64,000 nucleotides of DNA from Prosthecomicrobium pneumaticum (GTDB lineage Bacteria > Pseudomonadota > Alphaproteobacteria > Rhizobiales > Kaistiaceae). The stretch is from NCBI RefSeq assembly GCF_014199915.1, contig NZ_JACHOO010000002.1, positions 412,756-476,755 of the forward strand, given 5' to 3'. The translations under genes and the position numbers were made by a program. The notes below the pieces were generated by a model, which worked only from the letters and a program-made list of their open reading frames with translations, was not told the origin of the DNA and did no database searches. Below, piece after piece: positions 1 through 64,000 of this stretch (the first letter of the stretch is position 1; each line of letters opens with the position of its first letter).

Positions 1-1
1 C

Positions 2-688
2 CTGCCGGTCCGCTTCGCGATCGACCGGGCGGGCTTCGTCGGCGCCGACGGACCGACCCATGCCGGCTCCTTCGATGTCGGCTTCCTCGCCAGCCTGCCC
101 GGTTTCGTCGTCATGGCCCCCTCGGACGAGGCGGAGCTCGTGCACATGATCGCGACGGCGGTTGCGATCGACGATGCGCCCTCCGCCTTCCGCTATCCGC
201 GCGGCGAGGGTGTCGGCATCGACCTGCCGGAACGCGGCGCGGTGCTGCCGATCGGCAAGGGCCGGATCGTCCGCGAGGGAACGAAGGTGGCGCTGTTCTC
301 GCTCGGCACGCGGCTTGCCGACTGCCTCGCCGCCGCCGAGCAGCTCGACACGTTCGGCCTGTCGGCGACGGTCGCCGATGCGCGTTTCGCGAAGCCGATC
401 GATAGCGCGCTCCTGTTGCGGCTCGCCCGCGAGCACGACGTGCTGATCCTCGTCGAGGAAGGCGCGGAAGGCGGCTTCGGCAGCCATGCGCTCGGCATTC
501 TCGCCCGCGCCGGCGCGCTCGACCGCGGCCTGAAGATCCGCGCGCTCGCCATGCCGGACCGCTTCCTCGAGCAGGACAAGCCGGAAGCGATGATCGCCGC
601 AGCGGGGCTCGACGCACGCAGCATCGTCGCCACCGTGTTCGAGGCGCTCGGCCGCGGCGCCGAGGCGACCGCCATGCGGCGGGCCTGA
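2..688 (+). CDS. dxs: 1-deoxy-D-xylulose-5-phosphate synthase, C-terminal part
   Basis: Thiamine-diphosphate enzyme that condenses pyruvate with glyceraldehyde 3-phosphate in the first step of the non-mevalonate isoprenoid pathway. The gene is already open at the window edge; about 228 residues are visible. The visible part begins near the end of the pyrimidine-binding domain ([18 protein letters not shown]), continues through FRYPRGEG and ends with the transketolase C-terminal domain ([14 protein letters not shown]). The N-terminal thiamine-diphosphate domain and the start lie outside the window. The stop TGA is followed by 60 bases before the next gene. The family assignment is secure from these motifs. 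Confidence 0.95.
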
Positions 689-748
689 CCGAAGGTCGCA
701 CGGCTCGACCCTGTCGCCTTCGGCGGCCGGTTGCTATAGAGACGGGCG

Positions 749-1129
749 ATGTCCACTCTGGCGATCCTTCGGGGAACGGATGGCCGCGTTCTGGCGCGGA
801 CGCTCGCCCTTTTCCTGATCGTCAAGCTGTTCGCGGTCGCACTCGGCTCCGGCGTCAGCCTCGCCGCAATGCTGGAAGGCGGCAGCGTCTGCACGCCCGC
901 CGGCGTCGCCTCTCCGGCCGGCTCTGACCATGGCGGCCGGGATCAGACCGCGCTCTGCGCCTTCTCCTGCCAGGCGAGCCTTTCCGCGGCCTCTCCCGCG
1001 GCGCCGCCCTGCGCGCCCGAGCCGACCCGGCTGTTCGCCGCCGGCGTATCGGCGGAGCCTATCGACCGCCCCGCGGTCGCAATGCCCTGGCGCGGCAAGG
1101 GTCCACGCGGCCCGCCGGTTCTCGCCTGA
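749..1129 (+). CDS. DUF2946-like small protein of the copper gene group
   Basis: 126-residue protein with a hydrophobic N-terminal segment (about residues 15-42, FLIVKLFAVALGSGVSLAAM) that could be a signal anchor. Cysteines follow in the pattern CTPAG ... CAFSCQAS ... CAPE, with a histidine between the first two. This layout resembles DUF2946-type proteins that often sit next to copper-handling genes, and the next two genes here are a PCuAC chaperone and an SCO protein. Function is not established; a periplasmic copper role is inference from position and from the Cys/His residues. It may be co-transcribed with the chaperone gene 68 bases downstream. Confidence 0.65.
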   Translation: MSTLAILRGTDGRVLARTLALFLIVKLFAVALGSGVSLAAMLEGGSVCTPAGVASPAGSDHGGRDQTALCAFSCQASLSAASPAAPPCAPEPTRLFAAGVSAEPIDRPAVAMPWRGKGPRGPPVLA

Positions 1130-1197
1130 GACCTTCTTTCGCTCCCTCAATTCCTTCGGGCCGGCGGCAAGACCCCGGCCGTCTCAGGACATCCGCC

Positions 1198-1728
1198 ATG
1201 AATCGCCGCTTTTCGCGCCTCTCCGGCGCCCTCTTCGCCCTGTTTCTCGCCGCTGCGCCCGCCGCCGCCCATGAGGTGAAGGTCGGCGCGATCGAGATCA
1301 CCGATCTCTGGGCCCGTGCAACGCCGCCCGCGGCCCCCGCCGCCGGTGGCTTCCTCACCATCACCAATCACGGCAGCGAACCGGACCGGCTGATCTCCGC
1401 CGCCTCCGACGCCGCCGAGAAGGTCGAGATCCACGAGATGAAGACCGAGAACGGCACGATGATCATGCGGCCGGTCGCCGGCGGCGTCGACATCCCGGCG
1501 GGCGGCACCGTGGCGCTCGCTCCGGGCGGCTACCACATCATGTTCATCCGGCCGAAAGCGCCGCTCGTCGAGGGCGGCAAGGTCGCGGTCACGCTCACCT
1601 TCGAGAAGGCCGGCGCGGTCGACACCTTCCTGCACATCCTGCCGGTCGGCTCGCCGGGTCCGAAGCCCGACGCGGATGCCGGCCATGCGGGCGGCCACGA
1701 TCACCAGCACATGAACATGGGCCAGTGA
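1198..1728 (+). CDS. PCuAC-type periplasmic copper chaperone
   Basis: 176 residues with a signal peptide ending near AAPAAAHE (about residue 24). The PCuAC copper(I) site is visible: H79 and M81 (IHEM), M88/M90 (GTMIM) and H113/M115 (YHIM). The C-terminus is His/Met-rich (HAGGHDHQHMNMGQ), a second likely metal-binding tail. Proteins of this family deliver Cu(I) to the CuA centre or CuB site of cytochrome c oxidase, usually with an SCO protein; an SCO gene follows 30 bases downstream, so the two are likely one transcription unit ending at the terminator near 2440. Confidence 0.93.
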   Translation: MNRRFSRLSGALFALFLAAAPAAAHEVKVGAIEITDLWARATPPAAPAAGGFLTITNHGSEPDRLISAASDAAEKVEIHEMKTENGTMIMRPVAGGVDIPAGGTVALAPGGYHIMFIRPKAPLVEGGKVAVTLTFEKAGAVDTFLHILPVGSPGPKPDADAGHAGGHDHQHMNMGQ

Positions 1729-1758
1729 GGCCATGACGGGCGCGAAGGATCACAGACC

Positions 1759-2391
1759 ATGACGCAAGGACCGGGCAAGTCACCGGCCGTGACCCTGCTA
1801 CGGATCGTCCGCTACCTCCTCTGGGCGGCGATCGTCGTTCTCGTGCTCGCCGTCGGCGCGATGTCCTTCAGCGTCTGGCAGGCCGGCAAGAGCATGGGCC
1901 TGCAGGCCTCGTCGATGGGAGGCCCGTTCTCGGTCGTGGATACCAAGGGCGAGCGGGTCACCCAGGCCGATCTCGAGGGCCACCCCTCGGTGCTCTTCTT
2001 CGGCTTCACCTTCTGCCCCGAGGTGTGCCCGACGACGCTCTACGAGACGACGCAGTGGCTGAAGGCGCTCGGCCCGGACGCCGACAGGCTGAAGGTCTAT
2101 TTCGTCACCGTCGATCCGGAACGCGACACGCAGGAGCAGATGGCGGCCTATCTCAGCGCCTTCGATCCGCGCATCGTCGGCCTCACCGGCAGCCGGCCGG
2201 AGATCGACGGCATGCTGAAGGCCTGGCGGGTCTATTCCCGCAAGGTGCCGCTCGACGACGGCGACTATACGATGGACCACACCGCCACGGTCTACCTGCT
2301 CGATCGCGATGCGCGGCTCGCCGGCACGATCGACTACAAGGAGGCCGAGGATACGGCGCTCGCCAAGCTGAAGCGGCTCATCGCCGGCTGA
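1759..2391 (+). CDS. SCO1/SenC family copper-binding thioredoxin-like protein
   Basis: 210 residues: one N-terminal membrane anchor (about residues 17-38), then a thioredoxin-fold domain. Copper ligands are C86 and C90 (FTFCPEVC) and H174 (MDHTATVYLLD), the standard CxxxC plus distal His set. SCO proteins insert copper into the CuA site of cytochrome oxidase subunit II or keep its cysteines reduced. It follows the PCuAC chaperone directly, and the two together suggest a copper-delivery pathway to a terminal oxidase. A strong intrinsic terminator lies 27 bases after the stop. Confidence 0.94.
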   Translation: MTQGPGKSPAVTLLRIVRYLLWAAIVVLVLAVGAMSFSVWQAGKSMGLQASSMGGPFSVVDTKGERVTQADLEGHPSVLFFGFTFCPEVCPTTLYETTQWLKALGPDADRLKVYFVTVDPERDTQEQMAAYLSAFDPRIVGLTGSRPEIDGMLKAWRVYSRKVPLDDGDYTMDHTATVYLLDRDARLAGTIDYKEAEDTALAKLKRLIAG

Positions 2392-2417
2392 CGCTTTCGG
2401 CCACTCCGCACGAACGA

Positions 2418-2443
2418 CGCCCGGGCCACCGCCCGGGCGTTTT
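2418..2443 (+). terminator. Rho-independent terminator of the copper chaperone/SCO group
   Basis: Perfect 8-bp stem CGCCCGGG / CCCGGGCG (2418-2425 with 2432-2439), 6-base loop, followed by TTTT. It separates the copper genes from the dmeR-dmeF pair that starts 64 bases further on. Confidence 0.85.
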
Positions 2444-2476
2444 CGTTCCGGCACCAAGGCGCTCTCAGCCTTGTCT

Positions 2477-2495
2477 TATCCCCTCCCGGGGGATA
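2477..2495. promoter_or_regulatory. Probable DmeR operator
   Basis: Perfect inverted repeat TATCCCC-N5-GGGGATA centred 21 bases upstream of the dmeR start. C/G tracts flanked by A/T are typical of operators for the CsoR/RcnR family to which DmeR belongs. The position predicts autoregulation of dmeR-dmeF. The repeat also argues against the upstream in-frame TTG at 2471 as the start, since that would put coding sequence through the operator. Confidence 0.7.
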
Positions 2496-2506
2496 GGTTA
2501 TGGCTC

Positions 2507-2770
2507 ATGAGCCATGTCAACGATCCCGCTATCCGCGACCGCCTCCGCCGGGCGTCCGGCCATCTCGCCACCGTCGTCCGCATGATCGAGGAGGAGCGCG
2601 ACTGCCTCGCCATCGCGCAGCAGCTGCAGGCCGTTTTGAAGGCGATCGAGAAGGTGAAGACGATGGTGATCCACGATCATCTCGAGAACCATCTCGGCGC
2701 CGCGGCGATCGCCTCGCCCGAGGCAAAACGGCTGCTCGACGACTTTCGCGAGATCTCGAAATATCTGTGA
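2507..2770 (+). CDS. dmeR: Metal-sensing transcriptional repressor, CsoR/RcnR family (DmeR-like)
   Basis: 87-residue all-helical regulator of the CsoR/RcnR/FrmR family. Family features visible are LRRASGHLATVVRMIEEERDC, a cysteine at the usual sensor position, the AIAQQLQAVLKAIEKVKTMV helix and the HDHLENHL segment with clustered His. In rhizobia the homologue DmeR represses the efflux gene dmeF and is released by Co(II)/Ni(II). The ATG at 2507 is chosen because a perfect operator-like inverted repeat lies immediately upstream. The transporter gene begins 5 bases after the stop, so the two form an operon. Metal specificity is inferred from the neighbour. Confidence 0.88.
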   Translation: MSHVNDPAIRDRLRRASGHLATVVRMIEEERDCLAIAQQLQAVLKAIEKVKTMVIHDHLENHLGAAAIASPEAKRLLDDFREISKYL

Positions 2771-2775
2771 GGCCG

Positions 2776-3780
2776 ATGTCGAACGCCCATCCGTCGAACC
2801 ATGTCTTCCTCGGCGCGGCGCATGACGAGAACGCCCGCCGCACCCGGATCGTGATCGCCATCACGCTGACCCTGATGGTGGCGGAGATCGGCGGCGGCTG
2901 GCTGTTCGGCTCGATGGCGCTGCTCGCCGACGGCTGGCACATGGCGACCGATGCCGGTTCGCTGGCCATCGCGGCCGGTGCCTATGCCTTCGCGCGGCGG
3001 CACCAGGACGATCCGCGCTTCTCCTTCGGCACGGGCAAGATCGGCGATCTCGCCGCCTTCGCGAGCGCCGTGGTGCTCGGCGTCGTCGCGCTGCTCCTCG
3101 CCGTGGAATCGATCGGCCGGATCTTCGCGCCGGTCGAGGTGATGTTCGGTGAGGCGCTCATCGTCGCCGTGCTCGGCCTCGCGGCCAATCTCGCCGGCGC
3201 CTTCATCCTGCTCGGCGGTGCCGGCGGTCACGGCCACCCCCACCCTCACGATCATCCCCACGATGCCGGCGGCGATCGCCACCACGGCCATGAGGAATCG
3301 GCCGAGGGCAGGGGCGCATCGAAACCGGGCTTCCTTGCCCGCTTCCGCCAGACGGCCGGCTCGGGCGACAACAATCTGCGCGCCGCCTATCTGCACGTGC
3401 TCGCCGACGCAGCGACATCGGTCACGGCGATCGCCGGCCTCGCGATCGGCGGTCTGTTCGACCTCGTCTGGATCGATCCGGCGATCGGCCTGTTCGGCGC
3501 CGCGATGATCGGCCTGTGGTCGGCCCGCCTGATGAAGGAGACCGGCGCGATCCTCGTCGACGCGGTGCCCGACCGAGGTCTGCTCGAGACGGTGCGGCGC
3601 CGTCTGGAATCGGCCGGGGGCTCGGTCGTCGACCTGCACCTCTGGCGGCTCGGGCCCGGTCACAACGCCCTCGTCGCCGCGGTCGAGTCCGACCGGCCCG
3701 ACGGCTATGAGGCGTATTCCGCCCGCATCAGGGACCTGCCGGGCCTGTCGCACATCACGATCGAGGTCCGCCGGCGCTGA
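2776..3780 (+). CDS. dmeF: Cation diffusion facilitator, Co/Ni efflux (DmeF-like)
   Basis: 334-residue CDF-family metal/proton antiporter of the inner membrane. Metal-site motifs are visible in TM2 (D52, H55, D59 in ADGWHMATD) and in TM5 (HVLAD). The cytoplasmic loop between TM4 and TM5 is very His-rich (HGHPHPHDHPHD, then HHGHEE), as in DmeF/CzcD-type exporters. A C-terminal cytoplasmic domain follows. The start ATG at 2776 lies 5 bases after the dmeR stop. DmeF homologues in rhizobia export Co(II) and Ni(II); the substrate here is inferred from the dmeR partner and was not tested. Confidence 0.9.
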   Translation: MSNAHPSNHVFLGAAHDENARRTRIVIAITLTLMVAEIGGGWLFGSMALLADGWHMATDAGSLAIAAGAYAFARRHQDDPRFSFGTGKIGDLAAFASAVVLGVVALLLAVESIGRIFAPVEVMFGEALIVAVLGLAANLAGAFILLGGAGGHGHPHPHDHPHDAGGDRHHGHEESAEGRGASKPGFLARFRQTAGSGDNNLRAAYLHVLADAATSVTAIAGLAIGGLFDLVWIDPAIGLFGAAMIGLWSARLMKETGAILVDAVPDRGLLETVRRRLESAGGSVVDLHLWRLGPGHNALVAAVESDRPDGYEAYSARIRDLPGLSHITIEVRRR

Positions 3781-3789
3781 ACGGGCGGC

Positions 3790-5268
3790 TCAGTGGGCGG
3801 CGAGCGAGCCGCCTTCCTTGTCGTGCACGCCGAAGCGCTCGACCATGGTCGCGCTCGCCGCATTGAGGCCGATCACCTCCATGACGCGGCCGTGGCGGCG
3901 CCCCTTCAGCACGACCCGGTCGAGCGCGGCGACGGCCGAGATGTCCCAGAAATGGGCCGCGCCGACATCGATGACGATCCGTTCGACCGGTTCGGTGACG
4001 TCGATCGAGTCGGAGAAGCCGGAGGCCGAGGCGAAGAAGACCTGCCCTTCGACACGATAGGTCCGCACCGTTCCGTCCGGCGAGAGGGTCGCGCTCACCC
4101 GGCTGAGCCGTGACACCTTGCCGGCGAAGAACACGCCCGACAAGAGAACGCCGACGAGCACACCCTTGGCGAGATCGTGCGTCGCGACGACGGTCGCGAC
4201 CGTCGCCAGCATCACCGCCGAGGACGGCAGCGGATTGGTGCGCAGCCGGAGGATCGAGCCCCACGAGAAGGTGTTGATCGAAACCATGATCATCACCGCG
4301 GTGAGCGCGGCGACCGGCACGATGGCGAGCAGGTCCTGCAGCAGGACGAGCAGCACGAGCAGGAAGACGCCGGCGGTCAGCGCCGACAGCCGGCCGCGGC
4401 CGCCGGACGAGACGTTGATCACCGACTGGCCGATCATGGCGCAGCCCCCCATGCCGCCGAACAGCGCCGAGGCGATGTTGGCGAGGCCCTGCCCCTTGCA
4501 TTCGCGGTTCTTGTCGCTCGGCGTGTCGGTCATGTCGTCGACGATCTGCGCGGTGAGCAGCGATTCGAGCAGCCCGACGGCGGCGAGCGTCAGCGAGACG
4601 GGGAAGATGATGGCGAGCGTCTCGAAGGTGAGCGGCACCATCGGCAGCGTGAAGCTCGGCAGGGCGCTCGGCAGTTCGCCGAGGTCGGAGACCGTTCTGA
4701 CGTCGAGCCCGAGCGCCATGACGGCGCCCGTCACAACGACGATGGCGACGAGCGGCGACGGCACGGCGCGGGTGAGCCGCGGCAGCAGGTAGATGATCGC
4801 CAGGCCGAGGGCGATCAGGCCGTAGGTCGCCGGCGGGACGCTGGTGAGCTCCGGAAGCTGGGCGAGAAAGATCAGGATGGCGAGCGCGTTGACGAAGCCC
4901 GTCATCACTGATCGGGAGACGAAGCGCATCAGCCGGCCGAGCTTCAGAAAGCCGGCTGCGATCTGGATCACGCCCATCAGGATCGTCGCGGCAAAGAGAT
5001 ATTCGATGCCGTGATCGCGGACGAGGCCGGCCATCAGCACGGCGGTGGCGGCCGTCGCGGCCGAGATCATGCCCGGACGCCCGCCGGTGAAGGCGATGAC
5101 GCAGGCGATCACCACCGAGGCGTAGAGCCCGACCTTCGGGTCGACGCCCGCGATGACGGAGAAGCCGATCGCCTCGGGGATGAGGGCGAGCGCGACGACG
5201 ATGCCGGAGAGCACGTCGGCGCGAATGTTGGCGAGCCAGGAGCGGCCATAGGCGGAGTTTCGGATCAT
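3790..5268 (-). CDS. SulP family inorganic anion transporter with STAS domain
   Basis: 492 residues from ATG 5268. The N-terminal transport domain opens with [20 protein letters not shown] and contains the SulP signature region [20 protein letters not shown], then many membrane segments. A C-terminal STAS domain follows ([15 protein letters not shown] ... [19 protein letters not shown]). Members carry sulfate, bicarbonate or other anions; the substrate cannot be told from sequence. An upstream in-frame ATG at 5391 would add 41 residues of proline/charged sequence atypical of the family, so 5268 is preferred. It is convergent with dmeF (9-base gap). Confidence 0.88.
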
Positions 5269-5509
5269 CGGGGACTTGAGAGACGCGGACAGGCAGACGG
5301 GCGGCGCGAAATGGCGGCGGGGCGGTCTGTGCTGTTCGTGGTCCGGCGGATCGGCGGCCGGAAGAGCCACCCGGATTTTCACCGGGTCCATGCGGATGAG
5401 CTCTTTCTAGCGGTGGCGGCCTTTGCATCGCAAGAGGAGCGCTGCACATTTCTCGCGCCGCAACATGGCGATTGGCGCCCGGCGGCCGTTTCGTGCTAGG
5501 ATCAATGCC

Positions 5510-5644
5510 ATGAGCCGGTCCGCCACCCTCGCCCTCTCGACCGCCGCCGTGCTGCTGCTCGGCGGGGCCGGGGTGCTCTGGGCGGCGCAGGCGGATGCGG
5601 TGTTTTTCGACGCGATCGCCGCCGGCTTCGCGCTCTGCCTGTGA
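5510..5644 (+). CDS. Small single-span membrane or exported protein, unknown function
   Basis: 44 residues, too short for confident family assignment. One hydrophobic stretch (about residues 6-28, TLALSTAAVLLLGGAGVLWA) followed by AQADAVFFDAIAAGFALCL and a C-terminal Cys-Leu. It lies in the same direction as, and 72 bases before, the tlyA-like gene. Codon third positions are G/C-rich like the neighbours, which supports coding. No function can be assigned. Confidence 0.5.
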   Translation: MSRSATLALSTAAVLLLGGAGVLWAAQADAVFFDAIAAGFALCL

Positions 5645-5716
5645 CGGCCGGCCTCTGAAGGCTTGCGTCCGGCGCGGCGCCGGGCCATCACCTGCGCCCA
5701 TGCCTCCGTTGCGCCC

Positions 5717-6481
5717 ATGACAGACCCCTCGCTCCGCCTCGATCAGGCGCTCGTCGCCCGCGGCCTCGTGCCCACGCGGGCGCGGGCGCGCGACGCGATC
5801 CTGCGCGGCCATGTCCGCGTCGCCGGCCGCCTCGCCGACAAGCCGGGCACGAGCGTGCCGCACGATGCCGAGCTCGCCATCGACGATCCGGCCTCGGCCT
5901 ATGTCAGCCGGGCGGCGCTGAAGCTCGTCGCCGGGCTCGATGCCTTCGGCTACGATCCCGCCGGCCGGGTCGCGCTCGATCTCGGCGCCTCGACGGGCGG
6001 CTTCACGCAGGTGCTGCTCGAGCGCGGCGCGGCGCGCGTCCATGCCTTCGACGTCGGCCATGGCCAGCTTCACCCCGCGCTCGCCGCCGATCCGCGCGTC
6101 GTCTCGCGCGAGGGCTTCAACGTCCGCGACCTCACCGCGGCCGAGATCGGCGAGCCGGTCGGAGCGGTCGTTTCCGACCTCTCCTTCATCTCGCTCCGGC
6201 TCGGCCTGCCGCCGGCGCTCACGCTCGCCGCGCCGGGCGCCTTCCTCGTCGCGCTGATCAAGCCGCAATTCGAGGTCGGTCGGGCGCATGTCGGCAAGGG
6301 CGGGCTGGTGCGCGACGGGGCCGCGATCGACGCGGCGGTCGAGGGCATCCGGGCCTTCGTCGCCGCGACGCCGGGCTGGATCGTCGAGGGGGTGGCCCCC
6401 TCCCCGATCACCGGCGGCGACGGCAATCGGGAATTCCTGATCGGCGCCCGCAAGAAGGGTGGAGGTGGCGCCGGTGCTTGA
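5717..6481 (+). CDS. tlyA: TlyA family RNA methyltransferase
   Basis: 254 residues. An N-terminal S4 RNA-binding domain (LRLDQALVARGLVPTRARAR) is followed by a FtsJ-type class I methyltransferase domain with the SAM motif LDLGASTGGFTQVLLERGA and the catalytic-region motif DLSFISLRL ... ALIKPQFEVG. TlyA enzymes 2'-O-methylate rRNA (C1409 of 16S, and C1920 of 23S in some lineages). The ATG at 5717 gives the usual N-terminus; upstream sequence in frame lacks similarity. Its last 8 bases overlap the next methyltransferase gene, indicating translational coupling. Confidence 0.92.
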   Translation: MTDPSLRLDQALVARGLVPTRARARDAILRGHVRVAGRLADKPGTSVPHDAELAIDDPASAYVSRAALKLVAGLDAFGYDPAGRVALDLGASTGGFTQVLLERGAARVHAFDVGHGQLHPALAADPRVVSREGFNVRDLTAAEIGEPVGAVVSDLSFISLRLGLPPALTLAAPGAFLVALIKPQFEVGRAHVGKGGLVRDGAAIDAAVEGIRAFVAATPGWIVEGVAPSPITGGDGNREFLIGARKKGGGGAGA

Positions 6482-7706
6482 GCGTCTCGTCATCGACCGG
6501 CTCGGCCATGAGGGCGACGGCATCGCCGAAACCGCGACCCGCCGGATCTTCGTTGCGGGCGCGTTGCCCGGCGAGACGGTCAGCGCCGAAGTCGAGGGCG
6601 AGACGGGCCGGCTCGTCGAGATCCTGACGGCGAGCGCCGAGCGCGTCGCGCCCCTGCCCGGCCACGATCCGGACTGCGGCTGCTGCCCGATGCAGCATCT
6701 CGCCTCCGGCCCCTATCTCGCCTGGAAGCACGGTCTCGTCGTCGAGGCGCTGCGCCAGCGCGGCATCGAGGGTCCTGTTGATCCGATCGTGCCGATCGGC
6801 CTCGGCACGCGCCGCCGTGCCGTCTTCACGGCGCTGCGCGGTCCCGCCGGCACGGTCGTCGGCTACAACCGGCGCGGCACGCACACCGTCCATTCGGCTG
6901 CCGGCTGCCCGGTGCTGGTGCCGGCGATCGCGCGGCGCCTGACCGCGCTCGAGGCCCTCGCCGGCCGCATCCTCGCCGCCTCGAAGCGCGCCAGGATGAC
7001 GGTTGCCGCCACCGATGGCGGGCTCGACGTCGCGATCGAGGACAGCGGACGCAAGCTCACCCTCGCCGACCGCGAGGCGCTCGGCCGGCTCGGCGAGGAC
7101 GGCGCGATCGCCCGGCTGACCGTCGACCGGGAAGAGGTGTTCCTCGCCCGCGCGCCGGAGATCGCGATCGGCGGCGCGTCGCTGTTCCCGGCGGCGGGCG
7201 GCTTCCTGCAGGCGGCCGCCCCGGCCGAAGCGGCGATGGTCGAGGCGGTGCTCGCCCTCGCCGGCGCATCGAAGAAGCCGATGGCCGATCTCTTCGCCGG
7301 CATCGGCACCTTCACGCTCCGCCTCGCCGGGAAGAGCCCGGTGACCGCGGTCGAGCACGACAGGGCGCTGCTCGCCGCGCTCGACCGGTCGGTGCGGCAC
7401 GCGAGGGGGCTGAAAAAGATCACAGCGCTGCGGCGCGACCTCTTCCGCGACCCGCTGACGGCGAAGGAACTCGAAGCGTTCGGGACGGTGGTGTTCGATC
7501 CGCCCCGGGCCGGCGCGAAGGCCGTCGCCGAGGCGCTCGCGCTCTCGAAAGTCGAGCGGGTCGTCGCGGTCTCCTGCAATCCGGCGACCTTCGCCCGCGA
7601 CGCGCGGATCCTGATCGACGGCGGCTATCGCCTCGTCCGCGTCCAGCCGGTCGACCAGTTCCTCTGGTCCGGCCATGTCGAGCTGGTCGCCGGCTTCATT
7701 CGCTGA
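6474..7706 (+). CDS. Class I SAM-dependent RNA (uracil-5-)methyltransferase, RlmD/TrmA family
   Basis: 410 residues. An N-terminal TRAM-like region (RLVIDRLGHEGDGIAETA) is followed by a cysteine cluster (CGCCPMQHL) that may be part of an Fe-S site, and a C-terminal methyltransferase domain (ADLFAGIGTFTLRLA). The RumA/TrmA signature is visible: FDPPRAGAKA and the catalytic cysteine in VVAVSCNPATFARDA. The start is GTG 6474, set by GGAGGTG at 6461-6467; two other in-frame GTGs lie in or before that ribosome site. Which uridine is modified (23S U1939/U747 or tRNA U54) cannot be read from the sequence. Confidence 0.88.
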   Translation: MLERLVIDRLGHEGDGIAETATRRIFVAGALPGETVSAEVEGETGRLVEILTASAERVAPLPGHDPDCGCCPMQHLASGPYLAWKHGLVVEALRQRGIEGPVDPIVPIGLGTRRRAVFTALRGPAGTVVGYNRRGTHTVHSAAGCPVLVPAIARRLTALEALAGRILAASKRARMTVAATDGGLDVAIEDSGRKLTLADREALGRLGEDGAIARLTVDREEVFLARAPEIAIGGASLFPAAGGFLQAAAPAEAAMVEAVLALAGASKKPMADLFAGIGTFTLRLAGKSPVTAVEHDRALLAALDRSVRHARGLKKITALRRDLFRDPLTAKELEAFGTVVFDPPRAGAKAVAEALALSKVERVVAVSCNPATFARDARILIDGGYRLVRVQPVDQFLWSGHVELVAGFIR

Positions 7707-7753
7707 ACACGGTCTTCGGCGTAGCGCGGCCGGGCAACTGCAGCCGGCTAACT

Positions 7754-8839
7754 TCAGCCGACCTGGCCGCGATGGCGCAGGTAATGGTCGGCGATCACGC
7801 AGGCGACCATCGCCTCGCCGATCGGCACTGCGCGGATGCCGACGCAGGGGTCGTGCCGGCCCTTGGTGATCAGTTCGACCTCCTGCCCGCCCGAGGTGAT
7901 CGAGCGGCGGGGATTGAGGATGGACGAGGTCGGCTTGACGGCGAAGCGGGCGACGATCTCCTGGCCGGTCGAGATGCCGCCGAGAATGCCGCCGGCATGG
8001 TTCGACAGGAAGACCGGCTTGCCGTCATTGCCGAGCCGCATCTCGTCGGCGTTCTCCTCGCCGGTGAGCGCGGCGGCGGCGAAGCCCTCGCCGATCTCGA
8101 CGCCCTTGACGGCATTGATCGACATCAGCGCCCCGGCGATGTCCTGGTCGAGCTTGGCATAGATCGGCGCACCGAGGCCGGGCGGCACGCCCTCGGCGAC
8201 CACCTCGATCACCGCGCCGATCGACGAGCCGGACTTGCGGATGCCGTCGAGATAGACCGCCCATTCCTCCGCCGCCACGGGATCGGGGCAGAAGAAGGGG
8301 TTGTCGTCGACCGCGTTCCAGTTCCAGCGGCTGCGATCCACTTTGAGCGGCCCCATCTGGACGAGCGCGCCGCGCACCGTGAGGCCCGGCACGACCTTGC
8401 GGGCGATCGCGCCGGCGGCGACCCGCGCCGCGGTCTCGCGCGCCGAGGAACGTCCGCCGCCGCGATAATCGCGAATGCCGTATTTGGCGTCATAGGCATA
8501 GTCGGCATGGCCCGGCCGGTAGCGGTCGGCGATGTCGCCGTAATCCTTCGAGCGCTGGTCGACGTTCTGGATCTCGAGCGCGATCGGCGTGCCGGTGGTG
8601 AGCAGCCGGCCGTCCGCCTGAGGCATGACGCCGGAGAGGATCCGCACCTCGTCCGGCTCGCGCCGCTGCGTCGTGAAGCGCGACTGACCGGGCCGGCGCT
8701 TGTCGAGACAGGCCTGGATCTCGGCCTCCGAAATCTCGATGCGCGGCGGACAGCCGTCCACCACCGCGCCGAGCGCGGGTCCGTGGCTCTCGCCCCAGGT
8801 CGTGACGCGGAAGAGATGGCCGAACGTATTGTGCGACAT
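7754..8839 (-). CDS. aroC: Chorismate synthase
   Basis: 361 residues, full length. Converts 5-enolpyruvylshikimate 3-phosphate to chorismate using reduced FMN, the last step of the shikimate pathway. Family signatures are present: [19 protein letters not shown] near the N-terminus, [36 protein letters not shown] and the C-terminal [20 protein letters not shown]. It is monocistronic and convergent with the RlmD/TrmA-type gene; a 412-base gap lies upstream. Confidence 0.97.
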
Positions 8840-9251
8840 GGGGCGGCGGATTCCTTGCGGTCGCTGCGTTTCTAGGGACGAGCACCCCGCCCGTCAAACG
8901 ACGGCCGCGACAACGCCGGGACGCGCCCTCGGAGGGCCTGCGCGCGGGTTAGCCGGATCAGGCAAAAATTTGCAAGGTTCGACGACTCTAAGCTCGACTA
9001 TCATATGGAAACCTGATTTTCACGTCGTTGTGATATAGAATCTTAAAATGGCTGATTTCCGCCATTTCTCAATCACGATACGTGCTGAAAGCGACCAGAA
9101 TTTCGACCCTGTCGGCGACCCGATTTTCGCAAGGGGTGTTCATTGAAAAGTTCGTGAGTTGAGGTTCGGGCGGGCTGGGCCGATGTAATCGTCACCGGCC
9201 GATCACCGGCGCCGAACAAGCGGCGAAGGACAGATCGGACGGACGAAGCGA
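8840..9251. other. Intergenic region between aroC and the DUF1344-like array
   Basis: 412 bases between divergent genes. The middle (about 8955-9145) is clearly more A+T-rich than the surroundings (CAAAAATTTGCAAGG, GATATAGAATCTTAAAATGG) and probably holds the promoters of aroC and of the array. No convincing -35/-10 pair could be fixed. A 32-codon open frame (9048-9146, MADFRHF...) lies inside it without a clear ribosome site. No repeat or RNA structure was recognised. Confidence 0.5.
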
Positions 9252-9554
9252 ATGTCGGACAGTGCCATGCGTGCCTCCAATCCCAGCCTTCTCGCCCTCA
9301 CCCTGGCGCTCGCCGCGACCCCCGCGGTCGCCGCGCTCCAGTCGGAGCGAACCGTCGACGGACTGGAAGCGCATGCCGGCACCATCGTGCTGTCGACCGG
9401 CGAACGCTTCAGCTTCTCTCACCCGGCGCAGCTGATCGGCTTCGCTCCGGGTGAAGCGGACGGCCTCGATCAGTTCCGGCAGACCGGACGCTCGGCCTTC
9501 GAGCCCTGCGATCCCGACATCGTCATGCCGGCCGGAATCGATCGGGGCGAATGA
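9252..9554 (+). CDS. Diverged DUF1344-like exported protein, upstream member of the array
   Basis: 100 residues with a signal-peptide-like start (SLLALTLALAATPAVA). The mature part AGTIVLSTGERFSFSHPAQLIGFAPGE aligns with the core shared by the six following paralogues (GSTLTLTNGQSFRIENPAAVVGFIPGD), but the C-terminal strand (VTVGY...VALGV) is replaced by an unrelated, more acidic tail with one cysteine. It looks like an older duplicate that has diverged, or a related gene from which the array arose. Function unknown. The first tandem copy begins 43 bases downstream. Confidence 0.65.
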   Translation: MSDSAMRASNPSLLALTLALAATPAVAALQSERTVDGLEAHAGTIVLSTGERFSFSHPAQLIGFAPGEADGLDQFRQTGRSAFEPCDPDIVMPAGIDRGE

Positions 9555-9597
9555 CAACGGCGCCCCCACGAAGAGGGCGCGAACACGGAGAATGATC

Positions 9598-9867
9598 ATG
9601 AAGACCCTCGCTCTCGCGGCCGCCTCGGTCGCCTTCATCGCCGCCGCCGGCTCCGCCTTCGCCGCGCAGCAGATCGACGGCACGCTCGGCGCCGTCAACG
9701 GCTCGACCCTCACGCTCACCAACGGCCAGTCCTTCCGCATCGAGAACCCCGCGGCGGTGGTCGGCTTCATCCCGGGCGACACGGTGACGGTCGGTTATGC
9801 GGACGAAGGCAGCCAGAAGGTCGCGCTCGGCGTCAGCCATCGCGCCGACCCGACCAAGAACGACTGA
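9598..9867 (+). CDS. DUF1344-like exported protein, array copy 1
   Basis: 89 residues: signal peptide (MKTLALAAASVAFIAAAGSA, then FAAQQ as likely cleavage region) and a mature domain of about 65 residues with beta-strand-like pattern DGTLGAVNGSTLTLTNG, IENPAAVVGFIPGD, TVTVGYADEG, VALGVSHRADPTKND. It fits the short periplasmic DUF1344 family; function unknown. ATG 9598 is preferred over the in-frame ATG at 9592 because copy 2 lacks the upstream ATG and the GGAG at 9587-9590 is better spaced to 9598. Following spacer differs from those of the later copies. Confidence 0.8.
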   Translation: MKTLALAAASVAFIAAAGSAFAAQQIDGTLGAVNGSTLTLTNGQSFRIENPAAVVGFIPGDTVTVGYADEGSQKVALGVSHRADPTKND

Positions 9868-10028
9868 GCCCGGGCCCCGCGCCCGAGCCTCGACTGAACC
9901 CCACCTCTGGACGGCCCTGATGGGCCGGCCCCGGTCGGGCGCGGCGGAGCCCCCATCGTCGCGCCCGACTACCCCGACAAACACCACGCCGCCCTGAAGA
10001 GCGGCGCGCCCAACCACGGAGAAAGATC

Positions 10029-10295
10029 ATGAAGACCCTCGCTCTCGCGGCCGCCTCGGTCGCCTTCATCGCCGCCGCCGGCTCCGCCTTCGCCGCGCAG
10101 CAGGTCGACGGCACGCTCGGCGCCGTCAACGGCTCGACCCTCACCCTCACCAACGGCCAGTCCTTCCGCATCGAGAACCCCGCGGCGGTGGTCGGCTTCA
10201 TCCCCGGCGACACGGTGACGGTCGGCTATGCGGCTGAAGGCAGCCAGAAGGTTGCGCTCGGCGTCAGCCGCCGCGCCGACCCGACGAAGGACTGA
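10029..10295 (+). CDS. DUF1344-like exported protein, array copy 2
   Basis: 88 residues, almost identical to copy 1 (QQVDG instead of QQIDG, AAEGSQ instead of ADEGSQ, SRRADPTKD end). In this copy the upstream ATG of the ATGATCATG start cluster has become AAG, which shows the third codon (MKTLAL) is the conserved start for all copies. Exported by a Sec signal peptide. Function unknown. Confidence 0.8.
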   Translation: MKTLALAAASVAFIAAAGSAFAAQQVDGTLGAVNGSTLTLTNGQSFRIENPAAVVGFIPGDTVTVGYAAEGSQKVALGVSRRADPTKD

Positions 10296-10399
10296 ACAAG
10301 AACCCGGCGATCGGGCCCGGCGGCAAGCCCGCCGCCCCGCCCGGCGCCCGACGCAACCGCGCTTCCGCACAAGACGGGACGCGATCACGGAGAATGATC

Positions 10400-10666
10400 A
10401 TGAAGACTCTCGCTCTCGCGGCCGCTTCGGTCGCCTTCATCGCCGCCGCCGGCTCCGCCTTCGCCGCGCAGCAGGTCGACGGCACGCTCGGCGCCGTCAA
10501 CGGCTCGACCCTCACCCTCACCAACGGCCAGTCCTTCCGCGTCGAGAACCCCTCGGCCGTGGTCGGCTTCATCCCCGGCGACACGGTGACCGTCGGTTAT
10601 GCGAGCCAGGGCGGCGAGAAGGTCGCGCTCGGCGTCAGCCGCCGCGCCGACCCGACCAAGGACTGA
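10400..10666 (+). CDS. DUF1344-like exported protein, array copy 3
   Basis: 88 residues; mature region carries VENPSAVVGFIPGD and ASQGGEKVALGVSRRADPTKD, shared exactly with copy 4, so these two copies are the most recently duplicated or converted. A short duplication of the stop region (GACTGACCAAGGACTGA) follows. Sec signal peptide as in the other copies; function unknown. Confidence 0.8.
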   Translation: MKTLALAAASVAFIAAAGSAFAAQQVDGTLGAVNGSTLTLTNGQSFRVENPSAVVGFIPGDTVTVGYASQGGEKVALGVSRRADPTKD

Positions 10667-10701
10667 CCAAGGACTGAACGACCAACCCGGCGACCGGGTC
10701 C

Positions 10702-10719
10702 GGCGGCGACAACGCCGCC
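10702..10719 (+). other. Intercistronic hairpin after array copy 3
   Basis: Perfect 7-bp stem GGCGGCG / CGCCGCC with loop ACAA, within the spacer between copies 3 and 4. There is no T tract after it, so it is more likely an mRNA-stabilising or attenuating structure than a full terminator. The same hairpin is repeated after copy 4. Confidence 0.5.
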
Positions 10720-10783
10720 CCGCCCGCCGCCCGATGAAACCGCGCTCCCGCACAAGACGGGACGCGATCCACGGAGAATGATC

Positions 10784-11050
10784 ATGAAGACCCTCGCTCT
10801 CGCGGCCGCCTCGGTCGCCTTCCTCGCCGCCGCCGGCTCCGCCTTCGCCGCGCAGCAGATCGACGGCACGCTCGGCGCCGTCAACGGCTCGACCCTGACC
10901 CTCACCAACGGCCAGTCCTTCCGCGTCGAGAACCCCTCGGCCGTGGTCGGCTTCATCCCCGGCGACACGGTGACCGTCGGTTATGCGAGCCAGGGCGGCG
11001 AGAAGGTCGCGCTCGGCGTCAGCCGCCGCGCCGATCCGACCAAGGACTGA
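10784..11050 (+). CDS. DUF1344-like exported protein, array copy 4
   Basis: 88 residues; differs from copy 3 at only a few positions (AFLAAAGSAF and QQIDG). Same ribosome site, signal peptide and C-terminal ASQGGEKVALGVSRRADPTKD. Function unknown. Confidence 0.8.
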   Translation: MKTLALAAASVAFLAAAGSAFAAQQIDGTLGAVNGSTLTLTNGQSFRVENPSAVVGFIPGDTVTVGYASQGGEKVALGVSRRADPTKD

Positions 11051-11074
11051 ACGACCAACCCGGCGATCGGGCCC

Positions 11075-11092
11075 GGCGGCGACAACGCCGCC
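11075..11092 (+). other. Intercistronic hairpin after array copy 4
   Basis: Same perfect stem GGCGGCG / CGCCGCC with ACAA loop as after copy 3. A comparable stem GGCGGC-AGG-GCCGCC follows copy 5 at 11448-11462, with a different loop, so the structure is kept while the loop varies. Confidence 0.5.
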
Positions 11093-11156
11093 CCGCCCGG
11101 CGCCCGATGAAACCGCGCTTCCGCACAAGACGGGACGCGATCCACGGAGAATGATC

Positions 11157-11429
11157 ATGAAGACCCTCGCTCTCGCGGCCGCCTCGGTCGCCTTCCTCGC
11201 CGCCGCCGGTTCGGCCTTCGCCGCCCAGGAAGCGGTCGGCACCGTCGGTTCGGTGAACGGCTCGACCCTGACGCTCACCAACGGCCAGTCCTTCCGCGTC
11301 GAGAACCGCTCGGCGGTGATCGGCTTCATCCCCGGCGACACGGTTGCGGTCGGCTATGCCGACGAAGGCAGCCAGAAGGTGGCGCTCGGCGTCGCCCGCT
11401 TCGCCGACCCGACCAAGAACGACAACTGA
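11157..11429 (+). CDS. DUF1344-like exported protein, array copy 5
   Basis: 90 residues. More diverged than copies 2-4 in the first mature strand (AQEAVGTVGSVNGSTLTLTNG) and at the end (VALGVARFADPTKNDN), yet keeps the upstream spacer of copies 3-4. Signal peptide MKTLALAAASVAFLAAAGSA. Function unknown. Confidence 0.8.
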   Translation: MKTLALAAASVAFLAAAGSAFAAQEAVGTVGSVNGSTLTLTNGQSFRVENRSAVIGFIPGDTVAVGYADEGSQKVALGVARFADPTKNDN

Positions 11430-11527
11430 CCAGCCCGCGATCGGGCCGGCGGCAGGGCCGCCGCCCGGCACGGACTCTCCTCGACCACCCCTCCCGCAGA
11501 AGGCGGGAACAACCACGGAGAAGTCCC

Positions 11528-11803
11528 ATGAAGACGCTTGCTCTCGCGACCGCGTCGGTCGCGTTCCTTGCCGCCGCGGCCGGCTCCGCCCTCGCGGCCC
11601 AGCAGGCCGACGGCACGGTCGGCTCGGTGACCGCCAACACGATCACCTTCACGAACGGTCAGTCCTTCCGCCTCGAGCACCCCAATGAGGCGCTCGGCTT
11701 CATTCCCGGCGACACGGTCAGCGTCGGCTATCAGAACGAGAACGGCCATCCGGTGGCACTCGGCGTCGTGCGGCGCCCCGATCCGACGAAGAGCAGTGGC
11801 TGA
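11528..11803 (+). CDS. DUF1344-like exported protein, array copy 6
   Basis: 91 residues and the most diverged of the six: ADGTVGSVTANTITFTNG, LEHPNEALGFIPGD, TVSVGYQNENGHPVALGV, RRPDPTKSSG. The fold pattern and the GFIPGD turn are kept. Only one ATG is present at its start. It is followed by a strong hairpin near 11852-11886 that would end transcription of the array. Function unknown. Confidence 0.8.
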   Translation: MKTLALATASVAFLAAAAGSALAAQQADGTVGSVTANTITFTNGQSFRLEHPNEALGFIPGDTVSVGYQNENGHPVALGVVRRPDPTKSSG

Positions 11804-11851
11804 AAACAGCGGTTGAGCCCGTCCCCCATCCTGATCTCCGGGCTCTAGCGA

Positions 11852-11886
11852 AGGCGGCGGCCGGTCCCCTCCGGTCGCCGCCTTTG
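11852..11886 (+). terminator. Terminator between the array and the histidine phosphatase gene
   Basis: Stem AGGCGGCG (then CCGG) pairing with CCGG and CGCCGCCT, one internal mismatch, loop TCCCCT, followed by TTGGCTTT. It lies between convergent genes and probably ends the array transcript on the plus strand. Confidence 0.65.
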
Positions 11887-11902
11887 GCTTTCCACGGCCG
11901 TC

Positions 11903-12496
11903 TCAGATGTAGCGGCCGACCCCGCCCTGCCAGAGATAGACGCGATCCTGCGGCACGTCGAGCCGGACGAGCTCGAGCCGGTCGACACCATCGAGCAGGC
12001 CGCGCAACACGCGATAGACGCCGCCATGCGAGACGACGACGGTGTCGCGCGCGATGGTGGCGAGCCAACCCTCGATCCGGCGCGACAGGTCGGCATAGCT
12101 CTCGCCGTTCGGGGAGGCATAGCCCCATTTGTCCCGGTCGCGCGCGGCATAGGCCTCGGCCGCGATCGCCGCGATCTCGTCGAGCGTATGGCCCTCCCAG
12201 TCGCCATAGCTGACTTCGCGCAGCACCGGATCGAGCCGGTAGGCGGCGGGATCGAGTCCCATCGCGGCCCGGACCAGTTCCATCGTTTCGCGGGCGCGCA
12301 CGAGCGGGCTGGCGACGAAGTCGAAATCCGCCGCCTCGGGCATGCGCGCGGCGATCAACGCGCCGTTCTGCCGGGCCTGGCCGCGGCCACGATCGTTGAG
12401 GGGCACGTCGCGCTGCCCCTGCAGGCGGCCGACGGCGTTCCAGTCCGTCTCGCCATGGCGCACGAAGACAATGCGCGGCAGGGCGGCCGGGCTCAC
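11903..12496 (-). CDS. Histidine phosphatase family protein (phosphoglycerate mutase-like)
   Basis: 197 residues from GTG 12496. The phosphohistidine motif is VFVRHGETDWN; the second active-site His is in VVVSHGGVYR, and the conserved Glu region is LREVSYGDWEGHTLDE. These enzymes are cofactor-independent-of-substrate phosphatases or mutases of wide specificity; the exact substrate is not evident. The GTG overlaps the fabI stop (TGA 12493-12495), so the two genes are translationally coupled in one minus-strand operon. Confidence 0.88.
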   Translation of the reverse strand: MSPAALPRIVFVRHGETDWNAVGRLQGQRDVPLNDRGRGQARQNGALIAARMPEAADFDFVASPLVRARETMELVRAAMGLDPAAYRLDPVLREVSYGDWEGHTLDEIAAIAAEAYAARDRDKWGYASPNGESYADLSRRIEGWLATIARDTVVVSHGGVYRVLRGLLDGVDRLELVRLDVPQDRVYLWQGGVGRYI

Positions 12497-13314
12497 TCCT
12501 TCGCCACCGCGATGTCGGGGGCGTCGACCGCCTTCATGCCGACGACATGATAGCCCGAATCGACATGGTGGATCTCGCCGGTGACCGAGCGCGACAGATC
12601 GGAGAGGAAATAGAGACCGGCATCGCCGACCTCCTCGATCGTCACGGTACGCCGCAGCGGCGCGTTGTATTCGTTCCACTTCAGGATATAGCGGAAGTCG
12701 CCGATGCCGGAGGCGGCGAGCGTTTTGATCGGCCCGGCGGAGATCGCGTTGACGCGGATGCCGTTCGGGCCGAGATCGGCGGCGAGGTAACGCACGCTCG
12801 CCTCGAGCGCCGATTTGGCGACGCCCATGACGTTGTAGTGCGGCATCACCTTCTCGGCGCCGTAATAGGTGAGGGTCAGCACCGAGCCGCCCTTCGTCAT
12901 CAGCTTTTCGGCCCGTTGCACCACGGCGGTGAGAGAATAGACCGAGATCTGCATGGTGCGGGCGAAGTTCTCGGCCGTCGTGTCGACATAGCGGCCGGTC
13001 AGCTCGTCCTTGTCGGAGAAGGCGATCGCATGGACGAGGAAGTCGAGCCCGCCCCAGGCGCGCTCGATCTCGCCGAACACGGCGTCGATCGTCGAGGGGT
13101 CGGTGACGTCGCAATGACCGGCGACGAGCGCACCCAGTTCGGCCGCCAGCGGCTCGACGCGCTTCTTCAGCGCATCGCCCTGGTAGGTGAGCGCGAGTTC
13201 GGCGCCGGCGTCGCGCACGGCCTTGGCGATGCCCCAGGCGATCGACCGGTTGTTGGCGACGCCCATGATGAGGCCGCGCTTCCCCGCCATCAATCCGCCC
13301 GATGCCGTCATCAT
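12493..13314 (-). CDS. fabI: Enoyl-[acyl-carrier-protein] reductase (NADH), FabI type
   Basis: 273 residues. Reduces trans-2-enoyl-ACP in fatty acid elongation. Nucleotide-binding region GLIMGVANNRSIAWGIAKA is typical of FabI, as is the active-site Tyr-x6-Lys (HYNVMGVAKSALE) with the preceding TYYGAEK, and the substrate loop VNAISAGPIKTLAASGI. Start is ATG 13314 or the adjacent ATG 13311; a GGAAGG element lies just upstream. Homologous positions indicate the triclosan target class. It is followed by the overlapping histidine phosphatase gene. Confidence 0.95.
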   Translation of the reverse strand: MMTASGGLMAGKRGLIMGVANNRSIAWGIAKAVRDAGAELALTYQGDALKKRVEPLAAELGALVAGHCDVTDPSTIDAVFGEIERAWGGLDFLVHAIAFSDKDELTGRYVDTTAENFARTMQISVYSLTAVVQRAEKLMTKGGSVLTLTYYGAEKVMPHYNVMGVAKSALEASVRYLAADLGPNGIRVNAISAGPIKTLAASGIGDFRYILKWNEYNAPLRRTVTIEEVGDAGLYFLSDLSRSVTGEIHHVDSGYHVVGMKAVDAPDIAVAKE

Positions 13315-13458
13315 CTCGCCTTCCGTTTCCGCTCCCTGCGGAGCGCCTCCTATGGCATAGGGGGGTCTTCGCATCAAGGCGGCCGGCGGCCGAAGGCCGC
13401 TCCGCCGCCCGGTCCCGTCGCCAGCGGCGCGTCCCGCCGCGCAGAAAGTCGGTCCGCC

Positions 13459-14883
13459 ATGGTCAGAAATCCGCCCTCCGCCGCGCTCGTCGAACGCTTC
13501 GCCTCGATCGTCGGCGCCGCCAACGCCCTCACCGAGCCGGCCGCGATCGAGCCCTACACGCTCGAGCATCGCGGCCGCTATGGCGGCCGCACCGGGCTGG
13601 TGCTGCGGCCGGGCTCGGTCGCCGAAGTGTCGGCGATCCTCGCCACGGCCTCCGAGACGATGACGGCGATCGTGCCGCAGAGCGGCAATACCGGCCTCGT
13701 CGGCGGCCAGGTGCCGGACGACAGCGGCAGCGAGGTCGTGCTCGCGCTCGACCGGATGCGGACGATCCGCGCCGTCGATGCGGCCGGCTTCACCCTCACG
13801 GCGGAAGCGGGCGTCATCCTCGCCGACATCCACGCCGCGGCCGAGGCGGTCGACCGGCTGTTCCCGCTCTCGCTCGGCTCGGAGGGCTCCTGCCGGGTCG
13901 GCGGCAATGTCTCGACCAATGCCGGCGGTACGGCCGTGCTCTCCTACGGCTCGATGCGCGATCTCGTGCTCGGCCTCGAAGTCGTGCTCGCCGACGGACG
14001 GGTGTGGAACGGGCTCTCGGGCCTGCGCAAGGACAATACGGGCTACGACCTCAAGCAGCTCTTCATCGGCGGCGAGGGCACGCTCGGCGTCGTCACCGCG
14101 GCGACGCTGAAGCTCTTTCCACGCCCGAAGGGCCTTGCGGTCGCGCTTGTCGGCGTGCCGAGCCCGGAGGCCGCGCTCGCCCTTTTCGGCGCGGCCCGCG
14201 AGCGGGCGCGCCAGGACCTGACCGGCTACGAGCTGATGCCGCGCATCGCGCTCGATTTCGTCTTCCGCCACATCCCCGGCACGCGCGATCCGCTCGCCTC
14301 GCTCCATCCCTGGTATGTGCTCGTCGAGGTCAGCTCCGGCCGTAACCAGGAGGACGCCGACGCGACGCTCGAGGGGCTGCTCGGCGAGGGCTACGAAGCG
14401 GGCCATGTGCTCGACGCGGCGATCGCCCGTTCGCTCGCGGAAGGGCACGCGCTCTGGCGCATCCGCCACGCCATCTCGGAAGCGCAGAAGCCGGAAGGCG
14501 GCTCGATCAAGCACGACGTCTCGGTTCCCGTCGCCGACGTGCCGGCCTTCCTCGCCGAGGCGACCGCGGCGGTACTCGCGCTGATCCCGGATGCGCGGCC
14601 GGTGCCGTTCGGCCATCTCGGCGACGGCAACATCCATTTCAACATCAGCCAGCCGGTCGGCGGCGACCGCGAGGCCTTCCTCGCCCGCTGGGCGCAGGTG
14701 AACGAGACCGTTCACGCGATCGTCGGCCGCTATCGCGGCTCGATCGCCGCCGAGCACGGCATCGGCCGGGCGAAGCGCGACCTGTTGCCGGGCGTCGAGG
14801 GCGACGTCGCGATGGCGATGATGCGCGGCATCAAGGCGGCGCTCGATCCGAAGGGTGTGCTCAACCCCGGCCGTGTGCTGTGA
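13459..14883 (+). CDS. FAD-binding oxidoreductase, D-2-hydroxyacid (D-2-hydroxyglutarate/lactate) dehydrogenase type
   Basis: 474 residues. The N-terminal FAD-binding-4 (PCMH) domain shows VPQSGNTGLVGGQVPDDSG and LGSEGSCRVGGNVSTNAGG, and LFIGGEGTLGVVTAATLKL. The C-terminal FAD-oxidase domain carries GHLGDGNIHFNI and AEHGIGRAKRD, the metal/substrate motifs of the D2HGDH, DLD and glycolate oxidase GlcD group. It has no partner subunits nearby, which favours a stand-alone D-2-hydroxyglutarate or D-lactate dehydrogenase over GlcD. Divergent from fabI with a 144-base shared promoter region. Confidence 0.85.
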   Translation: MVRNPPSAALVERFASIVGAANALTEPAAIEPYTLEHRGRYGGRTGLVLRPGSVAEVSAILATASETMTAIVPQSGNTGLVGGQVPDDSGSEVVLALDRMRTIRAVDAAGFTLTAEAGVILADIHAAAEAVDRLFPLSLGSEGSCRVGGNVSTNAGGTAVLSYGSMRDLVLGLEVVLADGRVWNGLSGLRKDNTGYDLKQLFIGGEGTLGVVTAATLKLFPRPKGLAVALVGVPSPEAALALFGAARERARQDLTGYELMPRIALDFVFRHIPGTRDPLASLHPWYVLVEVSSGRNQEDADATLEGLLGEGYEAGHVLDAAIARSLAEGHALWRIRHAISEAQKPEGGSIKHDVSVPVADVPAFLAEATAAVLALIPDARPVPFGHLGDGNIHFNISQPVGGDREAFLARWAQVNETVHAIVGRYRGSIAAEHGIGRAKRDLLPGVEGDVAMAMMRGIKAALDPKGVLNPGRVL

Positions 14884-14958
14884 CGCCGAAGGCCGCGTTC
14901 ACCGGCCGTCAACCCTACCTGATCACCACCCGCTAACCCTTTCGGAAATCATCGAAAC

Positions 14959-14975
14959 TTAACCGTGTCCGTTAA
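14959..14975. promoter_or_regulatory. Inverted repeat TTAAC-N7-GTTAA upstream of the DUF6101 gene
   Basis: Perfect 5-bp half sites separated by 7 bases, about 77 bases upstream of the ATG at 15052, in a locally A+T-richer patch. Could be an operator for a dimeric regulator. It resembles but does not match the CtrA box, which has direct TTAA half sites 7 bases apart. Confidence 0.35.
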
Positions 14976-15051
14976 GCTGGAACGGGCCGGCCGCATGACA
15001 CTCTGCCGCCATCGACGAAGACCGGAAGCGGTCCCGAAGAGGTGGTGGCAG

Positions 15052-15645
15052 ATGACGGATGTGCAGCGGAAGAGCGACGGAGCGGACATCGAGGCGGCGG
15101 GCGGCCGGCTGCGGCTCGACCCCTTCGCCCTGCCGGTCCGGTTCGAGGCGCCCCTGCCGGCGCCGCGTGGCGGCGCGGTGCCGGCCCAGATCTATCTCGA
15201 CCGCGCCCAGGCGGTGATGAAGCGGCGGATCGGCGGCGTGCCGGCGATGCTCGCCTTCCCGATCCGGGCCTATCGCGGCGTCGCGGTCCGGATGACCGCC
15301 GATGCCGAGGGCCGGGTCCGCACGGTGATCGAGCTGATGCACCGCGATCCGGCGCTGTCGCTGCCGCTCGTCGTCGCCGACGACCTCGGCGATGGCGAGG
15401 ATGTCGCCGCCGACTGGCAGGCCTGGGGCCGGGCGCTCGGCCTGCCGCTCCTGATCGTCGATACGGACGGCGCGGTGCGCGAGCCGGTCGCCCGGCTCGG
15501 CGGTCTCGACATCGGCGCGCAGAAGCCGCGCCGGCTCCACTCCCATTTCGCCGCCCGCCGGCCGCGCTTCCTGAAGCGCCGCAAGGTCGGCCGCGCCGGT
15601 CCGCAACCGGTGCTCTGCGGTCGCGAGATCATCGCGCGGGACTGA
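15052..15645 (+). CDS. DUF6101 family protein
   Basis: 197 residues, soluble, no signal peptide or membrane segment. It resembles the DUF6101 family found in rhizobial genomes: RLDPFALPVRFEA, VMKRRIGGVPAMLAFPIRAYRGVAVRM, a middle alpha/beta part, and a basic C-terminus (AARRPRFLKRRKVGR). Function unknown. ATG 15052 is chosen for the GAGGTGG ribosome site; an upstream in-frame GTG at 14965 would run through the inverted repeat. Convergent with ubiA with a 2-base gap. Confidence 0.75.
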   Translation: MTDVQRKSDGADIEAAGGRLRLDPFALPVRFEAPLPAPRGGAVPAQIYLDRAQAVMKRRIGGVPAMLAFPIRAYRGVAVRMTADAEGRVRTVIELMHRDPALSLPLVVADDLGDGEDVAADWQAWGRALGLPLLIVDTDGAVREPVARLGGLDIGAQKPRRLHSHFAARRPRFLKRRKVGRAGPQPVLCGREIIARD

Positions 15646-15647
15646 CC

Positions 15648-16592
15648 TCAGAACGCCGCGTCGGCGAGGAGCAGCGCGAAGAAGACGAGGCCCGCGACGC
15701 GGTTGGACTTGAAGAGGGCGAGCGCGCGCACCGGATCGTCGATGTCGATCCGCCGTGCCTGCCAGGCGAGATGGGCGGCGGCGAGGAAAAGCCCCGACCA
15801 GGCGAGCGGCCCCGCCTCCGCCGCGATGAGCGCCGCCCCGAAGCAGAGCACCGCGATGGTGTAGAACACCCCGACATAGAAGGGCGCGCGGGCGCCGAAC
15901 AGCCGCGCCGTAGAACGGACGCCGACGATCGCATCGTCCTCGATGTCCTGCAGCGCATAGATCGTGTCATAGCCGATCGTCCAGGCGACGCCGCCGGCAT
16001 AAAGAAACAGCGGCGCCCAGTCGAGGCTGCCATAGGCGGCCGCCCAGCCCATCAGCGCGCCCCAGGAGAAGGCGAGGCCGAGCACGCTCTGCGGCCAGTC
16101 GGTCAGCCGCTTCATGAAGGGATAGAGGGCGACGACGAGGAGCGAGGACGCGCCAAGCACGATCGCGAAGAGATTGAACTGCAGCAGGACGACGAGCCCG
16201 ATCGCCGCCTGCAGCACGAGGAAGGCCTTCGCCCGGCCGACCGTCACCTGCCCGCTCGGGATCGGCCGCGAACGGGTGCGCGCCACCCGGGCGTCGAGGT
16301 CGCGGTCGACGATGTCGTTCCAGGTGCAGCCGGCGCCGCGCATCGCCACCGCGCCGATGAAGAAGAGGAGGAGGTGGACGGGATCGGGAAAACGCGCGCC
16401 GGAGGCAATGGCGGCGAGCGCGGCGGACCACCAGCAGGGAATGAGCAGCAGCCACCAGCCGATCGGCCGGTCCCAGCGGGCGAGCCGGCCATAGGGCCGC
16501 AGCCAGGCGGGGGCGAAACGGTCGATGAGATTGCCGCGGTCGGCATCGGCGACCGTGCCGCTCCCGGTTCCGATCGCGCTTTCCTCGCGCAT
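15648..16592 (-). CDS. ubiA: 4-hydroxybenzoate polyprenyltransferase
   Basis: 314 residues, multi-span inner membrane prenyltransferase of ubiquinone synthesis, attaching the polyprenyl chain to 4-hydroxybenzoate. The first aspartate-rich motif is NDIVDRDLD with the following RTRSRPIPSG; the second motif is in YALQDIEDD. The RWDRPIGWWLLLIPCWWS start is typical of UbiA. Convergent with the DUF6101 gene; transcribed away from sodC. Confidence 0.94.
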   Translation of the reverse strand: MREESAIGTGSGTVADADRGNLIDRFAPAWLRPYGRLARWDRPIGWWLLLIPCWWSAALAAIASGARFPDPVHLLLFFIGAVAMRGAGCTWNDIVDRDLDARVARTRSRPIPSGQVTVGRAKAFLVLQAAIGLVVLLQFNLFAIVLGASSLLVVALYPFMKRLTDWPQSVLGLAFSWGALMGWAAAYGSLDWAPLFLYAGGVAWTIGYDTIYALQDIEDDAIVGVRSTARLFGARAPFYVGVFYTIAVLCFGAALIAAEAGPLAWSGLFLAAAHLAWQARRIDIDDPVRALALFKSNRVAGLVFFALLLADAAF

Positions 16593-16714
16593 CGCAGGCT
16601 CTCCTCATCGACGGTCCGACCGGAACAAGCGGCCGACGCGCGCTGTTTAGCACGGCGAGCCGCCGATCGAGACCCCCGGGCGGCCTCGCCCCGTTGAGCC
16701 TCGAGGAGAAGCCG

Positions 16715-17332
16715 ATGCGACCTGTCCCCGCCCTCTTCGCCGCAACGGCGCTCTTCACGCTCTCCGCCGCCGGCGCCCTTGCGCAGGGCAATCTGCCCGT
16801 CGAGCGCGACGAGTTGCCCCAGCCCGCCGAGGAGGGGCGGCCCGGCACGTCGGCAGAGGATGGCGGGCCGGTCCGCGCAACGGCCCGGCTCGTCGGACCC
16901 GATGGCACGGAGCACGGCATCGTCCGCTTCGCGATGGCGCAGGTCGGCGTGGTGATCACGGTGGCGGTGAAGGGACTGCCCGCGGGCACGCACGCCATCC
17001 ACATCCACGAGAAGGGCGCCTGCACGCCCGACCCGGAAGCGGCCGGCGGCCATTTCAACCCGACCGGCACCGAGCACGGCGTGATGAATCGCGACGGGCC
17101 GCATGTCGGCGACCTGCCCAATCTGCATGTCCCGGAGAGCGGCACGCTGACGGTCGAGTATTTCGCCCCGCTGATCACCCTCGCCCACGGCGAGACCGGC
17201 GCGCTGCTCGACGAGGACGGTGCGGCGGTCGTCATCCATGCCGGTCCGGACGACTATCACACCGATCCGGCCGGCGGCTCCGGCGACCGCATCGCCTGCG
17301 GGGCGATCGAGGCCGCGGCGGCAGACGAATAG
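16715..17332 (+). CDS. sodC: Superoxide dismutase [Cu-Zn], periplasmic
   Basis: 205 residues with a signal peptide (ALFAATALFTLSAAGALAQ). Copper/zinc ligands and signature are visible: HAIHIHEKGAC, GGHFNPTG.EHG, GPHVGDLPNLHV and the C-terminal GSGDRIACGAI with the disulfide cysteine. Converts superoxide to peroxide and oxygen in the periplasm. The ATG at 16715 follows a GAGGAG ribosome site. An acidic linker (residues 35-60) precedes the catalytic domain. Confidence 0.93.
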   Translation: MRPVPALFAATALFTLSAAGALAQGNLPVERDELPQPAEEGRPGTSAEDGGPVRATARLVGPDGTEHGIVRFAMAQVGVVITVAVKGLPAGTHAIHIHEKGACTPDPEAAGGHFNPTGTEHGVMNRDGPHVGDLPNLHVPESGTLTVEYFAPLITLAHGETGALLDEDGAAVVIHAGPDDYHTDPAGGSGDRIACGAIEAAAADE

Positions 17333-17395
17333 CGGAAGCGTTTCCCCTCCCCGCGCGCCGATGCTAACAGGCGGGCGGACAAAGGAGGGTGAAGC

Positions 17396-18685
17396 GTGAC
17401 CATCGATGTGCTCCTCGTCGGATCGGGCGGCCGCGAGCACGCGCTCGCCCATGCGCTTTCGCGCTCGCCGCAGCTCGGCCGGCTCTACGCCGCACCCGGC
17501 AATCCCGGTATCGCCGCGCTCGCGGAGCTGGTGCCGATCGGGGTCGATTCGCACGATGCCCTCGTCGCCTTCGCGCGCGAGAACGCGATCGGTCTCGTCG
17601 TCGTGGGGCCGGAGGCGCCGCTCGTCGCCGGCCTCGCCGACCGTATGGCCGAGGCCGGCATCCCGGTCTTCGGACCCTCCGCCGCGGCCGCGCAGCTCGA
17701 AGGGTCGAAGGGCTTCACGAAGGATCTCTGCGCCGAAGCGGGCATTCCGACCGCCGCCTATCGCCGCTTCACCGACGCCGCCGCGGCGAAGACCCATATC
17801 GCCGAACGCGGCGCGCCGATCGTCGTCAAGGCGGACGGCATCGCGGCGGGCAAGGGCGTCGTCGTCGCCGCCTCGGTCGCCGAGGCGGAAGCGGCCGTCG
17901 ACGCCTGTTTCACGGGCGCGTTCGGATCGGCCGGCGCCGAGGTCGTCGTCGAGGATTGCCTCGTCGGCGAAGAGGCGAGCTTCTTTGCGCTGTCGGACGG
18001 CGAGACCGCGGTCGCGCTCGGCGCGGCGCAGGATCACAAGCGGGTCGGCGACGGCGATACCGGCCCCAATACCGGCGGCATGGGCGCCTATTCGCCCGCC
18101 CCGATCGTCGACGCGGCGATGACGGAACGGGTGATGGCGGAGATCATCCGCCCGACGGTGGCCGCGATGGCGGCGCGCGGCACGCCCTTCAGGGGGGTGC
18201 TCTTCGCCGGACTGATGATCACGGCGAATGGGCCGGAGCTGATCGAATACAATGTCCGTTTCGGCGACCCGGAATGCCAGGTCCTGATGCTGCGGCTCGA
18301 GAGCGACCTGCTCGACCTCCTCCTCGCCACCGCCGAAGGACGGCTCGCCGGCGCCGCGCCGCGCTTCCGTGCCGATGCGGCGCTCACCGTCGTGATGGCG
18401 GCGAAGGGCTATCCCGGCGCGTACGAGAAGGGCACGCCGATCGCCGGCCTCGAGGCCGCCGGGGCGCTGCCGGGCGTGACGGTGTTTCAAGCCGGGACGG
18501 CGCTCCGCGACGGGGTGCTGGTGGCGAATGGCGGCCGGGTGCTCGCCGTCACGGCGCTCGGCGCGACGGTCGGCGAGGCGCAGGCGCGCGCCTACACGGC
18601 GGTCGCGCGGATCGACTGGCCGGAAGGCTTCTGCCGCGGCGATATCGGCTGGCGCGCCGTGCTGCGGGAAGAGACGGCCGGCTGA
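17396..18685 (+). CDS. purD: Phosphoribosylamine-glycine ligase (GARS)
   Basis: 429 residues from GTG 17396, which is preceded by AAGGAGGG. Catalyses the ATP-dependent joining of glycine to phosphoribosylamine in purine synthesis. Visible motifs: [14 protein letters not shown] at the N-terminus, ATP-grasp segments [16 protein letters not shown] and [36 protein letters not shown], and [11 protein letters not shown]. Full family length. The mutL gene follows 65 bases downstream in the same direction. Confidence 0.97.
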
Positions 18686-18750
18686 GGCCCGGCGGGCCTT
18701 TCCGCACGACCGCGAATCCGACAGACTCGCAGCCCGAGAGAGGATGTCCG

Positions 18751-20610
18751 ATGGCGATCCGCCGGCTTTCCGAGGAGGTGATCAACCGCATCGCGGCCGG
18801 CGAAGTCGTGGAGCGGCCGGCGAGCGTCGCCAAGGAGCTGATCGAGAACGCGATCGACGCCGGCGCACGCCGCATCGACGTGACGACGGCCGGCGGCGGC
18901 ATCGCGCTGCTGCGCGTCACCGACGACGGCGGGGGCATGACGCGGCCCGATCTCGAACTGGCCGTCGAGCGGCACGCGACGTCGAAGCTCGTCGACGATC
19001 TCCTCGACATCCGCACGCTCGGCTTCCGCGGCGAGGCGCTCGCCTCGATCGGCGCGGTGGCGCGGCTCGCGATCGCCACCCGCCACGCGGCCGAGCCGCA
19101 CGGCTGGACGATCGCGGTCGAGGGCGGCGCGGCCTCGCCGGTGCGGCCGGCGGCGCTCGGCAGCGGCACGCGCGTCGAGGTCGCCGACCTCTTCTTCGCG
19201 GTGCCGGCGCGCCTCAAATTCCTGAAGGGCGCGCGCGCCGAGGCGAGCGCGATCACCGAGGTGGTGCGGCGGCTCGCCCTCGCCCATCCGGAAGTCCGCT
19301 TCTCGCTCGCCGGGAGCGACCGCAGCGCGCTCGATTTCCCGGCCGCGACCGGGCCGGACGCGCTGCTCGTGCGTCTGGCGCAGGTGCTCGGCGAGGATTT
19401 CGTCGACAATGCGCTCTCGATCGAGGCGGTGCGTGAAGGCGTGCGCCTCTCCGGCCATGCCGGCCTGCCGACCTATCACCGCGCCAACGGGCTGCAGCAA
19501 TATCTCTTCGTCAACGGCCGGCCGGTGCGCGACAAGCTGCTCCTCGGGGCGATCCGTGGCGCCTATGCCGATGTGATGGCGCGCGACCGCCATCCCGTCG
19601 CGGTGCTGTCGATCGCGCTCGATCCGCACCAGGTCGACGTCAACGTCCATCCCGCCAAGGCCGATGTGCGCTTCCGCGATGCGGGTCTCGTGCGCGGGCT
19701 CGTCGTCGGCGCCATCCGCGAGGCGATCGCCCGCGCCGGCCACCGCGCGACGTCGACCGGCGGCGGGGCGACGATCGCCGCCTTCCGCCCGGCCGTGCGG
19801 CCGGCCGCAGCTGCCGCCTCGGCCGGATCCTGGAGCTCTGCGCGTCCGGCGTCCTGGAGCGGCGCGGACCGCGGACCGGCGCCCGTCGCCGGCAATACCG
19901 CCGGGTTGCGGGCACCCGCCTTCGCGCCGGCACCCGGCTTCGCGGAAGCCGCACAGGCGGCGTTCGAGACGATCGCCATGCCGTCGGCCGATGCGCGCGC
20001 CGACGCCGCGCCCTCGGCGGAAGCGCTCGACCGGCCGCTCGGGGCGGCTCGCGCGCAGATCCACGAGACCTATGTCATCGCCCAGACGCGCGACGGGCTC
20101 GTCATCGTCGACCAGCACGCGGCGCACGAGCGGCTCGTCTATGAACGGCTAAAGGAGACGCTCGGCCGGACGGGCGTGGCGCGCCAGGGTCTGCTGATTC
20201 CGGAGATCGTCGACCTGCCGGAAGAGGACGTCGAGCGGCTGGCCGGGCGGGCCGAGGAACTCGCCATGGTCGGGCTGGTGCTCGAGCCGTTCGGTCCGGG
20301 TGCGATCGCGGTGCGCGAGACGCCGGCGCTGCTCGGCAAGCCCGACATCGCCGCGCTGGTGCGCGATCTCGCCGACGATCTCGCCGAATGGGACACGACG
20401 ACGCGGATCGCCGAGCGGCTCGACCATGTCGCGGCGACGATGGCCTGCCACGGCTCTGTCAGGGCCGGCCGCCGGCTGAAGCCCGAGGAGATGGACGCGC
20501 TGCTGCGCGAGATGGAGGCGACGCCGGGTTCCGGCCAGTGCAATCACGGCCGGCCGACCTATGTCGAGCTGAAGCTCGCCGACATCGAGCGGCTGTTCGG
20601 CCGGCGGTGA
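18751..20610 (+). CDS. mutL: DNA mismatch repair protein MutL with endonuclease motif
   Basis: 619 residues. The N-terminal GHKL ATPase domain shows [26 protein letters not shown] and [13 protein letters not shown] low-complexity Ala/Pro linker (about residues 345-425) joins the C-terminal dimerisation domain. That domain carries [12 protein letters not shown], matching the DQHA(X)2E(X)4E metal-dependent nicking-endonuclease motif, and also [10 protein letters not shown] and CNHGRPTY. The protein is therefore of the nicking type found in bacteria that lack MutH. Start ATG 18751 gives the standard [19 protein letters not shown]-terminus. Confidence 0.96.
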
Positions 20611-20663
20611 TGCGGCGTCGAAGAAGCGTTGCGCGGCGCCCGCTTTCGCCGGATAAGAGAGGC

Positions 20664-20879
20664 ATGAACCGCATGGAAAACGGCCGTGGCGGAGAGGCGA
20701 GGATTCGCTATCTCGACGGCGACTTTCAGATCCTGACGCCCGGGGCCTTCGTCCGCTGCGCCGTGACGGGGGCCGAGATTCCGATCGACGAACTGCGCTA
20801 CTGGAATGTCGAGCTGCAGGAGGCCTATGCCGACGCGGCCGCGTCGCTGAAGCGCCATCAGGAACTGAAGCGCTACTGA
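20664..20879 (+). CDS. DUF2093 domain-containing protein
   Basis: 71-residue soluble protein matching DUF2093: ARIRYLDGDFQILTPGAFVRCAVTG, IPIDELRYWNVELQEAYADA. Family is common and conserved in alphaproteobacteria; function unknown. Its last 7 bases overlap the 3' end of the convergent lpxK gene. It lies 53 bases after mutL in the same direction. Confidence 0.85.
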   Translation: MNRMENGRGGEARIRYLDGDFQILTPGAFVRCAVTGAEIPIDELRYWNVELQEAYADAAASLKRHQELKRY

Positions 20880-21907
20880 ACCGGCCTCGGCCGCGCGACG
20901 GCGATGCGCCGTAGCATATCGGTGAACAGCGCGCGCACGCGGCCTTCGTCCGCGAAGGCGAGGCGGACGCGGAACACCGTGGTCCGTTCGCGCAATTCGC
21001 CCCGCTCGCGGGTCGCACGGGCGAGCCGGGCCATATCCTTCTCGGTCGAGATCAGCGCGAGATCCGCCTCGGCGGCGCGGGCACGCAGGCGATGGGCGTC
21101 CTCGACGGTGAAGACATGGTGGTCCGGGAAGCCGCGCGCCTCCTTGAGCGGCACGCCGGCGGCGACGAGGCTGTCGAAGAATTTCTCGGGCCGGCCGATG
21201 CCGGCATAGGCGAGATAGCCCGCCGCATCGAAGGTCTGATCGGGAACGGGCTCGAGCCGCGCCCGCAGCACCGGCTTGCCGGCCCGCGCGGCGCGGCGGA
21301 CGAGCTTGTCGCCGGCCGCGCCCTCCCCCACCACAAGCACCGCATCGGCCCGCACCATCTGCGCGGCGAGCGGCGCACGGAGCGGCCCGGCGGGGAAGAC
21401 GAAGCCGTTGCCGATCCCCGCCCCGCCGTCGACGACGAGGAGGGACAGATCCTTGGCGAGCGCCGGATTCTGGAAACCGTCATCCATGATGACGAGGTCG
21501 ACGCCCTCCTCGACGAGCAGCCGCGCCCCCGCCGGCCGGTCGGCGGAGACGACGGTCTTCGCTTCCGCCGCGAGCAGGATCGCCTCGTCGCCGACGATCG
21601 CCGGATCGTGGATCGCCGGGTCGACGACCGCCGCTGCGCCGGCACGGCCGCCATAGCCGCGCGTCAGAAAGCCCGGCGTGCGGCCGAGCGTCCGGGCGAT
21701 GCGGGCGAGCGCGAGCGCGGTCGGCGTCTTGCCGGCGCCGCCCACGGTGAAATTGCCGATGCAGACCACCGGCACCGGCGCGACGAGCTCGGGCGGCCGG
21801 CGCATGCGGGACGCCGACACCGCGCCATAGACGAGGCCCGCCGGCGCGAGACCGAGCGCCGCCGCCGTCGGCCGGCGCCGCCACCAGAAACCCGGTGCCT
21901 TGATCAT
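20873..21907 (-). CDS. lpxK: Tetraacyldisaccharide 4'-kinase
   Basis: 344 residues. Phosphorylates the 4' position of the lipid A disaccharide at the inner membrane. The Walker A motif is GNFTVGGAGKTPTALALAR; downstream are RGYGG, GDEAILLA, and the DDGFQNPALAKDLSLLVVD segment typical of LpxK. It is the last gene of a six-gene minus-strand operon; its ATG overlaps the waaA stop by 4 bases. Confidence 0.95.
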   Translation of the reverse strand: MIKAPGFWWRRRPTAAALGLAPAGLVYGAVSASRMRRPPELVAPVPVVCIGNFTVGGAGKTPTALALARIARTLGRTPGFLTRGYGGRAGAAAVVDPAIHDPAIVGDEAILLAAEAKTVVSADRPAGARLLVEEGVDLVIMDDGFQNPALAKDLSLLVVDGGAGIGNGFVFPAGPLRAPLAAQMVRADAVLVVGEGAAGDKLVRRAARAGKPVLRARLEPVPDQTFDAAGYLAYAGIGRPEKFFDSLVAAGVPLKEARGFPDHHVFTVEDAHRLRARAAEADLALISTEKDMARLARATRERGELRERTTVFRVRLAFADEGRVRALFTDMLRRIAVARPRPVQ

Positions 21908-23226
21908 CCCCCGCCTCCGCGGTGCGCGTCGAGGCCGGAGGCGATGGCGATCGGCCGCAAATAGGGCAGCAGCGCCCGCATCGTCGCGTCGAGCGCCCCG
22001 GAAAAGGCGGCGAGTGCCTCCGCCGCCTTGGTCGCCCGCCGCCGCATCGCGGTCGGGTCCGAGAACAGCGCATCGAGGACGGTGGCGAGCCCCTCGGAAT
22101 TGCGCACCGTCTCCGCCCGGCCGGTGCGGTCGAGCGCGGCATAGACCTCCGCGAAATTGTGGACGTGCGGCCCGTGCAGGATTGCGGTGTCGAGCCGCAC
22201 GGGCTCGATCGGGTTCTGCCCGCCATGCGGCACCAGGGAACCGCCGAGAAAGGCGATCGGGGCGAGCCGGTAGAAGAGGCCCAGTTCGCCGAGCGTGTCG
22301 GCGAGATAGATGTCGGTCTCCGGGCGGATCGGCTCGTCGCGGCTGCGCAGCGCGACGGCGAAACCGCGCGCCGCGAGCGCCGCGGCCACCTCCGGCCCGC
22401 GACCCGGGTGGCGCGGCACGATGATGGTCAGGAGGCCGCGCCGGCGGTGGCGCAGCACCCGGTGCGCCGCGGCGATCACCTCCTCCTCGCCCTCATGCGT
22501 CGAGGCGGCGACCCAGACGTCCCGGCCGGCGAGCAGCGGCTCGAAAGCGGCGACGGTGCGCGGGTCTGCAAAGGGCGGCGGCACGTCGAATTTGAGATTG
22601 CCGGTCACCGTGACCTTCTCGACGCCGAGCCGGTGGTAACGCGCGCCGTCCGCCTCGCTCTGCGCAAGGCAGAGCGTCACCGGACCGAACAGCAGCCGGG
22701 CCGTCTCGCCGAGCTTCTCCCAGCGCGCGAAGGAGCGCTCGGACAGCCGGGCATTGACGAGCACCTGGGGGATCTTCGCCCGGACGAGCCGCCCCATCGT
22801 CGCCGGCCACAGCTCCGATTCGACGAAAAGCGCGAGGTCCGGCCGCCAGTTGTCGAGGAAGCGATCGATGCAGGCGCCGATGTCGAGCGGCGCATATTGA
22901 TGGAACGCCCCCTTCGGCAGCTTGCCCATCGCCGTCTTCGCGCCGGTCAGCGTGACCGTCGTGAAGAGCACGCCGACCCCCTCGTCGACGATGCGGGCGA
23001 CGAGCGGCATCACGGCATTGGTCTCGCCGACGCTCGCCGCATGGATCCAGACGAGCCGGCCGCGCGGCCGCGCGAGCGAGGGCCGGCCGAAGCGCTCGCC
23101 GCGCCGGAGCGGGTCCTCCTTGCCGCGGCGCGTGCGCCAGCCGAGAAAGGCCGGGACGAGCGGCAGCGCGGCATAGCCGGCGGCGTGATAGGCCCGGAGC
23201 AGAAGCCGTCCGGCGCGTTCATCCAT
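21904..23226 (-). CDS. waaA: 3-deoxy-D-manno-octulosonic acid (Kdo) transferase
   Basis: 440 residues, GT30 family. Transfers Kdo from CMP-Kdo to lipid IVA at the cytoplasmic face of the inner membrane. Visible family segments: LVWIHAASVGETNAVMPLV, FVESELWPATMGRL, ASTHEGEEE, IIVPRHPGRGPEV and the PIAFLGGSLVPHGGQNPIEP nucleotide-sugar site. N-terminal hydrophobic anchor typical of the family. Overlaps lpxK by 4 bases downstream and the DUF374 gene by 8 bases upstream, so it is tightly coupled in the lipid A operon. Confidence 0.95.
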   Translation of the reverse strand: MDERAGRLLLRAYHAAGYAALPLVPAFLGWRTRRGKEDPLRRGERFGRPSLARPRGRLVWIHAASVGETNAVMPLVARIVDEGVGVLFTTVTLTGAKTAMGKLPKGAFHQYAPLDIGACIDRFLDNWRPDLALFVESELWPATMGRLVRAKIPQVLVNARLSERSFARWEKLGETARLLFGPVTLCLAQSEADGARYHRLGVEKVTVTGNLKFDVPPPFADPRTVAAFEPLLAGRDVWVAASTHEGEEEVIAAAHRVLRHRRRGLLTIIVPRHPGRGPEVAAALAARGFAVALRSRDEPIRPETDIYLADTLGELGLFYRLAPIAFLGGSLVPHGGQNPIEPVRLDTAILHGPHVHNFAEVYAALDRTGRAETVRNSEGLATVLDALFSDPTAMRRRATKAAEALAAFSGALDATMRALLPYLRPIAIASGLDAHRGGGG

Positions 23227-23953
23227 CGCGGCGCCCCGTCAGCTCGGCGGCGCGCCGTGTCACCGTGAGAAGCATCGCCTCGACGGCGCAACGTGCGGAT
23301 TCGAGCGCCGCGTCGTCCAGATGCGCCTCGACATAGATCGGCGCGCCGACGACGCAGGCGGCGCGGCCGAAGGGCAGGTTGAGTTCGGACCGGTCCCAGC
23401 TCGGAATCGTGATGCGGTAACGGCTCAGGAAGGAGACAGCGAGGATCGGCCGCCCGCTCGCCTGCGCGAGCTTGACGATGCCGAGACCGACCCGCCGTGG
23501 CGTCTGCTTGGGAAGATCCGCGGTCATGCACACGGTCGCGCCCTCTTCGAGCGCCCGCCGCATGGCGAGGAAGCCGGGCACGCCGCGCTTCTCGCGGATG
23601 TGCCAGGGCACGCGCGCAGCCGAAGCGCGCACCGTCCCGAGGCCGAGCGCCTCGACCACGGCGGCGTTGATCTCGCCGTCGTCGCTGCGCGAGATCATCG
23701 CCCGCACGTCGTGCCCGTGACGCCGGAGAAAAGGCAGCAGGAAATGCTGGCCGTGCCACATCGTGACGATCGCGGGGAGATGCGGCGCATAGGCGGCATA
23801 GGGATCCTCCGGCTCGAAGACGACCCGGCTCGTCGCCCGGACGAAGGCGAGATAGCCGGCGAAGCCATAGCCAATCGCCCGCAGGGCGGGTCTGTTGCGA
23901 TAGAGCCGCTCGAGCGGCGGGCGTTTCTCGGGCGCGTCGTTCTCAGCCGACAC
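23219..23953 (-). CDS. DUF374 family lysophospholipid acyltransferase-like protein
   Basis: 244 residues with an N-terminal hydrophobic segment. DUF374 members belong to the LPLAT acyltransferase fold; here TMWHGQHFLLPFLRR supplies the usual His, followed by ISRSDDGEINAAVVEALGLGTVR, then EGATVCMTADLPKQTPR and GIVKLAQASGRPILAVSF. Position between a DUF4170 gene and waaA suggests an acylation or related step in lipid A/LPS assembly, but the acceptor is not known from sequence. Confidence 0.82.
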   Translation of the reverse strand: MSAENDAPEKRPPLERLYRNRPALRAIGYGFAGYLAFVRATSRVVFEPEDPYAAYAPHLPAIVTMWHGQHFLLPFLRRHGHDVRAMISRSDDGEINAAVVEALGLGTVRASAARVPWHIREKRGVPGFLAMRRALEEGATVCMTADLPKQTPRRVGLGIVKLAQASGRPILAVSFLSRYRITIPSWDRSELNLPFGRAACVVGAPIYVEAHLDDAALESARCAVEAMLLTVTRRAAELTGRRDG

Positions 23954-24067
23954 CGGGCCCTCGCTCCAAGAACCATCCGAGCTTCGACAACCATCCGAGC
24001 TTCAAGAGCCACCCGACCATTCGCACGGACGCCGCACGAGGGGAAGGGCGAGGGTGGCCCCGCGCAT

Positions 24068-24304
24068 TCACCCGCCCGTCGCTTCGGGATCGAGCAGCCG
24101 ATGCAGATGGACGATGAAATAGCGGGTCTGGGCGCTGTCGACCGAGCCTTGCGCCGCCTTTTTCCAGGCGTCGTAGGCGGTCTTGTAGTTCGGAAAGATG
24201 CCGACGATGTCGAGCTTCGAGAGATCGGAGAAGTTCACCGCCTCGAGGTCGCTCAGTTCGCCGCCGAAGACGAGGTGAAGAAGCTGCTTGTCGGGAGCCG
24301 TCAT
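24068..24304 (-). CDS. DUF4170 family protein
   Basis: 78-residue soluble protein matching DUF4170 (LLHLVFGGELSDLEAV, IVGIFPNYKTAYDAWKKAAQ, YFIVHLHRLLDPE). It is found in the same operon position in many rhizobial genomes; function unknown. Start ATG 24304 has AGAAGGG upstream; an in-frame ATG at 24331 is possible but lacks that site. Followed 114 bases later by the DUF374 gene. Confidence 0.85.
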   Translation of the reverse strand: MTAPDKQLLHLVFGGELSDLEAVNFSDLSKLDIVGIFPNYKTAYDAWKKAAQGSVDSAQTRYFIVHLHRLLDPEATGG

Positions 24305-24397
24305 GCCTGACCCTTCTGCTCTGCGCATCACGCCATGCCCCGGTACTATGCCGACCGCGTCCGCGCCATACCACCAAAACCTTGTATGGGGCGACGC

Positions 24398-25168
24398 CTA
24401 GGCTCCGTGGCCGCGGCCGAGCGCCGCGGCGACCGCGTGTTGCAGCGCCGGAGCGGCGGCGACGAGGGCGGGATGACGCGGATCCGACCGATTGTAGCGG
24501 GGCGGCGCGCCGTCGAGATCGGCGAGCAGCCCGCCCGCCTCCGCGACGATGAGATCGGCAGCGGCAATGTCCCAGTCCTGCGCATTCGGCCCGGCGATCG
24601 CCACGTCGATCCGGCCGGTCGCGACGAGCGCGATGCGATAGGCGAGCGAGGGCACGAAATCGGGCGCGCGGGTGCCGAGGAGCTTCGCCTGCCGGCGCGG
24701 GCCGGCGATGTGAGCCGCGTCGAGCGCCGGCGGGGTGGCGAGCGCCAAAGGCCGTCCGCCGAGCGTCGCGCCGCCGCCGGTCCGCGCCTCGAACAATTCG
24801 TCGAGTGCCGGGGCGTAGAGCGCGGCGGCGACCGGCCGGCCGTGCTCCACGACGGCGATCGACACGGTCCAGCGCCGGTCGCCCTCGATGAAGCCGCGCG
24901 TGCCGTCGATCGGATCGACGACGAAGACCCGCGCCCTGTCGAGCCGCTCCGGCCCGTCCGCGGTCTCCTCCGACAGCCAGCCATAGTCCGGCCGCGCGGC
25001 GCGCAGACGCGCGCTCAGGAAGTCGTCGACGGCGATGTCGGCTTCCGTGACGGGCGAGGAAACGCCCTTCGTCCAGCGGCGCGGATTGTTGCGGAAATAG
25101 CGGAGCGCGATCGCGCCCGCCTCACGCGCCGCCGCGGCGATCAGGAGGAGATCGTCGGCCGCCGCCAT
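24398..25168 (-). CDS. cysQ: Inositol monophosphatase family phosphatase, CysQ (3'(2'),5'-bisphosphate nucleotidase)-like
   Basis: 256 residues. Metal-site motifs of the Li-sensitive phosphatase family are present: WLSEETADG, VVDPIDGTRGFIEGDRRWTVSIAVV and the C-terminal AGPNAQDWDIAAADLIVAEAG. The DPIDGTRGF form and the length fit CysQ-like members, which hydrolyse PAP to AMP, though inositol phosphates or other substrates cannot be excluded. Its ATG directly abuts the TAG of the PmbA-like gene, so the two are coupled. Confidence 0.83.
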   Translation of the reverse strand: MAAADDLLLIAAAAREAGAIALRYFRNNPRRWTKGVSSPVTEADIAVDDFLSARLRAARPDYGWLSEETADGPERLDRARVFVVDPIDGTRGFIEGDRRWTVSIAVVEHGRPVAAALYAPALDELFEARTGGGATLGGRPLALATPPALDAAHIAGPRRQAKLLGTRAPDFVPSLAYRIALVATGRIDVAIAGPNAQDWDIAAADLIVAEAGGLLADLDGAPPRYNRSDPRHPALVAAAPALQHAVAAALGRGHGA

Positions 25169-26512
25169 CTATCGGCCGGCGACCGTCATCGCCTCGACCG
25201 CGACCGTCGGCGCGTTGACCGCATAGCGGTATTCGAGATCGTCGGCGACCAGCAGCCGGGCGTACATGTCCTTGAGATTGCCGGCGATCGTGATCTCGGC
25301 AACCGGCTCGGCGAGCGCCCCGCCGCGGATGCGGAAGCCGGCGGCGCCGCGGCTGTAATCGCCCGTCACGCCGTTGACGCCGTGGCCGATCAGCTCGGTC
25401 ACATAGATGCCGTCCTCGGCGCCGGAAAGAAGTTCCGCCCGACCGAGCGGTCCGGCCAGGAGGGTGAGGTTGGTCGACGAGGGCGACGTGCCGCCGCCGC
25501 CCCGCGACGCCCGGCCGTTCGTCTGAAGACCGAGCTCGCGCGCCGCGGCGCTGTCGAGGAACCAGGTCGTGAGCACGCCGCCGGAGATCAGGTCGAAGGC
25601 TTCGGCGGCCACCCCCTCGCCGTCGAAGGGCCGCGAGCCGAGGCCGCGCGGCCGCAAGGGATCGTCGCTGATGCGCACGTGCTCGGGCAGGATGCGGGTC
25701 CCGAGCGCATCCTTGAGAAAGCTCGTCTTGCGCGCCACCGCCGCGCCGTTCGCCGCGCCGGCGAGATGGCCGACGAGGCTCGTCGCGACGCGCGGGTCGA
25801 ACACCACCGTGTAGCGGCCGGTGGCGAGCCGGGCCGGCGACAGGCGCGCGACCGCGCGTTCGCCGGCGCGCCGGCCGATCTCGGCGGGATCGGGCAGGTC
25901 GACGGCATGCGTCTTCGCCGCCGAATCATAGTCGCGCTGCATGCCCGTCCCCTCCCCGGCGATCGCCGAGAGCGACACCGCGTGAGTCGAGCGCAGATGG
26001 CTGCCGGAAAAGCCGTGCGAGGTGACGAGCACCATGCCGCCGAGCGACCAGGAGGCCGACGCCCCGCCCGAGCGTACGACGCCCGGAACGGCGCGCGCCG
26101 CTGCCTCGGCGCGCTGCGCGCGCTCGACGAGCGTCTCCGAGGACGGCATGTCGGGATCGACGACGTCGAGCGCGGGAAGGGTGCGGGCGAGCCGCGCCGG
26201 GTCGGCGAGGCCGGCATAGCGGTCTTCGGGCGCGACCCGGGCCATCGCCACCGCCCGCTCCGCAAGCACCTGGGGCTCGTCGAGCGCATTCGAGCCGACC
26301 GATGCGTTCCGCCCGCCGGCGAAGACCCGCAGCGACAGCCGATCGCTCTCCGAACGCTCGGTCTCGGTGACCGCACCGTCACGCACTTCGACGGACAGCG
26401 AGGTGCCGCGCACCGCGATCGCGTCCGCCGCATCGGCGCCGGCCCGCTTCGCCGCCTCGACGAGGGCGGCGGCACGGTCGAGCAGGCGGCTCTCGTCGGG
26501 CATGGCGGTCAT
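25169..26512 (-). CDS. pmbA: TldD/PmbA family metalloprotease subunit
   Basis: 447 residues. TldD/PmbA (TldE) family: N-terminal nucleoside-like repeat region with VRDGAVTETERSESDRLSLRVF, central DPRVATSLVGHLAGAANGAA, C-terminal ELIGHGVNGVTGDYSRGAAGF and AEITIAGNLKDM. In E. coli TldD and TldE form a heteromeric protease for unfolded peptides; TldE (PmbA) is the non-catalytic subunit and lacks the HExxxH zinc motif, also not seen here. First gene of the envelope operon. Start ATG 26512 follows GGAG; the longer frame upstream is Arg/Pro-rich and unlikely. Confidence 0.88.
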   Translation of the reverse strand: MTAMPDESRLLDRAAALVEAAKRAGADAADAIAVRGTSLSVEVRDGAVTETERSESDRLSLRVFAGGRNASVGSNALDEPQVLAERAVAMARVAPEDRYAGLADPARLARTLPALDVVDPDMPSSETLVERAQRAEAAARAVPGVVRSGGASASWSLGGMVLVTSHGFSGSHLRSTHAVSLSAIAGEGTGMQRDYDSAAKTHAVDLPDPAEIGRRAGERAVARLSPARLATGRYTVVFDPRVATSLVGHLAGAANGAAVARKTSFLKDALGTRILPEHVRISDDPLRPRGLGSRPFDGEGVAAEAFDLISGGVLTTWFLDSAAARELGLQTNGRASRGGGGTSPSSTNLTLLAGPLGRAELLSGAEDGIYVTELIGHGVNGVTGDYSRGAAGFRIRGGALAEPVAEITIAGNLKDMYARLLVADDLEYRYAVNAPTVAVEAMTVAGR

Positions 26513-26760
26513 CGGGGGCTCCGCTTTCGTCGGACAGGTGCACCGTTGTGTAGGTATGCCGGCCCGCCGCCGCAAGGGTCCCGCGGCCGGATGATCCGGC
26601 CCCGCAGCGCCCGCGCGGCGGCGCCCGCTCCGCCGACATCGGATCGACACGTTTCCCCGACAGGAGAGGGGGTGGAGAAGCACGCGGCGCCGGGTTGCAC
26701 AGCGCGTCGTGATTGACCACTCTCAGCAGCATCCCATACAGGCTTGCGAAGGATCGGGGC

Positions 26761-28587
26761 ATGGCGGTCGAAACGGATCCGGCCTTCACCGCGGCGGCGG
26801 CGCTGCTCGGCGCCGGCGTGCTCGCCGTGCCGCTGTTCAAGCGGCTGGGGCTCGGCTCGGTGCTCGGCTATCTCGCCGCCGGCGTGCTGATCGGACCGTT
26901 CGGGCTCGGCCTGTTCACCGATCCGGAGGCGATCCTGCACGTCGCCGAGCTCGGCGTGGTGATGTTCCTCTTCGTGATCGGCCTCGAGATGCAGCCCTCG
27001 CGCCTGTGGGGGCTGCGGCGCGAGATCTTCGGCCTCGGCGCCTTCCAGGTCGCGGCCTGCGGCGCGGCGACCATGGCGGCCGGCATCGCGATCGGCTTTC
27101 CCCCGCTCGTCGCCTTCGTCGCCGGCATGGGCTTCACGCTCTCCTCGACCGCGATCATCATGCAGATCCTCGAGGAGCGTGGCGATATCGCGACCGCCCC
27201 GGGCCAGCGCATGGTGTCGATCCTCCTGCTCGAGGACCTGTCGATCGTGCCGCTGCTCGCGGTGGTCGCCCTCTTTGCCCCGGGCGGCGGCGAAGCGACG
27301 GCGATGGACCGGCTGACGAGCGTCGCGATCGCCGCCGCCGCAGTGGCCGTCGTCGTCGCGGCCGGGCGCTGGCTGCTCAACCCGATGTTCCGCATCCTCG
27401 CAGCGGCGCGTGCCCGCGAGGTGATGACGGCCGCGGCCCTCCTCGTCGTGCTCGGCGCGGCGCTGATCATGGATCTGGGCGGCCTGTCGATGGCGATGGG
27501 CGCCTTCCTCGCCGGCGTGCTCCTTTCCGAATCGACCTTCCGCCATCAGCTCGAAGCGGACATCGAGCCGTTCCGCGGCATCCTGCTCGGCCTCTTCTTC
27601 CTCTCGGTCGGCATGGCGCTCGATCTCGCGGTGATCGGCCGCGAGTGGCCGATCGTGCTCGCCGCAGTGCTCGCCTTCATGGTCGTCAAGGGCACCGCGA
27701 TCTATCTGGTCGCGCGGCTGACGCGGGCGAAGCACGGCGAGGCGCTGTCGCGCGCGGTTCTGTTCGCGCAGGGCGGCGAGTTCGCCTTCGTGCTCTACAC
27801 CGCCGCTTCCGGCTCGGGCATCCTGCCCGGCGAGACGCAGGCCGTGCTGACCGCCGCCGTCATTCTCTCCATGGCGCTGACGCCGCTCGCCATGCTCGTG
27901 CTCCGCTTCGTGCTGCCGAAGCCGAAGCCCGCCGAGATCGAGGAGGATTTCGCCGGCGCCGGCGGCAAGGTGCTGCTGATCGGCTTCGGCCGGTTCGGCC
28001 AGATCGCCTCGCAGTTCATGCTGGCGCAGGGGCTCGACGTGACGGCGATCGACAATGATGTCGAGATGATCGACAGCGCCGGCAGGTTCGGCTTCAAGGT
28101 CTATTTCGGCGACGGCACGCGGCTCGACGTCTTGCGCGCCGCCGGTATCGAGGAGGCCGATCTCGTCGCGATCTGCACCGACCGCAAGGAGGCGACGAGC
28201 CGGGTCGTCGAGGTGATCCGCGAGGCCTATCCGATGAAGAAGCTCTATGTGCGCTCCTTCGACCGCGTCCATACGATCGAGCTGATCGAGGCGGGCGTCG
28301 ACTACCAGGTGCGCGAACTCTACGAGAGCGCCTTCACCTTCGGCCAGGCCGCGCTCGAAGGACTCGGCGTCGACGCCGACCGGGCGGCCGAGATCGCCGC
28401 CGATCTTCGGGCCAAGGACGCCGAGCGGCTCGCCATCCAACAGGCCGGCGGCTTCATCACCTTCGGCCAGCAGCTCGCCCGCTCCCGCGTCACGCCGCAG
28501 CCGCTCGTCCAGCCGAAGCGCGAATCGAAGCGCATCGACCGTCCGGACCCCGCGCCGGCGGAAGGCGCCAGGACGGGCTGGAGCTGA
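26761..28587 (+). CDS. CPA2 family monovalent cation:proton antiporter, Kef type, with TrkA-N domain
   Basis: 608 residues. The N-terminal Na+/H+ exchanger domain has about 12 membrane segments (LGLGSVLGYLAAGVLIGPFG, LFVIGLEMQPSRLW, MGFTLSSTAIIMQIL). A C-terminal TrkA-N/RCK nucleotide-binding domain follows (VLLIGFGRFGQIASQFML ... DGTRLDVLRAAGI). Layout matches KefB/KefC glutathione-gated K+ efflux systems; no KefF/KefG ancillary gene is adjacent. ATG 26761 is preceded by GAAGGA; an upstream ATG 26713 adds 16 residues and has a poorer ribosome site. Confidence 0.9.
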   Translation: MAVETDPAFTAAAALLGAGVLAVPLFKRLGLGSVLGYLAAGVLIGPFGLGLFTDPEAILHVAELGVVMFLFVIGLEMQPSRLWGLRREIFGLGAFQVAACGAATMAAGIAIGFPPLVAFVAGMGFTLSSTAIIMQILEERGDIATAPGQRMVSILLLEDLSIVPLLAVVALFAPGGGEATAMDRLTSVAIAAAAVAVVVAAGRWLLNPMFRILAAARAREVMTAAALLVVLGAALIMDLGGLSMAMGAFLAGVLLSESTFRHQLEADIEPFRGILLGLFFLSVGMALDLAVIGREWPIVLAAVLAFMVVKGTAIYLVARLTRAKHGEALSRAVLFAQGGEFAFVLYTAASGSGILPGETQAVLTAAVILSMALTPLAMLVLRFVLPKPKPAEIEEDFAGAGGKVLLIGFGRFGQIASQFMLAQGLDVTAIDNDVEMIDSAGRFGFKVYFGDGTRLDVLRAAGIEEADLVAICTDRKEATSRVVEVIREAYPMKKLYVRSFDRVHTIELIEAGVDYQVRELYESAFTFGQAALEGLGVDADRAAEIAADLRAKDAERLAIQQAGGFITFGQQLARSRVTPQPLVQPKRESKRIDRPDPAPAEGARTGWS

Positions 28588-28594
28588 GGCGGCC

Positions 28595-29476
28595 TCAGAG
28601 CGCCGCGAGGCGCCGCTCGAGCGCGGCGCGGACCTCGGCGCGCACCGGCTCGGCCGCTTCGAGGATCGCCGGTGCCTTCCAGAAATCGAGCACCTGGAAC
28701 GGCTGGATCGCCGGACGGACAAGAATGTCCGGCGCGTGCGCCGTGCGCAGCTTCTCGCGCGTGATGGTGTGCATCAGCAACTGCGACGAGCCGAAGGCGA
28801 GATCGATCGACCCCGGCACGCGCGGCGGCGTCCCGGCCGGTGCGCCGACCACATCGACGGCGACCGTGATGTCGGCGTGCGGCGCGACCCTGTCGAAAGG
28901 CAGCGGGTTGACGAGACCGCCGTCGAGCAGCACCCGGCCGTCGCGCAGCACCGGCCGGAACAGCACCGGAATGGCGATCGAGGCGGCGATCGCCGGAAAG
29001 AGCGGCCCGTGCGAGAAGATCGCCGCCTCGCCGGCGTAATAATCGGCCGCGACGATCTCGAGCGGCACGATGAGATCGGCGAAGTCGCGCGGCAGGCCGG
29101 CCGGCATGAAGAGATCGAGTGTCCGCTCGGGATCGATCTGGCCGAGGCCGAACAACGCGCCGCGCGACCGCAGCTTCCACAGCCGGGCGAGCACCTCGGG
29201 CCGGTTGCGGAAGAGCTCGAGCACATAGGCGCGGATCTCCGAGGCGGGCATGCCGGCCGCGCAGCCGGCACCGATGACGGCCCCGATCGAGGACCCCGCG
29301 ACGATCGAGGGCCGGATGCCGAGATCGTCGAACGCCTCGAGCACGACGATATGCGCGAGGCCGCGGGCTCCGCCGCCGCCGAGCGCGAGCCCGACGCGCG
29401 GCCCCCCGGTGGTCCGCGCCGGAACGGCCTTGCGTTCCGCCGGCGGGTGCGACGGCGCTTCGTCGTCCTCGCTCAT
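28595..29476 (-). CDS. Patatin-like phospholipase family protein
   Basis: 293 residues. Patatin serine-aspartate dyad motifs are clear: oxyanion GGGGARGLAHI, nucleophile GSSIGAV and aspartate DGGLVNPLP. Bacterial members of the RssA/YchK type are cytosolic or peripheral membrane esterases, and no signal peptide is seen here. Substrate unknown. It lies 8 bases after the end of the convergent antiporter gene and 8 bases downstream of the M16 gene, with which it may be co-transcribed. Confidence 0.9.
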   Translation of the reverse strand: MSEDDEAPSHPPAERKAVPARTTGGPRVGLALGGGGARGLAHIVVLEAFDDLGIRPSIVAGSSIGAVIGAGCAAGMPASEIRAYVLELFRNRPEVLARLWKLRSRGALFGLGQIDPERTLDLFMPAGLPRDFADLIVPLEIVAADYYAGEAAIFSHGPLFPAIAASIAIPVLFRPVLRDGRVLLDGGLVNPLPFDRVAPHADITVAVDVVGAPAGTPPRVPGSIDLAFGSSQLLMHTITREKLRTAHAPDILVRPAIQPFQVLDFWKAPAILEAAEPVRAEVRAALERRLAAL

Positions 29477-29484
29477 CGCAGCGT

Positions 29485-30822
29485 TCAGCTCGGCTTCGGC
29501 CCGACCCGCACCACCACCGCCGGGCCGGCCTCGAAGACGCGGCGCGCGGCACGGCGCACATCCTCGATCGTCACGGCGGCGACGAGATCGTTGCGGTGCT
29601 CGACATAGTCGATGCCGAGACCGTCGAGCGAGAAGGCGAGCAACTGGCTGGCGATGCGTGACGAGGTGTCGAAGCGGAGCGCGAACGAGCCGATCAGATA
29701 ATGCTTCGCCTGGTCGAGCTCGGCCTCGGTCGGCCCCTCGCTCGCCAGACGGCGGATCTCCGTCTCGATCAGCGTCAGCGCCTCGTCGCCGCGGTCGGCA
29801 CGGGTCGCCGTGCCGCCGAAGAAGGCCGCTGCATGATCGAAGGTCGCGAGGCCGGTGCCGACCGAATAGGCGAGGCCGCGCTTCTCGCGCACCTCGGCAT
29901 AGAGCCGCGAGGAGAAGCCGGCACCGCCGAGGATGTGATTGGCGACGAAAGCCGGCATGAAATCCGGATCGTGCCGCTCGAGGCCGTTGCCGGCGAAGCG
30001 GATGACCGCCTGGGGGGTCGAGAAGGCGACCTCGACGAGCCCCGCATCGGCGGGCTTCACATCCGGCACCGGGCGCAGGAACGGGTTCTCCGGCAGATCG
30101 CCGAAGGTCGCGTCGAGGAGCGGCCCGAGCGTCTTCGCGTCGATCGCGCCGACGACGACGATGCGCAGATTGGAGCGGGCGAAGGCGGCGCGGCGGAACA
30201 GTTCGAGATCGTCCCGCGTGATCGCCGCGACGGTCCGTTCGGTGCCCTCGATCGGCCGGCCATAGGGATGGCCCGGGAACATCGCCGCGGCGAGCGCCTG
30301 GCTGGCGAGCGAATCGGGGTCCGTCGAGGCGGCGCGGATGCCCGTCGTCACCGCGTCCTTCATCCGCGCGAGCGGCTCGTCGTCGAAGCGCGGCACGGTG
30401 ATCGCCCTCTTGAGGAGCGAGAAGGCCTCGTCGCGCGTCTCGACGAGCGTGCGCAGCGTGCCGAAAAAGGCCTCGCGCCCGGCGCTGAAGGAGAGCTCGA
30501 CCGACAGATCGTCGAGCCGCGCCTGAAACGCTTCGGAGGGAAGATCGCCGGCGCCCTCGTCGAGCATGCCGGAGAGAAGATTGGCAACGCCGGGCTTTTC
30601 GGGCGGGTCCTGCGCCGCGCCGCCCCTGAAGGCGAAGTTCATCGCGACGAGCGGCACGGCCTGTTCCTCGACGAGCCAGGCCTCGATGCCCTTGGGGCTG
30701 ACCACCCGCTCGACCGTCGTCGCCTGGGCGGCACAGGCGAACAGGGCGAAGCCGGCTGCAGCGGCGACGGCGAGGGAATGCTGCGCGAGACGGACGGCGG
30801 CGGAGCGGAACATCGCGGTCAT
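29485..30822 (-). CDS. M16 family peptidase, non-catalytic partner
   Basis: 445 residues with a signal peptide (AAAGFALFACAAQA). Two M16 domains can be followed (NFAFRGGAAQDPPEKPGVANLL ... VVVGAIDAKTLGPLLDATF ... YAEVREKRGLAYSVG). At the place of the zinc HxxEH motif the sequence reads LLSGMLDEGAGD, so the metal ligands are missing. This is usual for the second subunit of periplasmic M16 pairs, which works with an active partner. The partner with HFLEH lies directly upstream (6-base gap). Confidence 0.88.
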   Translation of the reverse strand: MTAMFRSAAVRLAQHSLAVAAAAGFALFACAAQATTVERVVSPKGIEAWLVEEQAVPLVAMNFAFRGGAAQDPPEKPGVANLLSGMLDEGAGDLPSEAFQARLDDLSVELSFSAGREAFFGTLRTLVETRDEAFSLLKRAITVPRFDDEPLARMKDAVTTGIRAASTDPDSLASQALAAAMFPGHPYGRPIEGTERTVAAITRDDLELFRRAAFARSNLRIVVVGAIDAKTLGPLLDATFGDLPENPFLRPVPDVKPADAGLVEVAFSTPQAVIRFAGNGLERHDPDFMPAFVANHILGGAGFSSRLYAEVREKRGLAYSVGTGLATFDHAAAFFGGTATRADRGDEALTLIETEIRRLASEGPTEAELDQAKHYLIGSFALRFDTSSRIASQLLAFSLDGLGIDYVEHRNDLVAAVTIEDVRRAARRVFEAGPAVVVRVGPKPS

Positions 30823-30828
30823 GGCGCC

Positions 30829-32232
30829 TCAGATCGGCTTGGCGGCGGGGGCGGGAAGGAGATAGCCGGTCACGGACCGCTTCAGGTCCAGATATTTCTC
30901 GGCGGCGGCGCGGACGTCCTCGGCGGTCACCGCCTCGATCCGGGCGGGATAATCCTGCGCTTTCGCAAGGCTCTCGCCCGTCAGGAGCGCGGTGCCGAGA
31001 TAGTTGGCGAGGCCGCGGCTCGAATCCTGCGCGTAGATCGCGCCCGCCCGCGTTCGCCGCTTGGCGCGGGCGAGCTCGTCCTCGGTGATGCCGCGATCGC
31101 GCAGATCCGCGATCACGCCGTCGATCGCCGCGGCGAGCGTATCGAGCGTCGTCGCGCCCCGCGGCGAAGCGGAGAGGCCGAAGCTGCCGTAATCGAGCTG
31201 CGAGCCGGAATACCAGACCCCGGCCGAGGTCGCGATCGCCGCGCCGCGTACCAGTTTGCGATAGAGCCGGCTCTCGGTGCCGCCGCCGAGAATGTCGGCG
31301 AGCACGTCGAGCGCCTCGGCCTCGCGACCCGTCGCGCTCGCATAGGACGGCACGAGATAGCGCCGCTGCAGGCTCGGCTGCGCGACGCGCGGATCGGAAA
31401 GCGTCACGGCGCGGGCGGCGACGGGCTCGGGCTCCTTCGCCCGGTCGCGCGGGGCGGGCGCGGCACGGCGCGCGACCTTGCCATAGGTCGCCTCGGCGAG
31501 CACCCGGACCTCCTCCTCGTCGACATCGCCGGCGACGACGAGGATCGCATTGTTCGGCGTATAGGCGCGGTCGTAGAAGGTGATCGCGTCCTCGCGCGAC
31601 AGCTCAGCCATCTCGTGCGCCCAGCCGATCACCGGCGTGCCATAGGGGTGACGCTGATAGAGCGCGGCGTCGACCGCCTCGCCGAGCTGCGCCGCCGGAT
31701 CGGAATCGACCCGCATCCGGCGCTCCTCAAGGATCACGTCCCGCTCCGGCAGCACCGCCGCGTCGTCGAGCACCAGATTGGCCATGCGGTCGGCCTCGAA
31801 CCCCATCACAAGGCCGAGCTGCTCCTTCGGCACCGTCTGGTGGTAGACGGTGGCATCGTCCGTCGTGAAGGCGTTCTCATTGCCGCCGATCTCGGCGACC
31901 TCGGCCGAGAAGACGCCGGCCGGATGGGTCTTCGTGCCCTTGAACATCAGATGTTCGAGGAAATGGGCGATGCCGGACTTGCCGACCGGATCGTCGGCCG
32001 AGCCGACGCGATACCACACCATCTGCGTCACCACCGGCGCGCGGCGGTCCGGAACGACGACGACGGAGAGCCCGTTGTCGAGCGTGAATTCGGAGGCGGC
32101 CGGCGCGATGCGCGGCACGGCCGGCGTCTCGGCGCGAAGGGGAGCGGCAGAAAGCACCAGCGCCGCGATCAACGCGGCTCCGGCGAGGGCGGAAAGGCGG
32201 CGGCGAAGCCTTTTCGTCACAGGCTGGTCCAT
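30829..32232 (-). CDS. M16 family zinc peptidase, catalytic subunit
   Basis: 467 residues with a signal peptide (LAGAALIAALVLSAAPLRAE). The inverted zinc motif HFLEH is present in KSGIAHFLEHLMFKGT, with the downstream Glu in VILEERRMRVDSDP. Second M16 domain with RRYLVPSYASATGREAEAL. Secreted M16 peptidases degrade small peptides in the periplasm. ATG 32232 gives a normal signal peptide. Forms a two-gene unit with the non-catalytic homologue that follows. Confidence 0.92.
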   Translation of the reverse strand: MDQPVTKRLRRRLSALAGAALIAALVLSAAPLRAETPAVPRIAPAASEFTLDNGLSVVVVPDRRAPVVTQMVWYRVGSADDPVGKSGIAHFLEHLMFKGTKTHPAGVFSAEVAEIGGNENAFTTDDATVYHQTVPKEQLGLVMGFEADRMANLVLDDAAVLPERDVILEERRMRVDSDPAAQLGEAVDAALYQRHPYGTPVIGWAHEMAELSREDAITFYDRAYTPNNAILVVAGDVDEEEVRVLAEATYGKVARRAAPAPRDRAKEPEPVAARAVTLSDPRVAQPSLQRRYLVPSYASATGREAEALDVLADILGGGTESRLYRKLVRGAAIATSAGVWYSGSQLDYGSFGLSASPRGATTLDTLAAAIDGVIADLRDRGITEDELARAKRRTRAGAIYAQDSSRGLANYLGTALLTGESLAKAQDYPARIEAVTAEDVRAAAEKYLDLKRSVTGYLLPAPAAKPI

Positions 32233-32329
32233 GGCTCGGGATCGAGCGGCGATCCTTGCCGCTCTTTGCGGCCAGCCTAGGGCGGTTCCCTCGCCGCTGC
32301 ACGAAAAAGATGCAGCGCGGCGATCCGCC

Positions 32330-32887
32330 TCACGAACCGTTGCGGAAGAGCCGCACCTGCGCGATGCCGGCCTCGCGCCGGTCGATCTCCTCGAGCCCGT
32401 CGATCGGCGCGATCTCGGCCTTCGCGTCCTCCTCGAGCACCAGCAGGGCGCCGGGCGCCAGCCATCCGCCCGCCCGCGCGGAAGCAAGCGCCCGCTCGCC
32501 GAGACCCTTGCCATAGGGCGGATCGGCGAAGACGAGATCGAAAGGAGCGAGCGGCGCGACCGGTCCGAGATCGGTGGCGTCGCGGCGGAAGATCTTGGTG
32601 CGGCCGGTGAGGCCGAAGGCCTCGACATTGGTGCGGATCAGGCCGCGGCCCTCGGCACCGATCTCGACGAAGAGCACGAAATCCGCGCCGCGCGACAGCG
32701 CCTCGATGCCGAGCGCGCCCGTTCCGGCGAAGAGATCGAGCACCCGCGCGCCGGGCACGGGATCGCCGAGCCCGTGCGCCAGCCGGTTGAAGAGGCTCTC
32801 GCGCAGCCGGTCGGAGGTCGGCCGGATCGCGGCGCCGGCGGGCGTCGCGAGGGTCCGGCCGCGAAACTCACCGCCGACGACCCGCAT
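32330..32887 (-). CDS. rsmD: 16S rRNA (guanine(966)-N2)-methyltransferase
   Basis: 185 residues. [16 protein letters not shown] is the standard N-terminus, then [18 protein letters not shown] motif [20 protein letters not shown] and the catalytic [11 protein letters not shown]. Methylates G966 of 16S rRNA during 30S assembly. Its first 20 bases overlap the 3' end of the upstream pseudouridine synthase gene, so the two rRNA-modification genes are coupled. Confidence 0.94.
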
Positions 32888-34553
32888 CGCCGCCCCGTGT
32901 CGGCCCGCGTCCCGGTTTGCCGCCGGTCGGACGGCCACCGCCCGGCTTGCCGCGCGGCGGACCGCTGCGCGACGGACCCTTGCCGCCACCCGCCGCTTCA
33001 TCGCGCCGCGGCGGCCGGGCCTTGAACGGCCGATCGCCGCCGCCACCCTCTTCGCGACGCGGCTTGAACGGCCGATCGCCGCCACCTTCCTCGCGCCGCG
33101 GCTTGAACGGCCGAGCGCCGGCGCCCTCTTCGCGACGCGGCTTGAACGGACGGTCGCCGCCGCCCTCCTCACGCCGCGGCCGGAACGGCCGATCACCGGC
33201 AGCTTCCTCGCGCCGCGGCCTGAACGGCCGATCGCCGCCACCTTCCTCGCGCCGAGGCCGGAACGACCGATCGCCGGCGCCCTCTTCGCGACGCGGCTTG
33301 AACGGGCGATCGCCGGCGCCCTCCTCACGCCGAGGCCGGAATGGACGGTCGCCGCCACCCTCCTCACGCCGAGGCCGGAACGGCCGATCACCGGCACCTT
33401 CCTCGCGCCGCGGCTTGAACGGACGGTCGCCGGCACCTTCCTCGCGCCGCGGCCGGAACGGCCGATCGCCGGCACCTTCCTCACGCCGAGGCCGGAACGG
33501 ACGGTCACCCGCGCCTCCCTCGCGCCGAGGCCTGAACGGCCGATCGCCTGCGCCCTCCGCGCGCCGCGGCTTGAAGGGGCGGTCGCCGGCGCCTTCCTCG
33601 CGCCGGGGGCGGGTGGCGCGCTCGCCCGCGCCCTCCTCGCGACGCGGCCGGACCGGCCGGTCGCCACGCGCGCCGCGACGCTCCTCGGCAGGCTCCGGCT
33701 TGGCCGGTGTGCGGCGGCGCGGCGGAGCGTCGCCGGCCGTCGGGGGACGGATCGGCGCGTCGAAATCGGTCTCGGCCTCGTCCATCAGGCGTGGCCCGAG
33801 CTGGTCGCGCAGCATGCGGCCGCGGATCTCGACCACCTCGCCCTCCGGCAGGTCGCCGAGCTGGAAGGGCCCGTAGGACACCCGGATCAGCCGGCTCACA
33901 TCGAGCCCGAGATGGCCGAGAATCTTCTTCACCTCGCGGTTCTTGCCCTCGCGAAGTCCGAGCGTCAGCCAGGTATTGGCGCCCTGCACCCGGTCGATCA
34001 CCGCCTCGACCGCGCCATAGACGACGCCCTCGATGGTCAGCCCGTCGGCGAGCGGCAGGAGATCGGCCGGCGTGATCTCGCGGCCATAGGCGCGCACCCG
34101 GTAGCGCCGCAGCCAGCCGGTCGCCGGCAGTTCGAGCACGCGGGCGAGCCCGCCGTCATTGGTGAGCAGCAGGAGGCCTTCGGTGTTGATGTCGAGCCGG
34201 CCCACCGCGACGACGCGCGGCAGCTCGTCGGGCAGCGAATCGAACACGGTCGGCCGCCCCTCGGGGTCGCGCGCCGTGGTGACGAGGCCGCGCGGCTTGT
34301 GATAGAGCCACAGCCGCGTCCGCTCGCGCTCCGGCAGCGGCTCGCCGTCGACCGTCACCGAATCGCCGGGCTTGACGTTCACTGCCGGGCTCGTCAGCGT
34401 CCGGCCGTTGATGGCGACGCGGCCCTCCTCGATCCAGCGCTCGGCGTCGCGGCGCGAGCAGAGGCCCGCGCGGGCGAGCACCTTGGCGATGCGGTCGATC
34501 CGTTCGTCGCCGGCGGCCTCGTCGCGGCCGTTGCGTTTCCTCGTGTCGGTCAT
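32868..34553 (-). CDS. RluB-type rRNA pseudouridine synthase with long Arg-rich repeat tail
   Basis: 561 residues. Residues about 20-75 form an S4 RNA-binding domain ([20 protein letters not shown]), and residues 80-250 a RsuA/RluB synthase domain with the catalytic aspartate in [18 protein letters not shown] and [13 protein letters not shown]. The C-terminal half is a low-complexity tail of about 17 tandem units of 13 residues (consensus [13 protein letters not shown]), ending in a Gly/Arg/Lys-rich stretch. Typical RluB lacks such a long tail in enteric bacteria, but rhizobial members often carry basic tails. Start ATG 34553. Confidence 0.9.
33010..33665 (-). repeat. 39-bp tandem repeats inside the pseudouridine synthase gene
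   Basis: About 17 direct repeats of a 39-base unit coding RPF(R/K)PRREEG(A/G)GD. Units differ mainly at silent sites and by Arg/Lys and Ala/Gly exchanges, so copy number probably varies between strains. A sequence-identical run this long is also a place where assemblies can collapse. Confidence 0.9.
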
Positions 34554-34631
34554 GAGAGTTCGTGATCCTCGCGGCGGCGCCATCGGCGGCGCGGCCCATT
34601 AGAGCGGACTGTTAGCAGAGGGAAGAGCGGC

Positions 34632-35096
34632 TTGCGAGATCGATCGGAGGCGGCGCCCTCCTTCATGGCGCTGGCGCTCGAAGAGGCCCGTGCCGCGGCG
34701 GCGCGCGGCGAGGTTCCGGTCGGCGCGGTGATCGTGCGCGACGGCACCGTGATCGCCCGCGCCGGCAACGAGACGCTGGCGGCGAAGGACCCGACCGCCC
34801 ATGCCGAGATGCTGGTGATCCGCGCGGCGGCCGCCGCGCTCGGCTCGGAGCGGCTCACCGGCTGCGATCTCTACGTCACCCTCGAACCCTGCCCGATGTG
34901 TGCGGCCGCGATCTCGTTCGCCCGCATCCGCCGGCTCTATTTCGGCGCCGGCGACGAGAAGGGCGGCGCGGTCGAGCACGGCGTCCGCCTCTACGCCCAG
35001 CCGACCTGCCACCACGCTCCCGAGACCTATGGCGGCCTCGCCGAGCGCGAGGCGGCCGACCTGCTGCGCGGGTTTTTCCGCGCCAGACGGGAATGA
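34632..35096 (+). CDS. tadA: tRNA adenosine(34) deaminase
   Basis: 154 residues from TTG 34632, or 143 from ATG 34665. Deaminates A34 of tRNA-Arg(ACG) to inosine. Zinc site: HAE (proton shuttle Glu) in DPTAHAEMLVIR and PCxxC in LEPCPMCAAAISFARI; RLYFGAGDEKGGAVEHGV follows. The TTG start has GGAAG at suitable spacing and gives a short lead before FMALALEEAR, as in related rhizobial proteins; the ATG cannot be excluded. Confidence 0.93.
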   Translation: MRDRSEAAPSFMALALEEARAAAARGEVPVGAVIVRDGTVIARAGNETLAAKDPTAHAEMLVIRAAAAALGSERLTGCDLYVTLEPCPMCAAAISFARIRRLYFGAGDEKGGAVEHGVRLYAQPTCHHAPETYGGLAEREAADLLRGFFRARRE

Positions 35097-35294
35097 GGCG
35101 CGCTCGGGCCGTCCGTCAGGCGGGCAGCGGCGGGGCGGATCGGGCGGGAACCCGCCCCGAATAGACGTTTAATCTTTCGGCACGAGTGAAATTGGTTTTC
35201 CGTTCCTCGTCAGCGGCACGCGGGCGGCGATCATAGCCGGGCTTCAACCCGCGGAATTCATTGCCGCCCCCGACCGTCGAGACCGGATCCCATC

Positions 35295-36965
35295 ATGGCC
35301 CGCCCGCCGCATTTCGATCTGCCTTCTGGCGCCGCGCGCGACCGCGCCGGCCCCTCCCGCCGCAGCGTCATGGCGGGGGTCGGCCTCTCCGCGCTCGCCC
35401 TCGCCGTGGCGCCGGGCCGCATGGTGCTCACCGCCGCCGCGACCGAGAACGACACGCTCAAGGTGATCTATCCCGCCTTCTCGCAGGACTGGTCGCCGAT
35501 CCGCGGCGGCGGCCAGACCTATCGGCTGAACGCCTTCTGGTGGGCCTCGCCGCTCTATTATGACGGCGAGGGGCAGATCCATCCCTATGTCTTCACCAGC
35601 TGGACTTCGAACGCCGAATTCACGGAATGGGTGTTCACCCTCGATCCCGCGGCGAAGTTCTCCGACGGCAGCCCGATCACGGCCGACGAGGTGAAGGGCT
35701 CGTGGGAGATCGCCGCCGTTCCGGCCACCAAGAACCAGCGCATCGAGCAGGTGATCGGCACGGTGGAGGGCTTCGGCGCGGTGCAGAGCGGCGCGGCGTC
35801 GACCCTGTCGGGCGTCTCCGTCAAGGACGAGAAGACGCTCGTCGTCCGGCTCTCGCGGCCCGATCCGATCTTCTTCGCGAAGCTCGCCAACCAGTTGGCG
35901 CCGGTGATCAAGGCGTCGGCGGCGCGCGACGAGACGGGCGCCGAGATCGCCGAATGGTGGCGTCCGGAGAACGGCGTTGCGGTGAGCGGACCGTTCGCGC
36001 CGGTGTCGATCGACCTCGATGCCGGCAAGCTCGTCTTCGAGCGCAATCCCCATTTCTTCGGCCCGACGCCGAAGCTCGCCCGCGTCGAGGTGACGGCGAT
36101 CGAGGACCAGGTGGCGGCCACGCTCCTCCTCAAGGAGCGCCGCTACGATCTCCACACCCTGCTGCAGACGGCGACCGTGGTCGACGATCTCGGTGCCGAC
36201 TTCGTCGCCGGGCCGCCGGCGCCGGAAGGCGAGCATTTCTGGTTCAATGTCAGCCGCGCCCCGACCGATGATCCGAAGGTGCGCCTCGCCCTGATCAAGG
36301 CGATCGATCGCGACGGGCTGATCAAGGCGAGCTATCCGAAGGGGCCGGAGACCAAGGCCGACCAGATCCTGCACGCCGTGCCGGGCGTCGATCCGAATTA
36401 TCCGGCGATCGGCTATGATCCGGAGGGCGCGAAGAAGCTGCTCGCCGAATCGCGCTACAAGACCGCCGCCGCCCTGCCGAAGCTCAATTTCGTCGGCATC
36501 GCCCGGCCGGCGCACAAGGTGGCGGCGCAATACATCGCCGAGCAGTGGCGCCAGGTGCTCGGCATCGAGGCGGTCGACATGAAGCCGCAGATCGATGCCT
36601 TCTCCGGCCCCGACCAGGCGCAGGTGCAGATCTTCCGCGACAGCGTCAACGCCCGGGTTCCCGACGCCACCGCCTTCCTGCTCGGCGCGGTGCATTCCGG
36701 CTCCTCGAACGCGAAGAACAAGCTGGGCGGCTACAAGAACGCCGAGGTGGACACCCTGCTCGAACAGGCCTCGGTGCTGGCACTCGACGACCCGAAGCGG
36801 ATCGAACTGGCGCAGCGGGCGCAGGTGCTCGCCGGCGCCGATGCCCTCTATATTCCGTGGATCTACCGCAACATGCCGGTCTGGGCGATGCCCTGGGTGA
36901 AGGGTGTGGCGAAGAATGCGGACTGGCAGGTCTTCGCGCCCTGGGCGATCTCGATCGAATCCTGA
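35295..36965 (+). CDS. ABC transporter substrate-binding protein, peptide/oligopeptide family 5, Tat-exported
   Basis: 556 residues. A twin-arginine signal is likely (PSRRSVMAGVGLSALALAVA). The mature part is SBP_bac_5 type: LNAFWWASPLYYDGEGQIHPYVFTSW region, FSDGSPITADEVKGSWE and FERNPHFFG. No permease or ATPase gene is next to it, so it is an orphan that must work with a transporter encoded elsewhere, or has another role. Ends at a very strong terminator. The next gene, an enolase-superfamily dehydratase, suggests but does not prove a sugar-acid or related substrate. Confidence 0.88.
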   Translation: MARPPHFDLPSGAARDRAGPSRRSVMAGVGLSALALAVAPGRMVLTAAATENDTLKVIYPAFSQDWSPIRGGGQTYRLNAFWWASPLYYDGEGQIHPYVFTSWTSNAEFTEWVFTLDPAAKFSDGSPITADEVKGSWEIAAVPATKNQRIEQVIGTVEGFGAVQSGAASTLSGVSVKDEKTLVVRLSRPDPIFFAKLANQLAPVIKASAARDETGAEIAEWWRPENGVAVSGPFAPVSIDLDAGKLVFERNPHFFGPTPKLARVEVTAIEDQVAATLLLKERRYDLHTLLQTATVVDDLGADFVAGPPAPEGEHFWFNVSRAPTDDPKVRLALIKAIDRDGLIKASYPKGPETKADQILHAVPGVDPNYPAIGYDPEGAKKLLAESRYKTAAALPKLNFVGIARPAHKVAAQYIAEQWRQVLGIEAVDMKPQIDAFSGPDQAQVQIFRDSVNARVPDATAFLLGAVHSGSSNAKNKLGGYKNAEVDTLLEQASVLALDDPKRIELAQRAQVLAGADALYIPWIYRNMPVWAMPWVKGVAKNADWQVFAPWAISIES

Positions 36966-36993
36966 CCCGGCTCCGTCCGTTCTCCTTCATAGT

Positions 36994-37027
36994 GGCCGGC
37001 CATCCGCTCGCGGATGGCCGGCCGTTT
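36994..37027 (+). terminator. Strong terminator after the substrate-binding protein gene
   Basis: Nearly perfect 14-bp stem GGCCGGCCATCCGC / GCGGATGGCCGGCC with a minimal loop, followed by GTTTC. It isolates the binding-protein gene from the dehydratase gene 36 bases further on. Confidence 0.8.
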
Positions 37028-37062
37028 CACGCCGAGACCCTTTCACGCCTGGAGTGCCCCCC

Positions 37063-38229
37063 TTGAAGATCGCCAAGGTCGAACCGCTTCTGATCGACAT
37101 CTTCCTTTTCGTCCGGATCACGACGGATAACGGTCTCGTCGGGCTCGGCGAATCCGGCACGTGGGGCCATCTCGAGGCGAGTGCGGCCGCCGTCGCGAAG
37201 TTCGGCGAGTATCTCGTCGGCAAGGATGCCGGCGCCATCGAGCATCATTGGAACGTGATGCACCGCTCGAACCATTTTACCGGCGCCGCGATCAACGGCG
37301 CCCTCTCGGCGATCGACATCGCGCTGTGGGACCTGAAGGGCAAGGCGCTCGGCGTGCCGGTCTATGAACTGCTCGGCGGCCGCTATCGCCACAAGGCCCG
37401 GGTCTACGCCTGGGTGAAGGGGCGCAACACCGACGAACTGGTCGAGGAATCGGCGAAGCGGAAGGCCGAGGGCTATACCGCGATCGGACACCTCAACCCC
37501 TTTCTCGACGAGTCCGAGACGAGCACCTATTTCCAGACCCATGCGGCGCGCATGGATGCCGCGATCGACCGTATCCGGCGGGTGCGCGAGGCGGTCGGCC
37601 CCGAGGTCGACATCTGCCTCGAACTGCATCGCCGCCTGACCGTGCCGGAGGCGGTGACGCTCGGACGGGCGCTCGAGCCCTACCACCCCTATTTCTACGA
37701 GGACCCGCTCAAGCCGGCGAGCCCGGATGCCATGGCTTGGGTGGCGGACCATATTCCGCTGCCCGTCGCGACCGGCGAACGGTTCATCAACCTGCAGCAG
37801 TTCCAGACTCTGCTCGCCCGCCGCGGCGTCGAGTTCCTGCGCACCTCGCTCGCGATCTGCGGCGGCATCACCGGCGGCCGGAAGATCGCCGCGCTCGCCG
37901 AGGCGAGCGACGCGCAGATCATCCCGCACAATCCGGTCTCCCCGGTCGGCCTCGCCGCCTGCCTGCAGCTCGCCGCGGCGATCCCCAACTTCGCGATCCA
38001 GGAATATCCGATCGGCACGCCGCATATCGATGGCCGGAAAGGGTTGGTCGGCGAGGATTTCCTGATCGGCACGCCGAAGGCGGAGAACGGCTTCATCACC
38101 ATTTCGGACGCGCCGGGCCTCGGCATCGCGCTCGCCCCCGAAGCGGAGAAGCGCTTTCCGCCGCGCCGCCGCTCGATCCAGCACATCCACGCCCGGCTGC
38201 ACGCCGACGGCTCGGTGCTCGATCACTGA
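37063..38229 (+). CDS. Mandelate racemase/muconate lactonizing enzyme family protein (sugar-acid dehydratase type)
   Basis: 388 residues from TTG 37063, set by GGAG at 37051-37054 and the KIAKVEPLL start. Enolase-superfamily barrel with likely Mg ligands E187, E213 (FYEDPLKP) and E239 (VATGERF), and catalytic-type histidines H189 (ELHRR) and H289 (QIIPHNPVSP). This His/His arrangement resembles galactonate dehydratase DgoD. At the end of the second barrel strand the sequence reads YTAIGHLNPF, without the Lys pair of racemase-type members. Substrate unknown. Ends before a terminator shared with the convergent hicB gene. Confidence 0.82.
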   Translation: MKIAKVEPLLIDIFLFVRITTDNGLVGLGESGTWGHLEASAAAVAKFGEYLVGKDAGAIEHHWNVMHRSNHFTGAAINGALSAIDIALWDLKGKALGVPVYELLGGRYRHKARVYAWVKGRNTDELVEESAKRKAEGYTAIGHLNPFLDESETSTYFQTHAARMDAAIDRIRRVREAVGPEVDICLELHRRLTVPEAVTLGRALEPYHPYFYEDPLKPASPDAMAWVADHIPLPVATGERFINLQQFQTLLARRGVEFLRTSLAICGGITGGRKIAALAEASDAQIIPHNPVSPVGLAACLQLAAAIPNFAIQEYPIGTPHIDGRKGLVGEDFLIGTPKAENGFITISDAPGLGIALAPEAEKRFPPRRRSIQHIHARLHADGSVLDH

Positions 38230-38245
38230 GGGCGGCCCGCGGCCA

Positions 38246-38280
38246 AAGAAAAAGGGCGCGGCCGAGGCCGCGCCCTTCTC
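38246..38280 (-). terminator. Terminator of hicAB (and end of the dehydratase gene)
   Basis: Perfect 9-bp stem GGGCGCGGC / GCCGCGCCC (38254-38262 with 38267-38275), loop CGAG. On the minus strand it is followed by TTTTTCTTT, so it is oriented to stop hicAB transcripts. It is a near-copy of the groESL terminator at 39044-39079. Confidence 0.85.
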
Positions 38281-38312
38281 GATTTCGGACCGGACGGAAG
38301 GCGATCGCCCGG

Positions 38313-38645
38313 CTACCGGAGCGCTGCCCGCTCCAGAGTCGCCGTCACCCACCGGTTCAGGCTGAGGCCGGCGCGCTTCGCAGCGCTGACGAAAGCTCTG
38401 TGCTGTTCGGGCTCGGCCCGAACGACGAACTGGCCCGAAAACGGCCTCTCGGGCTCCTCGCCCCGCTGCGCGCAGAACGCCAGATAATCGTCGACCGAAT
38501 CCCCAAAGGCCTGCTTGAGCTCGGCGACGGATCGCCCTTGGAAGGTGATCACATCGCGCAGGTTCATCACCTCGCCGTGGAACAGCTCCGCCTCCTCGTC
38601 ATAGCCGACGACGGCCTCATACCCCTTGTAGTTCATCGTGTTCAT
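38313..38645 (-). CDS. hicB: HicB family antitoxin
   Basis: 110 residues. N-terminal degenerate RNase H-like HicB fold (YKGYEAVVGYDEEAELFHGEV, VITFQGRSVAELKQAFGDSVDDYL) and C-terminal ribbon-helix-helix-like DNA-binding part (SGQFVVRAEPEQHRAFVSAA, LSLNRWVTATLERA). Neutralises HicA and probably represses the operon. Its ATG overlaps the hicA stop in ATGA. Terminated by the hairpin at 38246-38280. Confidence 0.93.
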   Translation of the reverse strand: MNTMNYKGYEAVVGYDEEAELFHGEVMNLRDVITFQGRSVAELKQAFGDSVDDYLAFCAQRGEEPERPFSGQFVVRAEPEQHRAFVSAAKRAGLSLNRWVTATLERAALR

Positions 38646-38902
38646 GGTGCGATCTCCGCTTCGAGCAGGAAGCGCCGGACAGACTTGACCGCGCCCTTGT
38701 CCGTCTCCTTCTGCGGATGAGGGCGATGGAACACGGCGCGAACGCCATTCAGCGCCACCCGCACCCGCGAGCCCTGCCCTTCGCTCATCTCGGCACCGCA
38801 TGCCGCGAGGAGGGCCTCGATATCGCGCCAGACGATGCCGGCGCGAACCGGTTCGGCAAAGAGGGCATCGAGCGTCATCCGGTGCTTCTTGCTCAACGTC
38901 AT
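38642..38902 (-). CDS. hicA: HicA family mRNA interferase toxin
   Basis: 86 residues, toxin of a type II toxin-antitoxin pair that cleaves mRNA. Family signature is complete: IVWRDIEALLAACGAEMSEG, GSRVRVALNGVRAVFHRPHP and KETDKGAVKSVRRFL; the catalytic His lies in FHRPHP. The gene precedes hicB with a 4-base overlap, the usual order. A short inverted repeat with a -10-like TGATACTAT directly precedes the start. Confidence 0.93.
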   Translation of the reverse strand: MTLSKKHRMTLDALFAEPVRAGIVWRDIEALLAACGAEMSEGQGSRVRVALNGVRAVFHRPHPQKETDKGAVKSVRRFLLEAEIAP

Positions 38903-38915
38903 ATAGTATCACTAT
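38903..38915 (-). promoter_or_regulatory. Probable HicB operator and -10 region of hicAB
   Basis: Perfect inverted repeat ATAGT-ATC-ACTAT touching the hicA start codon, inside an A+T-rich stretch (to about 38925). On the minus strand it reads GATACTAT, usable as a -10 element. Such a position would give a leaderless or very short leader and allow HicB to block transcription. Confidence 0.5.
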
Positions 38916-39043
38916 CAGGTATCATTGGGAACCAGAGCGGTGCGCCACCGGGGACGTCAGTGGTAGATCGGCCTATGAGCGCCCGAGCACGGCAAGTCTG
39001 GGCGCAATGGCCAAAGGCTGCAACCGCGCCGTGCCACGCGGCC

Positions 39044-39079
39044 AAAGAAAAAGGGCGCGGCCTCGGCCGCGCCCTTCTT
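39044..39079 (-). terminator. Terminator of groESL
   Basis: Stem GGGCGCGGC / GCCGCGCCC (39053-39061 with 39066-39074), loop CTCG, followed on the minus strand by TTTTTCTTT. It lies 24 bases after the groL stop. The flanks match those of the hicAB terminator at 38246-38280, and the loop is its reverse complement. Confidence 0.88.
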
Positions 39080-39102
39080 GATCCTGGACCGGAAGGCCGG
39101 AC

Positions 39103-40752
<1,650 letters not shown>

Positions 40753-40792
40753 TCAATCTCGGGGCAATGGAAAAGGCGCGTCGGCGGAGCCG

Positions 40793-41107
40793 TTACGCGG
40801 CCTTCTTGCTTTCGGCCTTGCCCTCGACGACGCCGAGAATGTCCGACTCCTTCATAATCAGGAGCTCTTCACCGTCGATCTTGACTTCGGTGCCGGACCA
40901 CTTGCCGAACAGGATGCGGTCGCCGGCCTTCACGTCGAGCGCGACCAGCTTGCCGCTGTCGTCACGGGTGCCCGGACCGACGGCGACGACCTCGCCCTCC
41001 TGGGGCTTTTCCTTGGCGGTGTCGGGGATGATGATCCCGCCGGCCGTCTTTTCTTCGGACGCCAGGCGGCGAACAACGACCCGGTCATGCAGAGGACGGA
41101 ATCCCAT
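40793..41107 (-). CDS. groES: Co-chaperonin GroES (10 kDa)
   Basis: 104 residues. [20 protein letters not shown] is the standard N-terminus, with the mobile-loop region [16 protein letters not shown] and [20 protein letters not shown]. Caps the GroEL ring. First gene of the groESL operon; the ribosome site AGGAGAG precedes its ATG. Confidence 0.98.
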
Positions 41108-41167
41108 GTCTCTCTCCTGAGATATCTGAAAGCGGACCCCCTCGCGAGTCCGTCCGGAATGCCGCTG

Positions 41168-41194
41168 TTAGCACTCTCACGGATCGAGTGCCAA
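41168..41194. promoter_or_regulatory. CIRCE operator (HrcA binding site)
   Basis: TTAGCACTC - N9 - GAGTGCCAA, matching the CIRCE consensus except for one base in the right arm (C for T). It lies 61 bases upstream of groES, just downstream of the predicted transcription start, the usual place for HrcA repression released by heat. No hrcA gene is in this window. Confidence 0.92.
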
Positions 41195-41205
41195 CGAGCG
41201 CGCCG

Positions 41206-41234
41206 GATTTAGGATTGGGGGTGAGACTTGTCAA
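41206..41234 (-). promoter_or_regulatory. Predicted groESL promoter
   Basis: On the minus strand CTTGACA (-35, 41229-41234) is followed after 17 bases by TAAATC (-10-like, 41206-41211). The predicted start of transcription falls at about 41199, directly in front of the CIRCE element. The CTTGAC form would also suit an RpoH-type factor. Confidence 0.6.
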
Positions 41235-41439
41235 GGCCGGGCGACGATCGATCGCGGCCGCAGCGCCGCAGACCGGCCGTTGCGCCTGCTCATGCCGGCG
41301 GAAAGGGACGAAAGAAGGGCGCGCGGAGGAACGCCGTGGCGCCGAGCGGCGGCAGGGAGACACGAGCGGGCGCCTCATGAGCCCGCCCGGTCATCCCTCG
41401 CGCCGCTTCCAGGAAAAGCCGGCCTCGGCGTGCCCGACT

Positions 41440-42021
41440 TCAGGGCGCGACGGCCATCGGCAGCGTCGCCGTCACCGTCCGCCCCTGCGCCTCGCCCGCG
41501 TCGAGCGTCAGCACGAGCTCGTAATCGCCCGGCCGCAGCGTCGGCAGCGTGAAGGCGAGCGCGATGTGGAAGAGGCGCGAGGCGGCACCGGCGGGCGCCG
41601 CGATCGGCGGCAGATCGGTCGCCTTCGCATAGATGAGGCCGCGCGCGTCGCGAATCTCGATCGTCGGCGCGAGCGTCGACCCGGCAACGCCGAGCGGTTC
41701 GGCATAGATCGTCACGGTGTCGCCGGCGCGGAACGGCCCCGCCGCCCGCGGGGTGTAGAGCCCGTAACCGTCGATCCGCGACGCGAAGGCGGCGGTCTTG
41801 AGCGCGAAGGGCGCGGCGGCGGCGAAGGCATCATAGGCGGCATCGAGTGCGGCGGCGGCCCCGGCCGCATCGCCCGCGGCGAGCTTCGCCTCCGCCTCAG
41901 CGGCGCGCTCCGCGATCGGCCCGGCCGAAGCCGCCGTCGGAACCAGCATGGCGATCAGGACCGCGGCCAGGGAACCGCGCATGGCGCTCCCGGCGATCCG
42001 GGAACCGCTTCGTCTCATCAT
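41440..42021 (-). CDS. Exported protein of unknown function
   Basis: 193 residues with a signal peptide (RGSLAAVLIAMLVPTAASAG). After it come an Ala-rich helical segment (AERAAEAEAKLAAGDAAGAAAALDAAYDAF) and an all-beta part with AGDTVTIYAEPLGVAG, APTIEIRDARGLIYA and LFHIALAFTLPTLRPGDYELVLTL, which reads like an immunoglobulin-type or adhesin-like sandwich. Not recognised as a named family. ATG 42021 is chosen for the GAGGGG upstream; a GTG at 42033 would overlap that ribosome site. Monocistronic. Confidence 0.72.
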   Translation of the reverse strand: MMRRSGSRIAGSAMRGSLAAVLIAMLVPTAASAGPIAERAAEAEAKLAAGDAAGAAAALDAAYDAFAAAAPFALKTAAFASRIDGYGLYTPRAAGPFRAGDTVTIYAEPLGVAGSTLAPTIEIRDARGLIYAKATDLPPIAAPAGAASRLFHIALAFTLPTLRPGDYELVLTLDAGEAQGRTVTATLPMAVAP

Positions 42022-42179
42022 CCCACCCCTCACCGGACGCCGCGGGAGGCGCCCGTTTCAGCCCACGGACCGACCATGCCGCAGCTTGGCCGTAGGACGC
42101 AAGTGCAGCACGAGATGCGGGCGTAGCAAAAACGAGGCGCGGCAAGGGCCGTTTCGGCGCCGTAACGCTCAGCCGGCTC

Positions 42180-43616
42180 TCAGCCGGTCCGCCGTTCCTG
42201 CCAGGCGAGCCGTTTGCGGTAGATGGTGGAGGGGCTGATCTCGAGCGCGGCTGCGGCCCGCGCGACATTGCCGCCGAAGGCCGCGACGGCCGCCTCGATG
42301 ATCGTCCGTTCCTGCTCCCAGAAGGGTGTGACGACGATCGGCTGGCCGAGGGCGGCCGCGAGCACCGGCGCCGCCGCACCGCGCGCGCCGGCCGCAACCG
42401 CCGCCGGCAACATGCCGCAGGTGACCATCTCACCATCCTCGAGCACGACGATCCGCCGCACGACGTTCTGGAGCTCGCGCACATTGCCGGGCCAGATGTG
42501 GCGGCCGAGCGCCTCCGCCGCCCCGGCGTCGAAGCCGCGAAAGGCCTTGCGCTCCTCGGCGGCGTAGCGGGCGAGGAAGGCTTCGGCGAGCGCCATCACA
42601 TCGTCGCCGCGCTCCCGCAGCGCCGGCAGATGGATCGGCAGCACGTGCAGACGGTAGAAGAGATCCTCGCGGAAGCGCCCGGCGGCGATCTCGACGAGCG
42701 GATCGCGATGGGTGGCGCAGACGAAGCGGACGTCGATCCGGCGGTCCTCGCCGTCGCCGACCCGCCGCACCATGCCGGTCTGCACGAAGCGCAACAGCTT
42801 CGCCTGCAGCGCCATGTCCATCTCGCCGATCTCGTCGAGAAACAGCGTGCCGCCGTCCGCGCGCTCGGCCGCGCCGGCGCGCGTCTCGGTCGCTCCCGTA
42901 AAGGCGCCGCGGACATGGCCGAAGATCTCGCTCTCCATCAGATCCTTCGGGATGGCGCTGCAATTGAGCGCCACGAAGGGGCCGTCGGCCCGGCCCGAGC
43001 GGGCGTGGATCGCTTCGGCGCAGACCTCCTTGCCCGTCCCGCTCTCGCCCGTGACGAAGACCGGCGCACGCGAGGGCGCGATCCGCTCGATCTGGTCGTA
43101 GACGCGCCGCATCGCCGGCGAGCGGCCGATGAAGCCTTCGAAGTCCTCGCGTGGCACGGCGGTCGGCGGCAGTTCGACGGCCACCGGGTCGCGAGTCCAG
43201 TTCGCCACCGCCGCCTCGATCCGCTCGATCAGGGCGGCGGGACCGAACGGCTTCGGCAGGAAGTCGACGGCGCCCGCCCGCATCGCCGCGACCGCCGTGC
43301 TCACCGAGCCGCGTGCGCTCGTCGCGATCACCGCAGTCGCGCCGGTGGCGAGGCGGCCGAGACGGTCGGTTCCGCCGACACTGTCGAGATCGGCGACGAG
43401 AATCCCGCGCTCGCCGGCGCCGAAGCCGGGCGCCTCTTCGGCGGAGGCCACAGCCTGGGCGGCGAAGCGGCCGTCGCGCGACGCCTCGAGCTGCGCCGCG
43501 ATCAGCCGCCGCTGCGCCGGGTCGCGATCGACGATGACGACGCGGACGGGCGCGGCAGAGCCGGCGCTGCGGGCTCGGGCGAGGAGGATGGGCTCGGGCA
43601 AACCCTGCTCCGGCAT
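42180..43616 (-). CDS. Sigma-54-dependent response regulator of the NtrC family
   Basis: 478 residues. Receiver domain (about 20-145) with the acidic pair VDRD, phospho-acceptor-like VADLDS and Lys in FLPKPFG. AAA+ domain (about 165-400) with Walker A VTGESGTGKE, sigma-54 contact loop GAFTGA, and Walker B GGTLFLDEIGEM. C-terminal Fis-type HTH (GGNVARAAAALEISPSTIYRKRLAW). Activates RpoN-dependent promoters when phosphorylated. No sensor kinase is adjacent, so its signal is unknown. ATG 43616 gives a normal receiver; an upstream ATG 43673 is less likely. Confidence 0.9.
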   Translation of the reverse strand: MPEQGLPEPILLARARSAGSAAPVRVVIVDRDPAQRRLIAAQLEASRDGRFAAQAVASAEEAPGFGAGERGILVADLDSVGGTDRLGRLATGATAVIATSARGSVSTAVAAMRAGAVDFLPKPFGPAALIERIEAAVANWTRDPVAVELPPTAVPREDFEGFIGRSPAMRRVYDQIERIAPSRAPVFVTGESGTGKEVCAEAIHARSGRADGPFVALNCSAIPKDLMESEIFGHVRGAFTGATETRAGAAERADGGTLFLDEIGEMDMALQAKLLRFVQTGMVRRVGDGEDRRIDVRFVCATHRDPLVEIAAGRFREDLFYRLHVLPIHLPALRERGDDVMALAEAFLARYAAEERKAFRGFDAGAAEALGRHIWPGNVRELQNVVRRIVVLEDGEMVTCGMLPAAVAAGARGAAAPVLAAALGQPIVVTPFWEQERTIIEAAVAAFGGNVARAAAALEISPSTIYRKRLAWQERRTG

Positions 43617-43771
43617 GGTGGATCGACGGTCTCCGGCGCCGCCGGCCAAGATGTGGCAGCCCCTGCGCGACAATCGGCGAACAGGGTAAAGAAAGCGTTG
43701 TCCGGTGATGGCGAGGCGGATGCCGTGCCGCGGGCTTGACCGGGCGGCGCGGCCCTTCTAACCCCGCGGCC

Positions 43772-44641
43772 ATGAACAACACCACACCGCACCCGATCAC
43801 CGGCCTGAGCGCGATCGCCGATCGCTACAGCGTCGTCCTCTGCGACGTCTGGGGCGTCGTCCATAACGGCGTGGTCTCCTGGCCCGCGGCACGCGACGCG
43901 CTCGCCCGCTTCCGCGCCGGTGGCGGCACGGTGATTCTGGTGACCAACGCCCCGCGCCCGCACTATGCCGTGCGTCCGCAGCTCGCGGCGCTCGGGGTCG
44001 AGCCGGAGTGTTTCGACACGGTCGTGACGTCGGGCGACGTGACGCGGGACCTCCTCGCCGCCCATCCCGGCGCCAAGGCCTTCCATCTCGGTGCGGAACG
44101 CGATCTCGGCCTCTATGACGGGCTCGATCTCTCGCTCGCCGCGGCCGAGGAGGCCGATCTCATCTCCTGCACCGGCCTGTTCGACGACACGGTCGAGACG
44201 CCGGACGACTATCAGGCCCTGCTCGAGCGCTTTCGCGCGCGCAACGTGCCGATGATCTGCGCCAACCCCGACCGTGTCGTCGAGCGCGGCCACCAGTTGA
44301 TCTACTGCGCCGGAGCGCTCGCCGAACGCTATCGCGAGCTGGGCGGCTCGGCTCTGATCGCCGGCAAGCCGCACCGGCCGATCTACGAGGCGGCGCTCGC
44401 CCGTGCGGCGGAGGCCGGGGCCGGCGCGGTGCCGCTCGACCGGGTGCTGGCGATCGGCGACGGCGCGCCGACCGACCTGCGCGGCGCGGTCGATTTCGGC
44501 CTCGACGTTCTGTTCGTCACGGCCGGCATCCATTCCGCCGATTTCGGCCCGGCGGACGATCCGGACCGGGACGCCGTGCATCGCTTCCTCGCTGCCGAAC
44601 GCCTCGGCGCCACCGCCTTCATCCCGCGTCTCGCCTGGTGA
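43772..44641 (+). CDS. TIGR01459 family HAD-type hydrolase (NagD-like)
   Basis: 289 residues. HAD superfamily phosphatase of the IIA class: motif I VVLCDVWGVVHNG, motif II ILVTNAPRP, motif III lysine in LIAGKPHRPIYEAAL and motif IV VLAIGDGAPTDLRGA. The TIGR01459 group is common in alphaproteobacteria and lies near NagD; substrate unknown. Divergent from the sigma-54 regulator gene. Followed in the same direction by ribF. Confidence 0.87.
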   Translation: MNNTTPHPITGLSAIADRYSVVLCDVWGVVHNGVVSWPAARDALARFRAGGGTVILVTNAPRPHYAVRPQLAALGVEPECFDTVVTSGDVTRDLLAAHPGAKAFHLGAERDLGLYDGLDLSLAAAEEADLISCTGLFDDTVETPDDYQALLERFRARNVPMICANPDRVVERGHQLIYCAGALAERYRELGGSALIAGKPHRPIYEAALARAAEAGAGAVPLDRVLAIGDGAPTDLRGAVDFGLDVLFVTAGIHSADFGPADDPDRDAVHRFLAAERLGATAFIPRLAW

Positions 44642-44795
44642 ACCGGCCGCGCGGAGATCGCGGCGGCGCCTTGTCTGCCGCACCGCAACGAGGCCTTGAC
44701 CGCGGGGGATGGGAACGCCACGTTGCGGCCGCTCGCAGGACCCCGTCCGAACCCTCTCCTCGCTCCTCTTCCCCGTGCCGATCGTTGCAGTGTCC

Positions 44796-45779
44796 ATGGC
44801 CGACCCGCTGACGCCGCTCTCCCTCGAAACGCTGCCGCCGCACCTCGCCGGCGGCGTCGTCGCAATCGGCAATTTCGACGGCGTGCATCGCGGCCATCAG
44901 GCGCTGCTCGCGGCGACCCGCAGCGAGGCGCGCAGCCGCGGCCTGAAGGCGCTCGTGCTCACCTTCGAGCCGCATCCGCGCGATTTCTTCCGGCCCGACC
45001 CGCCGGTCTTCCGGCTCACCCCGCCGGCCGCCAAGGCACGCCTCCTCACCGCGCTCGGCTTCGACGGGCTCGTCGTGCTGCCCTTCGACCGCGATCTCGC
45101 GGCGATGGAGCCGGGCCGCTTCGTCGAGAAGGTTCTGGTCGGCGGCCTCGGCGTCGCCGGCGCCGTCGTCGGCCATGATTTCCACTTCGGCCGCGACCGT
45201 GCCGGCACCCCGGCCTTCCTCGGCGCCGCCGCCGCCCGGCACGGCTTCCGCCTCGCGGTGCTGGCGCCGGTCGTCGACACGGGCGGCGTCCCCTTTTCGT
45301 CGAGCCGCATCCGCGCGCTCCTCGAGGCGGGCGATGTCGCCGCGGCGAACGAGGCGCTCGGCTACCGCTTCTTCGTGCTCGGCACGGTGATCGACGGCGA
45401 CAAACGCGGCCGCGAACTGGGCTATCCGACCGCCAACATCCGGCTCGGCGCCGACAGCCGCCTGCGTCACGGCATCTATGCGGTGGAGATGACGCGCGCC
45501 GACGGCACGGTGCTCGAAGGCGTCGCGAGCTACGGCCGGCGGCCGACCTTCGATGACGGCCCGCCGCTCCTCGAAGTGTTCGCCTTCGACTTCTCCGGCG
45601 ATCTCTATGGCGAGCGCGTCGCGGTCCGCTTCCACACCTTCCTGCGCGGCGAGGAGAAGTTCGACAGCGTCGCCGCCCTGATCGCCCAGATGGACCGCGA
45701 TTCGGCCGCCGCCCGCGCAATTCTCGCCGAAGCCGCGGCGCCGGGACCGATCGACCGGGCGCTCCCCGCCCCGCTCTGA
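44796..45779 (+). CDS. ribF: Bifunctional riboflavin kinase / FAD synthetase
   Basis: 327 residues. The N-terminal FMN adenylyltransferase domain shows VAIGNFDGVHRGHQALL and VGHDFHFGRDRAG with VPFSSSRIRALL; the C-terminal riboflavin kinase domain shows GYPTANIRL, GIYAVEM and VASYGRRPTF. Makes FMN and FAD from riboflavin. ATG 44796 is chosen by homology to the usual N-terminus; the in-frame extension upstream is not family-like. Confidence 0.95.
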   Translation: MADPLTPLSLETLPPHLAGGVVAIGNFDGVHRGHQALLAATRSEARSRGLKALVLTFEPHPRDFFRPDPPVFRLTPPAAKARLLTALGFDGLVVLPFDRDLAAMEPGRFVEKVLVGGLGVAGAVVGHDFHFGRDRAGTPAFLGAAAARHGFRLAVLAPVVDTGGVPFSSSRIRALLEAGDVAAANEALGYRFFVLGTVIDGDKRGRELGYPTANIRLGADSRLRHGIYAVEMTRADGTVLEGVASYGRRPTFDDGPPLLEVFAFDFSGDLYGERVAVRFHTFLRGEEKFDSVAALIAQMDRDSAAARAILAEAAAPGPIDRALPAPL

Positions 45780-45906
45780 ACGGTCGCGACGAGTTGCCGG
45801 GCCGACGCGGCCGGGTTAGAAGCGAGAGCGCCGGAATTTCGCCCGCTTCTTCGGGCAAAGCGCAGTCGCCCCGCCTCACTTCGGCGGAATCGGGAGAGCC
45901 GTTCTG

Positions 45907-46527
45907 ATGCCGTCCTTCGCCGCCTCGCGCCGCCTCTGCGGTCTCGCCGCCGCAAGCCTCGCCGTCGCCGCGCTCGCCGGCTGTTCCGGCACCACCTACG
46001 GCACGGGCAAGGCGCCCGAACTGCAGACCATGGAGGACGTGCTCGGCATCGTCTCCCTGAGCGGGCCGTCGAAGGAAGAGGTGGAATATCGCCCGCGCGG
46101 CGCCATCGTCGACCCGAAGTCGAAGTCGCTGCCGCCGCCCGCCGAGGCGACCGCCTATACCGACCCGGCCTGGCCGCGCGATCCCGATGCCGAGCGGCGC
46201 GCCCGCTCCCGCGAGGACGACACGCCGCGGCTCGACAATCTCACCCCGTCCGAACGCGCCGCGCGCGATCCCGGTTTCCGGCTCCCGAAGGGCCAGGAAA
46301 TGGGCCGCATCCGCGACGAGAGCAAGCCGATGGATCCCGAGGAGGCCAAGAAGATCTGGGCCTCGATGCGCAAGAACAAGGGCGGCTCGTTCGACGAGGA
46401 AGGCCGGCCGGTGCGCCGCTATCTGACCGACCCGCCGAGCACCTACCGCGAATTCGACCCCAATTCGCCGACCGACCTGCCCGAGCCGAAGAAGAAGAAG
46501 TGGAAGATCTGGCCGTTCGGCAGCTGA
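45907..46527 (+). CDS. Lipoprotein of unknown function
   Basis: 206 residues. Signal peptide with lipobox LAGC (lipidated cysteine about residue 26). The mature part is hydrophilic and rich in Pro, Arg, Asp and Lys, with short order-poor segments (EVEYRPRGAIVDPKSKSLPPP, RLDNLTPSERAARDP, WASMRKNKGGSFDEEGRPV) and a basic end (PKKKKWKIWPFGS). Similar small lipoproteins are common in rhizobia. Function unknown. Ends at a clear terminator. Confidence 0.78.
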   Translation: MPSFAASRRLCGLAAASLAVAALAGCSGTTYGTGKAPELQTMEDVLGIVSLSGPSKEEVEYRPRGAIVDPKSKSLPPPAEATAYTDPAWPRDPDAERRARSREDDTPRLDNLTPSERAARDPGFRLPKGQEMGRIRDESKPMDPEEAKKIWASMRKNKGGSFDEEGRPVRRYLTDPPSTYREFDPNSPTDLPEPKKKKWKIWPFGS

Positions 46528-46560
46528 GGCCGCGCGTCCCCATCGCCCATCCGAGACGGA

Positions 46561-46585
46561 GCCCGGCCCCTGCGCCGGGCTTTTT
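46561..46585 (+). terminator. Terminator after the lipoprotein gene
   Basis: Perfect 7-bp stem GCCCGGC / GCCGGGC with a 6-base loop and a run of five T residues. Confidence 0.9.
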
Positions 46586-46677
46586 CATGAACGGCCTGTC
46601 ATGTTCCGTTCACGATGCGGCAAGGTCGACCTTTCGATAGTTTACGGCGATCCGTCCCGCGCTCCCCGGAGACCCCG

Positions 46678-48429
46678 ATGCAGAAGCTGAAGGCCGCGCT
46701 CGCCGAAATCTGGCGCATCGGCGTTCCCTATTTCAAGTCCGAGCACCGCTGGTTCGCGCTCGGCCTCCTCGGCGCGATCATCGCGCTGCGGCTCTTCAAC
46801 GTCTGGCTCGACGTTCAATACAACCAGTGGAACAATGATTTCTACACGGCGCTGCAGGGCAAGGACTGGCCGACCTTCGCGCATCAGCTCTTCGTCGTCT
46901 TCTCCTGGATCGCGGCGCTTTCGATCCTCACTTCCGTCTATCAGTACTATCTGGCGCAATGGCTGCAGATCCGCTGGCGCGAGTGGATGACGCGGCGCTA
47001 TATCGGCCACTGGATGGCCTCGGGCACCCATTACCGGATGCGGCTCGCCGGCAACCCGGCCGACAACCCCGATCAGCGTATCGCCGAGGACACCAATCTC
47101 TTTGCCGACAGCTTTCTGTCGGTCAGCGTCGCGCTGCTCGGCCAGATCGTCACGCTCGTCTCATTCCTCTTCATCCTGTGGCGGCTGTCGTCGAACACGC
47201 CGCTGATCATCGGCGACCTGACGCTCAACATTCCCGGCTATCTGGTCTGGGCGGCGCTCGTCTATGCCGTGGTCGGCACGGCGCTCACCCACTGGATCGG
47301 CAAGCCGCTCGTCGCGCTCAATTTCCAGCAGCAGCGTTTCGAGGCCGATTTCCGCTTCTCGCTCGTCCGGCTGCGCGAGAACGCCGAAGAGGTCGCGCTG
47401 CTTCATGGCGAGCCGGCCGAGCGCGCCGGGCTGGCGCGCCGCTTCGGCCATGTGATCGACAACTGGTTCGCGATCATGCGCCGGCAGAAGAAGCTCATCT
47501 TCCTGACTGCGGGCTATGGCCAGATCGCCATCATCTTTCCCTTCGTCGTCGTCGGGCCGGCCTATTTCTTCACCGACATGCAGCTCGGCCAGTTGATGCA
47601 GATCGGCCAGGCCTTCGGCATGGTGCAGACGGCGCTCTCCTTCTTCGTCACGGCCTATGCGACGCTCGCCGCCTGGAAGGCGGTCACGGACCGTCTCGCC
47701 GGCTTCGAGCGGACGCTCGGCGCTGCCGAGGCGCAGGCGACCGCAGGACCCGCGCTCGAAGAACGCGGCGACGCGACCGGCCTCGCGATCGAGAACCTCA
47801 CGGTGGGCCTGCCCGACGGCCGCACCGTGGCGACCGTGCCGCCGACCGTGATCGGCCGCGGCGAGCGCGTGCTCGTCACCGGCGCGTCCGGCACCGGCAA
47901 GACGAGCCTCTTCCGCGCCCTCTCCGGCGCCTGGCCGTTCGGTACCGGCAAGGTTGTGAGGCCCGCCGGCGCGCGGCTGATGATCCTGCCGCAGCGCGCC
48001 TATCTGCCGATCGGGTCGCTCCGCGCCGCCCTCGCCTATCCGAACGAGGCCGCGACGATCGCGCCGGAGGCGGCCGCCGACGCGCTCGCTGCCGTGGGCC
48101 TCGGGAGCCTCGTGCCGGACCTCGAGACCGAGCACCACTGGCAGAACCGCCTTTCCGGCGGCGAGCAGCAGCGCGTCGCGCTCGCCCGCGCCCTTCTCGC
48201 CGCGCCGGACCTGCTCCTTCTCGACGAGGCGACCAGCGCCCTCGACGAGGCCGCCGAGGCCGGGGTCTACCGGGCGATCGCCGCCCGGCTGCCGCAGACG
48301 ACCCTCGTGTCGATCGGCCACCGCGCCAGCCTCGCCGCGCTGCACGACCGCTTCTTCCGGCTCGAACGGGGGATGGACGGGACGAGCACGCTCGTCGCCG
48401 CGCCCGCGCCGGAGCCGGCGGCGGGTTGA
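46678..48429 (+). CDS. ABC transporter, fused permease/ATPase of the YddA/SbmA-BacA membrane family
   Basis: 583 residues. The N-terminal ABC_membrane_2 domain (about 1-340) has six likely membrane segments and the family phrases [20 protein letters not shown] and [14 protein letters not shown]. The C-terminal ATPase has Walker [12 protein letters not shown], signature [17 protein letters not shown] and Walker [14 protein letters not shown]. Such half-transporters dimerise; relatives include SbmA/BacA-type peptide importers and Rv1819c-like proteins. The natural substrate is unknown. ATG 46678 follows CCGGAG. Confidence 0.9.
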
Positions 48430-48548
48430 TGGAAGCATTGTTCACGCAGGTTGAACGCTATGTGCTTGTCGCCCCCGCTAGGCCGAAGCCGCGCTTGCCG
48501 TTAAGGGATGGGAACTGTCAGCCGGGCCGAGCGCCCATGGAGTGAACG

Positions 48549-48926
48549 ATGTCCAACCTTTCCGCGCCGGCCCTGCTCGTCGGCCGCATTCTGATCGCCG
48601 CCATTTTCCTCATCTCCGGCTTCGGCAAGCTGATGGATCCGGCCGGCACCGCCGGTTACATGAGCTCGGTCGGCCTTCCCGGCATCCTCGTATGGCCGAC
48701 CATCGTGGTCGAGCTTCTCGGCGGCATCCTGATCGTGGTCGGCTACCAGACCCGCATCGTGGCGCTGATCCTCGCCGCCTTCACCCTTGTCGCCGGCCTC
48801 CTCTTCCACCTGCAGCCCGCCGACATGGGTCAGATGATCAATTTCTGGAAGAACATCGCGATCGTCGGCGGCTTCCTCTTCCTGTTCGCCGGCGGCCCGG
48901 GCCCGCTGTCGATCGACCGCCGCTGA
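48549..48926 (+). CDS. DoxX family membrane protein
   Basis: 125 residues with four hydrophobic segments. DoxX features: LLVGRILIAAIFLISGFGKLMDPAGTAGYM, then ELLGGILIVVGYQTRIVALILA, and a final segment with NFWKNIAIVGGFLFLFAGGPG. Related proteins are linked to redox or thiosulfate:quinone functions, but a role for this stand-alone form is not known. Followed by a strong terminator. Confidence 0.88.
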   Translation: MSNLSAPALLVGRILIAAIFLISGFGKLMDPAGTAGYMSSVGLPGILVWPTIVVELLGGILIVVGYQTRIVALILAAFTLVAGLLFHLQPADMGQMINFWKNIAIVGGFLFLFAGGPGPLSIDRR

Positions 48927-48960
48927 GCGGGCGCCGTCGCCTTCCATCCGAACATGACGA

Positions 48961-48984
48961 GGGCCGCCCGAGGGCGGCCCTTTT
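48961..48984 (+). terminator. Terminator after doxX
   Basis: Perfect 8-bp stem GGGCCGCC / GGCGGCCC, loop CGAG, followed by TTTT. Also lies just beyond the end of the minus-strand small gene at 49013. Confidence 0.88.
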
Positions 48985-49012
48985 CGTTGAACGACGGTCG
49001 CGGGGTGAGCGG

Positions 49013-49219
49013 CTATTCGCAGTTCGCCGGCCGCTTCCAGGCGGCGCCGACCTCGATGCCGTCGCGACCCAGCGCCGGACCATCGGACAGGAAGCCGATG
49101 CGGCCGAGCAGCACCGCGAGACGCGCGACGCGCGCCCGCAGCCGGCCGGCGAGCGGTGCGCGGGCGATCGCGCTGCCCCTCTCCGTCGCGGCGCGTGGCG
49201 GCACCTGCTCGCCCGTCAT
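49013..49219 (-). CDS. Small protein of unknown function
   Basis: 68 residues, basic N-terminal half (LAGRLRARVARLAVLLGRIGFL) and an ending GIEVGAAWKRPANCE. No membrane segment or known domain recognised. Support for coding is the strong G/C third-position bias, the clean fit between the doxX terminator and the hisS promoter region, and a purine-rich GGGGGG stretch before the ATG. Divergent from hisS. Confidence 0.55.
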   Translation of the reverse strand: MTGEQVPPRAATERGSAIARAPLAGRLRARVARLAVLLGRIGFLSDGPALGRDGIEVGAAWKRPANCE

Positions 49220-49411
49220 CCATACCCCCCGCGAAGACCCGATCGCGGTGCGATCGTCTTCACATGATCTTCGTTTTCGGCAGTCCGCGAATTTTGCGGG
49301 CGCGCAAGGCCTGCGTCAAGCCGCGATCGGCCTTCGGCCGCTCTCGCCCGGCCGCGGTTGATGCGCCGGGAGCGATGGAGTAATCAGGCGCTCCGCAAGC
49401 GAGACGACGAC

Positions 49412-50923
49412 ATGGCCGAAAAATCAAAGACGAGCGCCGTCAAGGCGCGCCTTCCGCGCGGCCTCGTCGACCGGCCGGCCGGCGAGATCAAGGCGGCCGA
49501 GCGCATGCTCGGCGTGATCCGCGGCGTCTATGAGCGCTATGGCTTCGACCCGGTCGAGACGCCGCTGATCGAATACACCGACGCGCTCGGAAAATTCCTG
49601 CCCGACCAGGACCGGCCGAACGAGGGCGTCTTCTCCTTCCAGGACGACGACGAGCAGTGGCTGTCGCTGCGCTATGACCTCACCGCGCCGCTCGCGCGCT
49701 ATGTCGCCGAGCATTTCGACGCGCTGCCGAAACCCTATCGCAGCTATCGCGCCGGCTGGGTGTTCCGCAACGAGAAGCCCGGCCCGGGCCGCTTCCGCCA
49801 GTTCATGCAGTTCGACGCCGACACGGTCGGCGCCGCCTCGCCGGCGGCCGACGCCGAGATGTGCATGATGATGGCCGACACGCTCGAGGCGCTCGGGCTC
49901 GAACGCGGCCAGTACGTCATCCGCGTCAACAACCGGAAGGTGCTCGACGGCGTGATGGAGGCGATCGGCCTTTCCGGCGAAGAGAATGCCGGCCGCAGGC
50001 TGACGGTGCTGCGCGCCATCGACAAGCTCGACAAGTTCGGGCCGGGGGGGGTCGCGGCGCTGCTCGGCGCCGGCCGTCTCGACGAGAGCGGTGACTTTAC
50101 CAAGGGTGCAGGTCTTGATCCCGACGGGATCGACCGTGTGCTCAACTTTACGGGCTGGGGAGAACAAGGATCGGGATCCGGAAGCATCGCCGGGGTGTCC
50201 GCCGTCACCCTCTCGAACTTCGCGGCTGCCGTCGGGACATCGGTCGGCGGAGCACAGGGTGTCGCGGAGCTGACGGAGATCGAGGCCCTCGTGGCGGCCG
50301 CCGGCTATAGCGACCGTGTCCGCATCGACCCCTCCGTCGTCCGCGGCCTCGAATATTACACCGGTCCGGTCTTCGAGGCCGAGCTCCTGTTCGAGACGGT
50401 GAACGAGAAGGGCGAGCCGGCGCGGTTCGGTTCGGTCGGCGGCGGCGGGCGCTATGACGGGCTGGTCGGCCGCTTCCGCGCCGACCCGGTACCGGCGACC
50501 GGCTTTTCGATCGGCGTCTCCCGCCTGATGGCGGCGCTCGCCAATCTCGGCAAGCTGTCCACCGAGGACGAGGTCGGCCCCGTCGTCGTCACCGTGTTCG
50601 ACCGCGACCGGATCGCCGATTATCAGACGATGGTGCAGAGGCTGCGCGCCGGCGGCATCCGCGCCGAGCTCTATCTCGGCGGCTCCGGCCCCAAGGCGCA
50701 GCTTAAATATGCCGACCGCCGCAACAGCCCTTGCGTGATCATCCAGGGCTCGGACGAGCGCGACCGCGGCGTCGTCCAGATCAAGGACCTCGCGCTCGGC
50801 AAGGCGCTCGCCGCGACGATCGAGGACAACGCCACCTGGCGCGAGGCCCGGCCGGCGCAGTTCGAGGTGCCCGTCGACGGGCTGGTCGAGGCGGTGCGCA
50901 GCCTGCTCGGTGGACGCCCGTGA
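49412..50923 (+). CDS. hisS: Histidyl-tRNA synthetase
   Basis: 503 residues. Class II synthetase: motif 2 region [24 protein letters not shown], histidine-specific [17 protein letters not shown] and motif 3 GVSRLMAAL, with an anticodon-binding C-terminal domain ([24 protein letters not shown]). Charges tRNA-His. The enzyme carries an inserted segment of about 60 residues between motif 2 and the histidine A box, common in alphaproteobacterial HisS. The stop overlaps the GTG start of hisZ. Confidence 0.95.
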
Positions 50924-52038
50924 GCGCCGCCCTCGCCACGCTGCGCACCCTGCTGTCCGATGGCGGTTATCGCTTCGTCGATCCGCCGATCCTGCACGAT
51001 GCGGCCGTCTTCCTCGATGTCGCCGGCGAGGATCTGCGCCGCCGGCTTTTCCTGACCACCGGGCCGGACGGGGCGCAGCTCTGCCTGCGGCCGGAATTCA
51101 CCATCCCCGTCTGCCTCGACCATCTCGCCGGCGGCGATGCCCACCGCATCGCCGACTATGCCTATTGCGGTCCGGTCTTCCGCCACCGGCCGGGCGAGCC
51201 GGGCGAATTCCTGCAGGCGGGCGTCGAATCGCTCGGCCGCACCGACCGCATCACCGCCGACGCCGAGATTCTCGCGCTCGCCATCGAGGCGGTGCGGGTG
51301 TTCGGCCTTGCAGCGCCCACCGTGCGGATCGGCGATTCGCAACTCTTCTCGACGCTTCTCGACGCGCTCGGCGTCGCCGCGGCCTGGCGGCGGCGGCTGG
51401 CGCGCGTCTTCGGCGACCGCGACCGGCTGCGCCGGACGATCGCGCGGCTGTCGGGCGACGGCGACGGGCCGGCCCCGGCGCATGCCGATTTCCTCGCCGC
51501 GCTCGAGGGCAGCGACCACGACTCCGCGCACAAGGTGGTCGAGGACCTCCTCGCCATCGCCGGCATAAGGGCGGTCGGCGGCCGCTCCGCGGGCGAGATC
51601 GCCGACCGGTTCCTCGAACAGGCGGCGCTGCGCGTCGGCGCCGGGCTCGATCCGCGCGCCCGCACGGTGATCGCCCGCTTCCTCGACATTGCCGGCACGC
51701 CGGATGCGGCGGCCGGGGCGCTGAAGACCCTCGCCGCGGACGAGAAGCTCGCGCTCGCCCCGGCGATCGAGGGCTTCGAGCGGCGCGCCGAGGGGCTCGC
51801 CCGCCGCGGCATCGATCCCGACCGCCTCGCCTTCGCCGCCGATTTCGGCCGGCGGCTCGACTATTATTCGGGCTTCGTCTTCGAGATCCACGATCCGGCG
51901 GTGTCCGACGGACGACAGATCGTCGGCGGCGGCCGTTATGACCGGCTGATGCCGCTGCTCGGCGCCAAGACCGCCGTTCCAGCGGTCGGCTTCGCCCTCT
52001 GGGTCGATCGCGCCGCGCGCGCCGGAGGTGTCGCATGA
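50920..52038 (+). CDS. hisZ: ATP phosphoribosyltransferase regulatory subunit
   Basis: 372 residues from GTG 50920 (GTGA overlap with the hisS stop). HisZ is a catalytically inactive HisS paralogue that forms the regulatory part of ATP phosphoribosyltransferase. The class II core is recognisable ([67 protein letters not shown]), but the anticodon domain is absent. Required with short-type HisG, which follows with an ATGA overlap. Confidence 0.93.
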
Positions 52039-53012
52039 GCGCGCCGCTCGTTCTCGCCGTGCCGTCCAAGGGCCGGCTGCAGGAAAACGCCGCCGCCTTC
52101 TTCGCCCGCGCCGGCCTCGTCATCGTCCAGGGCGGCGAGCGCTCCTATCGCGGCCGCGTCGCCGGATTGCCGGACGTCGAGATCGCCTTCCTCTCGGCCT
52201 CCGAGATCGCCCGCGAACTCGCCGCCGGCAATGCCCATCTCGGCGTCACCGGCCGCGATCTCGTCGAGGAGGAGATCCGCGACTGGAACCGGCGGCTCGA
52301 TCTCGTCCTGCCGCTCGGCTTCGGCCATGCCGATGTCGTCGTCGCCGTGCCGGAAGCGTGGATCGACGTCCGCGCCATGGCCGATCTCGACGATGTCGCC
52401 GCCGATTTCCGCGGCCGGCACGGCCGCTGGCTGACCGTCGCGACGAAATACGTCCACCTCACCCGCCGCCACTTCGCGACGGCGGGCATCGCCGACTACC
52501 GGATCGTCGAGAGCCTCGGCGCCACCGAAGGGGCACCCGCTTCCGGCGCCGCCGATCTCATCGTCGACATCACCACGACCGGATCGACGCTGCGGGCGAA
52601 CGCCCTCAAGGTGCTCGAGGACGGCGTCATCCTGTCGTCCGAGGCGCATCTCGTCGCGAGCCTTTCGGCGAGCTGGAGCGATGCGGCGCGCGGCGCGCTC
52701 CGCGTCATCCTCGACCGCATCGAAGCGGAAGCGGCGGGCCGGACCAAGCGTGAGATCCTCGCCGATGTCGCCGATGCGGAAGGCGCCGCCTCGGTGGCTG
52801 CCGCGCGCTTCGGCGCCACGGCGCCCTTCGGCGTTGCCGCCGGCGCACCGCTGCGGCTCTTCTGCGACGCGGGCAGGGTCTATGCCTGCGCCGAATGGCT
52901 GCGTACCGGCGCCGGCGCCCGCACCGTCGCGGTCGCCAAGGTCGAGAGCATCTTTGCCGCCACGAGCCCGCTCGCCGAGCGCCTGCTCGGCCGTCTGAAC
53001 GGCCGGGCCTGA
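52035..53012 (+). CDS. hisG: ATP phosphoribosyltransferase catalytic subunit
   Basis: 325 residues. First enzyme of histidine synthesis, joining ATP and PRPP. N-terminal [42 protein letters not shown] and the PRPP loop [18 protein letters not shown] are diagnostic. The protein is longer than classic short HisG (about 210-230 residues), with a C-terminal extension of unclear role, yet its partner is HisZ encoded just upstream. Last gene of the hisS-hisZ-hisG unit and last backbone gene before the island. Confidence 0.94.
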
Positions 53013-53339
53013 CGGCGCTGGAGCGGCCGGATAGGCCCGTCCGGCGCCGGCGATCGCTGCGCTGCGGTGACGGAGTCCCGGCGCAGGACAGGGCCGAGAC
53101 CCGGCTCTGATCCCGCCGGCATCGAGCCATCCGCTTCCGAGCCTCTGTGCGTCGAGGCCCGGGAACCGTGATGCTCCGGCGGCGCTGGTCCCTCTTTCGC
53201 TCTCCGAGCTTGTCTGTTCTTTGAGGTCGTCCATGGCGGTGGATCGGGGCGCCGCAACCCGGTTCTCACGAGCCGCGACGGCGAGGGCGCGTCCGAGGCG
53301 GCAGCGGGCTGCGGCGCCTGGGAATGGGCGGACGACCCG
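53013..53339. other. Intergenic sequence after hisG
   Basis: 327 bases, GC-rich, with only non-conserved open frames in all directions. No gene, terminator or repeat end was recognised; it may include the outer part of the decayed IS element. Confidence 0.45.
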
Positions 53340-53706
53340 GGCCGTGCGGACCACTTTGATCCAGCATCGGATTGCTGCGAGCCGGACGAACCCCGAGCAA
53401 GCCTGAGGCGAGCGTGCCGCAGCCGAGCGCCGTGTGGCGAGAGGGCTTGATCTCGTTGAAGAAGCACTCGATCCGATTGCCCATGGTGCGGGCCGGCCCG
53501 TCGATCGTCCGCCGGCCCCTTTGGCTCGACTTGGTCGGGATCAGCGGGCGGATGCCGCGCCGTTCGAGATCGGATCCGATGGCGCCGCCGTCATCGTCCC
53601 TGCCGCCGAGCATCGCCGCTGGCGGTGGCGCGTCCTCCGTTATGAAGTCGCCGTGCGCCGCCCTGTCGGAGATCCGGCGGGGCGTCACGTGGAAGCCGAT
53701 AGTCAA
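53340..53706 (-). pseudogene. Decayed IS5-type transposase, C-terminal part
   Basis: On the minus strand the frame shows GAIGSDLERRGIRPLIPTKS, then NRIECFFNEIKPSRHTALG, which match the C-terminal DDE region of IS5-family transposases (usual form: GYDSDALR..L..RGI.P.IP.KSNR ... RIERFFNKIK..RRIATRYDKLA). After that the reading continues in another frame with AAIRCWIKVV, the counterpart of LASIRLWLR. The N-terminal half is missing and the catalytic motifs are degraded, so it cannot be active. No terminal inverted repeats were found. Confidence 0.7.
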
Positions 53707-53893
53707 CCCTCCGCCTTCGCGCTGCCATGACCCTTGACCAGCGTTCCATCAGATGTCGGACGATGGGACAATCCCGCTCGTCCGCACAACCCGGGCTCGA
53801 AGGGCACGTCGGGACGCTCAGGTGCCTTCGCTCGATCGAACGAACTTCGGCGGCCCCATGCAGCTATGACGACTCGATTCGTTCTCGCCTCGG

Positions 53894-53922
53894 TTGACGG
53901 TGAATTCGGAACACCTTATAGT
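53894..53922 (+). promoter_or_regulatory. Predicted promoter of the island glycosyltransferase genes
   Basis: TTGACG (53894-53899), 17-base spacer, TATAGT (53917-53922), a good sigma-70 match. Predicted transcription start is about 53929, 17 bases before the first GTG at 53946. Confidence 0.6.
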
Positions 53923-53945
53923 ATCATAGAACATTATTTCTATTC

Positions 53946-54590
53946 GTGCCGATCAACAGCCAGTTGAACTCCATGAATTCGGAATTTCCTGGCTACGCAT
54001 TTATCGCGCCCAATTCTGTTCTGCGGGTGTCAGCCTGGCTACCGCATGGACCTTTCACTCAGACGCTGGTTCGTACAATGCGCGCGCAAGGGATCTCAGA
54101 GCTCGGGACGCATTACGCGTTCTCCTGCTTCGTCTCAGACGAGCCAGTGGCATCGGCAGGGCACCAATGGGCCTTTTATACCCTTGATCGTTCGGAGCGG
54201 CCTGAACACGCAAGCCTTTACGAAGGCGACGTCTATCCGCGAGTCGTTGCAAAAGACGGCCGCCACGGGCCCAGCGCGTTGCTGCAAAAGACCTTTGCAG
54301 ATGGCCTGACGGATGCAGATCAAGTCTCGATCGATCTGTTTCATTTCGATGGACGAAATTGCTGTAGAGATGTGAAGGATCTTCTCGAAAGCTGGAGGCC
54401 GACGGCCTCGCGGCGCACTGTCGCCCTATTCTACGACACCAAAGCGCGCAGGCACGCCTTCGATGAATCTCGCTCCTGGGTAGACACTCGTAATATTGTG
54501 CCATCCATCCTGGAGCTAAAGAGGTCAGCAGGGGCGGGCTTTCCGATTTTTGGGCGACCAGTTGGCGAGTCCGATGGTAGAGTTCATTAA
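53946..54590 (+). CDS. Methyltransferase-24-like domain protein, probably a fragment of a larger glycosyltransferase
   Basis: 214 residues from GTG 53946 (ATG 53973 also possible). The pattern WLPHGPFTQTLVRTMR, ISELGTHYAF, YEGDVYPRVV, SIDLFHFDGRNCCRDVKDL and RTVALFYDT follows the class I SAM-methyltransferase-like domain often joined to bacterial GT2 enzymes (usual WVEHAPFA..LV..., VELGTH.G.SY, IDLLHIDG.H.YE, VVLFHDT). The glycine loop and the HIDGxH acid/base-like positions are altered, so methyl transfer is doubtful. The C-terminus is lost by a likely frameshift near 54550, after which the next frame carries the homologous continuation. Confidence 0.55.
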   Translation: MPINSQLNSMNSEFPGYAFIAPNSVLRVSAWLPHGPFTQTLVRTMRAQGISELGTHYAFSCFVSDEPVASAGHQWAFYTLDRSERPEHASLYEGDVYPRVVAKDGRHGPSALLQKTFADGLTDADQVSIDLFHFDGRNCCRDVKDLLESWRPTASRRTVALFYDTKARRHAFDESRSWVDTRNIVPSILELKRSAGAGFPIFGRPVGESDGRVH

Positions 54591-55656
54591 TATGGTCGGC
54601 AGCCGGAAGGGCCGACAATTCGTGAGGCGATTCTTCGGTTTATTTGAAAGAAGTTCGCTACTTCAACGATCTGCTGCTGCACGCGCCGACGCCGACGACG
54701 GTTTGTCTGCAGGTACGGCCTTGCCCGAAGCTCCCACCAGCACGCTGCCGCCTGAGGCAGAGGCATTGGCCGATTCGGTGAACCCGGTCATGACACCAGC
54801 CGACCCCGGCGCGACAGCACACGCTGACCCGGGAGAGGCAGAACTCGGCAGGCCGGAGTATCGCGATCCTTTGGGATTTGTCGACGAACCAAGTAAACCA
54901 TCTGCGCCGGTTGAGCCGCCCGCTTCGATTGCCGTCGACATATTGACGACGCCGAAGGCCACATCCAATTTTTCATTTGAAGCTTCTGCTATCTGGAAGG
55001 ATGAATTGCGTCGCTCGGCCGCGACGGAACATCTGGCGTCCGAGCGACCGCTCGTCTCGATCATCATGCCGACGAAGAACCGTCTGCACCGTATTGGTCT
55101 CGCGATTGAATCGGTATTGGCGCAGACTTACGACGGCTGGGAGTTGATGATAATCGACGACGGGTCGAACGACGGAACCTTTGAAGTCATTTCCGAGCGG
55201 TTTTCGGACGCCAGGATTCGCGTAATCCGCGGTGATGGGCGAGGTGTATGCGCCGCGCGTAACGCTGGCCTGCATGAGACTCGCGGTGATGTCATCGCTT
55301 ATCTCGATGACGACAACCGCTGGCAACCGGACTATCTCGAGATCACGCTGCTCCAGATGCTCCGCTCGGGCGCTTCTTGCTGCTATTCCGCATTGCGCCG
55401 ACTACCCAACATTTTTGACGAATCCGGTTTTTCGGATATACTCTGCGTCGATTTTGATATAAATAGCCTTAAGTTTAAGAACTACATTGATCTCAACGTA
55501 TTCTCTCATAGACGACCACTCTTCACGGAGCTTGGTGGTTTCGACGAAAGCTTGCGGCGGATGGTCGACTGGGATCTGATTATCCGCTATTGTGAGTTTT
55601 ATCCCCCCACATACTGCAATTCAATTGGAGCAGATTACGATAATTCGGATACATAA
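54574..55656 (+). CDS. Glycosyltransferase family 2 domain protein, truncated by an in-frame TAA
   Basis: 360 residues from ATG 54574 (ATG 54592 possible). A Pro/Ala-rich linker of about 120 residues precedes a GT2 domain: VSIIMPTKNRLHRIGLAIESVL, IIDDGSNDGTFEVI, GRGVCAARNAGL and metal-site AYLDDDNRW, ending MVDWDLIIRYCEFY ... ADYDNSDT. The frame stops at TAA 55654-55656, but the same frame continues with DRISRREKRSYLYAIRNKY into the next glycosyltransferase, the connecting sequence expected in two-domain relatives. Likely role in surface polysaccharide or glycan assembly. Confidence 0.72.
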   Translation: MVEFINMVGSRKGRQFVRRFFGLFERSSLLQRSAAARADADDGLSAGTALPEAPTSTLPPEAEALADSVNPVMTPADPGATAHADPGEAELGRPEYRDPLGFVDEPSKPSAPVEPPASIAVDILTTPKATSNFSFEASAIWKDELRRSAATEHLASERPLVSIIMPTKNRLHRIGLAIESVLAQTYDGWELMIIDDGSNDGTFEVISERFSDARIRVIRGDGRGVCAARNAGLHETRGDVIAYLDDDNRWQPDYLEITLLQMLRSGASCCYSALRRLPNIFDESGFSDILCVDFDINSLKFKNYIDLNVFSHRRPLFTELGGFDESLRRMVDWDLIIRYCEFYPPTYCNSIGADYDNSDT

Positions 55657-55713
55657 GATCGTATTTCTCGGAGAGAGAAGAGATCCTATCTGTATGCGAT
55701 AAGAAACAAATAC

Positions 55714-57537
55714 ATGATCGACTGGGCGGCTCTGAGGGCCGGCCTTGACAAACGCGATCAATTACTCGTCTCGATAATCGTGTGCGTTTACAACAACGCG
55801 GCACTGACCGATAAATGCCTCGACTCGCTGTTCCGCCATGAAGCCGGCTCACCCTTCGAGGTGATCGTGGTCGACAATGGAAGCGACGCGGACACAGCCG
55901 AGCTACTGCGCGCGTGGAGCGACCGCGAGCCGCGCATCCGGTTGCTGTCCAACCCGGAGAATATGAACTTTTCCCTGGGCAACAACCTCGGTTTCGCAAT
56001 GAGCCGCGGAAAGAGGATCGTCTTCCTCAACAATGATACAGAGGTGAGCCCGGAATGGCTGAGTTCGTTGCTGGCCCCGCTCGACAGGGATGATGTGCGA
56101 GGTGTCCAACCCAAGCTCGTCTTCCCGAATGGCACGATACAGTGCATCGGCTTGGTCTTCAGCGACCATTCACCGTTTGCCTACCCGCTCTACTCTCGAT
56201 TGCCCGGAGACGCGCCGCTCGTCCGGCGTCGCCGCCGGTTCAAGGCGCTCACCGCGGCCTGCCTTGCGATCCGGGCTCGCGATTTTGTCGAAGCCGGTGG
56301 ATTCGACCCGCTGTTTGTCAACGGGCAAGAGGACGTGGATCTTTGTCTGCGCGTGGGAGGGGGCAAGCCGGTCTTCACCTGCGCTACGGATTCGGTTGTC
56401 GTTCACCATGAAGGCAAGTCGGCAGGTCGAGGGAATGCGATCCCTGACAACAGGGCGCTTTTCGCCGAGCGGTGGGCCGGCAGGATCGCCGGCGACGACC
56501 GGCTGCATTATGTGACGGACGGCGTGGACCTCGAAGGCTATCGAGTCGATTCCGAACCCTTGGCTGCAATGGGTCTTGCCACGGCCATACCGACGCTCGC
56601 CTATCCCGGACCGACGACCGCGGCTCTCTCTGCGGGCATGACCGGTCTTCGGCTGCGGATCCCCTGCCCGAGGCGCGACCTGAAGGACCGTTGGGGCGAC
56701 TATCATTTCGCTGCCGCTCTGGCCAAGGCCGCGACAAGCAAGGGCCTCGCAGCCACGATCGATTTTCTCGAAGACTGGTCGACGCCAGCGGCAAAGGGCG
56801 AGTTGGAGGTGGTATTGCGCGGCCTCTCGCCTTGGCCCGGGTCGAACCGCCGGGCCGGCGGGGGGCGGCGCGTGATCTGGATGATCAGCCATCCCGACAA
56901 GGTTAGCGATGAGGAGCTCGACTGCTACGACCACATTTTTGTAGCCTCCGACGTGTGGGCGACCGTGCTTTCCGAGCGAGGGCTGAAGCCCTCGATAACG
57001 GCGCTGCTGCAATGTACGGAAGTTGAACGCTTCAATCTCGAGGCGCGGGCGGGCGCGCCTCATCACGAGCGTCTCTATGTTGCGAATTCACGCAAGTTCT
57101 TGCGCAGCATGGTCGCCCGAGCGATGTCAGAAGGCATGAGGCTGGATATCTATGGCGAGATGTGGGACGGTCTCGCGCCAGTCGATTGGGTCAAGGGAGA
57201 GAATGTCGCGAATGTCTTGCTGCCGACCTACTATGCAGGGGCGGACGTCGTATTGAATGACCATTGGGAAAGCATGCGCGCACATGGTTTCGTTTCCAAT
57301 CGCGTTTTCGACGTGCTGGCGACAGGCGCACCACTGCTCACCGACAGCGTCGAGGGAATGCCGCAATCGCTGCGCGAAGCATGCACCATGCTTGATGAGA
57401 ACATCTCGCTCCGCGATGCGATCGCCATAGCCAGATCTCGTCACAGCCTCTCACAACGCGACGAGATCGCGCGGTGGATCGCCGAAGAACACAGCTTTGC
57501 CTCCCGGCTGCGAGAAATATGTGCTGTGCTACGCTGA
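55714..57537 (+). CDS. Two-domain glycosyltransferase: GT2 plus CgeB/GT4-like C-terminal domain
   Basis: 607 residues. GT2 domain (about 10-270): VSIIVCVYNNAALTDKCLDSL, VIVVDNGSDADT, VFLNNDTEVSPEWL, FVNGQEDVDLCLRVGGG. The C-terminal part (about 340-607) is a group 1-type domain with IWMISHPDKVSDEELDCYDH, VASDVWATVL and the sugar-nucleotide side WESMRAHGFVSNRVFDVLATGAPLLTD, as in CgeB/Glyco_trans_1_2 proteins. The ATG at 55714 lies in the same frame as the preceding GT2 gene and is probably an internal Met of the ancestral protein. Ends just before the IS630 remnant. Confidence 0.8.
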   Translation: MIDWAALRAGLDKRDQLLVSIIVCVYNNAALTDKCLDSLFRHEAGSPFEVIVVDNGSDADTAELLRAWSDREPRIRLLSNPENMNFSLGNNLGFAMSRGKRIVFLNNDTEVSPEWLSSLLAPLDRDDVRGVQPKLVFPNGTIQCIGLVFSDHSPFAYPLYSRLPGDAPLVRRRRRFKALTAACLAIRARDFVEAGGFDPLFVNGQEDVDLCLRVGGGKPVFTCATDSVVVHHEGKSAGRGNAIPDNRALFAERWAGRIAGDDRLHYVTDGVDLEGYRVDSEPLAAMGLATAIPTLAYPGPTTAALSAGMTGLRLRIPCPRRDLKDRWGDYHFAAALAKAATSKGLAATIDFLEDWSTPAAKGELEVVLRGLSPWPGSNRRAGGGRRVIWMISHPDKVSDEELDCYDHIFVASDVWATVLSERGLKPSITALLQCTEVERFNLEARAGAPHHERLYVANSRKFLRSMVARAMSEGMRLDIYGEMWDGLAPVDWVKGENVANVLLPTYYAGADVVLNDHWESMRAHGFVSNRVFDVLATGAPLLTDSVEGMPQSLREACTMLDENISLRDAIAIARSRHSLSQRDEIARWIAEEHSFASRLREICAVLR

Positions 57538-57639
57538 CATGGCGCTTCCAACGGTAGGCCGGGCCCCCTCTCGGGCGATCGCGCAGCGGTGTTGAGAGAA
57601 ATCGTCCCCGCGTGGTCCCGACCTTCGAAAGGCCGGCAT

Positions 57640-58378
57640 TCCGGCCTTCGGGCGACTGATGGCTGCCCCATCGCGCAAGAGCGCCTCGGCCTCGGGGTAT
57701 TCCGAGAACAGCATGTTGCAGTTCATGAGATCGCCGGGCTTGTCGCGCCAGAAGACACGGCCGCGGCACCGGCGAGGCGCGTTCCCGCCGCCCGGCGGGC
57801 TTTGCAGAAGGGACCGCCAAGGCGGTGAAGCGCGTCCTCGAGCGCCGCCCCGACAATGACGTTCAGCTGTGGTTCCAGGACGAAGCCTATGCCGGGTCAA
57901 AGGGACGCAACGCCCACGTCTGTTACGCGAAGGGTCGCCGCCCGACCGTCCGGCCGACGCACGGTCCGAGTCGGCCCAAATCCACGGCGTCGTCCGCCCT
58001 CGCAGCGGCGACGCCTTCGCGCTGGCGCTGCCCCCGCGCCGATCCCGCCATGAGGCAGATCGTCCTCGACGCCTTCTCCGCCGCGCGCGCACCGAACGCC
58101 CACGCCATCACCGTCCTCGACCAGGCGGATACCATGTCACCGGGCGGCTGACGCTGCCGGCAAGCCCCAGCCTCATCCGCCCGCCATCCTCTTCCCCCGA
58201 ACCCGGCCCGGTCGAGCACGTCCGGCTTTCGGTAAAGGAGCACTTCCTCTCGCATCGCGTCTTCGCGGACGAACGTGCCATCGTCGGCACCGGCGCCAAG
58301 GCTTGGATCGATCGTCTCGGAACGATCGTCTTGCCGAATCCCGGCGTGTCGCAGGCCCCACGGCCCATCCCTCGCTGA
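57640..58378 (+). pseudogene. Decayed IS630-type transposase
   Basis: Fragments in shifting frames match IS630-family transposases in order: SPGLSRQKTRPRH, then RRPDNDVQLWFQDEAYAGSKGRNAHVCYAKGRRP (DDE first aspartate region W-F-Q-D-E), then AFALALPP, then AFSAARAPNAHAITVLDQA, then in another frame YHVTGRLTLPAS ... VEHVRLSVKEHFLSHRVFADERAIV (usual NPVERVWLYLRERFLSHR). At least two frameshifts and altered catalytic residues show it is inactive. Terminal repeats were not identified. Confidence 0.8.
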
Positions 58379-58447
58379 ACAGGTCGACATTCGGTGGCCG
58401 GGTATCGGAGGCGCGAGGACGAACCCGGCCGGGCCGGCGAGAGCACG

Positions 58448-58828
58448 CTACGCCATGGGGGACGGCCGGCGACGGCTGCGTGGAGCCCGAACCGCCGCCC
58501 GCCCGGCCGCCGCGATCGCCGCGCGGGTCCAGGCGAGCAGGAGGTCGGGATCGTCGAACAGCTCGCTCGGCGCCTCGAAATAGCTGCGAGCCTCGACCCT
58601 CCCCTTGCGCGTCGGATAGCTGAACGGCACCGATCCGCGTGCCGTGAAGGCATCGCGCGTTTCGGCGTCGACGCGCAGATAGAGCATTCCGTCCGCGACG
58701 AAGGCGAAGGCGCGTCCATCGGCCTTCAGCACCGCCCCGCCGAACAGCCGCTCGACCTTGACCGGGCCGAGCGGCGCGAGCTGATCGGCGAACTCCCGCG
58801 CCTGCTCCAAGGCCGCCGGACCGCTCAT
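58448..58828 (-). CDS. TfoX/Sxy family protein, N-terminal domain type
   Basis: 126 residues. TfoX N-terminal domain: LAPLGPVKVERLFGGAVLKADGRAFAFVADGMLYLRVDAETR, then VPFSYPTRKGRVEARSYFEAPSELFDDPDLLLAW. Only this domain is present. In gamma-proteobacteria TfoX regulates competence; in alphaproteobacteria the stand-alone domain has no proven function. The C-terminus is short and Arg/Ala-rich. First backbone gene to the right of the island. Confidence 0.87.
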   Translation of the reverse strand: MSGPAALEQAREFADQLAPLGPVKVERLFGGAVLKADGRAFAFVADGMLYLRVDAETRDAFTARGSVPFSYPTRKGRVEARSYFEAPSELFDDPDLLLAWTRAAIAAAGRAAVRAPRSRRRPSPMA

Positions 58829-58976
58829 GCCCCATCCCCCGACCTGTGCATGGCTCGAGCTCGATCATTATCGGGAGCCATGCGAAAACGTCTATGCTGC
58901 AATGCACGCACCAATATTGCGACGCAACGCCAACGCTCTATTCTTCTCCTCGACCGAGACACGAGGAGAGCACGCC

Positions 58977-59132
58977 ATGTTCGGCCTGAAGTCGCTCAAG
59001 CGCTATTTCGCCTATGATCCGCAGCAGGCCGAGGCGGCCGAGTTCGCCGACTGCACCGACCGCATCGACCTCGAACTGCGCCAGCGCGAGGTTGCCCAGC
59101 GCCGCTCGCATCGCAACGCCCGCTATTACTGA
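58977..59132 (+). CDS. DUF3563-like small protein
   Basis: 51 residues: FGLKSLKRYFAYDPQQAEAAEFADCTDRIDLELRQREVAQRR. The length, single amphipathic helix pattern and E/R-rich end fit DUF3563, a small family of unknown role in proteobacteria. ATG 58977 follows GAGGAG; the longer frame upstream is not conserved. Its last 7 bases overlap the convergent tag gene. Confidence 0.7.
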   Translation: MFGLKSLKRYFAYDPQQAEAAEFADCTDRIDLELRQREVAQRRSHRNARYY

Positions 59133-59758
59133 GCCGCGCCGGTCGGCGGGGCGAGCGCGGCGCGCTCCGCTTCCGCCTCGGCGTGGCAGAAACAGCCTTC
59201 CATGTGGTCGTTGACGAGCCCCATCGCCTGCATGAAGGCGTAGACGGTGGTCGGCCCGACGAAGCTCCAGTCGCGCTTCTTCAGGTCCTTCGACAGCGCC
59301 ACCGATTCCGGCGTCGTCGCGACGATCTCGCCGCGACCGCCCCGAACGGTCCGCGCCGGCTCGAACCGCCAGACATAGGCGGCGAGGGAGCCTTCCCGCT
59401 CGATCAGATCGAGCATGCGGCGCGCATTGTTGATCGTCGATTCGATCTTGCCGCGATGCCGGACGATCCCCGGATCGGCGACCAGCCGCGCGACATCCGC
59501 CTCGCCGAAACGCGCCACCACATGCGGATCGAACCCGGCGAAGGCGGCGCGAAAGCCCTCGCGCTTGCGCAGGATGGTGAGCCAGGACAACCCCGACTGG
59601 AAGCCCTCGAGACAGAGCTTCTCGAACAGGCGCCGATCCTCCGTCACCGGGCGGCCCCACTCCCGATCGTGATAGGCGACATAGTCCGGCGCCTCGCCCG
59701 GCCACCAGCAGCGCGCCCGACCGTCCGTCCCGATCAGCAGCCCGTCCCGCTCGACCAT
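59126..59758 (-). CDS. tag: DNA-3-methyladenine glycosylase I
   Basis: 210 residues. Removes 3-methyladenine from alkylated DNA. Family markers: RCWWPGEAPDYVAYHDREWGRPV with the first zinc ligands, LFEKLCLEGFQSGLSWLTILRKREGFR, and the C-terminal GPTTVYAFMQAMGLVNDHMEGCF with the remaining His and Cys ligands. ATG 59758 has AGAGGGA upstream; a longer in-frame start at 59809 adds a non-conserved lead. Confidence 0.94.
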   Translation of the reverse strand: MVERDGLLIGTDGRARCWWPGEAPDYVAYHDREWGRPVTEDRRLFEKLCLEGFQSGLSWLTILRKREGFRAAFAGFDPHVVARFGEADVARLVADPGIVRHRGKIESTINNARRMLDLIEREGSLAAYVWRFEPARTVRGGRGEIVATTPESVALSKDLKKRDWSFVGPTTVYAFMQAMGLVNDHMEGCFCHAEAEAERAALAPPTGAAQ

Positions 59759-59922
59759 TCTCGTGTTCCCTCTTTGTTCGCAGTCTAGCCCGACGCCCGC
59801 CAATTGCAAGAGGCTCCGCGATCCTCGAATCGCCGCCGTCCATCCACAATTTCATCAAGGCCTTGCGGCAGGATCGGTACGAACCCTTCCCACCCGTCCT
59901 CGCTGACAGGTCGCCTTCGCCC

Positions 59923-60708
59923 ATGATCGCCCCTTCGTTCTTCCCTGCCCTCCTCGTCGCGCTCACGCTCGGCCTGGCGCCCGCCGGCGCTCTCGCCCGC
60001 GACTTCTATTTCGGCGGCGGGCCACTCTACGACGCGCCGCTCTATGACGATGCGCCGGGCTATTATGACGAGGAGGACATGCCGGCCTACGAGGCCGACC
60101 CGTGGTACGATCGGCGCGTGGAAGACCGCAGACCGCTTCGCGAGCGGATGCGCGAGCGGGGCGACAGCCGCTTCGAGGAGGCCGCACCACGCCCCGACCG
60201 GATCGACGACGGCCGCCGGCAGAGTGCCGCGCTCGTCCCGCCGACGGACCCGAGCGCGGCGATCGAGCCCCGCTTCCTGCCGCAGGTGGTCGCCTATGAC
60301 GGCCCGGAGGCGCCCGGGACGATCGTCGTCGATACGGCGGCGAAGTTCCTCTATCTCGTCGGACCGGACGGAACCGCGCGCCGCTATGGTGTCGGCGTGG
60401 GCCGCGAGGGCTTTTCCTGGTCCGGCAGCGAGACGGTGAGCCGCAAGGCCGAATGGCCGGTCTGGGTGCCGCCCGCCGAGATGCGGGCGCGGAAGCCGGA
60501 GCTGCCGGTACGCATGGAGGGCGGCCCGGACAATCCGCTCGGCGCCCGCGCCCTCTATCTCGGCGACACGCTCTATCGCATCCACGGCACCAACGAGCCC
60601 TGGACGATCGGCAAGGCGGCCTCCTCCGGCTGTATCCGCATGCGCAACGAGGATGTCGTCGATCTCTACGAGCGCGTCGCGGTGGGCACCCGCGTCGTGG
60701 TGCTCTGA
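59923..60708 (+). CDS. L,D-transpeptidase family protein, copy 1
   Basis: 261 residues with a signal peptide (FPALLVALTLGLAPAGALA). A Tyr/Asp- and Arg/Glu-rich region (residues 30-110) precedes the YkuD catalytic domain: GTIVVDTAAKFLYLVG, RYGVGVGREGFSWSG, and the active-site IHGTNEPWTIG ... SSGCIRMRNEDVVDLY with the nucleophilic Cys. Makes 3-3 cross-links in peptidoglycan or ties proteins to it. The next gene is a clear paralogue. ATG 59923 gives a normal signal peptide. Confidence 0.9.
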   Translation: MIAPSFFPALLVALTLGLAPAGALARDFYFGGGPLYDAPLYDDAPGYYDEEDMPAYEADPWYDRRVEDRRPLRERMRERGDSRFEEAAPRPDRIDDGRRQSAALVPPTDPSAAIEPRFLPQVVAYDGPEAPGTIVVDTAAKFLYLVGPDGTARRYGVGVGREGFSWSGSETVSRKAEWPVWVPPAEMRARKPELPVRMEGGPDNPLGARALYLGDTLYRIHGTNEPWTIGKAASSGCIRMRNEDVVDLYERVAVGTRVVVL

Positions 60709-60815
60709 CCCTTTCGATCACGGCTCCGTGAATGGTGGCGGAATTGCGGCGGGACGTCGCAGGCCGCTATCCTTTGCCCCGGGGGAGCGGGGAGCCGTGA
60801 AGAGAGGGCGGAGCG

Positions 60816-61433
60816 ATGACCACCAGACGCCAATTCCTGTCCATTGCTGCACTGGCGGCGACCTTGACCGCCACCGGCCGGCCCGCTCGCGCCGAGGGCT
60901 TCTTCGAAGCGCTGTTCTTCGGCGGCGGCGGGCTCGAGCCGGGTCTCGGCCCCAATCCCCTCGTCGGCAGTCCCTTCGCGCGCCGGCGCGTCCGCTTCGA
61001 CGGCGCGGAAACACCCGGCACGATCGTCATCGAGACCGGCCCCAAATATCTCTATTTCGTCGAGGGCAACGGCCGGGCCACCCGCTACGGCATCGGTGTC
61101 GGCCGCGAGGGTTTCGGCTGGCGCGGCACGGTGCAGATCGGCCGCAAGGCCGAGTGGCCGGACTGGATTCCGCCGGAGGAGATGCGGGTGCGCGAGCTGC
61201 GCCGCGGCCGGCGCCTGCCGGTGCGGATGGCCGGCGGGCCGGACAACCCGCTCGGCGCACGCGCGCTCTATCTCTATCGCGGCGGGCGCGACACGCTCTA
61301 TCGCATCCACGGCACCAACGAGCCGCAGACGATCGGCCGCAACGTCTCGTCGGGGTGCATCCGGATGGTCAATGCCGATGTCGTCCATCTCTACGGCCGG
61401 GCGGAAATCGGCGCCAAGGTGATCGTCCGCTGA
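60816..61433 (+). CDS. L,D-transpeptidase family protein, copy 2
   Basis: 205 residues. N-terminus MTTRRQFLSIAALAATLTA reads as a twin-arginine signal, unlike the Sec signal of copy 1. The YkuD domain follows directly: GTIVIETGPKYLYFVEG, YGIGVGREGFGWRG, RKAEWPDWIPPEEMR, IHGTNEPQTIGRNVSSGCIRM with the catalytic Cys. About 108 bases after copy 1; the two share most of their catalytic domain, so they arose by tandem duplication, with change of export route. Confidence 0.9.
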   Translation: MTTRRQFLSIAALAATLTATGRPARAEGFFEALFFGGGGLEPGLGPNPLVGSPFARRRVRFDGAETPGTIVIETGPKYLYFVEGNGRATRYGIGVGREGFGWRGTVQIGRKAEWPDWIPPEEMRVRELRRGRRLPVRMAGGPDNPLGARALYLYRGGRDTLYRIHGTNEPQTIGRNVSSGCIRMVNADVVHLYGRAEIGAKVIVR

Positions 61434-61500
61434 ACGGTCTGCGCGCGCATCTCTGATCCCTGCGGCCGCGGCGGCGCTTTCACGGCGCCGTCCTCGTGCT

Positions 61501-63033
61501 ATGGATGCCGCCGCGATCGCCCCGCTGAAAGCATCCCCCATGCACGCCCCCACCGCTGCCGCCCCGCCGCCGCTCGACCATGCGACGGTGCTGACCATCA
61601 TCACCGGCATCATGCTCGCCATGTTCCTGGCGGCACTCGACCAGACGATCGTCGCGACGGCGTTGCCGACGATCGGTCACGAGCTCGGCGATCTCGGCAA
61701 TCTCGGCTGGGTGGTCTCGGCCTATCTGCTCTCCTCCACCGCGGTGACGCCGCTCTACGGCAAGCTCAGCGACATCCACGGCCGCCGTCCGGTGCTGATG
61801 ACGGCGATCGCGATCTTCATCGTCGGTTCGGTCGCCTGCGCGATCGCCCCGACCATGCTCGCGCTGATCATCGCCCGTTTCGTCCAGGGGCTGGGCGGCG
61901 GCGGGCTGATCTCGCTCGCCCAGACCGTCATCGCCGATGTGGTCGCGCCGAAGGAGCGTGCCCGCTACCAGGCCTATATCGGCGGCGTGTTCGGCGCCTC
62001 GAGCGTTGCCGGACCCGTGCTCGGCGGCTTCATCGCCGGGGCGCTGCACTGGAGCGTCATTTTCTGGATCAATGTGCCGCTCGGCATCGCCGCCTTCCTG
62101 ATGACGGCGAATGCGCTGAAGAAGCTGCCGCGCCACGAGCGGCCGCATCGGCTCGACCTGCCCGGCGCCGTCCTGATGGTGGCGGCCGCGCTGGCGCTCC
62201 TCCTCGCCCTCACCTGGGGCGGCGTGCGCTTCGCCTGGTCGTCCGTCGAGATCCTCGGCCTGTTCGGCCTTTCGGCCGTGCTCTGGGCCGGCTTCGTCGC
62301 CCGCGTCACCACCGCGCCCGAGCCCTTCGTGCCGCTCGACGTGCTGTTCGACAGGGTCGTCGCGCCCGGTGCCGGCGCCGCCTTCTTCGCGGTCGGCACG
62401 ATGGTCGGGCTGTCGATCTACATGCCGCTCTATTTCGAGGCGATCGAGGGCTTTTCCGCCGCCCAGTCGGGCGCCGCGCTGGTGCTCTTCACCGCGACCA
62501 CCGTCGGTGGCGCCTTCACGGCCGGCCGCATCATGGTGAGGGTGCGGCATTACAAGCGGCTGCCGCTCGTCGGCCTCGTCGTCAGCGCGGCCGGCATGAT
62601 CGTGCTCGCCTGGCTGTCCGGCCGGGTGCCGTTCTGGCTGCTCGAGATCCTTCTCGCGGTCGCGGGCTTCGGCCTCGGCACGATCTTCCCGATTTCCACC
62701 GTCGCGGTGCAGAACGCCGTGCTGCCCCATCAAATGGGCACGGCGACCGGCCTCATGAACCTCTTGCGCTCGCTCGGCAGCGCGCTGCTCGTCGCCGGCT
62801 TCGGCGCCGTCTTCCTGTCCGTCCTCGCCGCCGGCGGCGGCGGCACGGGCTCGGCCGAGCAGCTCGTCGCCGGAGCCGTGGCGCATGGCGACGGCGCGGC
62901 GATCGCCGAAGCCTTCCGCTGGGTATTCGTCGCCGCGGCGATCTCGGTCGCGATCGCCTTCGTGCTGATCCTCGTGATGGAGGAGCGCCCGCTCCGGGGC
63001 GGCGCCCACCCGCCGCCGACGGCGGAGGGCTGA
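61501..63033 (+). CDS. MFS transporter, DHA2 family (14-span drug:proton antiporter)
   Basis: 510 residues from ATG 61501 (ATG 61540 also possible). Fourteen hydrophobic segments are expected. Motifs of the EmrB/QacA group: FLAALDQTIVATALPTI (motif D1), YGKLSDIHGRRPVL (motif A), RFVQGLGGGGLISL (motif B) and VFGASSVAGPVLGGFI (motif C). It exports drugs or other lipophilic compounds using the proton gradient; substrate unknown. No EmrA-type membrane fusion partner is adjacent. Confidence 0.9.
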   Translation: MDAAAIAPLKASPMHAPTAAAPPPLDHATVLTIITGIMLAMFLAALDQTIVATALPTIGHELGDLGNLGWVVSAYLLSSTAVTPLYGKLSDIHGRRPVLMTAIAIFIVGSVACAIAPTMLALIIARFVQGLGGGGLISLAQTVIADVVAPKERARYQAYIGGVFGASSVAGPVLGGFIAGALHWSVIFWINVPLGIAAFLMTANALKKLPRHERPHRLDLPGAVLMVAAALALLLALTWGGVRFAWSSVEILGLFGLSAVLWAGFVARVTTAPEPFVPLDVLFDRVVAPGAGAAFFAVGTMVGLSIYMPLYFEAIEGFSAAQSGAALVLFTATTVGGAFTAGRIMVRVRHYKRLPLVGLVVSAAGMIVLAWLSGRVPFWLLEILLAVAGFGLGTIFPISTVAVQNAVLPHQMGTATGLMNLLRSLGSALLVAGFGAVFLSVLAAGGGGTGSAEQLVAGAVAHGDGAAIAEAFRWVFVAAAISVAIAFVLILVMEERPLRGGAHPPPTAEG

Positions 63034-63203
63034 GGCACGTCGGCAACCCGCTCGCCTCGGGCGGGCGGGTCGTCGCGACACGCCGACGCCGCGCGCCCGG
63101 CGGACAATGGCCGCAGCCGGGCGGATCCGCTCAGCGGCGGCCGTCAGAGGCTCCGGCGCGCAACGGTCTTTGTCGACCGGCTCGAAGCCGGCCGTGCCCG
63201 AAC

Positions 63204-63380
63204 TCAGCGCGTCTTGTTGTTCGGGTCGAGATGGCGGCCATAGGCCTTTTCCTTCTCGGCCCGCGTCTCGAGCAACGCCTCATAGGCCCGTTTGGCATCG
63301 TCCGAGAGCGCGACGCGCTTGACCGTGCCGGTCTTGCGCGTCCGCTTCTGCGGCTTGTAGCGGTCACCCACCCCGTTCAT
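63204..63380 (-). CDS. Small basic protein, unknown function
   Basis: 58 residues, shorter than usual gene-calling limits. Sequence opens MNGVGDRYKPQKRTRKTGTV, with a basic first third and a helical second half (LSDDAKRAYEALLETRAEKEKAYGRHL) ending DPNNKTR. GGAGA lies 5 bases ahead of the ATG. Codon third positions are G/C-rich. No membrane segment. Not assigned to a family; its composition suits a nucleic-acid- or ribosome-associated protein, but that is only a guess. Lies 44 bases downstream of the malate synthase gene on the same strand. Confidence 0.6.
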   Translation of the reverse strand: MNGVGDRYKPQKRTRKTGTVKRVALSDDAKRAYEALLETRAEKEKAYGRHLDPNNKTR

Positions 63381-63424
63381 CCGTCTCTCCGTCGCCAGCG
63401 AGCGAAACGGGCCGCCCGATTCGC

Positions 63425-64000
63425 TCAGTCGATCAACTTATAGGCCGGGACGGTCAAGAAGGCTTCGAAGCTTTCCGCGGTGGATAGCCGCGCGAAGAGG
63501 TCGATCGCCTCCGGGAAACGGCCCGCGGCATAGGCCGCCTCGCCCACCTCGGCCTTCACCACCTCCATCTCCTCGGCGAGCGCCTTGTCGAAGAAGGCCC
63601 CGGTGACTGCCGTGCCGTCATCGAGCGTCGCGCCGAAATGGAGCTGCTGCCAGATCTGCGCGCGGGAGATCTCCGCCGTCGCGGCATCCTCCATCAGGTT
63701 GTAGATCGGCACCGCACCGCGGCCGCGCAGCCACGCTTCGATATACTGCACGCCGACACGGATGTTGTGTCGAAGCCCCGCTTCGGTGCGCGTTCCCTCA
63801 TGGATCTCGAGCATGTCCTTCTGCGACACGGCGGCGTCGTCGCGGGTCACGCCGAGCTGGTTCGGCGTCGGCATCAGCCGGTCGAACACCTCCATCGCCA
63901 CCGGAACGAGGTCGGGATGGGCGACCCAGGTGCCGTCATGGCCGGCGGAGGCCTCGCGCTCCTTGTCCGCGCGGACGCGGGCGAAGGCCGCCTCGTTCGC
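63425..64000 (-). CDS. aceB: Malate synthase A, C-terminal part
   Basis: Condenses acetyl-CoA and glyoxylate to malate in the glyoxylate shunt. Only the last 191 residues are in the window; the gene continues beyond 64000. Diagnostic segments: RVRADKEREASAGHDGTWVAHPDLVP, then PTPNQLGVTRDDAAV, and the C-terminal catalytic aspartate in IYNLMEDAATAEISRAQIW. Ends in FLTVPAYKLID. These fit the A-type (about 530 residues) rather than the 720-residue G-type. Confidence 0.92.
   Translation of the reverse strand, partial: ANEAAFARVRADKEREASAGHDGTWVAHPDLVPVAMEVFDRLMPTPNQLGVTRDDAAVSQKDMLEIHEGTRTEAGLRHNIRVGVQYIEAWLRGRGAVPIYNLMEDAATAEISRAQIWQQLHFGATLDDGTAVTGAFFDKALAEEMEVVKAEVGEAAYAAGRFPEAIDLFARLSTAESFEAFLTVPAYKLID

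What the first reader, a model, noticed from the sequence alone, without database searches (positions are those of the whole stretch)
9252..11803. Six-copy tandem array of DUF1344-like exported proteins plus a diverged ancestor
Six head-to-tail genes of about 89 codons, with nearly identical signal peptides and cores and unit lengths of 371-431 bases, follow a seventh, shorter relative whose C-terminal strand has been replaced. Copies 3 and 4 are closest, copies 1 and 6 most changed, which is the pattern of unequal crossing-over with gene conversion in the middle. A dose increase of a small periplasmic protein of unknown role, kept intact in all copies, suggests selection for high expression.
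Basis: partly seen in the sequence, partly recalled or inferred. Interest (0 to 1): 0.82.

Follow-up and report, generated by a model that had tools for sequence, protein, structure and literature searches.

The report
Sixfold tandem array of periplasmic proteins
A bacterium related to Kaistia carries six intact, head-to-tail copies of a gene for a tiny exported barrel-shaped protein of unknown job; close relatives multiplied the same kind of gene on their own, which suggests these cells need a lot of it.

Summary
The array is real: six intact head-to-tail genes (88-91 codons) at 9598-11803, 75-98% identical in DNA, between aroC and a histidine-phosphatase gene. The products are diverged relatives of DUF1344: the window copies fall below Pfam's cut-off, but profile comparison with canonical rows (E 3e-13), shared gene position and above-cut-off Kaistia relatives link them. 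The mature part is predicted as an OB barrel (pLDDT 86); SilF scores highest (Z 9.1, tied within 1 with PilY2, CusF, LEF-3 and RecO), but the SilF/CusF metal residues are absent. The six copies form their own clade: amplification (or homogenisation) in this lineage. Kaistia, the sister genus, has tandem copies in 13 of 14 genomes, beside aroC or beside leuD, never at both. No decayed copies were found, dN/dS is 0.18-0.51, and copies 1-5 show ribosomal-like codon bias: best read as repeated selection for dose of a small periplasmic OB protein. Gene conversion is suggestive only. The ligand is unknown.

The parts
7754..8839 (-). aroC (chorismate synthase), divergent left neighbour of the array
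   Evidence: PF01264 E 3.8e-129; a family gene lies beside aroC in 12 Kaistia genomes
9252..9554 (+). w0: seventh relative (start at 9252 or 9270), nearest the Kaistia-type subfamily, no codon bias
9560..9580 (+). stem-loop ahead of the ribosome site of copy 1 (6 WC pairs)
9598..9867 (+). copy 1, 89 aa
9985..10008 (+). stem-loop ahead of the ribosome site of copy 2 (different stem sequence)
10029..10295 (+). copy 2, 88 aa
10363..10379 (+). short stem-loop ahead of copy 3 (4 WC pairs, weak)
10400..10666 (+). copy 3, 88 aa
10746..10762 (+). stem-loop ahead of copy 4 (5 WC pairs)
10784..11050 (+). copy 4, 88 aa; the protein folded (whole; mature part)
11119..11135 (+). short stem-loop ahead of copy 5 (4 WC pairs, weak)
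11157..11429 (+). copy 5, 90 aa
11492..11508 (+). stem-loop ahead of copy 6 (6 WC pairs)
11528..11803 (+). copy 6, 91 aa, most diverged, no codon bias
11851..11885 (+). strong stem-loop after the last copy, terminator-like (between convergent genes)
   Evidence: 66-nt stretch folds at -40.5 kcal/mol, z -4.36; not listed by the consensus terminator scan
11903..12499 (-). histidine-phosphatase gene, convergent right neighbour
   Evidence: PF00300 E 3.5e-44; its relative is called at 8 of 9 Kaistia aroC-side loci laid out, and beside the DUF1344 gene of G039

Best explanation
The array is a lineage-specific amplification of one gene for a small exported (by its signal peptide) periplasmic protein, a diverged relative of DUF1344 with a five-stranded OB barrel. 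SHOWN: six intact copies; a conserved site between aroC and a phosphatase gene; homology to DUF1344; separate tandem arrays in the sister genus Kaistia; purifying selection; codon bias in copies 1-5. PREDICTED: OB fold, signal peptide. INFERRED: the copies are transcribed towards the terminator-like hairpin at 11851-11885, each read from its own ribosome site, some with a 5' stem-loop that could stabilise or insulate it; copy number rose by unequal crossing-over between near-identical units and is held because a high dose is useful. The protein would then work stoichiometrically in the periplasm, as a binding or buffering protein (ligand unknown; not a CusF-type copper site).
For: Array and units. 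Homology: hhalign of the six mature copies against seven DUF1344 rows that share no sequence with them, prob 98.0, E 3e-13, 58 columns; Kaistia relatives above Pfam's 23.1-bit cut-off: 29.7, 27.6, 24.8, 23.3. Synteny: phosphatase - array - aroC in Kaistia; a DUF1344 gene (54 bits) beside the same phosphatase gene in G039, another family. Fold: pLDDT 85.7, pTM 0.67; SilF Z 9.1, rmsd 1.6 over 62 of 66 residues. Six copies form a clade, 97/95; the window genome is sister to Kaistia on the aroC tree. Tandem copies in 13 of 14 Kaistia genomes. tblastn at E <= 0.001 shows no decayed copy in the window stretch or 16 relative loci, apart from one cut by a contig end. dN/dS 0.18-0.51 over 15 pairs. Codon bias beyond composition: 21, 67, 117, 21, 30 of 2000 simulations reach copies 1-5.
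Against: Copy 6 and w0 show no codon bias (1289 and 1906 of 2000 simulations reach them), copy 3 is marginal (117 of 2000), and the copies are not independent. The bias is modest against neighbours (aroC 0.74, four others 0.68-0.73, copies 0.80-0.84), and in Kaistia G024 the array (0.72-0.82) hardly stands out from its aroC (0.76). Foldseek gives no match at E <= 0.001, and its first row for the mature model is a cold-shock domain, not SilF. PilY2, CusF, LEF-3 and RecO tie with SilF within 1 Z unit, and models without a clear match often reach Z 7-8. Stem-loops of the window copies alone are not above chance (3 of 6; terminator-like sites 2 found, 2.6 expected in shuffles). No sigma-70 consensus promoter found. 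No expression data.
Confidence: 0.6

Rival explanations
1. Diversification rather than dose: copies are drifting to different ligands or conditions (sub- or neofunctionalisation), with copies 5, 6 and w0 the specialised ones.
For: Copies 5 and 6 are 82-84% and 67-70% identical to the others; copy 6 and w0 lack the codon bias of copies 1-5; changes include the turn between the last two strands (DEGSQK / SQGGEK / QNENGHP).
Against: Copies 1-4 are 91-98% identical in protein; dN/dS is at most 0.51 in all 15 pairs; Kaistia arrays include identical or near-identical copies.
Confidence: 0.25
2. Neutral recombination hot spot: near-identical units expand and shrink by unequal crossing-over and copy number has no benefit.
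For: Copy number beside aroC varies from 1 to 6 in Kaistia; mosaic signals in copy 4 (p 0.002 uncorrected); one switch on the aroC tree is enough to explain which of the two Kaistia loci is amplified.
Against: No decayed copy seen in the arrays examined; purifying selection; none of the 13 Kaistia genomes with tandem copies has them at both the aroC and the leuD locus, although with a looser profile G011 also has a pair of distant relatives elsewhere, on C7; clusters of three or more were seen only in this family among 199 sampled genomes of the order, with at most 27 candidates scored per genome.
Confidence: 0.12
3. CusF/SilF-type copper or silver chaperone.
For: SilF and CusF are among the closest solved folds; CusF_Ec is often the second Pfam match, below its cut-off.
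Against: The mature copies hold no Met, Cys or Trp and 0-2 His, so the Met/His ion site with its Trp cannot be formed; none of the scanned neighbours is an efflux gene.
Confidence: 0.03
4. Assembly artefact.
For: Draft assembly of 24 contigs.
Against: Copies and spacers all differ; single-contig Kaistia genomes hold arrays too.
Confidence: 0.02

Closest known systems
DUF1344 (Pfam PF07076)
   Same: Signal peptide plus one small beta-rich domain; profile match E 3e-13 to DUF1344 rows; same genomic place as the DUF1344 gene of G039 and as Kaistia members
   Different: Window copies score below the Pfam cut-off (12.6 of 23.1 bits at best) and are in six tandem copies
CusF / SilF periplasmic Cu(I)/Ag(I) chaperones (OB fold)
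   Same: Predicted OB barrel, rmsd 1.6-1.7 over 60-62 residues, exported
   Different: 13-15% identity; no Met or Trp, so no such metal site; no efflux gene among the scanned neighbours
SipA / VisP / YgiW family of periplasmic stress proteins (PMC6370654: abstract and outline seen; its OB fold is recalled)
   Same: Small periplasmic protein; a binding role (SipA binds antimicrobial peptides) is a working analogy
   Different: Not among the Pfam matches of the window copies; no evidence of stress induction here
ExtJ (NCBIfam NF040942)
   Same: Best NCBIfam match of all six copies, 26-31 bits, E 2.8e-7 to 7.9e-6
   Different: Below its cut-off of 52.5 bits; the matched stretch includes the signal peptide; none of the scanned neighbours is an ext-type gene

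Membership tests
DUF1344 (PF07076) | Score above Pfam's curated cut-off (23.1 bits) | tested here: not met
   0 of 7 window proteins; best 12.6 bits; no match in the own genome with the family model. Of five Kaistia array or aroC-side proteins besides L098, four pass: 29.7, 27.6, 24.8, 23.3 bits; L039's aroC-side copy (22.0) and L098 (16.6) do not
DUF1344 (PF07076) | Detectable homology over the domain by profile comparison with other members | tested here: met
   hhalign of the six copies against seven rows: prob 98.0, E 3e-13 (one pairwise comparison, not a library search), 58 columns; the rows were over the cut-off, one of them (L050) only with its neighbours in the frame
DUF1344 (PF07076) | Positional orthology with an above-cut-off member | tested here: met
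   G039 DUF1344 (54 bits) beside the same phosphatase gene, with three called ORFs between it and aroC; Kaistia members between phosphatase gene and aroC
CusF/SilF | OB-fold barrel | tested here: met
   Predicted only: SilF Z 9.1, CusF Z 8.3, tied with other OB folds
CusF/SilF | Two Met and one His metal ligands, with a Trp (ligand set from passages of PMC10656224) | tested here: not met
   0 Met and 0 Trp in all six mature copies
ExtJ (NF040942) | Score above curated cut-off (52.5 bits) | tested here: not met
   26.2-30.8 bits in the six copies
YgiW/SipA/VisP | Pfam profile match | tested here: inconclusive
   Not listed at E <= 10 for any window copy, but HMMER's filters drop weak matches; no profile comparison was made
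Tandem array held by dose selection | All copies intact and under purifying selection | tested here: met
Tandem array held by dose selection | Higher protein level with more copies | not testable with these tools
   needs RNA-seq or proteomics

The most novel reading that the evidence does not exclude
In one bacterial family a DUF1344-derived periplasmic OB-fold protein has become a bulk component whose dose is set mainly by one tandem array per genome; the array was built separately in the window's genus and in Kaistia, changed its place inside Kaistia (leuD side or aroC side, never both in the 13 genomes with tandem copies), and on the Kaistia aroC side carries a 5' RNA stem-loop ahead of nearly every tandem copy (20 of 22), suggesting a post-transcriptional device that keeps each cistron stable or insulated. 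(Lowered from 0.3 on recheck: G011 has a further pair of distant relatives on C7.)
Probability: 0.25. Interest if true: 0.55.

Novelty: new member of a known kind. Interest (0 to 1): 0.42.

Why it matters
I found no described function of DUF1344 in the papers I could search (one search of the library, two papers, both naming it in passing). A lineage that has repeatedly multiplied such a gene gives a place where the function should be strong enough to measure: deleting an array of six, or comparing Kaistia species with one to six copies beside aroC, makes the role of a common protein of unknown function testable (63 of 199 genomes sampled from the order match a family profile). The predicted OB barrel without the CusF metal residues also turns the guess from copper or silver handling to binding of some other ligand.

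Tried and rejected
Metal chaperone: rejected as the main reading because the mature copies lack Met, Cys and Trp. RNA families: two matches far below their gathering scores, sR53 (18.6 of 49 bits) and CcsR1 (18.5 of 65.3). Viral origin: in the one scan of viral contigs, none of 600 pattern matches encodes a relative. Solved relatives by sequence: best E 0.13, unrelated proteins. Gene conversion: maximum chi-square over 59 triplets, best p 0.002 (copy 4 between copies 3 and 5) and 0.0025 (copy 4 between copies 1 and 3); not significant after correction, so left as suggestive. Function from neighbours of the second Kaistia array (Aconitase_C, Aconitase, Zincin_1, HpcH/HpaI, kinase of the Phos_pyr_kin/PfkB kind, DUF429, DUF3830, HbpS-like, methyltransferase): no coherent pathway that I can see. 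'leuD' is my reading of adjacent Aconitase_C and Aconitase proteins; 'fabI' rests on adh_short_C2 in L036.

5' stem-loops: 29 of 55 array genes have a stem of at least 6 Watson-Crick pairs in the stretch from -52 to -9, against 9.8% of shuffles and 22 of 121 control genes with a ribosome site. By my split's list: Kaistia aroC-side tandem copies 20 of 22, window 3 of 6, leuD-side arrays 5 of 23, Kaistia single aroC-side copies 0 of 3, one dispersed copy 1 of 1. So it is a trait of some arrays, not of the family; paralogues are not independent; and for the window alone it is not above chance. The consensus scan lists two of the window stems as terminator-like on the - strand, where shuffles give 2.6. 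Loop lengths vary (3 to 8 in the Kaistia aroC-side arrays, 5 to 9 in the window), which fits RNA better than a fixed-spacing DNA operator (inference). Left out before that count: the seventh gene, the rows of L049, L050 and L053, one copy without 60 bases upstream (end of L051), and the aroC-side copies seen only.

Dropped or weak rows: the window baseline includes wrongly called ORFs, so I rely, which left out 8 of 38 called genes with CAI under 0.5; that raises the baseline and works against my claim. Ribosomal reference genes were named by eye around the S7 match, not scanned; of the five neighbours only aroC and the phosphatase were scanned. aroC-side copies were not checked in G025 and G027. 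In one search and only part of the candidates was scored in many genomes (27 at most), so counts there are lower bounds. The gene tree has few columns, unsettled bootstraps and long branches, w0 among them. The first structure job (full length, pLDDT 68.6) was followed by a mature-part job (pLDDT 85.7). One search failed (script error) and was rerun. Of the loci fetched, only L102 and L103 were used; L131 and L132 were too short to use. A fold family missing is not evidence against it.
Full report
WHAT IS THERE. Six complete genes lie head to tail on the + strand: 9598-9867, 10029-10295, 10400-10666, 10784-11050, 11157-11429 and 11528-11803 (89, 88, 88, 88, 90, 91 aa), with start-to-start distances of 431, 371, 384, 373 and 371 bases. 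Tandem Repeats Finder gives the region a score of 2311. Protein identities: copies 3/4 98%, 1/2 97%, copies 1-4 among themselves 91-98%, copy 5 82-84% to copies 1-4, copy 6 67-70% to all others. The spacers before copies 3, 4 and 5 are also alike (89-96% where aligned, with 2-13 gap positions), so the repeated unit is gene plus upstream spacer.

THE SEVENTH GENE. 9252-9554 (100 codons; 94 from the ATG at 9270) is a true relative: E 2.9e-4 with copy 2 as query, 1.7e-7 with family profile A3. It scores 43.0 bits with a profile of 8 Kaistia aroC-side proteins, 41.2 with one of 38 Kaistia array proteins, and 23.8 with one of its six neighbours. Its C-terminus therefore looks like the Kaistia-type ending, not a replacement, and it stands next to aroC as the Kaistia copies do. 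In the tree it is a long branch (2.07) placed with the Kaistia rows (fork 91/86), a place the program itself calls unsure. 'Ancestor' is not shown.

GENOMIC SETTING. The array sits between aroC (PF01264, divergent) and a histidine-phosphatase gene (PF00300, convergent). In the own genome (4.65 Mb, 24 contigs) the copy-2 query finds only these seven places; profile A3 adds one weak relative elsewhere (C5:307842-308114, 39.2 bits; no Pfam match). A 66-nt stretch after copy 6 folds at -40.5 kcal/mol, z -4.36, as one long hairpin with a short T-rich tail; the consensus terminator scan does not list it. No sigma-70 consensus promoter was found, which says little for this kind of bacterium.

RELATIVES. 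Of 61 genomes (own plus 60 relatives), 17 match copy 2: the own genome, G003, G039 and 14 of genus g9. Of 11 named loci, six are titled Kaistia; the other five, filed under Mesorhizobium, Bosea and Hyphomicrobiales, match g9 contigs by length, so I call g9 Kaistia. Two or more copies within about 1.5 kb are seen in 13 of 14 g9 genomes; the exception, G027, is in 720 contigs. Beside aroC: six copies in G024 and G016, four in G026, three in G020, two in G022, at least four in G023 (at the ends of two contigs: the array breaks that assembly), and one each in G008, G011, G014, G018, G019 and G021. A second array locus, beside an Aconitase_C gene (leuD-type), holds five copies in G019 and three each in G008, G011, G014, G018, G021 and G025. 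By the copy-2 query no genome among these 13 has tandem copies at both loci; with the looser profile G011 shows a further pair of distant relatives on C7. On the aroC tree of 12 Kaistia genomes the six aroC-array genomes form one clade (98/97) and the window genome is sister to Kaistia, so one switch inside Kaistia is enough to explain the pattern; these are not 13 separate events. Order-wide, 63 of 199 sampled genomes match the family profile; clusters of three or more within 2 kb occur only in G000, G008 and G011, all of the same family, and pairs in G004, G005, G011 and G090 (my reading's list). That profile leans towards this family, and at most 27 candidates per genome were scored.

HOMOLOGY. 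None of the seven window proteins reaches Pfam's DUF1344 cut-off (12.6 of 23.1 bits at best), and the family model finds nothing in the own genome at E <= 0.01, while 12 of 31 genomes have a match over the cut-off. Among relatives scanned singly, L053 54.0, L086 39.1, L039 29.7, L046 27.6, L036 24.8 and L091 23.3 pass; L039's aroC-side copy (22.0), L098 (16.6), L074 and L121 (no match) do not. The six mature window copies align with seven DUF1344 rows that share no sequence with them at E 3e-13, probability 98.0, a single pairwise comparison; L049, L050 and L053 had first been found with a window copy as query. A DUF1344 gene (54 bits) lies beside the same phosphatase gene in G039, of another family, with three called ORFs between it and aroC. 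I therefore call the array a diverged derivative of DUF1344, not a Pfam-defined member. NCBIfam's best match is ExtJ, 26-31 bits against a cut-off of 52.5.

ORIGIN OF THE COPIES. The six copies form a clade (97/95) apart from the Kaistia rows: amplification, or homogenisation, in this lineage. dN/dS over the 15 pairs is 0.18-0.51. tblastn at E <= 0.001 found no decayed copy in the window stretch or in 16 relative loci, apart from one cut by a contig end. Mosaic signals in copy 4 are suggestive only.

FOLD. Full-length copy 4: pLDDT 68.6. Mature part: pLDDT 85.7, pTM 0.67, strands 2-12, 15-18, 23-26, a short helix 29-32, strands 40-48 and 51-59: three strands, helix, two strands, the OB order (the OB order is in a passage of PMC10656224). 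Foldseek shows no match at E <= 0.001; its first 50 rows are, by my reading, mostly OB and cold-shock folds, led by a cold-shock domain of Unr. Of 998 of its chains aligned again, SilF comes first (Z 9.1, rmsd 1.6, 62 aligned), then PilY2 8.5, CusF 8.3, LEF-3 8.3 and RecO 8.2, all tied within 1; single-strand-DNA-binding proteins follow at 7-7.6. Z near 8 is common for models without a clear match, so the fold class is better supported than the nearness to SilF. The ligand set of SilF/CusF (Met, His, a Trp; passages of PMC10656224) is absent: no Met, Cys or Trp and 0-2 His in the mature copies.

EXPRESSION. With a ribosomal reference from the same genome (mean CAI 0.785), copies 1-5 score 0.80-0.84, copy 6 0.66 and w0 0.55. 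Against simulated genes coding the same proteins with average window codon use, 21, 67, 117, 21 and 30 of 2000 reach copies 1-5, but 1289 reach copy 6 and 1906 reach w0. The copies are not independent. Five neighbours score 0.68-0.74; in Kaistia G024 the array (0.72-0.82) is in the upper range of its ribosomal reference (0.60-0.83) but close to its aroC (0.76).

MECHANISM. Shown: array, intactness, purifying selection, homology, recurrence in a sister genus, codon bias in five copies. Predicted: signal peptide, OB fold. Inferred: near-identical units recombine unequally and change copy number; a higher dose of a periplasmic OB-fold binding or buffering protein is favoured; 5' stem-loops, clear in the Kaistia aroC-side arrays and weak in the window, may stabilise each cistron. 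SipA of Vibrio cholerae, which binds antimicrobial peptides in the periplasm (PMC6370654, abstract and outline seen), is a working analogy, not a relative shown here.

LITERATURE. 'DUF1344' occurs in two papers of the library searched, in a motif table and in a gene list (passages seen). 'Kaistia' with 'tandem' and 'periplasmic' gave none. A search for concerted evolution of tandem arrays with dosage listed 12 papers, none of which I opened. Other libraries were not searched.

Noticed in passing
32868-34583 (-), repeats at 33014-33665: A pseudouridine-synthase-like protein (named by eye, not scanned) has a long basic C-terminal tail of about 16 copies of a 13-residue repeat ([13 protein letters not shown] type), encoded by a 39-bp tandem repeat.
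   Followed up: no
L103 (G023:C1:1-9000) and L051 (end of G023:C2): The Kaistia array breaks an assembly: copies lie at the ends of two contigs, so draft genomes may under-count these arrays.
   Followed up: partly
L074 (G007, aroC locus) 2716-4085; L088 (G005) 1429-2306; L050 (G003) 4775-5839: Other genera of the family carry two or three DUF1344-like genes in a row, some with long Pro/Ala- or Asp/Glu-rich tails; in G007 they lie beside aroC.
   Followed up: partly
L036, L039, L042, L044 upstream of the array genes: Most Kaistia aroC-side tandem copies carry a GTCGAAC-loop-GTTCGAC stem directly before the ribosome site; two genes (L036:8768 and the dispersed L052 copy) have the inner A-T pair as T-A, keeping the stem.
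   Followed up: partly
L039:6137-6409 and L051:5290-5556: The copy farthest from aroC in G016, and its like in G023, has lost the PGQ.VGV core motif but stays open: a diverging copy at the array's edge.
   Followed up: no
G011:C7:180199-180924 (not fetched as a locus): A further close pair of distant family members in a Kaistia-type genome, away from both array loci.
   Followed up: no
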